DNA of 64,000 bases from Aurelia coerulea (Eukaryota; Cnidaria; Scyphozoa; Semaeostomeae; Ulmaridae): positions 8,415,501-8,479,500 of the forward strand of contig CM076959.1 of NCBI GenBank assembly GCA_039566865.1. Reading direction: 5' to 3'. Positions 1 through 64,000 of the stretch are shown here, piece by piece (within the stretch, counting starts at the first letter, position 1; every line of letters starts with the position of its first letter). The notes beneath the pieces were generated by a model, which worked only from the letters and a program-made list of their open reading frames with translations, ran no database searches and was not told the DNA's origin. Position numbers and translations under genes: made by a program.

Positions 1-1
1 T

Positions 2-1645
2 GGTTTCCTTCACATATGGCCTGAAGACATTGAAACAGTGGCAACAGCGGAAAGTGAAGAGGAAGCAAAGAAAATAAAGGAAATCTTGGCAACGACGGTC
101 AGTGAACCAGACAGTATCGATGAGCTAATGCACCGTTTCTCTTACAAAAAGGCAATTCGAATAACTGGTTGGATTCTGCGATTCAAGAGGAACTGTACAA
201 ACAGAGAGAAGAGATATAGACCGCTGGTGACAGAGGAAATCAATGCAGCAAACGAAATTTGGATCAAAAGAGTCCAAGGGGGAGTGAATGAAGACCCAAA
301 GTTCAAGCAACATGTTAGCCAATTCAATTTAAAGCAAGACAACAGAGGAATCTACATATGTATCGGTAGAATTCAAGGCGTCTATCCTGTGTACCTACCA
401 ACACATTCAAAATTCACCGAGAAAATCGTGATGGGCGCTCATCTCGCTACATTGCACGGGGGAGTTGGATTAACCATGACAAGGATAAGAGAGCATTACT
501 GGATACCTAGATTACGCCAACTGACAAAGAAGACCATACGGAGCTGTTTTGGCTGCAAGCGTTTCCAAGCAGTTGCACTGAAGAAGCCACCAACAGCTAA
601 GCTACCAGTAGAACGTACAACTGGAGACAGACCATACCAGGTGATTGGGCTAGACTTCGCAGGCCCAATAATTTACAAGAAAAGTGAGAAAGTTTGTGGA
701 AAGGCTTACATTTTGCTGTTCACCTGCAGCCTTACTCGTGCCCTGTGTTTGGAGTTGTTACCAGATCAATCACTGGAGCTATTCTTGCCAACTCTGAAGA
801 GATTCTTTGCGAGAAGAGGCCGACCAGACAAGATATATTCTGACAACTTCTCGACATTTGTAGCGGCAATGAGAAATGAGAAAATCCATGACTACCTTTC
901 TTCAAACAATATCAAATGGCAATTTAATCTTAGCCGGGCCGCCTGGTGGGGCGGACAGTTCGAGAGAATGGTAGGTCTTACTAAGCAAGCCCTATTCAAG
1001 GTCGTCGGCAAAACAACGTTGACGTGGAACGAGCTCGTTGATGTATTGCTGGATGTGGAGCTGACGCTCAATAACCGACCACTCAGTTACGTAGAAGATG
1101 ACGTCCAGATGCCCATACTCACACCCAATGTCATGCTCTTTGGGCAACCAAACTACCCACCAGATCACGACATTGACGATATCGACGATCGAGACCTGAG
1201 GAAGAGAGCACGCCACCTAAATGAATGCAAAAAGCGGATCTGGAATCAATGGAGCAACGAATACCTAAAGGGACTCCGAGAAAGGCACAATTTGAAACAT
1301 CACGGCAAGACTAATACGTTGAATATCGGCGATGTCATGCTCATCAAGGGAGAGGAAAAGAACAGGGGGCAATGGAGAATCGGCATCATTCAACAGCTGA
1401 TTACGGGTAGAGATGGCATTGTTCGTGGAGCAAAGCTAAGAGCTGGAAAATCGACACTTGAACGAGCAGTACAACATCTTTATCCACTAGAGCTTCAATG
1501 TGACGATGCTACAGTAACAAGAACTACAGAGCTAAATGCTGATGCCAGGGAGTTTCGTCCGAGACGTGATGCAGCTGCAATCGCTACACTAAGAACGAAA
1601 GATCAGATGGAAGAAGAGAACCACGAGCCTTTGGTAGAATGGTGA
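2..1645 (+). CDS. BEL/Pao-type retrotransposon pol, C-terminal part (integrase), 5' cut by window edge
   Basis: This is the C-terminal part of a retrotransposon polyprotein. The frame is open from base 2, so the GTG at 38 is not a real start. Numbering from that GTG, a zinc-binding H2C2 domain has H135, H140, C170 and C173. The integrase core follows with the acidic triad D206 (GLDFAGP), D269 (YSDN) and E309 (GGQFER), and a basic C-terminal region of the kind found in BEL/Pao polyproteins. Integrase inserts the reverse-transcribed copy into host DNA. The stop is followed by a purine-rich tract and a TG-starting LTR, as expected at the 3' end of such an element. No frameshift is visible in the part seen. 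The family assignment rests on the integrase motif style and C-terminal region; Gypsy is less likely. Confidence 0.85.
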   Translation, partial: GFLHIWPEDIETVATAESEEEAKKIKEILATTVSEPDSIDELMHRFSYKKAIRITGWILRFKRNCTNREKRYRPLVTEEINAANEIWIKRVQGGVNEDPKFKQHVSQFNLKQDNRGIYICIGRIQGVYPVYLPTHSKFTEKIVMGAHLATLHGGVGLTMTRIREHYWIPRLRQLTKKTIRSCFGCKRFQAVALKKPPTAKLPVERTTGDRPYQVIGLDFAGPIIYKKSEKVCGKAYILLFTCSLTRALCLELLPDQSLELFLPTLKRFFARRGRPDKIYSDNFSTFVAAMRNEKIHDYLSSNNIKWQFNLSRAAWWGGQFERMVGLTKQALFKVVGKTTLTWNELVDVLLDVELTLNNRPLSYVEDDVQMPILTPNVMLFGQPNYPPDHDIDDIDDRDLRKRARHLNECKKRIWNQWSNEYLKGLRERHNLKHHGKTNTLNIGDVMLIKGEEKNRGQWRIGIIQQLITGRDGIVRGAKLRAGKSTLERAVQHLYPLELQCDDATVTRTTELNADAREFRPRRDAAAIATLRTKDQMEEENHEPLVEW

Positions 1646-1686
1646 ACATCCATGATAAAAAGATGACATTTGAGAACTTCCTTCTC

Positions 1687-1700
1687 AAATGGGGGGAGGG
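1687..1700 (+). other. polypurine tract before 3' LTR
   Basis: A run of A then G-rich purines (AAATGGGGGGAGGG) directly precedes TGTCGAGAAT. This is the expected plus-strand primer site of an LTR retrotransposon. Confidence 0.65.
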
Positions 1701-2345
1701 TGTCGAGAATATTCTAGAATATAGTTATAAATCAGTAATAACTAACGCTTACGCATGCCACAGTGTAGTCAACAGCTGAATCATCTTGCTTCGCCATTCG
1801 CCATTTTAGGCCTAATGACAAACATGTAGCCTCGCTTTCGTATAGAAATTGCGTAATCGTACGAAATCGTAATCTAGACACGTAGGGGCTTATCTGGAAC
1901 ATTCTAGGGGTAGGGTGAATAAACACAAAGGAATTCTTTGGACTTTGGACAAATTAGGAGTATTTCATAATAATTTGAGTAGTCATGATAATACAGCATT
2001 ACGCAGCATTACGAGAACATTCTAAGCAAACAGTATAAAAGCTGTAGCCTTACCGTAGAGGAGGGTGAGTGAGTGTAAGTGTGTAAAGCGTAACAGTATC
2101 AACAGTATTAACGTCACATTAACAGTAAAATCAGAGAGAGTAGACATACGCAGTTGTGATCAAGTGAGCTTCAACATCGAGATTCTTTGTGGGTCTATCT
2201 ATCGTGAGTTTTGTTGCGGATTAAAGCGTGATTCCCGACAAGCTTTAGGAATTAATTTGTAAATTTTGTAAATTTTTGTAAAGTAGGCCTAAATTAGCTG
2301 TAATTTAGCTATTCTTTTTATTTTATTTAGCCTACATTAAATAAA
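1701..2345 (+). repeat. 3' LTR of the BEL/Pao element (end approximate)
   Basis: The LTR starts TGTCGAGAATATTC immediately after the polypurine tract. It contains a TATA box (TATAAAA, 2034-2040) and an AATAAA at 2340-2345. The 3' boundary is uncertain: it may end at ACA (2336) or slightly later, and the 5' LTR is outside the window, so it cannot be aligned. Confidence 0.6.
2034..2040 (+). promoter_or_regulatory. TATA box in LTR
   Basis: CAGTATAAAAGCTG lies about 330 bp into the LTR, a plausible Pol II core promoter for the retroelement transcript. Confidence 0.45.
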
Positions 2346-2348
2346 TTA

Positions 2349-2373
2349 TTGATGATGATGATGATGATGATGC
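2349..2373. repeat. (GAT)n microsatellite
   Basis: Eight or so GAT units directly after the presumed LTR end. They encode a spurious poly-His reading frame on the - strand. Confidence 0.8.
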
Positions 2374-3360
2374 TGGTGGATTAGTTGCCTTGAGAAAAAA
2401 AAATGGTGCCCTGAGAGGGATGGTGTTCCCATCTTGTAGCTTTGATTTACGCGGTATGCCACAAAGTGATCAGACGCATGACATTTGAGTTGCAGGCCTA
2501 CTCGTGAGGGCCAAGCTATTGGGACCCTCACAGTGCTGACACAGTATGTCACGCCGGAAATTTGTTGATGTGGCTTAGCCAAACCAGGGTATTCTAGATG
2601 TGCAAAAAATCGAGGAGCCAAGAAGGGGTGGGGGGGAGGGCGAGAAAGGGTTAAAGAATGCACCATACAAGAACTCATATCTATGTCTCCTTGCTCGCCA
2701 TATAAAAACTTTTCAGGCTTTTTTTTTTGGCTGATGAATACAGAGAGGTGATCAGTTCGATATAAATCATTTAGGAGTAACGTCGGGAAAGTGCTATAAT
2801 GAGCAACGAGGCAATGGGCAACGAGTTAACTGAAATAAAGAAGGAATGTTACCTTGGTTAAAGGACAAATGGAACTGCAGTGGCTGTTGTGGCTTACATG
2901 GCTCTGTGAGAGGGGGGTGGCAACTGGATCTGCTTGGGGCTGGGATGCTTGGGTTCACGTGTTCCTTCGCTTTGGAGAGAAACCTTCTGTCATTCGATTT
3001 TGCGCGACTTCTAGGCTCAATTTGACTGGCGAATTCCCTTTGTTTGACGGCTGCAGTAAGGGTAGGTAGGCATCAAGAATGTTGTTGCCAACTCGGGCGA
3101 TTGCCCAGCTTTGCTGCTTGTGGTTCAGTTTCAGAATTTATTGATTCCTTATCTGCAGCAAGCACATCAAATTGGCTATAAATGCACCATTCCGATGTTT
3201 ACTCTTTCGTTTGGTAATTGTCATACACATTGATTGGCTGGCTTGTTGATTTGCCAAGTAATTCTGATCTTGATAGATCCTTCTAGTGTCTGTGCACGAA
3301 TTGAACGGGCAAATCTTTTATCTGTGCGATGGTTCGGTTAAACAGTAGTCGACATCTCGT
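2374..3360. other. unassigned interval
   Basis: No convincing gene, splice-flanked exon or repeat with a partner elsewhere in the window was seen here. There is a short G-run near 2628. Confidence 0.5.
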
Positions 3361-3622
3361 TACTAGAAGCCAGTAGACAGCAAAATCTTCAGAAGGTTGG
3401 TTTGTTTGCGTTTGTACCACAGCCAATCAACGAGCTTCTTTTTAGGCCACGTGATTGACACTTCGTGCATCGCGATCGTCACGAGTCGTAGTTGTGAGGA
3501 AAACCACAGAAAAACTATCTTCTCAACTTTTGCTTGCCGCGAAAATATAATTTTGAAGAACCTGTAGAAATTTGTAATCTGTGTTGTCACATAAATTTCA
3601 TGACCAGGGTTGCTTGCCCATT
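3361..3622 (+). repeat. outer palindrome, left arm, first segment
   Basis: The reverse complement of this segment aligns along its length with 12970-13230. Shared landmarks are GGGTTGCTTGCCCA, a CACGTG-containing block and a TTGGCTGTGG block. It is the outer part of a decayed inverted repeat. The arm resumes at 7453 after a 3.8 kb insertion. Confidence 0.75.
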
Positions 3623-3714
3623 TCTAAAACAAATGTTTACTTCGTAGTAGGCTTAAATCATCTTTTACTTTATACAGTAGTTATTTAGCTGTATGCCTAC
3701 TTTAAATAAATGGA

Positions 3715-3733
3715 ATATATATATATATATATA
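3715..3733. repeat. (AT)n tract at PLE left edge
   Basis: Alternating TA dinucleotides abut the left end of the Penelope-like element. A similar tract lies just beyond its right end (7258-7274). Confidence 0.7.
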
Positions 3734-3893
3734 AAAGGTACTAGGAGAAAAACGGACGCAAAAAACAGACAGATTTTTCAGCACACTGAGGCCTTTCAAA
3801 CTTACGTTATCATCAGAATGTGACTAACTGTAGAGCTAGAGCGTTTTTACGATTTATAAACTAAATAGAGGATTACCGACAGGAAATATAAGA

Positions 3894-4520
3894 TTATTGG
3901 TTCATTATAGCGTGTCCTCTGTTGAAAAGTTTGCTTTCGTATTCTAAGAGTGATTTATTGTCCTTAAGTTTCACAAATGCGTAAATTTTGAAGAAAGGTT
4001 CTTTAAGGTTTTTATTAGATTTTCCGCAGTTATGTACATGTTTTGGAAAATTGCAAGAAGACACTCCGTTTCTTGATTCAGATATGTGATTGTTCATTCT
4101 TTGACGTAAATTCGTTGTTTGGCCGATGTAGTTCATTTGACCATCACATAAATTACACGAGAGAAAATATATGATGTTTTTGCTATTGCAGGTAATTTCT
4201 GATTTGATATCCCATATGGTTCCATTTGCAGTTTTGAAATTCTTCACTGGCTGTAGATATAAACGGCATAATTTGCATTGTGCTTTATTGCATAATTTAA
4301 TTCCGGGTTCTTGTCTCACAAATGGGATGGATGTAAATTTCGCATTCGTTAGAATCGAAGTAAGGTTTGGAGGTTGCTTTAAGGCGAGGATTGGTGTTGT
4401 ATTGTTAAATTTTCTCTTTGTGTCCGGGTCTTGAATGCCTTTGAAAAGGTTCGAAATGGTCTTGATAACATGGCTATGATTTAAACTAGGGTAAAATGTC
4501 GTGACAAGTGGTATAATATC
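3894..4520 (-). pseudogene. antisense copy of the PLE endonuclease region in the left inverted arm
   Basis: Read on the - strand, this gives the same protein as the last 209 residues of the PLE ORF, including the Cys-rich knuckle and the GIY-YIG domain. It has no RT domain and no start of its own; the first residues beyond 4520 are unrelated antisense sequence. Confidence 0.85.
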
Positions 4521-4527
4521 ATCTATG

Positions 4528-4830
4528 CCAATTTCAGTTGACGCAAATGCTACACAAAGCCAAGCTTCAGCAGTCCCCAAACCAAGTCCGTCCAAGCATC
4601 TACCGCCGAAACAGCCACATCAAAATGCTCCACAACAACAACAGCATCAGCGCCCACAACAATTTCAAAAACAACAACAGCAACACCACAGCCAAAGAAA
4701 CCATTTCCATTCTTCACCACCACACCAGGGTTTCCAACGATTCCAACATCAACCTTACAACACTACTGCTTCAAAAAACTACCAAGGCCTGAAATATCCA
4801 AGACCTCCTCCACTCCTTCCGCTAAAATCA
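4528..4830 (+). pseudogene. possible N-terminal Q/P-rich region of the PLE ORF
   Basis: An open frame rich in Gln, Pro and His precedes the RT-bearing frame and lies in a different phase. It could be the PLE N-terminal region displaced by a frameshift near 4800, or a chance low-complexity frame. No motif is recognised. Confidence 0.35.
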
Positions 4831-5670
4831 TCAACCTTTCGTCCTTCCGCTTGGCACACAGACATGTCTCGCTTCTAACCAAAGGACCAAAATTCACCCC
4901 AGTAACCAAACCAAAGAACCCTTTCAAATCTGATATTAAGGATTTCACTCGGAAAGTGAAAATACGAGAAGTTTTTGCGGATAAAGAAAATGAGGATATT
5001 TCATTACATAGAAACAAATCAAATAGACCAATTTACACAAACAACAAAGAAATAAACACCATTTGCAGTTTTATTGAACTTTTAGAACCAGAAAAACATT
5101 TTGCCAACAACAATCTTTCAAACGAAGAAAGAACTGCTTTACAAGAATTGACAGAAAGAGATGATATCGTCATAAAAAGGGCCGATAAAGGTGGCAATTT
5201 CGTCATATTAGATAAGTCTTTTTATAGAGATAAGCTTGTCATGCAGGATCACCTTAATGGAAACGATTACAAAGAAACTGCGCTGAATCAAGATGAGTTA
5301 GTGATGAAAAATATTAAAACTTTCGTAAAAAAGTATAAAGACATTTTAACATCCAAGGAACAAAACTTTATTACAGATTTCGCATGGAAAAGCAGCAATT
5401 TGTACATTCTACCAAAAATTCACAAATCCAAGGAGATTATTAATGCCATAACGAAATCAAACGATGAGTATATAGAAATGTCACCACCTCACAATTTAAA
5501 AGGAAGACCGATCGTTGCAGGTCCAGTATCACCCACACAAAGACTTAGTGAGTTCCTCGACACTTTATTAAAACCTTTCGTCTCGACATTATCGACTTAT
5601 ATAAAGGATGACTGGGATTTCCTTCGAAAACTTCCTTATGAACCGTTAGAAAAAGAAAGCAGATTGTACT
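4806..5670 (+). pseudogene. PLE reverse transcriptase, N-terminal half (frame broken at its 3' end)
   Basis: This holds the region before RT motif A. It includes a block on INLS and a KGPKF-like motif near 4825-4900, and the KRADKGGNFVILDK and LPKIHK motifs typical of PLE RTs. It then stops just before motif A. A one-base shift near 5665-5671 restores the downstream frame. I infer a single-base loss or gain in an otherwise conserved ORF. Confidence 0.75.
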
Positions 5671-7068
5671 TATGACGTCGTCAGTTTATATACAAGCATC
5701 CCACACGCACTCGGTTTAGAGGCTATTGATTATTGGATTAATGCTAGACCTGATCTTGTACCAAATCGTTTTCCCGCCTCCTTTATACTTGAAGCCACCA
5801 AGATTGTACTTCCAAATAACAATTTCATGTTTAACGACAGAATGTTTACCCAAACATCAGGCACCGCCATGGGAACAAAGTTTGCACCACCGTATGCATG
5901 TTTAACTATGGGCTACCTCGAGGAAGCCATCCTTTTTCCAAAGATCTTAAGAAAATACTTCGACGAAAATTCATGTTCGTACCTACAAAATAACTACCTC
6001 CGGTACATGGATGATGGTTTTATAATCTTACCTGTAAATATAAACGCGGACCTCTTTAAAACAGCCTTGAACGAACTCCACCCTGCTATCACGTTTACAA
6101 TGGAGGAGGGGAATTTTTCAAAACATACAGAATCGCTAAATTTCCTTGATGTAGAAGTTATCCTCTCAAATGGATCACTAATCACAACAGACATTTTTTA
6201 CAAAGACACAAATCCACATGATTATCTTAATTTCCAAAGTGCACATCCAAGACACATTAAAGATACTATACCATATAATCTAGCAAAAAGAATTATAGTT
6301 TTCGTTACAGATGAAGAGAGAGTTAAATTTCGTTTACAGGAATTAAAAAACTGGCTTTTGAATTGCAACTATCCCAACTCCTTAATTGATCAAGCATTCC
6401 ACAAAGCAAAATTACAAGGTCCTGCACCGAATAAAACAAGAGATATTATACCACTTGTCACGACATTTTACCCAAGTTTAAATCATAGCCATGTTATCAA
6501 GACCATTTCGAACCTTTTCAAAGGCATTCAAGACCCGGACACAAAGAGAAAATTTAACAATACAACACCAATCCTCGCCTTAAAGCAACCTCCAAACCTT
6601 ACTTCGATTCTAACGAATGCGAAATTTACATCCATCCCATTTGTGAGACAAGAACCCGGAATTAAATTATGCAATAAAGCACAATGCAAATTATGCCGTT
6701 TATATCTACAGCCAGTGAAGAATTTCAAAACTGCAAATGGAACCATATGGGATATCAAATCAGAAATTACCTGCAATAGCAAAAACATCATATATTTTCT
6801 CTCGTGTAATTTATGTGATGGTCAAATGAACTACATCGGCCAAACAACGAATTTACGTCAAAGAATGAACAATCACATATCTGAATCAAGAAACGGAGTG
6901 TCTTCTTGCAATTTTCCAAAACATGTACATAACTGCGGAAAATCTAATAAAAACCTTAAAGAACCTTTCTTCAAAATTTACGCATTTGTGAAACTTAAGG
7001 ACAATAAATCACTCTTAGAATACGAAAGCAAACTTTTCAACAGAGGACACGCTATAATGAACCAATAA
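5671..7068 (+). CDS. PLE RT core plus GIY-YIG endonuclease
   Basis: This frame opens at the motif A sequence YDVVSLYTSIPH (5671 on). Numbering from the ATG at 5827, motif B GTAMGTKFAPPYA is at residues 12-24, the YMDD catalytic box at 60-63, and the Cys-rich knuckle CNKAQCKLC precedes a GIY-YIG domain (IYF near 322-324, YIG at 336-338, then NLRQRMNNH). The RT copies RNA into DNA and the GIY-YIG domain nicks the target. Motifs B, C and the nuclease look intact, but the frameshift upstream of motif A means the copy is probably inactive. Confidence 0.85.
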   Translation, partial: YDVVSLYTSIPHALGLEAIDYWINARPDLVPNRFPASFILEATKIVLPNNNFMFNDRMFTQTSGTAMGTKFAPPYACLTMGYLEEAILFPKILRKYFDENSCSYLQNNYLRYMDDGFIILPVNINADLFKTALNELHPAITFTMEEGNFSKHTESLNFLDVEVILSNGSLITTDIFYKDTNPHDYLNFQSAHPRHIKDTIPYNLAKRIIVFVTDEERVKFRLQELKNWLLNCNYPNSLIDQAFHKAKLQGPAPNKTRDIIPLVTTFYPSLNHSHVIKTISNLFKGIQDPDTKRKFNNTTPILALKQPPNLTSILTNAKFTSIPFVRQEPGIKLCNKAQCKLCRLYLQPVKNFKTANGTIWDIKSEITCNSKNIIYFLSCNLCDGQMNYIGQTTNLRQRMNNHISESRNGVSSCNFPKHVHNCGKSNKNLKEPFFKIYAFVKLKDNKSLLEYESKLFNRGHAIMNQ

Positions 7069-7145
7069 TCTTATATTTCCTGTCGGTAATCCTCTATTTA
7101 GTTTATAAATCGTAAAAACGCTCTAGCTCTACAGTTAGTCACATT

Positions 7146-7168
7146 CTGATGATAACGTAAGTTTGAAA
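7146..7168 (+). ncRNA. possible hammerhead-like core in the PLE terminal repeat
   Basis: CTGATGA (7146-7152), a 3-bp AAC/GTT stem with a GTAA loop, and GAAA (7165-7168) follow the order of a hammerhead ribozyme core. Stem II is short and stems I and III are not evident. PLE terminal repeats are known to carry hammerhead motifs, which is the main support. A mirror copy lies in the left arm. Confidence 0.3.
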
Positions 7169-7275
7169 GGCCTCAGTGTGCTGAAAAATCTGTCTGTTTT
7201 TTGCGTCCGTTTTTCTCCTAGTACCTTTTATTCAGTTTATACTACAGTACCAAGTTTTTATATATATATATATAG

Positions 7276-7332
7276 ACTCAAGAAAAAACACATTCGTTAA
7301 ACGTTTCGGCGCAAGCCTTCATCAGTAATGAC
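7276..7332 (-). ncRNA. PLE-type hammerhead-like motif, - strand
   Basis: The - strand reads ACTGATGAAGGCTTGCGCC then GAAACGTTT, i.e. a CTGATGA box, a GGC/GCC stem and a GAAAC box. It flanks a (TA)n tract and is probably a remnant of a second PLE end. The same arrangement recurs at 39893 (+) and 40063 (-). One unpaired base after CTGATGA departs from the ideal hammerhead. Confidence 0.4.
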
Positions 7333-7452
7333 TTTTCAAAATCAGACAGAGCATACATATACATCTCGAAATTCAAAAAAATATAAAACAATAGCCCAAG
7401 CGGGATCCCGCTAAATACAATAAATCGCAAAAGGTGTAAATATATATATATG

Positions 7453-7770
7453 TTGGTCCACTGCATTTGGTTTTGCGAAATAATTCTTTTAACTTTGGTC
7501 ATTTTATGGACCTCTCGCTTTCAGGGGGCTTCAGCCCCGTCCAAGGAAGTTGATATTTGCCTCTAGGAATCACCAAACGGCAATTCCAACAGCTAGAAAT
7601 CAGTTCCAGACTGGAAATCAAGGTTCCAATATTTAATTTTGAATTTTGATATTTAATTTTGATTTACCAAACAGACGTGTTGCAGCAACTTATCATAAAT
7701 GGCCATCCATTGGCCCTGTCAACTATCTTTGTATAACATTGCATAACGAGAAAATTTGCATGCAAGGGTG
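7453..7770 (+). repeat. outer palindrome, left arm, second segment
   Basis: This continues the arm interrupted at 3622. Its reverse complement matches 12965-12887 and then 8746-8550. Shared landmarks are GGACCTCTCGC, ATCAGTTCCAGACTGGAAA and a TGTTGCAG/GCATAACGAG block. Confidence 0.7.
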
Positions 7771-8032
7771 TCTCTTCTGGGTGCTTCATTGGGCAATAAA
7801 TGTCAATTCGTCCACTGATCATAAAGTGAAATGAAGAATCATTTGTTAGTTCTGCGGAAAAACTACTTTAGGACATCACTATACAAGGTCTGGCAGGCAA
7901 ACTACAAGAGTAGACCATGAAATAACAATGAAATAACTATACAACAGAGTAAGCACAACACAGTTTTGTGTTACAGTATTCATATCTGGATTCTCCAACT
8001 TTAACGGCTGCGATAGAAGATAAAACCCTTAC

Positions 8033-8549
8033 AACATAGGTTTCAAATCTTTAAATCAGCGTAAAAAGGTGGTATGTCCTATTTTTTCCAACTGAAATGG
8101 CTTAAATGAAACTTTAGCTACCTATCTATAATTCTACCGTTGGACTTTTTGAAAATTTTGACATTTTTTTGAAATTACAGCATATTTTATATTTCAGCTC
8201 ATTTGAGGATGTGATGTCATCAAATTTCTAAATCATAAACCACAAAAGTGACAGACTTTTGCTTAATGCTATATTGTAGACATTCATAAACTAAGCCTTT
8301 CTTGAAAATTATTTCAATTATTGCATCAAACAATTTAGACATTACGATCGTTTTAAGTTTGTTTGAAAATTTTTCTTGAATTCTCGAAAAAGGAGAAAAA
8401 CACTCAAATTCTGAAAATATTGAAGATTTCACAAAAGTCCAACGGCAGAATCATAGCAAAATAGCAAAAGTTTCTTTGAAGCAATTCAGTTCAAAGAAAT
8501 AGGTCAGTGAATTTTACACCAACCTTTTTAAAGATTTGGAACCTCTGAA
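8033..8549. mobile_element. Mutator-like foldback MITE, copy 1
   Basis: A 517-bp element has long (about 110 bp) imperfect terminal inverted repeats, both containing GGTT(T/C)CAAATCTTTAAA and CGTTGGACTTTT. It is flanked by AACCCTTAC (8024-8032) and AACCCTTCC (8550-8558), an 8/9 match. Long TIRs with 9-bp duplications are typical of Mutator-like elements. No ORF. Copies 2 and 3 lie at 14031 and 17476. Confidence 0.7.
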
Positions 8550-8746
8550 AACCCTTCCATTCTGATTTTCCTTGTTACGCAAATTGTGTTGACACAGCCA
8601 CATCGACCATAGAATACGTTCCTGCAACATTTCTGTTGGGTAAGTCAATATTAAGCGTATTGTAAACTTAGTTTCCAGTCTGGAACTGATTTTTAGCTGT
8701 TGAGGATGCGGTTTGGTCGTTCCTATAGGCAATCCTTGCGATGGGC
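8550..8746 (-). repeat. outer palindrome, right arm, inner segment
   Basis: The reverse complement matches 7545-7770. The arm is broken at the TTAA (8747-8750) by the 4.1 kb element and continues at 12887. Confidence 0.7.
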
Positions 8747-8973
8747 TTAACCCTATTCAGGGCAGGCTAAAATGATGTTAGTTTTGGGCAGGGGGGCGTT
8801 TTTTCGCCCCCCCCCCCTCTCCCATTTAATTCCGAATTGGAAGGGGACAATACATTGAAACTTTCAGCATATGTACAATGACCTTTTGTGAGTATAATGA
8901 AGGTATTGTTTTATCAAAAGTCACTTGACCGATTGCTAGGCAACGATCGAATGTTAGACATACACAGAAAATA

Positions 8974-9007
8974 CAAGGAGGATGGCCAGACCTTCCCACA
9001 ATGCAAC
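8974..9007 (+). promoter_or_regulatory. 34-bp promoter-like motif with TTCCCACAATGCAAC, copy 1
   Basis: These 34 bp match the reverse complement of 12184-12217 at 33 positions. The core resembles the ZNF143/Staf-type TTCCCARMATGC promoter element known from animal promoters. It lies upstream of the unknown + strand exons. Confidence 0.4.
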
Positions 9008-9434
9008 AGCGATCATTCAACTATACAAACCGAGGCGCACGCAGATCTCAGATCAGTTGCGATGAGCAAGCTTCAGGCCAGCATCTGTTCGTTTCATGTG
9101 AACATCTGTTGGTAAAATGTTCATTTTGATAATAGTTTGGACAAATTATGAGGCTTGGATCTTAGCTATTGCGCTCGCAGGGCTCGTTTAATGTTTACTT
9201 GAGCAAGAAAAATTGACTCAACTGCACGATCAACGATCGGACGATTTCGCGAATGGGCCTAAGCAAAGAGAGGCGGAAGTTTGTCTGTGGGAATCAAGGA
9301 TGGAGTGACGGGTCTTTGCCTTCAAGACCATAGCAGTATTTATGTCTACTGCATCGAAATTCATAAAATTGTTACCTAAAGATAAGCGATCTGGTAGCTG
9401 TGAGCTTCAACCTGTTTTTGCTGACATTTTACAG

Positions 9435-9580
9435 ACTAGTATACCGAAAACCTGGGTACACACAGGCTGCAGGGTACTGCACCAGCAGGGAAGATTTGTT
9501 GCTAGCAACTGACGATGTTGATGAGCTGTCCCAGCAATATTCACCTTTTAATGGAAGTGCCTTCGAGCTGTTATCATCAA
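9435..9580 (+). CDS. unrecognised host gene X, internal exon
   Basis: The exon is bounded by a pyrimidine-rich acceptor ending TTTTACAG and by the donor AA|GTAAGA. It encodes about 48 residues with an acidic stretch ATDDVDEL, open throughout and in phase with the next exon (phase 1). An upstream ATG-bearing segment at 9062-9111 has a donor-like GGTAAAA but would create a stop at the junction, so I do not join it. No family recognised; it could be a captured gene fragment, as it lies inside a TTAA element. Confidence 0.55.
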
Positions 9581-9664
9581 GTAAGATGGTCATCTCCTTT
9601 AATTTCATCCCAGGCTATGTATTTTGCTTTGATTTTACTGGAACCTTGCCTCTTTCTATTTTAG

Positions 9665-9852
9665 GCCCATCAAACTCAAGACTAAAGGTTACAATTACTA
9701 TGCTACGTGAACAAACTATTCTTAATCTTTCACAATTTCCTGGAGATATCTTTGTTGTTTCATATGAATCTAAATCTATAAGGAGACATTTAGAACTAAA
9801 GACAGTAGAACTAAAGCACATGCAACATTTGGGGGTTAGCTTTGATGAATGA
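9665..9852 (+). CDS. unrecognised host gene X, terminal exon
   Basis: This exon follows an 84-bp intron (9581-9664) ending CTATTTTAG. Splicing preserves the frame through an AGC serine codon. It encodes about 62 residues with charged segments (SIRRHLELKTVELKHMQHLG) and ends at TGA 9850-9852. The two-exon pattern with clean splice sites argues for a real gene or a recently captured one. Function unknown. Confidence 0.55.
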
Positions 9853-11195
9853 TGAGTCCCACACTCCTTGCTTTTCACTTGGCACTAATCCAGAGGTCAC
9901 ATAACAAAAACATAAAACCCATCTGAAGAATGCCAGTTAAACTGGCTTGAATTGTCAGAGTGTCAGTTAGGCTGATGAAACCTTGCAGACTGTTTGTCCT
10001 CTAATCTCAGAAGTTATTTCCTTTCCTTTCAGATTAACCTTGGTACAAGAAACATAAATGGCTGTTATTAGTACTCTTGATGTTATGCAAGCTCTTGTAC
10101 CTCTGATGTTTTCAGCTCACTACAATCAAAGTCGCATTGAGGATCTCTTCAGAAAACGTTGGGACTGAGAGAAACAATCTCTGAATCATGATCGTTATGG
10201 AAAATCCAACTTTTGCAAGTCCAACTTATACCTTTTTGAAGTTGGGAAATGAATTCCCATTTCTTGCATTAACTTCTGCATTAGAATGCAACTGTGCACA
10301 TTTTGGAAAAAAAGGAACCATTGGAATTTGGAGCAACAACGAGAAAGAAGATAAACAGTATAATTAGTATTTTAGTTTTGGATAAACAATTTTGAGGTCA
10401 GATAACTATACTTGGAGCATCTATTCACAAAAGACCATCAACATTAATTTTATCACAACAATTGTTTGAAGACTGTAGGCTCTTTAGCAATCCGAGTTTA
10501 GCATTTTTCTTGATATGATAACCCATACTACTTTGTTGTTCTTTAGTTGACCAATGTTGAACGGACTGACATTGATATCTTGAGTACTAATATAGCAAAA
10601 ATGAATTAAGAAATTTCAGGCTGTAAGTTTTCAGCAGTGGAGGGTTCTTAAATGAGTCAAATGTGAGAGTGTGCTAACAGTAAGATTGTGTTTGCAGAAA
10701 CATAGTACAGTGGATATCTCTGGACATGGGTGGCTTCCAACTATTAACTCTGTCTCTTGGGTTTTTTTAAATACAAAGAGGAAAGGAGTTATTTGCAAGC
10801 TATATTGTTGACTTGACATAGACCCTATTTACAATAAAGTCATTTCTTTTAACATGCATCATTCACCTCAATATGACGTGGTGCAAAATCCCAAAAGCGT
10901 GCAATGCTCTCAGGAACAGATGGAATAGTTTTGTAAATGCATTTGCATCAAAAGAGGCATGGTGTTGAATTATTGCTGTGCTGATATTTGTATCATTCAC
11001 CTCAAATTGATATTAATAGTGAATAAGGTCTGCAGAAAGTGAAATTTTTGATCACTCAAAATGGATGTGTAAAATTATTGAAAAGTATTGGTACAGTAGT
11101 ACACTCCCATTAGGGGCTAAGCGGATAGCTACCTGATTTACCCACATTTTTGCACTTGATGGTACAAACACTTATACCAAAGTACCCCTTGTCAG
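9853..11195. other. unassigned interior of the TTAA element
   Basis: AT-rich sequence with no supported coding frame or matched repeat. It may hold the 3' UTR of gene X. Confidence 0.4.
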
Positions 11196-11357
11196 TAGCA
11201 GAGCCAGGAGAGGTATAAGGGGTAATTCCCCCTTCTAAAAATTTGGTAATTATTGTTTATGAGAAATGCAAAAAAATGTCTGGATACTCATTTTACCCCT
11301 ATCCCAGCTGAAGGTTTTTACTTTTACCCCTTTAATATAATTGCCTAGCTCTGCAAC
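11196..11357. repeat. small inverted-repeat element
   Basis: GCAGAGCCAGGAG...AAGGGGTAA at the left is echoed inverted at the right (TTACCCCTTTAAT...CTAGCTCTGC). The size of about 160 bp and CAGAG-type ends suggest a tiny hAT-like MITE. No clear target duplication. Confidence 0.4.
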
Positions 11358-11368
11358 TGCCTCTTGCC

Positions 11369-11553
11369 TGCAATTTACAGTACCATGATTTACAAGTTCT
11401 ACATAGTTTACTTCTGGAATTAGAGGAATGTTTGTTTGTTTGTTTTGGACTGTTTGGCAAATGGTATATCATGAGGTTTTCCATTTTCTTTTTCTCCACT
11501 GAATCACTTGGAGTGTATGCAAACTTCTTGACACCAGCATTATCATTGTCTTC
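11369..11553 (-). CDS. possible exon of an unknown - strand gene Y
   Basis: On the - strand an acceptor-like ATTTGCAG precedes an open, charged segment (FAYTPSDSVEKKKMENLM). The donor end is uncertain. It might follow the ATG-bearing segment at 12092-12168, but the phases do not match directly, so another exon would be required. Not recognised. Confidence 0.35.
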
Positions 11554-11557
11554 CTGC

Positions 11558-12091
11558 AAATAGAATTATGTATATCATATCATTATGTTTTTGATTTTCA
11601 GCGTTTGATTGGAAAGATAAGGGTGTGTAGCTTGTGAAAAAATTTTTCAAAAAGTTCTAGATCTTATATCATGAGGCTAGTGATAAATAATAGCTTTTAC
11701 TGTAGCATTATGTTGCTGCAGTTTCCTTGAAATCAGTCACACAGGACTCGTAACAGGGATACTAAGGAACGCAAAGACCATCAAAAGTGCCCAATTTCAA
11801 GGTTCGAAAAAATTACTTTATCGTGGGGACTTAAGGGGACTTAAGAAAATGTAGCATCATTGAGTATTAATCTTACTTGAAACGACAGGATAACCTTAAG
11901 TCCCCGTTCGTTAACCCAAACGGAGCCAAAAACTGTTACCCATTTTCAAGAATTAGATTACCTTAGGCCCGTCTCCGTAAAGTTATATTTTCATGCATTC
12001 ATTGGTAATACCAGACAAAACAAAGTTAATCAATCAATACGCATATATGATTAAATCTTTAAAATACTTACAACTGCTCGTTCCCCTTTAC
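11558..12091. other. unassigned interval inside the TTAA element
   Basis: Nothing supported; possibly intron of gene Y. Confidence 0.35.
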
Positions 12092-12168
12092 GTTAATGTG
12101 TTGCGAGTGCAAAACGTATCGATGACTGCCTCGGCCTCGCCGCCATCGCTTCTGTCATCCGATTCCAT
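12092..12168 (-). CDS. possible first exon of unknown gene Y
   Basis: On the - strand an ATG (12168-12166) opens an acidic 25-codon stretch (MESDDRSDGGEAEAV) ending at a donor-like AC|GTAAAG. The segment is CpG-richer than its surroundings and lies just downstream of the 34-bp promoter-like motif, as a first exon would. Not recognised. Confidence 0.4.
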
Positions 12169-12183
12169 CTCGAAGCAAAGCGC

Positions 12184-12217
12184 GTTGCATTGTGGGAAGC
12201 TCTGGCCATCCTCCTTG
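12184..12217 (-). promoter_or_regulatory. 34-bp promoter-like motif, copy 2 (inverted)
   Basis: It matches the motif at 8974-9007 at 33 of 34 positions on the opposite strand. It sits 16 bp upstream of the possible gene Y start. Confidence 0.4.
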
Positions 12218-12529
12218 CAGAAAATAGGTGTTTTGGATAAACAAGTAGTTTAAATCATACAGTACACGATATTATGTTTAGTTTTAGACACGGTATGCTC
12301 ATCTACCCCCTATTTATTGCAAATTTTATGTTTTGTTTAATTTTAGGGAGTGAAAGTTATGAATTTTGAAGTCTTTATTGTTTTTTGCAGCGAAAGGCAA
12401 ACTTTATTCCAATATAAAATGTTCTACTTGAAAGATATCATGTTCATACTTTGCCCTACTGCTTATCATTCCATGTAAATTCGAAATCTAATACAATTTT
12501 TTGATTTTCCTTTTATTCCTTTGTTATAT

Positions 12530-12882
12530 GACGTCACTAATTACAATGACGTCATAAACATTAAAATCTGCTGATGTCAGCAAATATGAATAAGTTATAG
12601 ATCAAACGAAAGAACTTTTGATGCTGAGTCCAATGATATATATTACATTGATATACATGTAGAAATGAGGGTACTAGCGGGGTTTAATCAACTTTATTCA
12701 ATACCTCTCTCCAAATAAGACATTATTGTGGTCACGTGACAAACTTTTTGAAATTAAAATGTTTCTCTTTGGAAAGCCTATTAAATTTTAGGAAAAGTTA
12801 ATGAATTTCAGTGCCTCAATTAATGTAATCTGAGGGCTACAGACAAGTTTCTACATGGGGCCCCACCCTGCCCTGAATAGGG
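12530..12882 (-). repeat. terminal region of TTAA element, shared with 54729-55080
   Basis: The reverse complement resembles 54729-55080. Shared landmarks are CCCTATTC at the end, TGACCACA, a TTTGCTGACATCAGCA block and ATGACGTCA. It defines a repeat family independent of the cargo. Confidence 0.6.
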
Positions 12883-12886
12883 TTAA

Positions 12887-13230
12887 GTCCATCTGCTATC
12901 TGGATGCGAGAGGTCCGTGAAATGACAACTTAAAAAAATTATTTCAGAAAAACCAGAAGTAATAGACCAGTGGGCAAGCAACCCTGGTTAGGAAATTTAT
13001 CTGATAAGACAGATTAAAAGCTCCTAAAGTTCTTCAAAAGTATATTTTCACGGCAAGAAAAAATGGAGAGGTTAGTTCTCCTTTGGTTTTCCCCACAGCT
13101 ACAACTTGCAATGATTGCGAGGCACGAAGTTGTTGATCACGTGGTCAAAGTGGAGCTCGTTGCTTGGCTGTGGTGCAAAATGTAAACAAACCAAAACTGC
13201 TATTGTGAAAATATTGTCCCCTGCTTTGTT
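12887..13230 (-). repeat. outer palindrome, right arm, outer segment
   Basis: The reverse complement matches 3361-3622 and 7453-7510 in one uninterrupted stretch. It therefore serves as the empty-site reference for the PLE insertion in the left arm. Confidence 0.75.
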
Positions 13231-13740
13231 CTCCAACAATGACAAAGCTAGTAAATTTGCAAAGAAAGAGTTCTAGCGTTTTATTTGAAATTTCTTCTGC
13301 ATTTTTATAATGGTTGAAAGTGCTATTTATCTACAAGACAATACTATCAACCCTTTTAAAAATGTATAGAAAATTTGAATATGACGCTAGAAGCCCTTCT
13401 TTCAAACATTACTTCATTTTGACAATGTGGGAGAACAACAGAAGTGTCGTTTTCGAAGTGCAAAAGAATTGCTTCAGATAACGGAGATTTAATCTTGACT
13501 GTGTGCACTTGAAAATATGCCATTTTTCCAGAAATTACGAGAACAATGTTTGCTCGTTTCTGGCTGCTTTGCTGGTTACGCAGATGATGAGTACAACAAC
13601 TTGCGCCTTTTGAACAGTCGCGAAAAATGTGATTCTGTTACCGATCACGAAATTATTTTATGTGCATTTGTGTCAAGGACCAGTCCAAATTGATTTGACA
13701 CATTGCAAAGTCTTGAAATGACAGTATTTTGTTCTCGCAG
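13231..13740. other. sequence upstream of the first RAD51AP1 exon found
   Basis: AT-rich; it ends in the acceptor TTCTCGCAG. The missing N-terminal exon was not recognised here. Confidence 0.4.
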
Positions 13741-13936
13741 ATGATTTCCAAGACTCCCCAAATGCACCACCAACAAAGAAAGCAAAAACGACGGCAAAAA
13801 GAGAGGAAAACAAGAAAAATGAAACGAAGAAAAAAGAAATCAAGGAAACAAAAATTTTTAAAACCAGGGAGGAGAGTAAACATGCACAAATTAGTATTCA
13901 TGGCAGTATTATGCATACGGATCAAAATATGAACAG
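13741..13936 (+). CDS. RAD51AP1: RAD51AP1 exon with DDF/Lys-rich N-terminal region
   Basis: Acceptor TTCTCGCAG; donor CAG|GTATAG. It begins with two bases of an Asp codon (DDFQDSPNAPPTKKAK) and ends with AG of an Arg codon. The competing weak donor at 13873 would break phase with the next exon. Confidence 0.8.
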
Positions 13937-16900
13937 GTATAGAACATAGTGCCCTCTTTCAGTACTTTAATCGTTTTTTCCTTCTTCCACATTTCTCCCT
14001 AGCTTCTGAAGATATTTTTAGGGCACTGACAGCATAGGGTTCAAATCTTTCAAATCTTTAAAAAGGTGGGTGTAAAAGTCTATGATATTTTTCTTTTAAT
14101 TGCATGTCTTGAAAGAATTTTTGAAATTTTGCCTTAAATCTGCCGTTGAAATTGTTTGTTATCTTGATTTTTTTTAAAATGGCGGCAATTTAATGATTTT
14201 TGAAAAAATTGATGGAAAATTTTGAAAATATCTAAATCATCGTAAATCTTAAACCAACAGAGGAAAACTGATGTAACCCTCAAGAAAACAACAGTCTAGG
14301 AAGGTCTAAAATATGGTGGCAAGCAAAAGTCTTTAGCTTTTCTGGTTTAGGATTTAGAAATTTAATGACGTCATAGCCTCAAATTTGATGAATGCTGCCA
14401 TTTTCAAAATAATCAAGATGTCACTAAATTTCCCAGCAAATTTACAGCAAAAACCCCAAGTTCCCTCCAACCCATTTATTTCAAAGAAAAGTATGATAGA
14501 ATTTTACACCGACCTTTTTAAAGATTTGAGCCCTATGTTGGCACTGACAACTTATCAAAGGTATGTCATGGTCCCTCCTCTCAACGTGACCACACCTCGT
14601 GATTCCTTTGGCCTGGAATTACAGAGAGTTAGTGATTCTCCTGAATCGTCGAAGCAGGTTTGACAGAGCCAACGCTCAAGTTTGACATGGCAGATTAAAA
14701 GAAGAAAGAATCATTATAAATTATCCTTATAAAGAATCCTTATTAAGAATCATTGCCAGTTACGGAGACGAAAACCGTTCGACCAGCTATCTTTTATTCT
14801 TGCATTTGCAATTATTAAACAAGCCCAGTCTTAAAGGCGTTGGCGAGCAGATAGTTTTGGTTTCGAGAGATAGCATCTGCATAACGCAACACCAGTAACT
14901 CTAAATTTATTCGTAATATACATTACACGTCTCCTCATACGTTGCAATTTGGACAATAATACGTGTCGGCAAGTCTATTATGTGCCATTTTTCTGACTCA
15001 GTAAGGGAGCAGGAATTTCTGTGCGATGCCAATCTTGTGCCTTACAGTGCCATACGGTAAGCAGACTGAAATAATCTGATACACTAGACTGACACTAGGA
15101 AGCATCTATGTTGATTTTCCATTTCTTATCTTAGCAGGAGATCAAGAGATGAAAAATTATTTGAAAGAGAGTTGCAAGCTGTGATACAACTTTCCAAGAA
15201 GCAATCGCCACAGGTTATTAACATTGATGAAGATGACGCAGGAAGTGTCAGTGTAGGGAACACACAACAAACATCATGTAAGAAATCCAGCTAGTTGTCG
15301 TGTTCCTTTATTTTACCCTTACATTTGAATCGATGAATTTCTGACTGGAAACTTGCAGGCAACTAAGACTTTGGATAAAAATGTTTCGGACCTTTCTATT
15401 GAGAACTTTTAACAGAAATCTTTCGAAAACTGAAAACGGTTCCAGTAAAGTATGGACACAAGTATTAAATTAGCTGCAATTTCTTGAAATTTTTTCACTA
15501 GCACCGCATGCTGACTGGATAGGGTTAATAAAGACATCTGAAAAACGTAATAAACCTTGCTTTTAAATTTTTAGATGATTTTCTCATTCTTTTTAAATGA
15601 GATTCATCGTTCAGTTCAGACAGGTGGGCTTTAGGTTTTTGACAAAAATTATTAACAGATTGTACTTTTTCCTCAGGAATATCTTCCAGCACTCAGCCCT
15701 ACAGTAACAAACTAACCTGATACCATATTGCAAGGTAGTTTTTCTATGTTAGCAAAATATCAGTCTTGCTAGCTGACCGTTTACTATATTGATGAACAGA
15801 TTCCACACACTCAAAGAATGAAAATATAAATGAAACGAAGAAGGAGCGAGTTTATTAAGGTTACTGTACCCCTTCAGGACAAGAAAATGTTTTTTCCTAT
15901 CAATCTTTGGATTTTTAGATAATTGGATACCACACACACCCACCTGCAATTTTGGATAATTTCAATTAGTTTTCCTTTATTTTTCAATGAATTATAAGCA
16001 ATTTAAAGCAACGCCTTTCCAGCCAGGAGCATGCTGGTTACATAACTAAAGGTTAATGATTTCAAGTGTCTCTGATTTCCTTTTGAAAAAAATTTACGGC
16101 TTTGATACCGATTAAACTATTATTAATTCTGCGCTAAATGCATAAAGGGTTACTCTGTTTGCTCTAGTGGCCAGATTAATGTTAATCGTTGACAACAGTG
16201 GAGTTATACGCTAAGAAACTATTTCAGCCCTTTTCTCAAGATTAAATTCTCATTATTATTATTATTATTATCAATTTGTTTTACGTTGGCAACTTACATA
16301 ACTAATTCAAAGCTAATTCAAGCCAACAAATTAAATACATAAATATATATATACATACAAGTAAAACTAGTCAATAAAATTACAAAGTTCAAATCAAATT
16401 ACAATGTTCAAATCAAATTACAAAGTTCATATTAAAAAAGGTGTAAAATCATAGAAAGCCGAGTTGAGGAATGTACTGCCTGCAAAGTCTGCAGTCGCAG
16501 CCTTCATTGGTCCAGTGTTTGATTTTATTCTTAAATTGATGCACAGAATTTGAATCCTTAATTTCCTGAGGAAGAGAGTGCCAAATACGCAGCCCTCTGT
16601 ATCGGATTGTTTCAGTACCATGATTAACTGTATGTACCATAGGAAGTAAGAATGTATTGGTATTTCTCAAATTATATGTGAGACTTCTTTGCAGGAAAAT
16701 TTCGTCCATAAAACTGGGGTTTAAATTATTAGTAGTTTTGAACATTTCAGTCATTAGCAATTGTACATTTTTCTGATGTATTGTTACAGATCTATCTTTT
16801 TCTAATAAGGTTTCAAAGCTGGAAGTATTGTCTTTATACGCAATTCGTAAGGCTCTCTCATGCAGCCTATTGATTTTGTTATTCATCTTTCTGCTATGGA

Positions 16901-19900
16901 ACATCCATACCAAAGGACAGTATTGGAACTGGCTAGTTACAAATGCTCTCATCAAAAGTTTTAATTTGTCAGTTCCTAGATATGCGGACATGCGTGACAA
17001 AGCATATAGTTTGTTACCAGCCTTTTTACAAATATTGTTTACATGCTTTTCAAAACTGAGATTTGCATCAATCAAAACCCCTAAAAGTTTCTCCTCTTGT
17101 GAATTATTGACGGTACAGTTGCCAATATTTATGCCGACATCTTGATCTGTTTTTTCACCAAAAATCATAAAGTGGCATTTACCTTCGTTAAGTTTCATGT
17201 AATTGTTTGCGAACCATTCGATTATAATTTTTGAATCATTTTCTAACCTGGAGATTACATTTTCGAGACCCACATCGCACGTATAAATGGTTGTATCATC
17301 GGCATAGTTACATATATCTGTCTCTTGAATCGATAACAGAAGGTCATTGACGTAGATATTGAAAAAGAGAGGTCCAAGGACAGATCCTTGAGGAACACCA
17401 AGCTGAATATGTTTATAGTTAGCAACCAATGGGTATTCAGACAGCTCCCTGTTTCCAACAAAAAATTTCCACAGCAGATTTAAAGCAAAGTTCCAAAAGT
17501 TCATTTCAAGCCAATCAATTCAAAGAAAAATGCCATAGAATTTTACACCCACCTTTTTAAAGATTTGAAAAATTGGAGCCCTATGCTGTCAGTGTCAGTA
17601 ATTGGACAATATTTGGCAGACAGAGAGAAAGCGCTTCTGTTCCGGACCCCGTTAGTAACATGGACAACGTGGTGTCTTCCTATCTTAGAAAGTGGCTAGA
17701 GATACCAATAAATGGCACACTGGAAATCTGCCTGCTATCCCGCAACAAATTTGGCCTTGAAATCATATTACCGTGAACAAAGTTCATCCAGTGTCAGAGT
17801 GTTCTCAGAAATAACCTAAAAAAACTCCATGAATTCAGATATACAAGAATTACGCAAGGAAACCAGCAAAGGGGAGAATATTCAAATCGACCAGTTCAAC
17901 TCTACGAAAGAAGTTCTTAAATCAATCCGAAAATGCAGCGAAGATGAGGTACAAAATGAGCTTCCAAACCAAGGTGCTATTGTATCTGTCATGTGGAAAG
18001 AAGTACTCACATGCACACTTAAGATCTGGTCCACTACCCAAGCCTGTATGCCAAAAAATATATTCAATTTCACTGTCAGATATCTAAACAATACACTTGC
18101 CACACAAAAGAATATGGTGCTTTGTGGACAGACAAACGACAATCGATGCACCTTCTGCAGAGGCTTTTTTAAGGGGTTTTAAGTGGGGAGGCAAATCCTA
18201 AAAAGGGGATATGTTAGTCTGATTGGCTAGACCGTAGGAGTGTTTTCAGATCAAGGAGGGGGGGGGGCACTAATTCGCACCGAAGGCATTAAGTGTTCGG
18301 GGGTCAGAATTTATTTTGGTCAATGCCTTCTTTTCTTTTGGCAACGCCATTTTGTGCATTGCTGATGAAAGGGCATTTTATGCTCGGAGGTCCTGGAGAA
18401 AAATAGGAAATTTAAGAATCCAAATATGTATCAAACGGGCTAGCTAAAATCAAACTACAACATGATAAGAATACTTTGTCAAGAGTGTTGCTGTAAGACT
18501 CATTGATATTTGACATATTTGATAAAACTCATCGCGAATTCTCGTGAGCAGCGGCGTGGCCAGAAATTTTAAGTTAGGTGAAATGAGGGGGTCTGGGGGC
18601 AAAGCCCCCAGGAAAAATTTTCAGAGCCTACACCCTTTACTTTGGCTTAGAATGGATCTCCCAATATCATGCTTGCCATTAGTGAAAAGGAAACTTTGAT
18701 AGTTTTGTGACATTTATCCTATGCTAGAGTAACATTTTTGAAGAAAGATCCTTGACTTTGGCTGAAACATCCTGTCTCTGGTGGAAAACAGTCCTGTTAT
18801 TGTATTCCATCCATTTACACATGGCTCTTGCAGGTTGCCTACGCAGTGGTGGCGGCAATAGCTTACTTTCTGAAAATCACTTACTTGAAATAAGGGATAA
18901 TTTTCTGGGGTCAAAAATCTCGACACTGGGGGGGCAAAGTCTAGGGATCGGGGGGCAATTGCCCCCCCCCCCCCCAGTTCTAATGTTGAAAAAGGCCCTG
19001 ACCTTCTGCTCGCAGTCTGAATCATTATTGCACGTTGTCGCTGGGTGCAAATCGTATCTGGAAGAGGGGAGATGCACGTGGAGACACAATGCTGTTCTCC
19101 TATTCTTGAGCAAGATATTTGCCAAAGTTAAAGATATTAGACTTTTTGCCGACCTTGATGACTTCGATTCACCTTGTATAATTACCGGACACAATCTTCG
19201 ACCGGACATGCTGATCATTTTCAATCGGACACTGTATATCATAGAACTTACTGTGGGATTTGAATCGAACGTGAACGCGAATGCTTTACGGAAAAAGCAC
19301 AAATATTCAGAACTCGCCGAAACTCTTTCGCGAAAAAATGATGCGCTTAGATTTGTCAATGTATCCATGGGTACTTTTTTCAGTTCAGTTCAGTTTATAT
19401 TTTAAATTCCACAACATACAATTCAAAACTATTAACAATACAAAAAAACTAAACTACAAGGATATGAGACAGTTACAGAAAAATTGATACATTTGAATGG
19501 GAAATTAATACAATATTAAAATACTAGGAACAAAATGAATTGCATGCGGGGAATTACTTAAAGGAGGAGCCCCCTCAATAGGTAAACTAATCGAGGAGCC
19601 CCCTATCCTAAAAGGTTATTGAATGAATTTGGTTGAATTTGAATAATCTTAGGAATACAAATGTTAGCATGTCATATGTAAAATCGTGCAAGATATCAAA
19701 ATAGCTCAGGACATTAGTTGACCTTGTTCAGTAAGTAAATTTTCAATTTTGTTTTGAAAGATATTTTTGATGGAGCATTTCTGAGTTCTGCAGATAGTGT
19801 ATTCCAGAGTTTTGCACCAAGATAACGTAATGATTTTAGACCATATTGAAGACTGTTTTGTCGAGTCAAATATAAATCACCTTGACTGGCCTGTCTAGTG

Positions 19901-22900
19901 GAATATTGATGAACAAATGAATTGAATACAAAGAAGTTATGAAAGCATTCAGGTGATGTCTTGTTGACGGAGTCAAAAACAAAAGTTAAGAGTCTAAATT
20001 GAAAATTATCAGAAAGTCTGAGAAGTTTTAGATCTTTGAAGATGGGGAGAGAGGGTGACAAGCGAGGTTGAAAGGATATGGCTCTGACTGCTTTTTTCTG
20101 TAACCTGAAAATAGGTTCAATGTATGATGCATATGTTTGATCCCAGACAATAAGACCATATTGTAAGAAAGACAGAAACAAAGCATTGTACAAGCAGAGA
20201 GAAACATCCAATGGAAGTAGGTTTCGAATTTTGAAAAACATTCCGCACGTTCTAGCCAATTTTTTAGACAGTTCACTGAGATGGTATTTCCAGCTTAGAT
20301 GCTCATCTAACAGGAGACCCAAGAATTTAACAAATTTTACTCTTTTGATACTCTTTTTCCCTATTTTAATAACAGCATCAGGAGGAACTTTTACAGATGA
20401 AGAATGGAAGATAATATAATTTGTCTTTTCTATATTTAATGATAATTTATTAGCATCAAGCCATTTCTTTACTGATCTCAGTTCTCTGTTTACTATTCTA
20501 ATCAAATGAGACAAATCACTGGATTCACAGTAGATGTTTGTATCATCAGCAAAAAGATCAAACTTGAGCTTCTTGGAAGCATTAGGGAGGTCATTAATAT
20601 AAATGAGGAAAAGTAATGGGCCCAGTACAGAACCTTGTGGTACACCGCAAGTAATGGAAAGTAAGTTGGAATTACTTCCATTAACAGAAACATATTGATT
20701 TCTATCAGACAGATATGATCTAAACCATTCAAGAGCACATCCACGAACACCATAGTGTTCCAGTTTCGATAGCAAAATTGCATGATTACCCGTATCAAAA
20801 GCCTTTTGCAAATCAATGAAGATACCACAACCAAATCTTTTATTATCAAGTGTATTTCTTACAGTTTCTGTCAAGCTCACTAGGGCATGATCAATTGAAT
20901 GATTTTCTTGAAATCCAAATTGTAATGAATAAAGAACCTTATGTATTTCAAGGAATCTATAAAGTCGTCTGTACATTAACTTCTCAAATATCTTGCTAAA
21001 GATAGGCAGAAGAGAAATGGGCCTATAGTTTGATGGCAGCTCAAGATTACCTTTTTTAAACAGTGAAATCACCTTGGCTAACTTAAGCTTATCAGGAAAA
21101 ATACCAGACTGGAAAGACTGATTCACAAGGAGAGCAAGAAGTGGAGAAATTGAGGATCCAATGATTTTTAGTAATTTTATAGGTATACTATTGGGACCTA
21201 CAGATTTGGAGGGATTTAAGATGTTAATTATATCCTTAACTTCCATTTGAGTAACTGGAGAAAGGAAAAGTGAACTAGAAGTTCTGTTTGATAGATAGTC
21301 AAGGGGAGATTTAGGAGTCAAAGAGACTGTCTTAGTTATTTCATCAGCAACATTTACAAAAAATTATTAAAAATATTAGACATTTTACAGGGGTCTGAGG
21401 TTACAGTTCCATCTTTATCTTTTATCTTGTTAATTGCAGAAGAAGTGGAAGATTTATGAGAAATTATTGTCTTAATACCTGACCATAATTTTTTCATATT
21501 TTGACTGTTAGTAGAAAAATAATTATGAAAATACCTTGCTTTATTTTCCTTTAATTCATTGGACACACGATTTCTAAACTTCTTATACAACTTCAGGCTA
21601 TCATCAGTTTGCTTTTTCTTCAATTTCAGCAAAATTCTGTCTCGGATTCTCATCATCTTCAGTATCTTACTGTTTATCCATGGTTTATCTTTGAGTTTCA
21701 TTTCCTTTCTACTCCGCTTTTTAATTGGAGCATGTCTATTTGTCAAAGATGTTAGATCTTTCAAAAATCTGCCAAATTTTTTGTCTATATCCATGTCACT
21801 GTTTTCCAGATAATCAAAGTCAATCTGATTAAAATCCTCATGAAAATCATTTTTATCGAAATTGGAATAATCATATTTCAATGATTCAGACTTATTATGA
21901 CTAATCTGAGCATTTTTCAAAATGAAAAACTGGGGGAAATGGTCAGTAATTTGCATCAAGATGTTGCCACTGGTTATATTAGCATTAGTAGCATTTTTGT
22001 ATATATTGTCAATAATAGATGCAGAATATTCTGAAACTCTAGTAGGATGATGAATGCAAGGAAGAAGGCTGTGTGAAAAAAGGTTATTGATAAAGTCATT
22101 GGTTGGTGTATGGGAAGCATGATCCAATAAATTCACATTGAAGTCACCCATTATGAATAGCAGTTTGTTTGAGGATATTTTAGAGAGAAGGTTCTGAAAA
22201 TGGGAAGTAAGGTTGTCAAAATTTGAGCTTGGGTGTCTGTAAACACAGCAAATTAGGAAGTCCTTGTCTTTTTTGTTTCCAATTTCAACCCATACAGTTT
22301 CAAAATCATCTGTGCAAGAGTCTAAGTCAATTCTTGGAATGGAAGTGAGAGAATCTTTAATATACAAACCAACACCACCATTTTGAGTCAAAGAAGAAGT
22401 CTTAAAAAAGGTATAGCCTGGAATGTCAACATTAGATGAAATGGGATTGTCATTAGAATGCCATATTCCAGACACTCCAATCACATCAAGATTTAAATTA
22501 GTGTGAGAAGATAAAGAAACTAATTCATCATGATGAAGGGATAGACTTCTTATATTAGTGTGAAGAATAGAAAAGTCATTGGAGGATAATTGTAAGGAAG
22601 AGAGTCCAGGAAGAGTGAAGTAGCGAGAATCAATATTTTGAGGCATTTGTTCATCAATATCATAATCACTAAGATTAGGCAAATTAACAAGGTTTGATGT
22701 AATTTCAAATGAAGGTGTGGAATCAGCAAAAGATGGAAGATCAAAATCATGAATTTCTAACAATTCTTCATTTGCTAATGAGCCAAATGGAAACATATAT
22801 TTGATACATACAAAACCAAACCATGGGTAGTTTACAAAACCATGGAACATCATCTGGTTCTTTTTCCACTTGTTTATATTCAGAAGCTGAGATATCATTG

Positions 22901-25900
22901 CATTTAATGTGGATATTGAAATTGCATTTATTGCAGAGAATAGCCTTATGACTATTGGATATATTTTTGTGGCAGATACCACAAGAAAGATTATCAAAAC
23001 TTGTCATTTACATATAGGGAATTGAATTTGGGTGAGACAAAACCTTAACAATGCAAGTGACCATCCAGTAAATAGGATGAGTATGATTATAAATAATTTG
23101 AACAAAACATACCTGAAAAAGAGAAACTTTTGTTGTTGTTTTGCAACACTAAATACAACTGAGTCATTCATTATAAAGTTCAGACTCTTACTCTGTAATG
23201 TCTGGTCTAATGGACACTTCTCCATCAGATTCATAACCGCTTGCAACTTGTTGATTTCTTTGCCTGTATCGAACATCTGGGGTTTGTCCTTTATGACAAG
23301 CCGACCTGCAACAAAAAATGCAGTTTTTCCTTGCTTTCTTGCAGCCTCCAGCTGTGAAATTTTGGCAGCTCTTTTGTCCAATGTTCTTTTACTAAAGTCT
23401 TCCAGGAATTTGACATTAGCAGGGCGGATAGATTTTGCAGCTTTGATGATTTTTTCTCTTTGTTTCCAACTTTTAAACTTTGCAACTATTGGTCTAGGCC
23501 ATCTCTGCGTGTGAAAAATTCTTTTCTTTAACTTGGGATTTTAAAATCTCTTCTGATTGGTCCCAAGACTCACTTTCTTCACTTTCAGGAAATCCGACAA
23601 GCTTGACATTATTTCGGCGACTCATGTTTTCTTGATACTCTAAACTGTCTTCGATAGAATCCAAATTTTCGCTCATTGTATTTAGGCTTGGTGCAAAGAA
23701 CGATGTTCTCACGTCCAATTCTTCGACCTTTTTGATATTGGTATCAAGTTGGCCTTGGGAAAAGGAAAAACTTTCTTTTAAATCAGAAATGTCCTTCTTC
23801 ACATCCTTGAGCTCATCACGGAGTCCTTCAAACATCAATTTGAATGAGTCTTTGAAAGCAGTAGCTTGCACCTCCAACAGAGTTTGAATAATCTTAAGTG
23901 AAACGAAATCGTCGTCCGGCATATTGGCATAGGCCTAAATATCGCTTCTTCAAAGACGGATAAACTTGCGAATTAATGAGTATTGATGATTGAACTGAAC
24001 ATATTTTAATAAGAACTTTCCACTGTAAATATACAGTTTCCATACAAACATTAAATTGACACAGGAACGCCATAAAATGGCAGCGTCTGTGAAGCTTCGA
24101 ATGCACGTGTCTTCACTCCCGCCATCTTGAGGTTGTAAACCCTCAACTTTGGGAATGTTTGAAACCAGTTGGTGACACTTTTGTTTCAATGTTGAACGAA
24201 CTCAGACTGACCCAGGGCCAAAAGGATTACGTGTTAAAATGTATGACAAATATTACGAATCGTCGCACGTATTACATATTTTGTATGCGAAACAAGCCAT
24301 GGAATGACCCAGCCCACCTCGAACTCTGAAGAATTCTAGTATCTTAATTAAACTCCTGAGTGCTAGCAGTCATATCTTTGCCTTGACAAAGAGAGAAGAA
24401 TGACTGGTTCCTTTATACTTTATTTGTGAATTGTAAATTTACTATATCTTTTACTAAGATGTATTTTAAGACCAGTATATATGTATTAGATTTTGATCTT
24501 TAAAATGAAAGAAGTTTCCATTATTGTTATTATTATAAAACTGGTCTATTGATTAAGATAATTCCAAACTGCGTTACATGCCACCACCTTGCCCCGTTTA
24601 CTAGTAATTTATGAGTAGATTTTATGTAGGTCTAATTGTTCTTTTTGTTCATGTCATGTATTTTTCTTTTCTTGTATTTGATTAGTTTCTTCAGTTTCTT
24701 ATGTATCCATATGTTAATGGCCTCGGGGTAGACATTGCCTTTTTTTCCCTGAGGTATCGTTGTAGTACCGGGTGCGCCAAATAAACTATGCACGTTTGGC
24801 AGGTCACAATAAATCGTACATTGGACCGATTTTGAAGATTTATGACTTACTCTGTAGCAGAAAGCCTGAATTAGATACTGGGATTTTTTGCAAATTTTTA
24901 CATTTTCAGTTTTTAGAGCAAGAAGCGAGTTTCTTAACATTTTATTTTTCGAAAACAGTAAAAACGATAAAAAAAACATCGATCAAGCTTTCTAAAGAAT
25001 CGATATAAATAGACAAAGAGAGAACTTGTTCGTGGTGATTTGCGATTTAGAAATCGATTAATTGTAATCTGCTGCACGAGAGTTCGTACTAAACCCCCAA
25101 ATCACCTTGAAAACATGTTCTCTTTGTTCATTCATGTTGAGTCTTTTGAAATTTGATCGACGTCTTTTGATCGTTTTCAGTATTTTCGAGAACTAAAATT
25201 TTAAGAAACTCGCTTCTAGCTCTTAAAACTGAAAACGGAAAAATTTGCAAAAAGTCCTAGAATCTAATTCAGGCTTTCTGCTAAAGATTAAGTCATAAAT
25301 CTTCAAAATCGGTCCAGTGTACGATTTATTGTGGCCTGCCAAACGTGCATAGTTTATTTTGGCGCACCCGGTATTGTAGAGTGATTTTGTAAGTAGTGTA
25401 GGGTAGCTCGTAATATATATTGTAACTTTTAATTCGAATATGAAATACCAATCCAAAGCAGTTATTGGGAAAATATTAGTGATATTTTCTTGGACCATAT
25501 TATGCTGGAGGTAATAACCACACATTCATGTGAAAGAGTTTGCGATGGGCGTTTTCAACTACCAACATTTGCCAGCATTTTTGAAAAGTGAAGGTAAATG
25601 GGCATCTGTTGAGGTTTAGGGTCTTAAACATGGTTGATTGATAGCAGTTCGATGCTAGACTCTGCGGAGGAGAACCGACATAGTTGATCTCTTTTAACTT
25701 TTGGAAAGAAATTTTGTTCATCCTAATACCCCCGAACGTGATTTCCATCCATAATTTGGACAGTCAAGTTACAAACTGAACATTACACATGGTCACATGA
25801 GTCAGTTATACCCTTTGCCATATATGGGAAACTTGCGTTTATTGTGAAATTTCAGTTTATGCTACGTTAAAGCTTTACATATGCATTGTGTCCTGGTTTA

Positions 25901-28900
25901 TGTAGCCTTCGAGACGGGCGCAATACTGGTCTTCGGAAGGCTGCTGGGTCTTTAATTAGAAATTGCAAAAAAATGAAATTTCAAAGAAGGCTGTTCAAAA
26001 GGATGGAGTAGGTATAGTTTCGTAACTGGAGTGTTGAATGGATTCTCAAAGAATAATCTAGAGTAATTTATTTTAGATGAACGTATCAAAGAGACCGCTG
26101 TTGGCTTATCGTTGCATTCAAATGAGAATGAAGAGAAAGATGATGAAAGCGAATACGAGGCTAGCGAAGGAGAACTAGACGAGTCAAATGACGATGACGA
26201 GGATGAAGATGAAGACGATGATGATTTTAATGTAGAAAGTGACGATGAATTCAAAATTTCACCAAAAAAGAGCAAGAAAGTTAAAGAAATGAAAACTACA
26301 GGAAAAGTTAAGGGAAAGCTCAAGAACGTTTCGTCAAACATAGCAATTTCTGCAAAACGAGGTAAATATGTTCTCTTTTCAATTCAGTTAAGTTTATTGA
26401 TTTTAAATTCCACTACATACCAGGTGTCCCAAAAAAAGGTAACAAATTTGGTCGGGGCTAGGGATAAAAGTTTTAAAGTCGAATCGATCCCTCGTATGTT
26501 TGAAGTACTCTTTGATAGTTAACTTGAAGATTGATACCTTGTTTATCGATATTGGTGCATCGAGAGTTGGAATATCAATCTTGTAAGTCCAAATTCGTGT
26601 TCACCTCCAAACCATAGCTTTTAGGTTTTGGCCTAAACTGCAAACGTGCTGGTCAAGGGAATCTCCTCAGTCATAGACTTTTTTGGACAAGGATCCGCCC
26701 TGTTTCAGATTTCTATTAAAAAATTTTCTTAAGACAAGGTTTCTTGCTTAAACTTTCCTATTATCTAGAATATTCCACAACACAGCGCGTTGACAGCGTA
26801 GGCCAAAACCCAAAAGCTCTGGTTTGGAGTTGAAGGCCAATTGGACTTCCAAGATTAACACTTCAACTGTCAGTGCACTAATATAAACAATTGAGGTATC
26901 TACGTTCAAGCTTACTATCAAGGATTATCTTTAAAATTATTTCAGATTGCTTGAAGCTATATTCTTATTGCTACGCCGGATCAAACAGTTACCTTTTTTG
27001 GGACACCCGGTACAAGCATTCTAATAATACACAACTTACAACAATTTAAATAAATTAAAAAGACGATACACATAAAATAAAATAAAAGGAAAACATATGA
27101 TACCAGACGATTTGTAGAAACTATTTATGAATCTACGTGAATATCAATAATCTGCGTTATGTTCAGACGGGAAGGTTTAGAGTTGATGACCAAAAATCGT
27201 GACCAATGGTGACCTTTTTAACTCAGCAGGAACGTTATTCCAGCATTTTGCTCCACAGTAACGTGCCGATTTGAGACCATATTAACTAGCATTTTTCTGT
27301 GGTAGGAATATATCATCTAGAGGCCGAAAAAATGTGTTTCTTCCTGGGAACGGCAAATATTTCGTCCAAACTTCCGGGGAATTTTTTTTCAATTCTACAT
27401 TGATTTAGTGGATTGTAAAGCGTAATTCGTACAAGTTGGTTGTTGGCAGAATATAGTCCAAAAGGTACTTTGTAAAACTTAATACATTCATCAACCATAA
27501 ATTTAAAGGTTTAAAGCTCAACAGAACATGAAACAAATACTTATATTGCATACAAATTTAAGAATGATTGCTAGGTATGTAGCTCAAAATAAGCATGGTA
27601 TTTGTAAGTGAGCAACCCAAAAGCACATAATTATCATGATAAAGATAAACTGCACATACAAATCTAGTTGCCACTTTCTTCCTTCCTTGAAACGAACAGC
27701 ACTAAGCACAAAAATCAACTAAAAAACTCGATGATAGGTTGACCTGGACGAAATCTACTACTTAGAACTACCAATTTTTGTCAAAATTTTGATGCGAGCC
27801 TCTTGGTCAAGATTCTACTTGATTAGAGTTACTGCAGCAATTCAATATTGAATTCTAGATATAGTTTATGACCGCTTCTGGCTCTGCCGTGTTTTGACAA
27901 CGACATAAGATTCAGCTTCTTTTCAAAGAATTTCTTGCAGCCTAAAAATCTTGCAAAAATTTCTTGGAAACAGCATTTCGTGTTGTTCAGGAAAATGTAA
28001 AGCCTAAGGTCTTAAAAGTACAGACTGAGCTTGTGAGGTCTGTGCAGTGAGACGGAAGGATGGCTTTATATTTTCCTGTACAATTACAAAACCGGTTAGT
28101 ATAAGTTTTATTACCTAATAGTTTCTGATTTTGACTTATATCGTTTAGGCAAACGCATTTTTTTACGGTCATGTTCCTCAACTTGATTGTAAATCTCACA
28201 GGCCTAAATCAGTTGCTGTGGTTACAAAAATGCGTCCTTGTATGTATCATATTATACAAGACTACGGGTAAACCACATGAAATGTGCGATTAACCAGTGG
28301 GATTGGTGGTATTCTTGTATTGCCTCCTTTTTTAAATGTAAAGCTGGTAATAAATGGTAGTATCATTTACGTAGTTGCATATTTCGGTTTCATTCGTCAG
28401 AAGAAATATGTCATCAATATAAATGTTGAAAAGAAGAGACCCTAACACCGAACCTTGTGGCACACTTAAATTAGTTTCTTTCCATATGCTAAATGAAGCA
28501 TTAATCTTTATCCTAGGTCTTCTGTTCGAATAATAGCGGTGAATAAGCTATTAGGCTAATGGAGCATATCATCTATGAAGCAAGATAATTTTCAATATCG
28601 ATGCTTTGATATTCGGAGAATAGTATTCTTTGAAATACCGTACATGTTCTTTTCTTTTTTCTTGCTTATCCAATACATAACATTGATCGCATTAATTTGA
28701 ATTTTTGTATTATCCTCAGATGTCATTGCTAAAACAAAGATTGCTATGCAGCCAACTGCTGCGAAAATTAGTTCCTCAACATTAGAAGCTTCGACGCCAA
28801 AGATTCGATCGAATGCTTGCGCAAAACGTGGCTTGAAACCTTCTTCTGGTTCACTGGCACGGGTATGCCCTTCTCAGACAAATACTGGTAAGTACCTGGG

Positions 28901-29242
28901 GGTTCCCATTGATATTCATTGACTGGTACGTTCTCCTCATTAGAACTTCAAAATCAGAACATTTCACGTTCACCTATTTGTTTAAAATCATGCGCGATTG
29001 AGTCTAAAGCGATTAGTACGTTTATTATTGTTCTTAGGGACGGATTCTCCATTTAATATGTTGACATTTTCTTGTCTCTCTTAGGTTACACACCATTGCG
29101 CACACCTAGCACAAATGGAAGCCCCTCATTGGATGGCGTAACAGTCAAGAGCTCTGGACATTCTGGACTAAGGTTAGGACTTTCAAGAAATGTTAGAGTC
29201 TCCAAACCTTTGCATTCTAACATTAGGTTAAAGACAAGTTGA
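13741..29242 (+). CDS. RAD51AP1: RAD51-associated protein 1 (five exons; span includes introns)
   Basis: RAD51AP1 is a nuclear homologous-recombination factor that binds DNA and RAD51 and stimulates strand invasion. Five exons (13741-13936, 15138-15277, 26077-26361, 28720-28887, 29085-29242) have GT..AG boundaries and compatible phases, giving about 315 codons; vertebrate proteins are about 335-350 aa. Hallmarks in order are DDF followed by a Lys-rich segment, a KLFERELQAVIQLSKK helix, a long Asp/Glu run followed by basic residues, and a C-terminus with LRLGLSRNVRVSKPLH, closely resembling the vertebrate RAD51-binding end. The exon encoding the extreme N-terminus (about 20 residues, ending in one base of an Asp codon) was not found; it may lie upstream of the transposon pile. 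No stop or frameshift was seen, so the gene looks functional. Confidence 0.85.
13937..15137 (+). other. RAD51AP1 intron 1
   Basis: 1.2 kb intron, GTATAG..TTAGCAG, containing Mutator-like MITE copy 2. Nothing else recognised. Confidence 0.75.
14031..14539. mobile_element. Mutator-like foldback MITE, copy 2
   Basis: A 509-bp element with TIRs A(G/A)CATAGGGYTCAAATCTT. It is flanked by a perfect 9-bp duplication, GGCACTGAC (14022-14030 and 14540-14548). No coding capacity. Confidence 0.8.
15138..15277 (+). CDS. RAD51AP1: RAD51AP1 exon, conserved helix
   Basis: Acceptor TTAGCAG, donor T|GTAAGA. It encodes the RDEKLFERELQ helix followed by an acidic INIDEDD patch. Phase 2 in, phase 1 out, matching its neighbours. 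Confidence 0.85.
16253..17475 (-). mobile_element. LINE family A, 5'-truncated copy 1
   Basis: The 3' end is marked by (ATT)n at 16253-16272 followed by CAATTTGTTTTACGTTGGCAA, shared with copies at 48441 and 58582. The 5' end falls in the RT just before motif B, inside a Mutator-like MITE. Confidence 0.8.
16449..17475 (-). pseudogene. LINE family A reverse transcriptase, C-terminal part
   Basis: RT fragment of a LINE. It starts close to GVPQGSVLGPLFF (motif B) and has NYADDTTIY (motif C, catalytic YADD), the thumb and a C-terminal Cys-rich end (CDCRLC). Motif A and the endonuclease are missing through 5' truncation, so it cannot transpose. The frame is open from motif B to the stop, so it is not very old. 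Confidence 0.85.
17476..17587. mobile_element. Mutator-like MITE, copy 3 (right end only)
   Basis: The sequence from TTTCAAGCCAATC through ATTTTACACC to GGAGCCCTATGCT matches the right ends of copies 1 and 2. The left end is not identifiable; LINE family A copy 1 abuts it. Confidence 0.6.
17620..18157 (+). pseudogene. R2-like LINE remnant, part 1 (after the RT)
   Basis: Decayed + strand coding sequence resembling the post-RT region of LINEs with a restriction-like endonuclease. A block on VSSYLRKWLEIP lies near 17670, then, in another frame, a stretch leading to RCTFC at 18149, the first pair of the zinc knuckle. Frameshifts and stops show it is dead. It is split from part 2 by a hAT insertion. 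Confidence 0.65.
18158..19000. mobile_element. non-autonomous hAT element, copy 1
   Basis: An 843-bp element with ends CAGAGGCTTTTTT and AAAAAGGCCCTG. It is flanked by a perfect 8-bp duplication ACCTTCTG (18150-18157 and 19001-19008), the hAT signature. Removing it rejoins the R2-like zinc-knuckle reading frame. It contains poly-C/G tracts and no ORF. A related, larger copy lies at 42330-44075. Confidence 0.85.
19001..19380 (+). pseudogene. R2-like LINE remnant, part 2 (zinc knuckle and restriction-like endonuclease)
   Basis: This continues in frame with RCTFC upstream: SLLHVVAGC, then TWRHNAVL completing a CCHC-type knuckle, then a PD-(D/E)XK-type endonuclease with RPDMLI and ELTVGFE. R2-group LINEs use this nuclease for target nicking. 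The frame is open to about 19380, where LINE family B2 begins. Confidence 0.75.
19714..21345 (-). pseudogene. LINE B2 ORF2, reverse transcriptase part
   Basis: RT with RPISLLPIFSKIFEKL (motif 1-2 region), FIDLQKAFDTGNH (motif A, where the usual V-D is G-N), GVPQGSVLGPLLFLIYINDL (motif B) and LFADDTNIY (catalytic FADD). The C-terminus is full length. It is separated from the endonuclease part by a one-base loss in a T-run near 21360, where six T's stand in place of seven. Confidence 0.85.
21354..22820 (-). pseudogene. LINE B2 ORF2, AP-endonuclease part
   Basis: APE-type endonuclease with HTNIRSL, YRHPSS, MGDFNVNLL and ITDHFP motifs. The catalytic glutamate that normally sits in an (S/T)ETW motif is Gly (GVSGIWHS, 22441-22488), which should abolish nicking. 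It is linked upstream to the PHD finger by another frameshift near 22820. Confidence 0.85.
22830..23007 (-). pseudogene. LINE B2 ORF2 N-terminal PHD finger
   Basis: Cys4-His-Cys3-type finger: CGIC, CNKC, HIKC, then WFC. A PHD finger at the ORF2 N-terminus is a feature of several CR1/L2-like LINEs. The start ATG (23007-23005) overlaps the stop of the preceding ORF as ATGA. Confidence 0.75.
23004..23922 (-). pseudogene. LINE B2 ORF1 (coiled coil, RRM-like, CTD), frameshifted
   Basis: The N-terminal part (23922-23494) is a coiled coil (KDVKKDISDLKESF) followed by an RRM-like NNVKLVGFP. A frameshift near 23500 leads to a basic C-terminal domain (KRAAKISQLEAARKQGK) that reads to a TGA at 23006-23004. 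Such ORF1 proteins bind LINE RNA as trimers. The extreme C-terminus is hydrophobic, possibly out of the true frame. Confidence 0.75.
24768..25371. mobile_element. TA-flanked foldback MITE (Tc1/mariner-like), copy 1
   Basis: A 604-bp near-complete palindrome with arms of about 270 bp, termini CCGGGTGCGCCAAA, and TA on both sides (24766-24767, 25372-25373). TA targets suggest mobilisation by a Tc1/mariner-class transposase. No ORF. Confidence 0.8.
26077..26361 (+). CDS. RAD51AP1: RAD51AP1 exon, acidic then basic region
   Basis: Acceptor TTATTTTAG, donor CGAG|GTAAAT. It encodes a long Asp/Glu run (ESNDDDEDEDEDDDD) followed by KISPKKSKKVKEMK, matching the acidic-then-basic central region of RAD51AP1. 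Phase 1 in and out. Confidence 0.85.
26385..27500 (-). mobile_element. LINE B2 3' fragment interrupted by a MITE
   Basis: The left part (26385-26419) matches the 3' UTR of LINE B2 and the right part (27011-27500) resembles its C-terminal coding and UTR sequence (a CACAGTAACGTG...GAGACCATATT block). A TA-flanked MITE splits it. Confidence 0.6.
26420..27010. mobile_element. TA-flanked foldback MITE, copy 2
   Basis: 591 bp with termini CC(A/G)GGTGTCCCAAAAAA, arms of at least 240 bp, and TA on both sides (26418-26419, 27011-27012). Same terminal family as 24768 and 36334, with a different interior. Confidence 0.8.
27501..27988. other. RAD51AP1 intron 3, unassigned part
   Basis: Nothing recognised. 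Confidence 0.4.
27989..28350 (+). repeat. hairpin-bearing dispersed repeat, copy 1
   Basis: Direct homologue of 50410-50770. The first 110 bp form an imperfect hairpin (GAAAATGTAAAGCC against GGCTTTATATTTTC, with the apex CAGACTGAGC/GAGGTCTG). The rest is a shared tail containing AAACCGGTTAGTATAAG and TCTCACAGGCCTAAATYAGTTGCTGTGG. Confidence 0.7.
28345..28535 (-). pseudogene. LINE family A RT fragment
   Basis: The - strand encodes VPQGSVLGSLLFN and CNYVNDTTIY (motifs B and C, catalytic DD changed to ND). Short, decayed, in RAD51AP1 intron 3. Confidence 0.7.
28720..28887 (+). CDS. RAD51AP1: RAD51AP1 exon 4 of those found
   Basis: Acceptor TATCCTCAG, donor CTG|GTAAGT. A Ser/Pro/Lys-rich linker of 56 codons; phase 1 in and out. 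Confidence 0.8.
29085..29242 (+). CDS. RAD51AP1: RAD51AP1 terminal exon with RAD51-binding motif
   Basis: Acceptor TCTCTCTTAG, stop TGA 29240-29242. It encodes SGLRLGLSRNVRVSKPLH near the C-terminus, the family's RAD51-interaction region. Confidence 0.9.
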
Positions 29243-29668
29243 TCCTACTTTCAAGCTATTTTACCGCCAATCTCCATTAAAGCGAATTGTAGCGATTGAT
29301 TCGTGAGATTGCTGGTGAAATGCAGGAATATAAATATCCAGCTATTCTCGCGACCGCTGTTGAGACAATAGTAATTGATATGGGAATGGAAAATCTGAAT
29401 GAGATTGTGTAACTTTTTGCTGGCGAGCGCTGAAAAGTTCAAGCAACTTGAACCTCAGGGCGAACCTCCGCAACTGGCTTGAAGGTGTGAAAGCATCAAC
29501 TACATACCCTCAGAATGCGGCGATCGCGAATAATTGCTGTGATTCGCTTCAGTGGAGATTTACCTTTTTAAGCACTATCGTATCAGGAAAACATGTATTC
29601 CCATTTGAAAATAAAATCATACTGCGCAAACTTATGGCTGATAGGCTCTATTGCCTTTTATCTAAAGC
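29243..29668 (+). other. presumed RAD51AP1 3' flank/UTR
   Basis: No repeat identified. A candidate AATAAA lies near 29610. Confidence 0.35.
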
Positions 29669-30852
29669 CCTGGCAAAATGATTGCACTTTTGCACTGAAC
29701 ATTCACTGGACATTGCTAGCCTTGTTCAGTGTCTGAACATCAAGAAAATTTAGGTTGTGGCAAAACCACTGAACATTGTTCAGTGAACCTTTGCCGGGCA
29801 ACAGAAATGCGCGAAGTTTTTTGAATCGAGAATTCAGTTTTGGAAGTTTCGGGCAGACTCCCAACAGAGCACCAGGGAGCTAGAAATTTTCTTTCGATTT
29901 TGTTTGTGGCTTTACTCACGTCGTTCATTCTGCCATCAAAATTCTGACATTTAGGTAAGAAAGTTGGATCGTAAACAAAAAGATAGCCAGGCATGATTTT
30001 GACTATTATTCCAAGATAAAAACGGAAGAAAAGTCATAAAAACGCAAGGCAATGGGTAAAGATACTATGAATAAATGAGAAAATTTGTAAATAACATGAA
30101 GGAGTTGACAATGGAGGATAGTTTAGCTTGGAATTAAAAGATGCACATGAAATCGTCCTCTACAGCAGGTACCCGCAAATAAGAAACCACTTTTTGAATT
30201 GAGGCCTCAGAAAGTTTCTTATTTAAAGAGACCTTTTCATGATCAGGGTCAAAGTTTCTTATGGATAGGGAATCAAGTCAAGTGAAGGTATATGACTGTA
30301 CCATACATGCATGTGTATTGCACATCACTGGTACATTTTACATGTTTACCTTGTTACCTTTTCGTTGTGTGAATCTTTAATTTTGAAAATGTTAATTCTG
30401 TTTTGAGAATGCTACATTATATTACAGTCATTTATGGGCATTATTTTCTAGCATTTTGGAACTATGACAAACCTGAAAATAAGAAACTTTTAAATTTCAG
30501 ACCTAGAGTTGTTTCTTATTAAAGGAGCCCCTTTTGAAGAAAGTGAGGCCTGTTTCTTATACAAGGGGGTTTCTTATTTGCGGGTACTTACTGTATTTCA
30601 TTGACATGCGCGTGCGCAAACTGGACAATGTCCGTAAAACGACTGAACATTTTTCCACAACATCTTAAAACAAAAGAAATTTAATCTTGTCCACTGAACA
30701 TGTTTAACTGCCTTCAAAATCAACTGAACAACGCTCAACATCGCTGAACACGACTGAACAAGACTGGACAAGGTGGCAAAATGACACAACATTTTGCGCT
30801 GAACATTTGTCCAGTACATGTCCAAAGCTAATGTCCAGTCGTTTTGCCGGGG
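29669..30852. mobile_element. non-autonomous DNA transposon with CTGAACA subterminal repeats
   Basis: Inverted termini CCC(T/C)GGCAAAA(T/C)GA at 29669 and 30852. Both ends carry clusters of CTGAACA/TGTTCAG and related CTGGACA heptamers (29690-29800, 30640-30840), like subterminal transposase-binding repeats. A TA-flanked MITE is nested inside. No convincing target duplication and no ORF. Confidence 0.55.
30172..30584. mobile_element. TA-flanked MITE with TAAGAAAC repeats, nested
   Basis: 413 bp with termini CCCGCAAATAAGAAACC, TA at 30170-30171 and 30585-30586, and several internal TTTCTTAT/ATAAGAAA motifs. Inserted in the CTGAACA element. Confidence 0.75.
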
Positions 30853-30860
30853 CCTAATGT

Positions 30861-31240
30861 TTAAAACTATTTATGTACGTAGCAGATTTTAGGCCTGGGT
30901 CTAAACCGTTCCATAATTTAGGTCCTCGAAAAGGTTTATTCAATTTGTTTTTAGATCTTCGTATTATCTGGCTCTGGCCAACTGGTAGGAATATCTCTTT
31001 CATAGAGGATGGGCCGAGTTGTCAAAAGATTTGAAAAGATTCGTAGCAGCATATTTTGCAACTCTCTGTTTAGTAGGGAGCAAATTTATGTTTGTAAGTT
31101 CTTTGACTCCTCTATATGGTGTGCTGCCTACATTCAAGCAGAATCTGGTACATTTAATTTGAGCTGTCTCAATTGTTTTAGTTTATCTCTTTTATTTAGC
31201 AATGGAAACCAAGCACTGAGTGCGTAGTCAAAGTGATTGA
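30861..31240 (-). pseudogene. decayed LINE C-terminal fragment
   Basis: The - strand gives, in broken frames, LINE thumb-like LNKRDKLKQLRQ and a GPKLWNGL-type end. Low conservation; family not assigned. Confidence 0.5.
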
Positions 31241-31894
31241 AATCAACTCTAAATGCAGACTGTTCCATATTTTTGGTCTAAGTGTGAACTGTTGCATTTC
31301 TGAGATATAAGTGACAATTTTGCCCTTAATTAGTGGGACTGACTTAGTGCATTTGCTAGCAACCTCCGAAGAGAAAAGTTGAGAAAAGCCTGCTTTCTAT
31401 AAAGGAACCTACATCTGCATTACAAAGCTCCACATGAACTATTTGCATATGCAAAGCCTACACTATCTAGCAGAAGCATCTATAACATGATTATTTAAGC
31501 AGCTAAAACTCTCATCGTGATCCTTTTATGCTCAAGCCAAAATATAAAGCTGTGTTGCCTCGTTTGAAAACCAGGCAAATGGGCACTTAGCCTTTTGGTA
31601 ACTCAATACTTTCAGGTATTGTGGCAGTCGGTTGGCCTTACCACTTCTTCCTATATAAAGAGATTTGTTTAACCTTTGCTGCTCCCATATTCATATCTGC
31701 TGCCCCAGTCGTTGTCGTGGAAGACAAGAGAAATCGTAGAAATTGTTTCAGTTAACTAATTAATCACGTTTTTTCAACTTTGACACCGCAATGTCGATCC
31801 TTGCCTTGCTTCTGTGTCTTCCAGTAGACATCCTCGACATCAAATAACAGAATCCCATAGAAAATAGAAAGGCGTGGCTCCACAGACAAAAAAC
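31241..31894. other. unassigned interval
   Basis: Nothing recognised. Confidence 0.4.
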
Positions 31895-32110
31895 CAATTT
31901 TGTCATCATCGGAGATTCGAAGGTTCAAATAACATCTAGGAAAATGGTTTAAACAAGCATCGCTGCGTCCAAATCAAGCGTCATGGTGGAGCAACAACTT
32001 TGGATGTGAAAGATTTTATCAAGTCCATCGTTCGAAAAAAACCCGATTTGCTAATCACTCATGCTGGAATCTTTACTTTCACTAAATTACTAGGCCATTA
32101 GAACTGTCAA
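31895..32110 (+). pseudogene. decayed SGNH-hydrolase-like fragment, probably LINE ORF1
   Basis: Broken frames give FVIIGDSKVQ, then a KSSVMVEQQ-like run, KPD and, degraded, a position corresponding to HAGTND. GDS with a later HxGTND is the SGNH esterase pattern found in ORF1 of some CR1-like LINEs. Multiple frameshifts; dead. Confidence 0.4.
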
Positions 32111-32671
32111 TCAAAAATGAACCCTGAGAGCTCCCTCGAGACAGGATAACTCATGAATCAGCAATGGATCCCTTTGTTACAGTTTCTTAATGAAGTGATC
32201 TGCTTGTCCATAATCCTGTGAATGATGCAGACATTGCCATACTTTTAATTTTGCAGCTTACTTTGCGCTAATACTGATACTCTGATTTTGCTGATAGCTC
32301 TGGTTTTGCCCTGAAAGCAAATTTTAAGTTTGTTGTTTTTTAACTCTGCAACCAAGTCACCATTCTGAAAATATATCAAACTTTAATCCAATCATTGCAA
32401 ATTTAGATAAAATAATCAATTTGAAACAGCTTGCGTTATAGTTTTTCAAATCTGTTGGTGTTTTTGACACCGGTATACTTTAGGGGCGGAGCTCTACCAA
32501 CGTTTGCAGAGTTCAGGCTCCTTTACTCCATGAAATGTATCTCCCAAACAATGTAAATCACTGAGTTTTTCCAAAGGAATGCTTATTGCATCTTTAGATA
32601 TAAGTAGTCTGCCCTTGCATAAAGATGAAGTTTCATCATTTGTCAATAAAAAGGGGTTTCGTGATTTTACC
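32111..32671. other. unassigned interval
   Basis: Nothing recognised beyond a possible tail of the SGNH fragment. Confidence 0.35.
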
Positions 32672-32675
32672 TTAA

Positions 32676-35139
32676 AGGGGACCTGCAACGTTGAAACAAC
32701 TTGTGCTTAATCGAAAGCTCTAAGTGTCATAAAGATGAAAATAAGAATATTTTTCGAAAATGAATATCCGTTTCTCTGTAATTAATGCTTAAACCTCCTC
32801 ATTTGTCCCGTGCGTCTGACTTCCTTGTTGCAGCCTCGCTTTCGAAACCCACGCATTCTGACGTCAGAGGTGAATATACAAATTTTCGGGTCTCAATGAT
32901 TTCTAAAGCTTTTATTGCGGGTCCATTGACACGATGAACGGGGAGATGGCTGGTTGCGCTACTCACAATTACTTTACAAAAGCTGCAACAGACTAATCGC
33001 TAAAATCAAGAGAGTCAATCGAAAAAGAAAACTGCATTCCTACATTTTCCCACAGATGAATCCATTCGGGAAAATCGGATCCATAATCTGTTTGCAAAAC
33101 GTCGCGCTGCTTGTTGACAAAGTTGCTTTTGCCAAGAGCAATATTTTTCCGAATGCTAGGAGCAAATAAACGTCCTGAGAAAGAAAGAAGTAGACTAAAG
33201 GTCAAAGCTTCAAAGCGAACCCCTTGAAACCATGAAGCCATAAGAAGACCTGTTTTGGAGGCCCCTGATGCCCCTGATGGCTGAAACCTCAAAAGGATTT
33301 AGGTGCATATGAAAAATGACAGCGAAAACAGGGCGCATAACTATCATTTTTGAATTATTCTCAGAGATATTTGGCTGGGAGCAAAACTTCTACCGCCTTA
33401 GATTGGGGCCTCGAATAACTTTTAGATGCTCTTTTTTATTTTATGTCATCAATAATGATAAACTATGGCACTGAATCTTGTTCTATATCTCACGAATCTG
33501 GAAAGGATATGATGTGACGTTTTGAATGAGATCTTTGTTCGATATGCAAGGGATAATTTAGAATTAACGTCCCAAAAAAGTCTCAATTTGATGATTTTTC
33601 ACTCCATGGTTATAAAAGATCTCTATAAAAATTTGTACTAGCCCCAAAAATGAGCAGTTGACTACTGCCGAGGCAACTATCAGTCAAGAAGAGATTTTGT
33701 CTACCCCATTACAGAACCCAGCCATTGAGGTTGAACAAGGAATGTGCTGAAAAAAAGACAGGCCATATAATTTAAACAGTAATTTCATCCAACATGGTGT
33801 ATGCTTCTGTTCAGATTATCATGAGAATGAAACACAGTTAAGGTTGTGTCCAGCTTGATGAAGACGACCATACAGAGAAAACTGCAACTTGCATCAAATG
33901 TTAGCTCTAGCAATGATATCCAATCGTAACAAACAGCAATTCCAAAACGTCTGTCTTTTCTGAAACAAGAGATTGAAAAAAGCATGAAAATATCATGAAT
34001 ATTACAAGAAAATAAAGGCTCAATAACATTTTCCCCACGATTTTCTTTAATTTTGCTTTTAGAAGTTTCTTAGCACTTCTCAAACATGGTACCAGGGTTT
34101 CTTTAAGGTTTTGCCATCCTAGCACTAGTTTCTTGTAAGCCAGTTTCTTTTATAAGATATGTGTACTCACAAAAGTCAACTCCTAAGGAGGAAGAAAGAC
34201 TCAGAATTGAATACAAGAGTGGATATTGAAATGTCAAGCCTATAGTCAAAAGCAAGCATGATGACGAAAAGGCAATCATAAATGTGCTGCATCAATGCCC
34301 AATGGGCTTCCCCTAATATCGCCTCAAGTATTTAGTAATGATTCTGCGTTACACAATGAATGCAAGCTGCATATACTTGAAACCAATGTATTGATGTGAC
34401 TGAAAGAAAAGCACTGCGAATTTTTTGAACAAAGATAAATTTAACGAATAAAGTGCCATCCTTGTAAACCAACAACTTTCGATCGAAGTTCGTGATGGCT
34501 TGCTTGGCCGACCTAAAGTCAAAAATACGCCAATATAAATAACCGGTTTCGTTTTATACTTGTACGAGAAACAAGATGTTAAGCCGTTTAAAAGTACCTT
34601 CCAGTCAGTGTTTCCAATCCTTTCAGCATTCACGTCGTCATTTTCACTTTCATTTTTGATTCTGATCAGTCACTTCCTTGTTCTTGTTTGACTGCAATGG
34701 TTGGGCCTCCCTTCGTCTCTTTGCGTTAGTTGATCCTTACTAGCAAATGTAATGGCTTAGACTGAAAATGTTGGATCTCAATTTCATCGGTATCAAGGAG
34801 TCCATAGTCAAGTTCGATGTTCGTCGCTGATGCTTGTGCTTGCTTTTTGCCAAATCTTTACTTTTTCATTCAACTGTCTGTGTTGTGTGTAGGCCTTGTG
34901 AAAGTGGTGTGATCCCTCTTGCCCTAATATTCACCTCTGACGTCAAAAGAGCTCTCGAATGAAAACGCGGGAGACCCCGTCCTTCAATCAAAATGGCCGC
35001 CAATAGGGCAAAATCGGGAAGTTAGGGGGCTTATAGCTCAAAATTCGTAAGCGGGATCTAAATTCTAATGCGAAATCCGATTTCTACAGGTAATTATTGA
35101 CTAAATGAAGCAAAGTTGTTTCAACGTTGCAGGTCTCCT
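32676..35139. mobile_element. TTAA-flanked DNA transposon (Kolobok/piggyBac-like), non-autonomous
   Basis: 2464 bp between TTAA at 32672-32675 and 35140-35143. TIRs AGG(G/A)GACCTGCAACGTTGAAACAACTT match over 27 bp with one difference. Subterminal inverted blocks contain TATTCACCTCTGACGTCA. No transposase ORF is visible; the 33.3-34.9 kb interior holds nothing I can assign. Confidence 0.75.
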
Positions 35140-35495
35140 TTAAACAACATGACGCCTTCAAATCTCAAATTTCAACCTACATTAATACAGACATCTTTCT
35201 CATATCATTCAAGGTGCGGTCTGATCTATTGCAAAATCATGATCTACATTATTCAATGCCATAAGTGACTAATCTTTTTGACCAATAGGATTTTAACAAG
35301 TGTGAAACATGATGCAAGTTCCTTTAGCACGATACAATAGTGTTTACTCAGTAATGGTACTCATAAGGCATTGAACTTTGCTGCCATTCGGGAGCCTCTT
35401 ACCGGTGCTACTGCAAGTGAGGCTATTACGTACTTTGGCATCTAAACAATACTGAAGTAAAATTCCCCGACTCTTATGCGTTGCCGCAGTCTTAA

Positions 35496-36051
35496 CCCTA
35501 TCTCACCCGGGACTTTTGAAGCGGTCAATAGCTGGGGAGGGGTGGATACCAGCCCCCCCCCCTATTTTTCTTCGCTGTTATAGTAGCTATAATCATTAAA
35601 CTTGGTAATAGATGGACTTTGATGCAAACAATCAAAATCACGTAATTAAATCAAATTACCTTTATTGTTTTTGTTGCTATGACATATGATTTTCATGATT
35701 ATACCAACATGATTGAAACAATGAAATGAGGCATTAAATGGAATTTTTTTTGTTTCAAATTGAGTTGGATATGATCAAGTACATGTGTAGGCATAATTTG
35801 GCAGATATATTTTAGATTAATATCTGCAACAATTATAAAAAAGTATACAAATTTTGTTGACTGCATAGTAAAACATTGGTTGCCATGGTTACAGTGCTAT
35901 ATTTAGAATCTTGAACTTTTCATCCGATACAGCATAGATGTAAAGTCAAAGTAGCGGAATTTTGGCATCTGCTTTGCATATTTTGGCATTGGCGAATAAA
36001 AGTTTGGTTGGGGGTGGATTCCACCACCCCCGCCCCCTAGGTAAGATAGGG
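35496..36051. mobile_element. piggyBac-like TTAA MITE
   Basis: 556 bp with termini CCCTATCT(C/T)ACC and TTAA on both sides (35492-35495, 36052-36055), plus subterminal GGGGTGGAT and poly-C blocks at both ends. Terminal relative of the 8751-12882 element. Confidence 0.7.
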
Positions 36052-36333
36052 TTAACAACCCTAGAATGAATTCAACTTGCAACTGCAAGAATACGCTAAA
36101 AAAACGATAAATAGATTGAAATTGGTCTACAATGCAGCATGGGACTTACTGGGTTTCCCAACAAAGCTTTAAAAAATATATCATTTAGCAAGCCAAGTTT
36201 CTCAGAAGAACTAAGTTTTCTCCTTAAAGACCGAGCTTTTCTGAAAGAAAAACTTGAATACTTGAAAATTCTGGTGACTTTCGCCACAGCGCCCATTGGC
36301 TTTCCTGTTGAGGCTGACGTCAATAAATATTGA

Positions 36334-36542
36334 CCGGGTGTCCCAAAATGATGTATTATTGTTTGATTACTGTGTGTCCAAAACCAATGGACGGATTTCA
36401 AAAAGTTTGTTTTATTTGATTGCCTAAAGTCTAAATTGTATGTTAAGATGTTGGTTGTGGTTTTACCAGTTTTTGAAAATCGGTTCATCGGTTATGGACA
36501 TATAAGCAATCAAACGATAATACATCATTTTGGGACACCCGG
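36334..36542. mobile_element. TA-flanked foldback MITE, copy 3
   Basis: 209-bp palindrome with termini CCGGGTGTCCCAAAATGATG. TA follows on the right; GA precedes on the left, probably a mutated TA. Arms about 70 bp. Confidence 0.75.
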
Positions 36543-36759
36543 TATATCAAAATATACAAGTCTGCAGTAAATCTGTGATGCCTGTATTGATTTTGTATTT
36601 CGTTTCGACTTATATTTTTACTTGTGCATTGAATTTTTTCATTTCGACCTGCATGCGTACATATGCATACAATAGCCTACTTTCTGAGAAAGCAGAATTT
36701 GTATTTCATTCCATTTTCCTTTTGATTTATTATAACAGGGTTAAATACATTCAGTAAAT

Positions 36760-37125
36760 ATAAATTAACTGACTTACAATGTGCCCTGCCTAAAATCATA
36801 TCTAGCCTAATTACATATATATAAACAAACCAACTTGAAGATCCTATATAAAATATATAAAAAAAGAAAGGGACTCAGAAGTCAAACGTATGTGCTGAAC
36901 GTTGAATTAGATTATCAACCTCTTTGATCTTTCAAAGATGCTTTCAGCCTTGTTTTGAAAGTAGCTAGCGAAGGAGCAGTTTGGATTTCATAGCTCAACT
37001 GGTTCCAAACAGTAACCCCTCGATACGAATAGCTCCCGCTGCCCATTTGAGGTCTTACACAGTTGAATCCTGAGGTCTTGTATTCTATATATACAAGCCA
37101 TTCCTATTGAACTAAATCTCAGAAA
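36760..37125 (-). pseudogene. LINE 3'-end fragment
   Basis: The - strand shows a decayed LINE C-terminus (an RGYCLEPVEL-like patch in place of the usual GxxLWNSLP) and 3' UTR. Family uncertain. Confidence 0.4.
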
Positions 37126-37144
37126 ATGCAAATGGCTATAGCTC

Positions 37145-39772
37145 CCCATCTACAAACCGCCTTCTCAAATCGAGGCATATTTCATCCACCAAATTAAAAA
37201 AATATCAGACTCTTTATCAAACTCGATAAAAAACTGTCTAATTTTCAGAGATTTTAATATGGAAGTATCTAGCAACATATTAAACTCATTTATACAGAAC
37301 AATGGCTTATACAGTCTAATTAAATCACCAACTTGCTTCAAGTCCTCTACCAATCCGAGATGTATTGACCTGATGTTAACTAATATGAAACACAGTTTCT
37401 TTGCGAGCCAGTCTTTTGAGACTGGGTTTAGTGATTGTCATCACTTAATTTACACGGTACTTAAAACTCAATTCACAAAACTCCAGCCAAAACGTATTAG
37501 ATTTCGCGATTATAAAAAGTTTTCTGAGAGTCGTTTTCTATCAGATCTAAAAGGCGGAATCCTGGAAACAAACTCAGATGACCTCACAGAGTTTGAAAAT
37601 GTTTTTGTGGAGACACTGAATAAACATGCCCCATACAAAACTGTTCGAGTCAGAGGTAACAACAAACCATTTGTGACGAAAGAGCTCCGAAAAGCAATGA
37701 TGTTGAGAACTAGGCTTAAGAACATTGCAAATATGAGCGGAAGCGAATATGACAAAAAAAGGTACCGTGTACAGCGAAACCTTGTTGTCAAAATGAACAA
37801 GGATGCCAAGAGAGAATATTACAGTAAAATAAATCCCACAGAAGCAGGTAAAGAAAAGATTTTTAGGAAAACGTTTAAGCCATTGTTCTCATCAACATGT
37901 ACAGCTACTGATAAAATAGTTCTGGTCGAGAACGAGGCTATACTTACTGATGATAAGGAGGTTGCCGAGTGCTTTAATTCTTACTTTGCAAATATTGTAG
38001 AAACACTTAATATTCCCCCTGAGGTTTTAGAGGAATATGAAACATCTCCTGATCCAGTTGTAGATGCAATCAATAAGTATGCTAATCACCCAAGTATTAA
38101 GAAAATCAAGGATATGTATGAGACCCAGGGAAATTTTGAATTCTCCCAGGTAGACCCCACCCAAGTCTTTAGCGAAATCTATCGATTAGATAAATCAAAG
38201 AAAACAAGTGGCGGTATTCCTGTTGACATGCTTAAGCTAGCTGCAAACCATTGCTACAAAGAAATCACCCACCTCATAAATAATGGAATCCAAAGTAGCA
38301 CGTTTCCATCTAATCTTAAGTTAGCTGACCTATCACCTTGCTTCAAAACTGGGAATTCGGCTACAAAGAAGAATTTTCGGCCAATAAGTGTGCTATCATG
38401 TCTTTCTAAGATATATGAAAGACTAATGTACACTCAAATGCTCATATTCATGAAGGACAAGATTTCACATCTATTGTGTGGATTTCGACAGAAATATAGC
38501 ACCCAGCATGCCTTGATTAAGTTAGTTGAAGCATGTCGCAAATGTCTAGACAATAAAGGGATCATGGGCATGGTACTTATGGACCTCTCGAAAGCTTACG
38601 ACTGCTTGCCCCACGACCTATTGTTAGCAAAACTTGCAGCCTATGGCTTTGGGACTGGTAGCTTAAATTTATTGCATAGTTACCTCTCACACAGAAAACA
38701 GCGTGTTAGAATTGGCTCCACCTTCAGTGATTGGCACTATATCTCATCAGGTGTACCACAGGGTTCAATTCTTGGGCCGCTATTGTTTAATATATACATA
38801 AATGATCTTATATTTTGCATTGAGAAATCAGAAATATGCAATTTTGCTGATGATAAGACATTGTATGCCTCTGGAGAGAACATAGGAGATGTAGCCACAT
38901 GTTTAGAAATTGATATCGAAAATGTTCTTAAATGGTTCGACTCTAACCGCATGGTGGCAAATCCTGAAAAATTTCAAGTGATGTTCCTTGGGGTACCAAA
39001 AAGTGCAAACATCTGTATTGAAATTGATGATCTGGTTTTAGTCCCAAAAGATGATGTGAAACTTCTTGGAATTACCATCGACTCTGAACTGAAGTTTACA
39101 GATCATGTCAAGTCCTTGTGTGTCAAAACAAGTAGAAAAGTAACTGCATTCTCTAGAGTGGCAAGACTACTTGACATCAAGAAAGCAAGGCTGCTATACA
39201 ATGCTTTTATACGGTCAAGCCTAAGCTATTGTCCGTTAATTTGGATGTTTTGTGGAAAAACAGCCAACAGGGAGATAAACAAAATCCACAAACGTGCTCT
39301 ACGTATACTTTTCAATGATTATGAAGCCTCATTCGAAGAGCTTCTACAAAGAAACAATGAGCAGACAGTCCATGTAAAAAATCTCCATAAGCTAATGACT
39401 GAGGTCTATAAGTCTTTAAATTGCCAAAATCCAACATTCATGTGGGATCTGTTCATAGGAAAGGAAATGACTTACGATCTTAGAGCAAAAGATCTATTAA
39501 AGCTACCAAAAGCTAGAACTGTTTTAAACGGCTTAAATTCAATTGCCTTCAGAGGCAGTATTCTTTGGAACGCTTTACCTGATGAGATAAAGTCAAGCCA
39601 ATCTATAGCCTCGTTCAAAATACATGTCAAACAATGGAATGGAGACAGTTGCAATTGTAATATCTGTAAGTAGCTGAAATTGTAAATATTGTATTTTTGT
39701 AAATAGTTGGTTTGAATTAGTTGCCCTATTTATAGAGTAAACTAAACTTTGTATCCAACTTTAAATAGATTC

Positions 39773-39817
<45 letters not shown>

Positions 39818-39830
39818 GTTATTATTATTA

Positions 39831-39886
<56 letters not shown>

Positions 39887-39890
39887 TATT
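37145..39890 (+). mobile_element. LINE family C, 5'-truncated, with (ATT)n tail
   Basis: + strand LINE from within the endonuclease to a 3' (ATT)n tract starting near 39776. The 5' end lies near 37150, where the endonuclease frame starts at YKPPSQ. Confidence 0.85.
37149..39673 (+). CDS. LINE family C ORF2 (endonuclease C-term plus full RT)
   Basis: An uninterrupted frame of over 800 codons; the first ATG is at 37259. Upstream in frame is an APE-endonuclease tail in which GDFN reads RDFN. Then come the linker and an RT with LMDLSKAYDCLPHD (motif A), GVPQGSILGPLLFNIYINDL (motif B) and NFADDKTLY (motif C), a thumb, and a Cys-rich C-terminus (CNCNIC). All RT catalytic residues are present and no stop interrupts, so it is the youngest-looking LINE body here. 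The truncated endonuclease still makes this copy non-autonomous. Confidence 0.9.
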
Positions 39891-39892
39891 AC
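39776..39892. repeat. (ATT)n microsatellite, LINE 3' tail
   Basis: About 115 bp of ATT units with few interruptions, continuous with the LINE C 3' end. Confidence 0.9.
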
Positions 39893-39935
39893 AAACTGAT
39901 GAAGATTTTAATCGAAACGTTTTTTAAAATAACAG
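39893..39935 (+). ncRNA. PLE-type hammerhead-like motif, + strand
   Basis: ACTGATGAA, a GATT/AATC stem and GAAACGTTT follow the same plan as 7276-7332. It abuts the (ATT)n tract and is probably a PLE terminus. Confidence 0.4.
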
Positions 39936-39991
39936 TGTGTTTTTTCATATATTTTATTTTCTGTTGTTTTTTGATGGTGCTTTTAGTTTAA

Positions 39992-40017
39992 TTTTATTAT
40001 TATTATTATTATTATTA

Positions 40018-40050
<33 letters not shown>
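39992..40050. repeat. (ATT)n microsatellite
   Basis: Second ATT tract, between two oppositely oriented PLE-type motifs. Confidence 0.9.
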
Positions 40051-40051
<1 letters not shown>

Positions 40052-40062
40052 GAAACACAACT

Positions 40063-40112
40063 GTTTAAATAAAAACGTTTCGATTATAAAATCTTCGTCA
40101 GTTACTAAAACT
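40063..40112 (-). ncRNA. PLE-type hammerhead-like motif, - strand
   Basis: The - strand reads ACTGACGAAG, a GATT/AATC stem and GAAACGTTT. CTGACGA instead of CTGATGA is still compatible with a hammerhead core. It lies downstream of the PLE fragment on the same strand. Confidence 0.4.
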
Positions 40113-40581
40113 GGGACAGCCGAGCAAGTATAAATACATAAATATTTAATTTGCATTACAATACGGTTTACAAAAACTTGTTTTACTTTAAATAACAATG
40201 GAGACAACAAAGTGAAATATAAAGGCAACAACATCATACAATACGACTAAGATATCAACTATAAAAAAACCCCGTCTCTAAAGTGGATCTCCATTCAATT
40301 TTCAATTCCTCCTTCCCTCCTTTTCCGTCTCCAATCAAAACCCCTGGGACTGGCAGCCCTACTCTCATGTTGTTGGAGCCAAGAACTACTGAGAAAAACA
40401 TCCATCCAATGACCCTCCAAGGATTTGCAAAACGGCTAAAAACTATTTTTGCCTCTGCTAAATCCCGGATGGCATGATAGGGAATTCCACCCTACCACCA
40501 TGTGTAAACAACACAAAGCCAAAGTCTAGAGTGCCCCGCCCAAGTAGACCCAGACTCCTAAGTTAAGTGTAATGGCAGAAT
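40113..40581 (-). other. probable 3' UTR of a decayed PLE
   Basis: Between the PLE coding fragment and the hammerhead-like motif on the same strand. No coding signal. Confidence 0.35.
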
Positions 40582-40836
40582 TCATGCCGACCCACACGCA
40601 AACATATCGAGCTCAATATCTGCTGCCCTCTCGTTTAGGCCCGCGGGTACGAATGTTCCAAGTTTGTATTGCCAAAATAACTCTTTTCTTCGAAGTGAGT
40701 AGACATCCTCTGCTGTGTCAATAATTTTGATGGTAACAGAAAAGTTTCCCCCGTGTTGTTCATCGAAAAAATGGCTAAAAAAGCCAGCTTGTGGGACAGG
40801 TTTCCCTGTCCCAAGAGTGCCCTCGGTATGTTTATC
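40582..40836 (-). pseudogene. PLE C-terminal fragment
   Basis: The - strand encodes a short C-terminal segment (EDVYSLRRKELFWQYKL, then LNERAADIELD) that resembles the end of PLE GIY-YIG endonucleases. It differs from the PLE at 3732-7230. Truncated upstream by an (ATT)n tract. Confidence 0.5.
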
Positions 40837-40840
40837 GGTA

Positions 40841-40880
40841 TTATTATTATTATTATTATTATTATTACTCATTATTATGT
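40841..40880. repeat. (ATT)n microsatellite
   Basis: Short ATT tract next to the PLE fragment. Confidence 0.85.
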
Positions 40881-40985
40881 CGAGCCTCGAGCCTTGGAGC
40901 CTCCTATTTCGAGATCGAGCCTTCGAGCCTTGCATTAGAGTCCCGAGCCCTCGAGCCTTACATCTTGAGAATCAAGCCTCATATT
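40881..40985 (+). repeat. TCGAGCCTT minisatellite
   Basis: Imperfect repeats of TCGAGCCTT/GGAGCC units. Inverted counterparts occur at 41330-41390 and 41785-41810. Confidence 0.7.
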
Positions 40986-41329
40986 ACCAGACTGCAAGAC
41001 TGAATCGAACCAGTGTCTCAGGGTCTATAGCGATTCTTGCTATAGCCGTGATTTGAATCCTAGCAATTTTGAGTGTGATTTCTGTTAAAATGTATGATAG
41101 GACTTTAATGGGTACGTTTGAAGTCCTTTCAACAAAAATAAATTGACTTTGCCAAAATATTAGAGCATTAACAATTTAAGAAAGAGACATCTGGCATAAA
41201 AAATGGCCTAAAATTTAAGAAACTGGTTGCCAACCCCGGGCGTAAGTTTCTCACAGAAAATACGGGTATACTAAGATAAAGTCGAAAGATCGAGGTCTGC
41301 TGGCTCATGATATAAAACAGGAAGGCTAG

Positions 41330-41390
41330 AAACACAAGGCTAGAAACACAAGGCTCGAATCACAAGGCTCGAGGCTCTAAGCACGGGAGG
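41330..41390 (-). repeat. AAGGCTCGA minisatellite (inverted relative)
   Basis: Units AGAAACACAAGGCT(C/A)GA repeat about four times; the reverse complement resembles the block at 40881. Confidence 0.65.
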
Positions 41391-41449
41391 GGGGGGGAGG
41401 GTTCTTGGCCAAATTTTTGGTAGGGGTCTGCTGCGAGCATCTTCAAAGG

Positions 41450-41745
41450 GGTACCGTTGGCTGCACTAATTTTTACGAAAATGGTACGCTTGGCTAGACC
41501 AATTTGACCATTGTATGGACCAATTTTTACGAAAATAGTACCCTTGGCTAGACCAATTTTGACCATTTCCTCGACCAATATTGTCAGATTTGTACCAAAT
41601 ATGATATCATGACCGTTTGCTAGACCAATATTGTCAAAAATGATACCCTTGGCTAGACCGTTGCTTGCCAAAATTGCAAAAAAGTATACCTTTGGCTAGA
41701 CTAGAAGTCCGCAAAAGTATACCCTTCGTCGCGGCACATCCCCAG
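41450..41745. repeat. imperfect tandem repeat, GGCTAGACCAAT unit
   Basis: Degenerate units built around TACCCTTGGCTAGACCAATTTT(T)ACGAAAAT repeat about six to eight times with variable spacing. Confidence 0.7.
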
Positions 41746-42030
41746 GTACCTTTCCAATAGAAGAACCCCCACCCCCAACTCCGTGGCTCGAAGGCTCGAA
41801 GTTTAGAAACACTCACCCATTCAAGTGGGTGTCCGAGGAGAATGAGGATGCGAGGAGGCTATTTTATAACACCGAGGAGCCGAGGATTGGCATTTTTTCG
41901 TGCGAGGGAGGAATCCCAAAAAATTGCTTAAGCCAATGAGGTGCGAGGAAAAAATAAGTTTAGAGATTGAAAACCGAAGAGCTCAGGTTCCTTTGCATTA
42001 AAAAGCGAGGAGGCACAACGATCTGAAGAC
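41746..42030. other. GCGAGGAGG-rich interval
   Basis: Several CGAGGAG(C/G) units (41834-41950), echoed at 44370-44415. No gene seen. Confidence 0.4.
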
Positions 42031-42246
42031 GTGTCGTCAGAATTTCTTGCCCGAAATCTGATGCAATTACGCTGCATTGCGCATAGCGCTGCACAGTATC
42101 ATTTGTATGGAAACGAGCTTCAAAAGTACAGTGTTGAGTTGCATAGATTACTCTCGGTACTTTTGTCGAAAGATGGTCCTCGAGATTCCTCGAAAGCCGA
42201 AGAGAAAAAAGCTGGGAATAATAATCCATCCAGTATAAGATCATAA
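42031..42246 (+). other. open frame of unknown status
   Basis: About 70 codons with a helical, leucine-rich composition (NELQKYSVELHRLLSVLLS). It could be a host exon fragment. No clear splice sites or homologue. Confidence 0.2.
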
Positions 42247-42329
42247 TCCATCCAGTATAAGATCATAGCCGACCCAGTATAGCATCATCCACCCATTTAG
42301 GCGCATAGGCTCCATAAGCGTAGGTTAGG

Positions 42330-44075
42330 TAAGAATGTCGAATCTTTCACTGGCAAATCAAGGGATGCATTCTAAGCCAAAGTAAAAGGTGTTTTTCAAA
42401 AATGTTCCTCATGTTGCAATTTATTGGCTACTGTCACAAAACTATCAAAGTTTCATTGTCGCTAATGGCAAGCATGATATTGGGAGATGCATTGTCTGCC
42501 AAAGTAAAGGGCGTGGCCCTAACGATCCCTCATTCGATATATTTCCACTTAAAATTTACTCTAATCACCGCTGCTCACGAGACTTCACGATGAGTTTTAT
42601 AAATCAAATAAGTCAAATATTAAGTAAATCTTACACAACAGTCTTGACACAGTATTCTTATCCTGTCGTAGTTTGATTTTAGCTAGCCTGTTTGATATAT
42701 ATTTGGATTCGTAAATTTCGTATTTTTTCTCCAGGACCTGCCCTTAAGGCAACTCTGCTTTCCGCTCTAGTGCACAGCGAGATGCCGTTTCGCAAAACTA
42801 CTCTCCTCAGAAAACAGTTAATTTCTCCAATATTATTCGGTCTATCGAAAAGCGGTAAAAAGGATGTTGTTCTGTATAATCTGGGCAATCGAAGCATGTA
42901 TAAATCGCAATGTTTCCGTCAACCCTGGCTTCGCAAATCCTTGCTAAAATCTTTTTACTGATTTCAGAACAGTGGATTTACCTCCAAAACTACTCGAAAA
43001 AGTTTCGATTTTTTTCGCTCCATCTTTAGCTAAATAGTTGATTTACAACTTTGCCAAGTCTGATTGAAAAAGCTAGGCTAGATTTCCTGCAATCGAATTT
43101 TACATTTCTGTTTACTTTTCGACATCGAAGGGAAAAGCGTTGGTCAACAGTTTAGCCCATGCAGAACGATTTGAACGCCCCGTGTAGAATGGTTTTGCAA
43201 AAAATTAGTTCTTGATCTTAGATCTATGCTCATTGTGGACTCTAAAAGAAATTGATAATTTATGAATGCTTGCGAAAGTCTCGAAAGACACCCAAGGCAT
43301 GGTTTCGCGAAGTGGCTGGTAAAAATCAGTAATTTTTAATCAATAGATGCAAATGATTCTTTTACAAGCGCATTAAGGATGTCTTTTGAGACCTGCGTAT
43401 GGTATTCCCAAAAGATGACGTTCATTTGTTTGCCAATGTAAAAATTTCTGAAGTTATTTCAAGCCTGAGCTTTTGCAAGCGTGCTTCATAGCATGGTAAT
43501 CTGTTGACCAAGGTTTCTCCATTTCGCTGTCGAAAAGTAAACAGACATATGAAATTCGATTGCAGGAAATCTAGCCTAGCTTTTTCAATCAGACTTGGCA
43601 AAGTTGTAGATCAACAACCTGGCTAAAGATTGAACGAAAAAAAATCGAACATTTTTCGAGTAGTTTTGGAGATAAATCCATTTTTCTGAAATTAGCAAAA
43701 AGATTTGAACTAGGATTTGCGAAACCAGGGTTGACGGAAACATTGCGATTTATACATGTTTCGATTGCCCAGATTATACAGAGCAACATCCTTTTTACCG
43801 CTTTTCGATAGGCCGAATAATATTGGAGAAATTAACTGTTTTCTGAAGAGAGTGGTTTTGCGAAACAGCATCTCGCTGTGCACTATAGCGGAAAGCAGAG
43901 TTACCTTAAATGCTAAAATGCCCTTTCAGCAATGCACAGAAGGGCGTTGCCAAAATAAAAGATGGCATCGACTTGGCATCGACCAAGCAGATTTTCCGGG
44001 GGCAGTCTTTACGCCTTCGGCGTGAATTAGTGCCCCCCCACCCTTTAATCTGAAAAGCACTCCTATGGGCCTGTT
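42330..44075 (-). mobile_element. hAT family element, copy 2 (relative of 18158-19000)
   Basis: The - strand matches the hAT copy over most of its length. Landmarks are TAGGAGTG..TTTTCAGAT, GGCACTAATTC, the GGTCCTGGAGAAAAA block and CCAATATCATGCTTGCCATTAG. It is interrupted by a TTAA foldback. Outer termini are not sharply defined. Confidence 0.7.
42748..43905. mobile_element. TTAA-flanked foldback element with about 400-bp arms
   Basis: 1158 bp bounded by TTAA (42744-42747, 43906-43909). Terminal inverted repeats GG(C/T)AACTCTGCTTTCCGCT extend about 400 bp inward with high similarity, leaving a spacer of about 330 bp. Inserted in hAT copy 2. No transposase. Confidence 0.85.
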
Positions 44076-44499
44076 GCGTTAGATGATAAACCAAGTAGAG
44101 AACAAAAGAAAAAAGGAAACGAAAGGGTGATGATTGTTATCTGCCAAAGAAGAAAAAGAAAAAGAGGGAAACATAAAATGTATTTATTTTATATCCAACG
44201 GATATTTCTTTCCAAAAATGTTCCAGTATGAAAACTCTTGTTTACATAAGATTTACATGTTGGTTGCATTTGGCACATTCAAAAGTCTCATTTTCGAATC
44301 TTTTCATTTAACGGCGGTAGCTATTTAGCGTGTCCTTGATTTGATAGATTTGTTTCATTGTTACATCGAGGAACGAGGAGTCAACTTGCTAATTTTTTTA
44401 ATGCGAGGAGGAAACAATTGGAGATGTACACCCACATTCAAGGCTTTATAAACTATACAAGCTGTGTCTCAAAGTCAATCATTTCTTTGACTGTTAACC
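44076..44499. other. unassigned interval
   Basis: No gene recognised; contains a GCGAGGAGG patch. Confidence 0.4.
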
Positions 44500-45090
44500 A
44501 CCCAAGTTGTGATACTAATGGCAACGATGGTTGATCGAATGGACTGTTTGTAAAGACACGCATTGCTCGATTTTGCAGCTTTTGCAATTTTCCAAGTATG
44601 GTATCACCAGCACATTCCTAAATAGAGGAGCAAAATCTAAAATGCGAATCTACTGTACTATAATACATCTTTTGGATGGTGTCCAACGAAAGATATTTCT
44701 TGGAATACTTGAGCTTTCCTATTCCTCGGGAAATCTTACCGATAGCAGTGTTGATTTGCTCTTTCCAATTCGGTAACGGATCAATTTGTACCCCAAGGTA
44801 TTTGATATTGCCCGTAGATTCAATCTTTTCATCATTTATTTAAAAAGCGGGAAAATTGGTTGAATCATTGCAATCTAGTCTTCTGAGGTTGGGTGCGGTA
44901 CCAAGGATCATGCTCTGTGCCTTTGCAAAATTGAGAGACAGTTTATTTCCCTGTAGCCACGAACAAAGATTCTGAAGATCTGAGTTGATAGCATTGCTCA
45001 GGTCAGATAGACTTCGAGGAATAAGAAATGCTTGTGTGTCATCTGCATACATTGTGACCTTAGTTCTTTGTAAGGCAAACGGCAAGTCAT
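44500..45090 (-). pseudogene. LINE family B fragment, decayed
   Basis: The - strand retains TMYADDTQAF (motif C) and WLQGNKLSLNFAK. Similar to the copies at 45575 and 56843 but with frameshifts through the thumb. Confidence 0.7.
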
Positions 45091-45111
45091 TTTATATAGA
45101 TCAAACATAGG

Positions 45112-46490
45112 AGTTTTTTTTTTCTTTTTTTTTTCATACATAATTTAATAACTTGCAATATATATTGAATTTCAACATTACTTACAAAATACCATACCCT
45201 ACTACTAATACAATACCAACTGGAGCGAAAACTACGACTACCTCATGGCAACATAAGACAGGAAATACGAACATGCCACTGCACGTAACTACTAGAGAGA
45301 GAAATAATTGCTAAAACTACACGTAACTACAAAAAGAAAAAAAACATTTACCTTTAAGGGGACATAAATATAATACAGATTACATTTTACAATACTTTTA
45401 TATATTTCATATTTCATTCTTTTAAGGAGGGTTGCCCTTCAGCAGAAGCTGTTTTTCAAGGGGCCCTCCAATAAAAACTTAATTACAATATACAGCTAAA
45501 ATAACCTTTCACTAAAAAACCATAACTTTAAAACCCTATTTACAATTATGCAATATTTACAATTGAAAGAAAAATTAACCCTTTATTGACTTTTTAAAAC
45601 CATTCAGGGAGGATGCCGTCTTAGATTCAGCTGGGAGGCTATTCCATAGTTTAGCTCCCCGGAAAGAAAAGCATTTTTGCCCATTTGTTGACTTTTTCTT
45701 TGGCAACCTTAAATCAGTTTCAGTATTCCTGAGACTGCGGGAGGAACTCGTTGAGTTTTTGATAAAAAGGTTACACAGGTATTGTGGAGCCAAATCATTG
45801 AGCGACTTGAAGACCATCATTTTAGACTCAACATCAATGAGTTCTACGATAGTCTTCCAGCCCAACTCCTCGATAAGTTGTCTGCTTGGGGTTTCAAAGC
45901 TGCTATTTGTAATTATTCTAGCAGCACGATTTTGAAGCTTTTGCAACTGGTTTATGTCTGTAGAACCAGCACAACCCCAAACAGAACAACAATATCGAAA
46001 ATGGGGCTCAACAATGCCTGTGTAAAGAGTTTTCAAACTCTCCTTAGGTAGAAAAGACTTAGCATGTCTTAAAAAGCCGATTGCCCTGGAGACCTTGGTA
46101 GAAACTGCCTTAATTTGCTCCTTCCAGTCCAAAGAGCTATCGATTTGTACTCCAAGGTACTTTGTCTTTTGAACTACTTCGAGCTCATTGTCACGTATTT
46201 TCAGTTCCAAGACTTCGTTTCGACTTTTGAGAGAGTTGTGTTTCTGCTTTGTAGATATAAGCATTGAATGAGTTTTTGCTACATTCAAGGACAGCTTATT
46301 GCCTTGCAGCCAAGTGTCCAGTTTTCTAAGATCACTGTTTATAGCCTCATTCAACTGAGTCAAATTGTTCGACTGTTGGCACAGACTGGTATCATCAGCA
46401 TACATAGTCACAGAGGAATCTTGGACAGCCTGGGGAAGATCGTTGATATAGATGAGGATTTTACAATACTTTCTAATTACAAATAAGTAG
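45112..46490 (-). mobile_element. LINE family B, 5'-truncated copy
   Basis: The 3' end carries a T-run on the + strand (poly-A of the - strand element) at 45112-45134 and a 3' UTR with CTTTTAAGGAGGGTTGCCCTTCAG, shared with 56640. Confidence 0.8.
45575..46478 (-). pseudogene. LINE family B RT C-terminal part
   Basis: The open frame begins at IYINDLPQAVQDS, just after motif B, and has TMYADDTSLC (YADD), WLQGNKLSLNVAK, the thumb and a GAKLWNSLP C-terminus. Motifs A and B are lost by 5' truncation. Confidence 0.85.
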
Positions 46491-46814
46491 GTGAGGCCCT
46501 TGGGCACAAGATTTAGGGATATTCAATGAAGAGGACCATGATATTATACGAAGCGTTCCGTTCTTGAAATATACAAGATTGTTGATTTTAAGATGAAGTT
46601 ATTTACTTCAAATGGCAACTTTTTATCGCCGTACAAAAGAATCTGTAAAAGGACAGGATTTGGAACGTCAATAATTTCAAATGAGTGCAGCACCGGAAGG
46701 ACACCAGCGAGGAGGCCACGCCTTTGTTCTTCAAAAGAAGCGCACAACAAACAACAGTTAGTGTTCCGTATCCTCAGGCCGGTCGTTGATTGGACACATC
46801 AAAAGCGGCCAGGT
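46491..46814. other. unassigned interval
   Basis: Nothing recognised. Confidence 0.4.
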
Positions 46815-46817
46815 CTA

Positions 46818-46928
46818 TAACGCGGACCTCGCGGACCAAGACCAGGAGGTAAAATGGCCCGCCAAAGGAGGTCCGTGTTTTAGGATTTTGTATAGGGGCA
46901 AATCCTAAAACGTGGACTTCGCGGACCT
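46818..46928. repeat. GGTCCGCG hairpin 1
   Basis: GTCCGTGTTTTAGGATTTT (46871-46889) faces AAATCCTAAAACGTGGAC (46900-46917) across a short loop. A lone CGCGGACCTCGCGGACC lies just upstream (46821-46837), a half-copy. Confidence 0.8.
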
Positions 46929-47284
46929 TATTTGTTTTAGTTCCTGCTTCCAACGCTGATTGGCAAATTCATTACAATGCGATGTTGTTTCTCTCTGAGA
47001 TGGAAAGGATATATACTAAACACATTTCACTCCCAGTATGTGCAAGCTGCTTGTGGTGGCGGATTATGATCTTTCAAATCTTTGATGAAGCTAGTAAATG
47101 AAATGTAAACACCAACGATATCCTAATTCAGTCAATTTCTTTACCTGCATACGCGCGACATATTCGTAGTGATGCAATTCGAATCCTCTCCAAGTATCTC
47201 TCCGTTTCTCGCCGTAGCCCTGTGTTTGATATGACTTTCCTCATTAGGCATAAGCGGGCCTAAGCTTATCACCCTTCGGAAATT

Positions 47285-47515
47285 TATAACACCATGTGCG
47301 AAATACAATCGAATTGTCCAATTTCACGACAGCTGAAAATTACGATCAGAGCACAATAATGTAAAAAGAAATGACTGAAGACACATTGGTTTGTCCTCTC
47401 CTGAAAGCCCGGGGCCTCTTAAAAGGCCATAAAAAGTCCGCGAAAAGAAAGGTCCGTGCTTTAGGATTTTGCATAGGGGCAGATCCTAAAGAGCGGACCT
47501 CGCGGACCTTAAACA
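47285..47515. repeat. tandem unit with GGTCCGCG hairpin 2
   Basis: Direct homologue of 48010-48240 (shared AACACCATGTGCGAAATA, CACGACAGCTGAAAA, CTCTCCTGAAAGCCC). It ends in a hairpin, arms 47436-47472 and 47481-47507. Confidence 0.8.
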
Positions 47516-47785
47516 TTTTCTGTCCTAAATGCTTGAATACATCCAATGATGGATGCGCATTATATTTTGATTCTTCCCAATGTCGTATTTCTTGACATAG
47601 CTTTGCATTTCAAACTTTGTAAGTATATATATTTTTCGAACAAAAAAAGTTTACTCCAAAGCGAATCGAAAAACACCACACACAGTGCACATAAGAAAGC
47701 TACGGGTACACATTTGTGACTATTTTTCTCAATCTAGGATTTGATATCAGGACGAAAAGAAGCACAATTCGTGTATTGATCTGAA

Positions 47786-47862
47786 AAGTCCGCGAAATAT
47801 GAGGTCCGCGTTTTAGGATTTCGTATAGGGGCAAATCCTACAACGCGGACCTCGCGGACCTA
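47786..47862. repeat. GGTCCGCG hairpin 3
   Basis: Arms 47788-47821 and 47832-47860: GTCCGCG..GGTCCGCGTTTTAGGATTT against AAATCCTACAACGCGGACCTCGCGGAC. Confidence 0.85.
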
Positions 47863-48009
47863 AATACTGAACAACAAAAAGTAGTGGGAAAACTATGTGC
47901 TGGGCATATTTGAAACGAAGCCTTTTTCCCTCAAGCGAAATGACATGGATTGAACTGAAAATCTGACAGATAAATAGACAGTCAGCCTTCTTCAAGACTT
48001 CAGAAATCA

Positions 48010-48240
48010 ACAACACCATGTGCGAAATAAAATCGAATTGTTCAATTTCACGACAGCTGAAAACTACGATCAGAGCACAATAATTTGAAAGAAATGACAG
48101 AAGACAAATTAGTCTGCCCTCTCCTGAAAGCCCAGGGCCTGATAAACGGCTAATAAAAAAGTCCGCGAAAAGAAAGGTCTGCGTTTTAGGATTTTGCATG
48201 GGGCAAATCCTAAAGCGCGGACCTCGCGGGCCTAAATAAT
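48010..48240. repeat. tandem unit with GGTCCGCG hairpin 4
   Basis: Second copy of the 47285-47515 unit, ending in arms 48161-48195 and 48204-48232. Confidence 0.8.
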
Positions 48241-48440
48241 TTTCACCAGTCAGTTGCAGCCTCATTTGTATGGCTCGCCTCATGAGACTCTCTGAAACAA
48301 TTTCTTTTGTTTCATTGGGAAGAGCTCGTTCTTTGGGAGTGCGCAAAATATACCTTGCGCAACAATAGATCAGATAAAAAAATAAATAAAACAAGAAAAG
48401 CAAACAAATTTTATTGTTAGGTTGTTAGGTGAGTTTGACG
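48241..48440. other. unassigned interval
   Basis: Nothing recognised. Confidence 0.4.
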
Positions 48441-48800
48441 CTATTATTATTATTATTATTAACAATTTCTTTTACGTTGGCAAGATAAAAAAAATATATA
48501 TATAGCTAATAAGCTAATTAACGCCAACAAATAAGTTAAAACTTAATTTACAATTTTCTACTTTAAAACCTACAAAAACCCTAAATCTTTAATAAAAACT
48601 TTGCACAATCTGCAGATGCAAGTATTTCCATGCCATAATTTTATTTTTCGCTTGAATTCAAATAATGTGTTGGAATCTTTAATTTCCTTTGGCAACGAGG
48701 ACCACAAAAGGCGACCTCTGTACTGAATATTTTCTATTCCGTATGTTGTTGTCTTCATATTCGGCAACTGCAAATGATTCTCACTTCTCAAACTGTAGTG
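48441..48800 (-). pseudogene. LINE family A 3' end, copy 2
   Basis: (ATT)n at 48441-48462, then the family A 3' UTR (CAATTTCTTTTACGTTGGCAA) and the last 70 codons of the RT ORF (RGRLLWSSLP, CICRLC). Confidence 0.8.
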
Positions 48801-49081
48801 AATATTTCTAAAATAGAATCATCAAATACTGATAATAGAATACCCAGATTCCGTCCATATTCATCTCCGTTGTTGCTCTTTGATAACCTGCTAATTGGTC
48901 AGCTTCTGGTTCGAATGAACGTGTTGGCTCAAGGGACACAACAGATGGTGATAATTATTCCTTTATGTATACATTCGATGGTTTTGGAGACCAAAAGCAT
49001 ATTCGGAAAACATTGCTCTTTATTCTTCAGAATCAGGATCAAAAACTCACTGCGTTTCTGATACTCTCTTAAATCTTGCAT
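48801..49081. other. unassigned interval
   Basis: Nothing recognised. The CATACTCTAAG at its right end includes the target duplicated by the next element. Confidence 0.4.
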
Positions 49082-49089
49082 ACTCTAAG

Positions 49090-49965
49090 CCCGGGGAGGG
49101 GGGGGGGGTACTCTCATTACACGTTTTTTTTTATAAGAAACTGGTTTATAAGAAACTAGTACTACGATGACCAAAAATTTAAGAAACTCTAGTACTACGC
49201 TCAAGAACAGATAAGAAACTCTAAAACTTTATTTCTGTATGTCTCTCTTATTGTATGTGTCTCTAACACAGGTATCTTTATCTTTTCTTGACTTTTAACT
49301 GCAAAATTGGTAAATTTTTGCCTTAATGTGCATGACTTCTTCTTGATGACAATGTAAATGCAAAATGGAAGCCCTTTGTCGAGAAGAAGGCTCAACTTCG
49401 AACAATATCGCAATTTTAGGCCCAAAAAAATAAGAAACTAATTAAGAAACTTTTACTACTAAAACACCGAAATTTTCATGCGAAATTAAGAAACTTTTAG
49501 TACTAAGTGCTGATCCAAGTTTCTTATAAAAAAAAACGTGTATGGCCCAACAGGGGGGTCCAGTCGGTTTGAGGGTCTTACGAAATGACTACCAAATGGC
49601 CCTATTTATTAAATCCTACTACCGATTGGGGGTATTCCAAGATTCCTGGCCAGTTATAAGATTTCAACTCTGTGGGCTCCTCCGCACGGCAATATGGTCG
49701 TTGCAGCAGTAATTATCATTGAATTTTGAAGTTTTTTGCTTCGTTCAATCAGTTTTTACAATAGAAAATTTTGAAAAACTGCAGAAAATTTTTGCTACCA
49801 GACGCTACCAAATTGCCCAATTTTTGATCCACCAACTACCATTTGGGGGTTTCTATAAAAAGATACTACCATTTGAGGGTATTTTCCAAAAATTTTGCTT
49901 TGGGCCTCTTTAACCCTGACTGGACCCCCTGTCAGGCCACAATTGGAGTACCCCCCCCCCCCGGG
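49090..49965. mobile_element. hAT-like MITE with poly-G/poly-C ends
   Basis: 876 bp with ends CCCGGGG(A)GGGGGGGGTACTC and the inverse, flanked by a perfect 8-bp duplication ACTCTAAG (49082-49089, 49966-49973). Its left TIR is split by a TA-flanked MITE; the right TIR shows the uninterrupted form. Confidence 0.85.
49120..49540. mobile_element. TA-flanked TAAGAAACT MITE, copy in hAT
   Basis: 421 bp with termini CACGTTTTTTTTTATAAGAAACT, TA on both sides (49118-49119, 49541-49542), and many internal TAAGAAACT motifs. Inserted in the left TIR of the hAT at 49090. Confidence 0.85.
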
Positions 49966-50388
49966 ACTCTAAGATACTCTCTTAAATCTCGAAAGTCTGG
50001 AACTGTCCTCTCAAAACTGAACTAGATCGTTATCATTTTATCTTCTGCCTTATCAACACGCGGACCTAGTGGCGGGAAAAGGGGTCACGTGATACTCCTA
50101 AATTTACATAACAGCGTGCAGTGAATCATTTTCGTTCGGGAACCCTTCGGGAAGTCTCGATGTATGAAGTGTATGCAAACAAGAAAACAAGAATACAAGA
50201 TATAAAATGCAATGGTAAGTTTTATCCTTGTAGATACTTTGTAAAGGTTCCATATATTGCTCATTTGGATTCAAATAACTTAGTCCAAGTTTGAAAAACC
50301 GCATGATTTCACTGTCGGATTTCTGCTGCAGAAAGATGATAGGCCTAATAATTGTATTTAAGTTGAAGGGGTCAAATTATACTATGCG
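49966..50388. other. unassigned interval
   Basis: Nothing recognised beyond the target duplication at its start. Confidence 0.4.
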
Positions 50389-50770
50389 CATACTAACCGG
50401 TTTTGTGTTGTACATGAAAATATAAAGCCCGCGGTCTTAAAAGTACAGACCGAGCTTGCGAGGTCTGTGCAATAAGACTGAGGGCTTTATATTTTCCTGT
50501 ACAACTACAAAACCGGTTAGTATGAGTTTATTACCTGATAGCTTCTAATTTTGACTTATGCCATTTAGTCAAACTCATTTTGTTACTGTTATGTCGTTTG
50601 AGTTCATTGTAAATCTCACAGGCCTAAATTAGTTGCTGTGGTGACAAAAACGCGTCCTTGTATCGTATTATACAAGGCTGCGGGAAAACCGCGGGAAGTG
50701 TGCGATTAACCAATAGGATTGGCGGGATTCTTGTATTGCCTCGTTTTTGAAACGTCAGTCAGGTAATAAT
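50389..50770 (+). repeat. hairpin-bearing dispersed repeat, copy 2
   Basis: 50389-50524 is a 136-bp near-perfect palindrome (CATACTAACCGGTTTTG... and ...AAACCGGTTAGTATG) with apex ACAGACCGAGC/GAGGTCTGT. The downstream 250 bp match 28103-28350. Confidence 0.8.
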
Positions 50771-51324
50771 CGTGTGTACAATTTATAATAAACGACTACC
50801 CTAAAGATGGCAGCGGTGAGGAACGTTTTACCAATACGCTCTCTTTATATAAGAATATTTTAAATTTTGTCCAGCCTCGATATTCTTAAGAAATTTTCGT
50901 TTTGAGCCTGAACATATTCTTAAAGTATTTATGTCAGGCATGCGATTCTCTGTTATGAACATCACAAAACAGGCATGCAGCTGTTGAAAAATGAGACACA
51001 AATATGTCAGCTGAGGCTGGCAATATTCTTATAATACAGTATTTTTTTTTATAAGAAACTAAGAATTTGGGCCAGTACTGGAAGAGGGGTACTTCGGGGT
51101 TTGCGGTATTGCGGTATCGGGGGTAAATTTTGTGCGGTATTGCGGTAATGACAGAAAAAACTTGCGGTATTGCGGTATCGAGCTTTCACAGCGCGGTATG
51201 CGGTATTGTACGAAAATTAACATCCAAACTTCATGCAGTGCCATTTTCCTGTTGAAGAAGAAAGCATTACGAAAGAAAGCATTACGGTTGGTTCACTTCA
51301 TACCTTGCCGGGAGAGAGCAGTAT

Positions 51325-52410
51325 TGTTATGTAGAAGGTAAATCGTCAAACAAGCGTTTAGTACAGTGTGGAATACCACAGGGGTCGTGTTTGGGTCCCT
51401 TACTTTTCATCATTTATTTGAATGATTTTGAAAAATGTTTGAAAAAATCTAAACCAAATATGTACGCGGATGACACGAGCATTTCTTATGCCTCCATGGA
51501 GATCAACGAGCTCTTTAATGACATAAAGGGCGAACTTGATCTTGTATCATCCTGGATGAGGCAAAACAAACTTAGCCTAAATGCTGAAAAAAGCGAATTT
51601 ATGTTGATAGGGCATCCAAAACAATTGAACAGAGCCAAAGATTTCCCTGACCTCGAAGTAGAAGATCAAAAATTATGCAGAGTTCAAAAAACAAAATATC
51701 TAGGTGTCATAATAGACGAAAGCATGAATTGGGAAGAACAACTCAAAACCGTAAAGCGAAAGATAAAAAACGGTTTAGGGGCGATGTTTAAACTCAAAAA
51801 CATCCTTTCCCAGAAACAATTGGCAACTGTTTATCGAGCATTAATTGAAAGCCATCTGAGATATTGCAGTGTCATTTGGGGATGTCTGTCAAACACAAAA
51901 CTGGAATCCCTACAGAGGTTGCAAAACAGGGCACGCAGACTAATCGAATGCGCAAGGCACAAAGATGGCTGGGTATGTGATTGGCTCGATGTACGCAATC
52001 TAATAAAATATGACAGGCTAATTACTACATACAAAATTAACAATGGACTCTGCCCAGAGAACCTCAAAAATAAATTCACTCCTAGGTCGAATATTTCGAG
52101 ATATAACACAAGAAAAATTGATGATTTCGAAATTCCTCGGCTTCGTCTTGAATACTGCAAAAAGTCTTTTGGATACCAGGGAGCAAGTACCTGGAACGAG
52201 ATCCCGAAGCATATACGAGACTCTGCAACATTGGGCTCCTTTAAAGTAAGATTAAGGGAGTTCCTGAGGTAGAGCGACGCAAACACAACCCCTTGGAAGA
52301 GCAGCTTTATTTTTTTTTTTTTTAGATTAATATTCATATTTACTTTGAAGTGCTGATAGGGTATTGTGTCTAAATAAGAATAAAATGAAAAATGAATGAA
52401 AATCTTCGAG
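51325..52410 (+). mobile_element. LINE fragment (RTE/Jockey-like style), + strand
   Basis: 5'-truncated just before RT motif B (IPQGSCLGPLLF, 51370 on). The 3' UTR runs to an A-rich end near 52400. Confidence 0.75.
51331..52272 (+). pseudogene. LINE RT C-terminal part inside the nested element
   Basis: Open from motif B through NMYADDTSISY (YADD), WMRQNKLSLNAEK and the thumb to GASTWNEIP. No stops, so relatively young, but motif A and the endonuclease are absent. Confidence 0.8.
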
Positions 52411-52639
52411 ACGAACTGATAGAGGAAAGAAAAACGAAGAAGAGGGTGGTCCCTTATCCCTCTCTCCTTGTGCCTGCTCCACCTGCTCAACCTTGAAAAG
52501 GTGCCTGTGGGGAAGAGCACGGAACATTCTTATCTGAAGAAAAAGAATCAAAACATTGGCACGACTCAAAACTTTAGATGTAGGAAATCACCCATATTTT
52601 CAAATCAGGCAATCCGACAATGTTGGACAACTATACGCC

Positions 52640-53930
52640 TATCATCATCACGGTAATTCCTGCTCTATCAAAAGTTATCTAGAAGATCATTTATAATCAA
52701 CTGTGCCAGTACCTTGAATCGAATAGCCTATTTTGCCTACATCAGTTTGTTTTTAGACAAGGGAGATCTTACCCTGGGTACCAGAGCCAAAAAAATAATA
52801 AAATAGAAAATAGGGAGATCTACGCAATATGCAGTTACCTCACTGCAGGCCCGATACCAGCCTTAATTCTTAGGGGGGCAAACCCGGGGGCAAAGAACCA
52901 AAATTTTCCGATGCTATAAAATCAACAACAACAACAGCAACAACCCCAATTTTGGGAAGATCCGTTAAAACATGCACGAAAGCACTGATGTGCTCCTATA
53001 ATGACTAGATTTTGGAATTATTTTATAGTTTCAAGGTTGGGGCCTTCAAAATTGGTCAATATGAAGAAAAAGATGCTGTAGATTCAAAATTCATATCAAA
53101 ATTTATCCTCGAAAGTCAATAAATTCATGTTCTTTGCATCATTTTCCCAGTAAAATCTTCTACATGTGGGCCTGTAACAACAACAAAAATCCGACAAGTG
53201 GAGTGAAATTTCCGATAAATGGCCTTCTGGGGGGGGAGCGCTCCGCCCCCAGCCCCCCCCCCCCCCACTGGCTTCGGCCCTGCCTTACTGTCATAAAAGT
53301 TTAGACAGAACGTTGAAAAAGGGCTACTTAGTGGTGCTGTCTATAAATTGACCTTCGTAAAGCCTTCGACACAGTAAGTCATGGAAAAATTGCCAAGTTA
53401 TGGTATAGATGATGTGGAATTACAATGGATAGGTGATTATTTCTTTAATAGGAAACAATACTAAATATTTGATAAAACCAGCTCATGCGAAGAAAACGTT
53501 ACATGCGGTATACCACAAGGATCCATCCTGGGGTCCCTTCTCCTTGGGCTGATAATCACCGCAATCCATATTCCGCTCATTATATTATATGCCAATGATA
53601 CTGTTTTATATTGTGCAAGGAAGAACTCAATTGAAATACAACATTTACTTAACAGTGAACTGCAAAAAGTTGCAGACTGGCTTCATGAAAATAACTTGTT
53701 CATTTAACTTGAAAAAAGGTAAAACTGAATTTATGCTATATGGATCACATCAAAAGTTGTCCAAACAGCCAAACGTGGACATCAAAATCTACAATCAAAC
53801 TATTCATGAGACAAAATCATACAAGTAGATTTTGATAACCATCTGAACCCACACCGACATTTGGAAATGGGTAAAAAAAGCTTCAGCCAGAATAAACTTT
53901 TTATCTGGTATTCGCGAAAAAGTCAGCCCT
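52640..53930 (+). pseudogene. second decayed LINE RT, split by a hAT
   Basis: 52640-52844 encodes VIPALSKVI and LFCLHQFVFRQGRS. After a hAT insertion, IDLRKAFDTVSHGK (motif A) follows near 53345, a frame-broken motif B near 53510, then a degraded motif C. Many stops. Confidence 0.7.
52845..53281. mobile_element. small hAT MITE in the decayed LINE
   Basis: Ends CAGGCCCGATACCAGCC and GGCTTCGGCCCTG, flanked by CCTCACTG and CCTTACTG (7/8 match). Poly-G/poly-C near the right end. Removing it restores LINE continuity across TQYAVTSL. Confidence 0.75.
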
Positions 53931-54728
53931 TGTGTAGCAGAATGGATATTAAAAAAGAATTGATATGTTCTACATCTTCGTGATTTCTGCTTTCAATGCA
54001 GTTTTACTGAAAGCACATCAATGAAACTTTTCCCGCCGTTCTCACGTCACAGTTTTGTCTGTAAAATCTCTAACTACGATCTAGCTAATAGACCAAACTA
54101 CAAATTTTGATGAAGGAAGGTGGATTTAGGTCGGAATCAAACTGCTACAGACCGGTATACTGTATTTAATTAACAGCGATGTTTTTAGTTTTCTAGCGTT
54201 TGCGGTATTTTGCTATTTTTTGGTGCGGCATTGCGGTATTTGGTGTCTTTTTCGTGCGGTATTGCGGTATTGGGACCCCCCCCCCAAAGTACCCCTCCTG
54301 GAAGTTTCCTAAAATTATCAGATTTTGAGTACTCAGAGTTTCTTACGAGTTTCTTAGAGGTTCCATAACAATTTTCATGTTCACTACCTGTGCCCTCGTG
54401 AACATTTCAAAACAAGGTTTTTTTAAGCCTTTCCAATGTTTAGACATTACTCAAGTACAATACGAGTAATATGATACAGGAAACAAGTGAAAGTAAAGTA
54501 AAAACATGTCGAGGATTTCCTTTATCAAAATTAATAGTTTCTTAGCTCATATTTTCCCAGTACTGGAGTTTCTTAATTTTTGGGCGATCTGAGAGTTGAG
54601 TTTCTTATAAGCAGTTTCTTATAAGAAAAAATACGTGTATTCTTAAAATTGGATGATTCTGAGCCTGAATATTCTTATAAATATTATTCTTATAAAAAGA
54701 AAAGAGTGTATGCATTGCATTCTTTAAC

Positions 54729-55080
54729 CCTATTCGTACTGCCCCTACCAGATTTGCTGCACTGCACTAAAACGAGAAGAGATATAACCACCAGTCTTAG
54801 TGACTTTTAGTAAAATTTAATAGGCAATTAAATTTTTAACATTTCATTGTTCTAACTCTGATCATGTGACCACAGTAATACCATATTTGGAGAGTGGTCA
54901 ACAAAAAATGCTTAAAACGTCCATAGTTTTTATATCGTATGTACTTTTGATGAGTACTTTCATTTGATATGTATATTTTTCATATTTGCTGACATCAGCA
55001 AAATTTAATATCTATGACATCATTCACATATATGACGTCATTGATCTAATAAATAAATGTAAGGTATAAAAAGATTCAGT
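54729..55080 (+). repeat. end of a piggyBac-like TTAA element
   Basis: TTAA (54725-54728) then CCCTATTCGTACTGCCCC. The following 350 bp match the reverse complement of 12530-12882. The other end is not found. Confidence 0.6.
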
Positions 55081-55305
55081 CTAAATTGCTTCCTCTTATT
55101 AATTTGATTGGTTTTGAGTCCATATTTACTAGATAAAAAGACAAGACTTGCAAAATCTGCGAAGAAAATAAACGCATCAAACAAAAAGCTAATTCAATAA
55201 GGGTAATGAAATCCTTTCTTTGTAAATTTACGACGATGACAGCCCATTTCGTGGCACAACCTCGTTTACGATTTACGACGACGAAACCCGATCGACTATT
55301 ACGCT
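55081..55305. other. unassigned interval
   Basis: Contains GACGACGAAACC and CTATTACGCTAAAGATGG blocks that recur inverted near 55975-56040. Confidence 0.4.
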
Positions 55306-55430
55306 AAAGATGGCGGCGAGGAACTTTTTACCAAGATGCATTGAGTTCGAATAACGAATCTTAAACGATTCTATAGGAGTTCGATTTAAGAACGCAGTGC
55401 ATCTTGGTAAAAAGTTCCTCGCTGCCATCT
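55306..55430. repeat. AAGATGGCGGC hairpin
   Basis: AAAGATGGCGGCGAGGAAC..TACCAAGATGCA is mirrored by TGCATCTTGGTA..GTTCCTCGCTGCCATCTTT, about 50-bp arms. Related sequence occurs once at 50806. Confidence 0.75.
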
Positions 55431-55434
55431 TTTA

Positions 55435-55985
55435 GACCTGTGACATTTCGTCCCTTGTTTCCTTGCGTTCTTTGATTTGCAGATATCACTTGCTCAATAA
55501 GGGACTCATTTCATTACTCTTATAAAATGGGCCCCCTATGTCAAAATGGCCTAAACTAGCGGAATTCTCGTACACTCAATAAAATCGCTTCAATTTCTGG
55601 TTTAAAGAGCTTCAGCATTGAAAAGCAAACTTGTAGTACAAAGAATAATGTTTTGCGAACCTACTCATCGCAAAATACATACCTTTCAAGCAGTAATCTT
55701 CCTCTGTAGAAACAAAATAGATCGATCGCAGCTACGAGAACTCTTTCCCGAATCAACCGTTTTTGTACGCAACAACAACAACAGCCAAAATACCGCCTCC
55801 TTATTGGTTGAAAACTAAATTCTAGCAAATTGATTGGTCAATACGGATCCACACCATATTGGCCTAAAGTGGCTACACTTTATAAGAGTAATGAAATGAG
55901 TCCCTACTGAGCAAGTGATATCTTCAAATAAAAAAACGCAAGGAAACAAGGGACGAAGTGTCATGAGTCTAGCCATCTTTAGCGT
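55435..55985. mobile_element. foldback element with about 100-bp TIRs
   Basis: 55435-55535 is inverted at 55875-55985 (TTCGTCCCTTGTTTCCTTGCGTT, GATATCACTTGCTCA, CTCATTTCATTACTCTTATAAA). No ORF. Confidence 0.75.
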
Positions 55986-56139
55986 AATCGTCTATTTCGC
56001 GGCATAACCTCGTTTTCAATACACGACTACGAAACCAGGTTTTGTCGCACATCTTCATCTGACTGAAGCTCAGAGTTGTTCCGCGACAGGATTTGACTTG
56101 AAGGAATCTATATCTATGGTCGGTCCTAAATTTTTACAA
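55986..56139. other. unassigned interval
   Basis: Inverted remnant of the block at 55240-55300; otherwise nothing. Confidence 0.35.
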
Positions 56140-56305
56140 AACTTAATCTTTTTTGTTTTGAAACTTCCACGAGGGCACAGGTACTGGACATGAAGATTAC
56201 TTTACCATGGAACATTTTATGAAATTTGTAAGGAACTCTGAGTACTAAGCACGACTAAGCATCTGATAATTCTAAGAAACTTTCACTACTGGCTCAAATT
56301 CCCGG
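56140..56305 (-). repeat. TAAGAAACT element fragment (empty-site paralogue)
   Basis: The reverse complement matches 51060-51084 joined to 54305-54430, without the hAT-like insertion. It confirms that insertion. Confidence 0.75.
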
Positions 56306-56604
56306 GGTAAGTTAAGTTATTCATGGTACGGGGTTGTGCCTTATTGTACGGGGTACCTTTTTTATGATAGAGTACGGATTTATGGGTATGGTTTTCAACA
56401 ATTTTTTATATTTTCCTAATTTATGGGTATTATTTTGTTTAAAGCTTCATTTATGAAGTCAAATCCTTGCATTTTGTGTCAGAAAAACTCTGAGCTTCAG
56501 CTGGATGAAGATGCGTCACAAAGCCTGGTTTCGTCGTCGAAATTCGAAAGCGAGGTTGCGCCGCGAAATCGGATTTCGTCGTTGAGATCTGACTGCAACC
56601 ACAT
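56306..56604. other. unassigned interval
   Basis: Short TACGGG and TTTATGGGTAT repeats at 56335-56430; nothing else. Confidence 0.4.
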
Positions 56605-58047
56605 ATTTCATATTTCATATTAAATTTTTATATTTCATATTTAATTCTTTTAAGGAGGGTTGCCCTTCAGCAGAAGCTGGTTTTCAAGGGGCCCTCCGAT
56701 AAAAACAATAATTAAAATCTACAGAAACAAAGTAAAAAGCTATTAATTAAATCAAACTATAAAACCTTATTTACAATATTCAAAACCTATGTACAATAAT
56801 GTTTAAAATTTAAAATCATGCGAAAGAAAAAGAAGCCTGTACCTAAATAGTCTTGAAACTCTTCAGTGAGGCTGCCTGCTTAGACTCGGCTGAGAGGCTA
56901 TTCCACAGTTTTGCACCTCTGTAGGAGAAACATCTCTGGCCATTATTTGACCTTTTCTTGGGTAACCTAAGGTCGGTTCCTGTATTACGAAGGCTGTAGG
57001 ATGAACACTGCGAATTTCGTGTGAAGAGGTCACACAGGTATTGTGGAGCCAGCTCATTTAAGGACTTGAAGACCATTGTCTGAGACTCATAAGCTACATG
57101 TTCGTCAATGGTCTTCCATCCCAGCTCTTCGATAAGGGGTCTGCTTGGGGCATCGAAGCTGCTATGCGTTACAATCCTAGCAGCACGTTTTTGAAGTTTT
57201 TGCAACTGATTAATTTCAGTTGAACCAGCACAGCCCCAAACAGAACAACAGTATCGAAAGTGGGGCTCAACAATACCTGTGTAGAGAGTTAGCAAAGTTT
57301 CTTGTGGGAGAAAAGACTTGGCATGTCTCAAAAAACCAACTGCCCTGGAGACCTTGCTGGAAACTGCCTTGATTTGTTCTTTCCAATCCAAGGAGCAGTC
57401 AATTTGCACGCCAAGGTATTTTTTCTTTTTGACTACTTCAAGCTCATTATCGCGAATTTTCAGTTCCAAGTCTTTATTTTGACTTTTGAGAATGTTGTGT
57501 TTCTGCTTAGTAGAAATAAGCATGGAATGAGTTTTCGCAACATTCAGGGAAAGCTTGTTGCCTTGTAACCAAGTGTCCAGCTTCCTAAGGTCACTGTTAA
57601 TAGCCTCATTCAGCCGAGTCAAATCATGAGACTGGTAGCATAAACTGGTGTCATCAGCATACATGCAAACGGTGGAATCTTGGACAGCTTGTGGGAGATC
57701 ATTGATGTAGATGAGGAAGAGAAGAGGCCCAAGACATGAACCTTGCGGAACGCCAACTTCTATGTCCCCAACTTTTGAATGAACCCCATTTACCCTACAA
57801 AATTGTTTCCGGCTGGAAAGGTAGGATTTAAACCACGAGAGTTCACGTTGCTGTACACCGTAAAGCTCGAGCTTTTTGCAGAGGATATTATGATCTACAG
57901 TGTCAAATGCCTTTTTGAGGTCAATGAACACTAAACCCACAAGCCTACCAAGATCCAATCCATTGTACCAGTCGTCAGTATTTTTAAGTAAGCATGTTAC
58001 TGTTGAATGAAGGCGTAAAAAGCCGGATTGGCCAGAAACGAAGCCTA
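56605..58047 (-). mobile_element. LINE family B, 5'-truncated copy 3
   Basis: The 3' UTR has CTTTTAAGGAGGGTTGCCCTTCAG. Coding continues upstream of the first ATG to about 58045. Inserted just upstream of the kinase gene. Confidence 0.8.
56843..57958 (-). pseudogene. LINE family B RT
   Basis: Contains VFIDLKKAFDTVDH (motif A), GVPQGSCLGPLLFLIYINDL (motif B), CMYADDTSLC (motif C) and the thumb, C-terminus intact. Uninterrupted; only the fingers and endonuclease are missing through 5' truncation. Confidence 0.85.
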
Positions 58048-58434
58048 GATATCACCGTTGCATTTTATGACGGTGAACCCCGGGTTTCGTGGTGGTAAAT
58101 CGGTAGATTCGAGTTTCGTGGTCACACTGCACGACGACAAGAAGGCACAACGAAACATTTTTGACCCCCTTGCCGCGCGATACAGATGAAAGTTCTGAGG
58201 CAGCCAAAGGCGAGGGGCATTTCTCTTCTTCGTGACCTCGATGCAACAAATGTAAATCTACTTTTTGATTCAAAGTTTCCTCAAGAGTTTCCATGATCTG
58301 ATGAACTAAATGAATTATCTAACAATAGGTGGCTGCGATCACACATGTTTTTGGTATCTATAAGGCAATGTGGGAATATACTATAGAATCCTGTTTATAA
58401 ACTCAATCTGAAGCTATCTACCATCACTTTTTAG
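58048..58434. other. upstream region of the kinase gene
   Basis: No repeat identified. Presumed promoter/5' UTR of the kinase; no motif I would defend. Confidence 0.4.
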
Positions 58435-58581
58435 ATGTTTCGGCCACCGCAGCTACCGACAGCTATCAATAAAGCGCATGATGCTCAGTCATACAAAGGA
58501 ATACCGTGTTTCAAGTGGCAAGAATTTGATAGCAAAATACTCATTGGTTCAGGTTCCTATGGAGAGGTGTATCGTGGCTCT
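58435..58581 (+). pseudogene. protein kinase-like gene, N-terminal part (split by LINE)
   Basis: Starts at ATG 58435 (first in-frame Met) and encodes 49 residues including the glycine-rich loop GSGSYGEVYRG that positions ATP. It is cut after Ser49 (TCT, 58579-58581) by a LINE. Continuation is in frame at 60853. The gene would be a Ser/Thr-type protein kinase; see the next kinase entry for the catalytic residues. Confidence 0.85.
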
Positions 58582-60852
58582 TATCATTATTATTATTATT
58601 ATCAATTTCTTTACCGTTAGATACATAAAAAATATAGCTAAAAGTAATCAGCTAATTAATTCCAACGTTAGTTAAAATTTTAAAATACAAATGTTACATC
58701 AGAAAAAAGGGGATAAAATATTTACAATTCATCGAAAGTATACAGTATACAGTATAAAGGCATAAAAGTGTATAAAAGCAGATATTCAAATATTATCATC
58801 ATAAAAAGCCCAAGTTCGGAATAAAAACGCAGCATAATTTACATGGACAATTTTCTCCGTTCCATCTGAATTTCGTATAGTTGGTGGTAACGTTTGCCAC
58901 AGCTGTGGACCTTTAAATCAGATGCTTTCTGTCCCGTTGTTGACAGATCTCACCCTAGGTTGGAAGAATTCGTTATTGGTACGCAAATTGTAATGACTTT
59001 CATTTTCGCTGAAAGTTTCGTGCATGAATGAAGGGCTCAGGTTATTTTTGTTTTGTACATCTCAGTCATAAGTAACTGCAAGTTCTTTGCATGAATCGTA
59101 ACGGCACAGTCCTTCTCTAATAGCTCACTGTAAGTAGATTCAGTATCCTTATAAGTAATTCTCAGAGCCCTTTCCTGTATTTTGTTAATTTTTTGGCTGA
59201 GCTGCCTGCTGTGAAACATCCAGATTAAAGGACAGTATTGAAACTGACTGGTAATAAATGCCCTCATGAGTGTTCTTAGTTTGCTCTGATCCATGTAAGG
59301 GGATATGCGAGCAAGTGCATAAAGTTTATTGCTAGCCTTTTGACACAATTTGGAAACATGATTACCGAAGGAAAGTTTGCTATCAATTTGAATTCCGAGT
59401 AGCTTCTCTTCGGAGCTATTTACAACATCAGCATTTCCAATCCTAACAGTAACAGGATCATCACACCTCTGCCCAAGAACCAAAAGATGGCATTTATCTG
59501 CATTTAATGTCATAAAGTTGTCGGTAAACCATTCTAAAGCTACACTACAGTCATTTTCAAGCCTATGAGTTATATTGCCCAGGTTCTTATCGCAGGCATA
59601 GATTGTAGTATCATCTGCATAATTACATATATCCGAGTTTTGAATGAAGAGTAGAAGATCATTAATGTATATGTTGAATAACAGAGGCCCTAAGACTGAC
59701 CCCTGAGGAAGACCGCGTGTGACGCTTTTCCAAGAACTAAATGACCCATTTACTTTGACTCTTTGTTGTCTATTTGTGAGGTAATCATTAATTAGTGCCA
59801 ATGCTTCGCAAGAGAAACCGTAGGCGTGCAATTTTGCAATCAAAAGATCGTGTCTGATGCAATCAAATGCCTTGGACAGATCCATCAATACAGCCCCTGC
59901 TTTACCACCTTCATCAAGGCTAATTTTGAATTTTTCTAAGAGCCGTACGAGAGCATGCTGGGCACTGTAACCTTTTCGAAAACCACAGAGGAGTGATGAT
60001 AAAAAGGGTGTAATATAAGCAACTATCTGTTTATCCATTATTCTTTCAAACATCTTTGAGACCGTAGGTAGAACGCTAATTGGCCTAAAGTTGGTCCTAG
60101 AGTTGGTTGGTCCATTCTTGGGAAGAGATGTGACATCCACACACTTTAGTTCATCAGGAAAGGACGAATTTTCTATGCAATCATTAAATATTTTCGTCAG
60201 AGGTTCTACACATACATCAGAATTGGATTTAAGAATTTTAGGAGGAATATTTTTGTGCGTTGTAGCTTTTTTAGGATTTAGATTCCTAACCTCTTTGTCT
60301 ACAGTATCAGGGGTAACTTTCTGAAAAGTAAAGGAACCACCATCTTGAAAGCGACCTTTAGTTTTCAGAATGCTAGGATGATTGGAAAACTTATGTACGG
60401 CCTCATCAATAGGATCTGTGATTCCTTCTGTTGCATTTTCGTAATTAGAGTTTTCATTTATGCCAAGGGAATCCGTCACAGTGACGAAAAATTCATTCAT
60501 AGTTTCTGCTACCTCAACATCGTTGGAAATAATGGTTTCATCTTCAATCAACACTATTTTATTCTTAGATTGTGATTTGTCCGAGAAAAAAGGTTTCACA
60601 GTTTTCCAGAATTTCTTATTATCAGTGACAAGTGAGATGTCTAGGTTATTGTAATAATTTCTTTTTTCCTTCCGAAATAACTTAACACAAGAGTTTCGTT
60701 GCTTGCGAAATTTGTTCCAATTTTCGGCAGTTCGATCTTCGTTGAATTTATTACGTAATCTAGAACGTAGCATGGTCGCTTTACGCAGAGCACGAGTCAT
60801 AAATGGTTTATCATTTGCCCGGACATATTTTTTCTTAACAGGAGCATGTTTA
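58582..60852 (-). mobile_element. LINE family A, copy 3, inserted in the kinase
   Basis: The 3' end is (ATT)n at 58585-58602 and the family A UTR. It is flanked by TCT on both sides (58579-58581, 60853-60855), a 3-bp duplication or microhomology. Insert 2271 bp. Confidence 0.85.
59037..60844 (-). pseudogene. LINE family A ORF2, RT
   Basis: Open from LDKHAPVKKKYV (end of the endonuclease-RT linker) through LMDLSKAFDCIRHD (motif A), GLPQGSVLGPLLFNIYINDL (motif B; usual GVPQG) and NYADDTTIY (motif C). It ends early at TAA near 59037 within the thumb; family A copy 1 continues there for about 100 more codons, so a frameshift or stop is present. Endonuclease missing. Confidence 0.85.
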
Positions 60853-62328
60853 TCTAAAACTCAAAAACAGTTGTTCGTTGTTAAGGTGTTAAACGATACA
60901 GAGATGAAAGATTTCATCAAAGAAGTTCGATTTCACAACAATCTAAAGGATCCCAACCTCGTTGGATTCAAAGCAATGTGCCTTTCGAATAAAGCAATAA
61001 TGCTTGAGTATGTTTGTTTCGATCTTCAAATGTTTTGTGGCGACGGGAAGGTATCAAGTCTTGATGCATTACTAAAGGAGCTTCACAGTGCCCGATGTAA
61101 AGGATTTGAGCATCTCATACCCTGCATTGCAAAGCATATCGTGAAAGGTTTGTCGTACCTACATGCAAGGGGAGTAGCACATCGAGACCTAAAACCTGCC
61201 AATGTGCCTGTGAGCAACCAGCATCTTATTGGCCTGCCCCCCACCCATCAAAACGCCAAGTGGAAAAGCAATCCATGTGTCGCCAAACTTTCTGACTTTG
61301 GCGAACGTTGGGGTAAAATATCGCAGTCAGTCGATGCCGCATGCTCCCAAACTGCGAACGTTTACAAGGGAACACCAGCATTCATGGCTCCCGAGGTGAT
61401 AGACCCACTGCAACGACCTGCTCACATGGGAGAGGAGGAATTAAAGCTCGCCGACTTGTGGAGCATGGGCATGCTATTTTATTGCCTTCTAAATCCAAGC
61501 AACAAGGCACCATATTTGTTGGAAGGAAAGAGCAGTGGAATCAAACCGGGACAATGGCAACCCTTTATCAAGAATAAGATATCCAAAGGAATCAAACCAA
61601 TTCACGATCCAGAATATAGTGCTGTTCGTGCGTCCGTATGGGTAAATATAGAGGAAGTCTTTGAAAGGTGCATCATCAAAGAGCCAAACCAACGCGTGTC
61701 ATTGTCATTAGTTACAGAAATTTTGAATGAAGTTGATACATCAGAGAGTATCCCACTTTCCCTCCACCAAGAAAGTTCGTTCATAAGAGCCCACGACGAA
61801 TTCGTCAGTGGATTACAGTTCAACGACAATGATGTTTCATTTGTGCCTCCAAAGGATGATGGAAGGAATGCCTGTGTTTTCTTATGCTTAAAGATATGCG
61901 AAAAGATATTGGCAACAGATAAGAATTTAGAAGACTTGGCAACTGATAAATCTGCAATCGAGAACATCATTCAAGAATTTCCAAAAGAGATTAATGACGA
62001 AAGAATGAAAGAGGAGCCATACACTGTGGAAGATGCTTACAAACTTGTGCGTGACAACAAAAGCATTTTGCCATTGAGATTGGAGCAAAAGGGCAAAGAC
62101 GAAATGGTGTTTTCTGATGCTGGTAGAAGGGAATTGATCAATATGCTCGATATACTGAGGGGATCAGCAATCATCACAGTTCCACCGTATTCATTTGTCG
62201 TTGCAAGAGAAAGTGAAAGAGTTTTCTTGGTTGACACACACTATGTAGCGGAAGACTTAGGAGGTAATGGTAATGCCATATTGAAAGTATTTTTAAATGC
62301 AGACAGCGCTGCTAAATGGATCTGGAAG
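60853..62328 (+). pseudogene. protein kinase-like gene, catalytic core and C-terminal domain (3' cut by LINE)
   Basis: Resumes at the same Ser codon as 58579, frame preserved. Numbering from the frame start at 60703, it has K61 of VVKV, E74 of helix C, HRDLKPAN at 160-167, DFG at 198-200, and GTPAFMAPE at 223-231, so every core kinase motif is present. A second region follows with a Cys (C391 in GRNACVFLC) and, 120 residues on, VDTH (510-513). This spacing recalls Cys/His peptidase-like folds, but that is only a guess. The frame is lost after KWIWK near 62328, where a second LINE begins. No stop lies before that point. Confidence 0.8.
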
Positions 62329-64000
62329 TTGTTGTTGTTGTATCTCTATTTTACATCGATTGAAAAAAAATCATCTAGTCTACTATGTACATATGTACAT
62401 GGAAACTAATCAAAATCGATGGATACAGTAATTAAATTAAAATAAATACATTTTTTTTAACGATTTGTACATTATTTACAGTAAAACGACAGCGGCATTG
62501 CATTTGCACGTGGGGCCATCCCATTGTGATATTAACCTTTTGAAAATATTAAGGCTTTCAGCCGATTTTAGCTCATTTGGTAAGCAATTCCAAATCTGCG
62601 GTCCTAAGAACTTGAGACTGCGAGCACCGAAAGTAACCTGGTTTGGTCTGTAATGAGTAAGGTTATTAGGAATTCGCGATGAATAATTAGAGGATCTAAC
62701 TTGAAAAATATCTTTCATGAAGGATGGATTCAGACCATTTAGAGTCTTGAACATTTCTATGGAGATAGCTCTAAGTCGGTAAACATGCATGGTGCATCGT
62801 TGTGATTTCAGTAGAAGGTCATTATATGAACTGACATGATCATTATGAAGTAACCTAAGTGCACGTCCTTGTACCTTCTCAATCTTATGCATTGATTTAG
62901 CTGAACAAAAATGCCATACTAAAGGACAGTAATTGAAATTAGAATAAACAAAGCTCTGAACAAGGACTTCTCTCGCATCAAAACCAATATAAGCTCGAAG
63001 CCTCTTTAGGACATTAAGTTGAGTTGCAGCTTTTCTACAAAGTACTGCGATGTGTGGATCAAAGTTTAGTTTATAGTCTAGTTGAATCCCGAGAAGTTTG
63101 ACTGAATCTTCAGACATGATTGTTTTTCCTTGAATACTTATTTTCTCACCACTGGTAGTTGTCTGGTCTTTTTTAATTAACAGTGCATGAAACTTTGATG
63201 GATTTGCAATCAGATGGTTTTCCTTTAACCAATCTAGTGCAACGCCTGCTACTGCCTCTAAGGCTCGCACCAAATCTGGTAGAGTCCCAGAGAAACAAGC
63301 AAGCGTGTTGTCGTCGGCATAATTATATAGCGTTGCCTGTTTAATAAATAGAAAAAGATCATTTATATATACATTAAAAAGAATAGGACCTAACACCGAG
63401 CCTTGGGGGACCCCAGATAAGATTGTTTGAAAGGAACTGTATGTATTGTTTATCCTCACGGATTGCTCACGCCGTTTAAGATATGAATAGATTAGTACCA
63501 AGGCATTTTCATCCACACCGTACGCATTCAGCTTCGCAATCAGCAGATCGTGTGGGATGCAATCAAATGCTTTTGACAAGCCCATCAATAAAGCACCTAC
63601 AATGTAATTATTGTCAACTTTGGTCTTCCAGTCTTCGAGGAGTCTTATCAAAACGTGCTGCATACCGTATGCTTTCCTATATGCGCCTATGAAAACCGAG
63701 AGCGTAGTATCAAGATAAACAACTAATTGCTGTTTCATGACTTTTTCATAGATTTTAGAGAATGTATTTAAAACACTGACAGGACGAAAATTTTTCTCAA
63801 ATGTGCGATTTGCTTCACCCTTATCCAAAGGGCATACTGCTGCACGCTTTCCTTTATCTGGAAACCTATGACTTTGTAAGCAGCTGTTTATTGCAAAGGT
63901 TAAGGGAGCGGTAAGTTCATCTGCAGCTAAATGCACTAGTTTTGGCGGAATTTGATCTTCGCCGGTAGATTTTTTTCCGTCCAAGGATCTCAGTAAAGCC
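62329..64000 (-). mobile_element. LINE family D, 3' part (5' beyond window)
   Basis: The 3' end abuts the kinase at a (GTT)n/(CAA)n tract near 62330. The element continues past the window end. Confidence 0.8.
62476..64000 (-). pseudogene. LINE family D ORF2, RT
   Basis: RT with FRPVSVLNTFSKIYEKV, GVPQGSVLGPILFNVYINDL (motif B), NYADDNTLA (motif C) and a Cys-containing C-terminus (CKCNA). Motif A reads LLMGLSKAFDC: the Asp that usually precedes LSKAFD is Gly. In LINE RTs this is a metal-binding aspartate, so the enzyme is predicted dead. The frame is otherwise open to the window edge. Confidence 0.85.

Follow-up and report, generated by a model that had tools for sequence, protein, structure and literature searches.

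The stretch analysed here is a 64,000-base window of the Aurelia coerulea genome (the window), in which the locus of interest occupies positions 58435-62409. Its gene encodes a protein kinase joined to a probable ubiquitin-cutting enzyme, an unusual pairing, and its reading frame is broken by two LINEs. The features of the locus and of its flanks are the following:

56849-58024, minus strand: antisense LINE fragment upstream, adjoining the 5' flank of the kinase gene
58435-58586, plus strand: 5' part of the kinase frame, M...IGSGSYGEVYRGSY plus the CA of the next codon, with the shared TCA included
58584-58586, plus strand: TCA, left copy, which may be a target duplication of 3 bases or a unit of the LINE tail
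58587-60860, minus strand: LINE 1, an antisense non-LTR retrotransposon, 5'-truncated, whose 3' end is a TTA run (either edge may be off by 0-3 bases)
60772-60860, plus strand: in-frame ATG inside LINE 1, possible start of a chimeric frame without the glycine loop, open to 62409
60826-60841, plus strand: strongest acceptor-like site scanned (tattttttcttaacag), out of phase with the best donor-like site, GAG/GTGTAT at 58567
60853-60855, plus strand: TCT quoted by the initial annotation, LINE-internal by alignment with LINE relatives
60861-60863, plus strand: TCA, right copy
60861-62328, plus strand: 3' part of the kinase frame, QKQLFVVKV..., HRD, DFG, APE, then the VTD-like domain
61756-62328, plus strand: VTD-like (viral-tegument-like deubiquitinase) domain, with its Cys in NAC (61867) and Asp-x-His in VDTH (62230-62241)
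62329-64000, minus strand: LINE 2, antisense, with a GTT-run end; start approximate, runs off the window, 507 codons open

The kinase frame and its two LINEs

The first part of the kinase reads MFRPPQLP...IGSGSYGEVYRGS from the ATG at 58435, and its start resembles those of the relatives P0003, P0007, P0175, P0184 and P0187 (MF[RK].P). The 49 codons that the initial annotation had counted from this ATG to a TCT at 58579-58581 are present; the frame then enters the insert and stops at 58618. The resumed frame also contains the motifs attributed to it, namely VVKV (60877), HRD (61180), DFG (61294) and APE (61387), and matches the Pkinase family of Pfam with an E of 2.6e-25. Thus, both a kinase domain and the catalytic motifs are found. 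The best match of the kinase in PDB profile and Foldseek searches is ULK1 (E 3.7e-24), a eukaryotic protein kinase with which it shares the glycine loop, the lysine, HRD, DFG and APE. Since the identity with ULK1 is 23-24%, the kinase is not assigned to any known family.

LINE 1 lies within this frame in antisense orientation and is truncated at its 5' end, as previously described. Its reverse transcriptase (59037-60860, minus strand) matches RVT_1 with an E of 7.3e-34. The endonuclease part, which lies upstream in full-length relatives (the listings of P0055 and P0057 include PF14529 and PF03372), is missing through truncation. A TTA run (58581-58604 on the plus strand) constitutes the simple-repeat tail at the 3' end and resembles the tails of the copies at 16248 and 48442. 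Relatives of LINE 1 show identities of up to 92%. There are 38 stops in the frame of the gene across the insert.

LINE 2 was absent from the initial annotation, as were the damage to LINE 1 and two changed kinase residues that are described below. It belongs to a different family, being 42% identical to LINE 1 over 417 residues, and breaks the kinase-VTD frame near the end of the VTD domain (about 62329), where P0175, P0176, P0177, P0179 and P0181 go on with RL. The window contains 11 reverse-transcriptase-like stretches, which add up to 14,337 of its 64,000 bases. With such a density of LINEs, two insertions in one gene are notable and no great surprise.

The insertion site of LINE 1

A TCT is found at both places where the initial annotation had set the borders of the insertion. 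As a junction, however, the pair does not hold, since LINE homology continues past the second TCT. In tblastn searches with the LINE relatives P0055, P0059 and P0060, homology reaches 60860 and ends there. All eight aligned LINE relatives (P0055-P0062) contain LDKH, which is followed by AP in seven of them and by DP in P0061, and preceded by V in six and by L in two; LINE 1 in the window reads VLDKHAP up to 60860. Because this matches the (V/L)LDKH(A/D)P of the relatives, the eight bases TCTAAAAC (60853-60860) belong to the LINE. The better join is at TCA and implies an addition of about 2277 bp, made up of 2274 bp of LINE and the shared TCA, instead of the 2271 bp first proposed. At this join the gene reads GSYQKQLFVVKV, which aligns without gaps with P0002 (GMYQKQPVVLKV), and the insertion point is GGCTCTTA/TCAAAAACAG, between the glycine-rich loop and the catalytic lysine.

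Profile scores favor the TCA join over the TCT join with every set of relatives employed: 440.1 vs 434.7 bits with 11 relatives (a gain of 5.4), 476.1 vs 466.6 with four (9.5), and 514.5 vs 506.2 with two (8.3). In pairwise comparisons the TCA join scored better against 9 of 11 relatives and worse against P0008 and P0012; P0013, which is without the region, was excluded from this comparison. Both the LINE homology up to 60860 and these scores rule out the TCT/TCT junction and, with it, a TCT duplication. A 3-base match is poor ground for reading a duplication. The TCA could itself be part of the LINE tail and not a duplication, since a TCA likewise flanks the TTA run of the copy at 16248 on its outer side. 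Both readings give an identical empty site, which for the TCA join is expected to be GGCTCTTATCAAAAACAG.

An error of the assembly, by which the LINE or the two kinase halves were misjoined, might be suspected in a LINE-rich region, where assemblers can fail. However, the empty site fits the relatives to the codon. A real insertion would be expected to leave such a fit, a random join would not, and such an error is very improbable.

A natural intron at this position was also considered. Of the 31 relatives chosen, P0183, P0181 and P0013 start downstream of the site and the other 28 cover it. These 28 have 10-16 residues at the site; the count is 10 in the joined window and also in its six nearest covering relatives (P0175, P0002, P0003, P0184, P0186 and P0187). 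None of the 28 carries a long insert, which speaks against a natural intron. The comparison agrees with a gene that would be unbroken at the LINE 1 site in its relatives. Contigs longer than 50 kb are the source of 13 of the 28, but some relatives may be spliced gene models, so the comparison is suggestive only. Bacterial relatives are generic kinases as far as tabulated (the best 80 of 451), with identities not above 31%. The viral relatives, from 17 loci, are likewise generic kinases as far as tabulated, and their identities do not exceed 36%, a 27-residue piece at 56% being the one exception.

LINEs insert by target-primed reverse transcription. From the features described above we infer the mechanism of insertion, the order of events and the loss of function as follows. 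LINE 1 would have copied itself into a gene that is continuous at this site in its relatives; the copy, cut short at its 5' end, lies antisense at the point given above. LINE 2, from another family, inserted in antisense orientation towards the end of this frame, most likely leaving the locus as a disabled gene copy. A kinase-VTD gene copy disabled by two LINE insertions, with the corrected junction, is thus the probable explanation of this locus. The split is routine LINE damage, an ordinary way of breaking a gene copy: the 5' truncation, the simple-repeat 3' tail, the short or absent target duplication and the clean empty site are the same as in other genes disrupted by 5'-truncated LINEs, and nothing sets the case in the window apart.

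Age of the insertion and possible products

The initial annotation had taken the absence of decay in the kinase frame as a sign of a recent event, a conclusion that finds no support. Outside the insertions neither the kinase frame nor the VTD frame is interrupted, but two conserved residues of the kinase are altered. After HRDLKPxN[VI] the window has P in place of an L that all 31 relatives share, and it has R at a position that is S in 28 of 31; these changes could harm catalytic activity. There is no clear sign of excess decay or relaxed selection in the kinase frame: at columns conserved at 90% the window departs in 2 of 48, mid-range among 32 sequences, and within the near clade it breaks 8 of 105 columns, the fourth highest of 8.

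Three lesions damage LINE 1: a -1 frameshift, a nonsense codon and the loss of 11-12 codons, which also shifts the frame. They lie in roughly the final 250 bases of the coding part, and the exact position of the single lost base was read by eye. Three lesions in the LINE with none in the kinase have a P of 0.18, and a clean kinase under equal decay has a P of 0.09 (Poisson). As neither value is significant, the age of the insertion is not readable from the lesions. An insertion that is polymorphic, with an intact allele in the population, is unlikely. A young age would be compatible with the kinase frame being open and with the 507 open codons of LINE 2, but the three lesions of LINE 1, some of which may be sequencing error or damage at insertion, point to a copy that is not very fresh.

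Splicing of LINE 1 as a new intron, which would keep the gene functional, was evaluated with splice weights of a generic consensus, untrained on the host, and with 300 shuffled LINEs as control. The frame is open on either side of the insert, 68 donor-acceptor pairs are in frame and open, and an acceptor-like site is present at 60841, 20 bases 5' of the junction. The best in-frame pair, 58553/60841, scores 13.2, a value matched by 12 of the 300 shuffles; an acceptor as strong as 60841 is held by 25 of the 300. However, this pair deletes the third glycine of the loop. Pairs that leave the loop intact reach 10.9 and 10.7, compared with a mean best score of 9.4 for all pairs in the shuffles, and they add LINE-coded residues. 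LINE 2 would have to be tolerated as well, and rescue by splicing is thus quite unlikely. Unspliced products would be a 61-residue stub ending at the stop at 58618 or a loop-less chimeric kinase, so the locus is most likely disabled.

The acceptor-like site at 60826-60841 corresponds to the antisense of the conserved KHAPVKKK stretch of the LINE. If this acceptor were general, the LINE 1 family could be prone to exonisation.

The VTD-like domain and a possible mobile origin

About 190 residues follow the kinase part before LINE 2. They present a papain-like VTD fold and a Cys with Asp-x-His (NAC at 61867, VDTH at 62230), the motif described for the VTD family in PMC9741609. According to the same paper, D-x-H is also present in UFSP2 and ATG4, so the motif alone is not decisive for VTD. 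The domain is VTD-like and a probable deubiquitinase. In contrast to the VTD family as presented in PMC9741609, the domain in the window sits behind a protein kinase; in the main text of that paper the word "kinase" has 0 occurrences. A literature search found no report of kinase-transposase or kinase-VTD fusions. The PDB sequence search with the VTD part gave no VTD-family match; its two hits, both odd, were to designed Tako8 chains, and no single stretch of them passed by itself. This by-product outweighs the split itself, as it delineates a protein family with a protein kinase and a VTD-like deubiquitinase domain.

A tentative reading, on balance doubtful, is that the kinase-VTD gene is cargo of an animal DNA transposon family, and that the copy in the window is a dead element into which LINEs have inserted, and not a host gene. 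The protein P0175 has a tail of about 500 residues past the VTD domain (residues about 550-1045), and its end may resemble a MULE-type transposase. If the reading were true, P0175 would be a kinase-VTD-transposase fusion, and the element would have its own kinase and deubiquitinase, possibly shielding its transposition proteins; a mobile kinase-VTD family would be an unusual transposon with its own signaling enzymes. Nevertheless, a 288-residue piece of the tail matched no Pfam family, searches with the tail gave no useful solved structure and no viral relative, and whole P0175 showed the kinase plus sub-threshold extras only. No significant match was found in the window (best E 4.7). As for terminal repeats that would bound a DNA transposon beside the gene, no long match to the 5' flank occurs elsewhere in the window, the best being 22 bases. 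A gene copy disabled by two LINEs continues to be the preferred explanation.

Regarding the rest of the 64,000-base window, no Rfam match was obtained. An acidic frame (26067-26522, plus strand) shows a weak match to the YL1 nuclear protein, below the cut-off (E 0.00049). An inverted repeat of 790 bases with 99.9% identity (3731-4520 and 6442-7231) overlaps GIY-YIG frames on opposite strands, and resembles a Penelope-like element.
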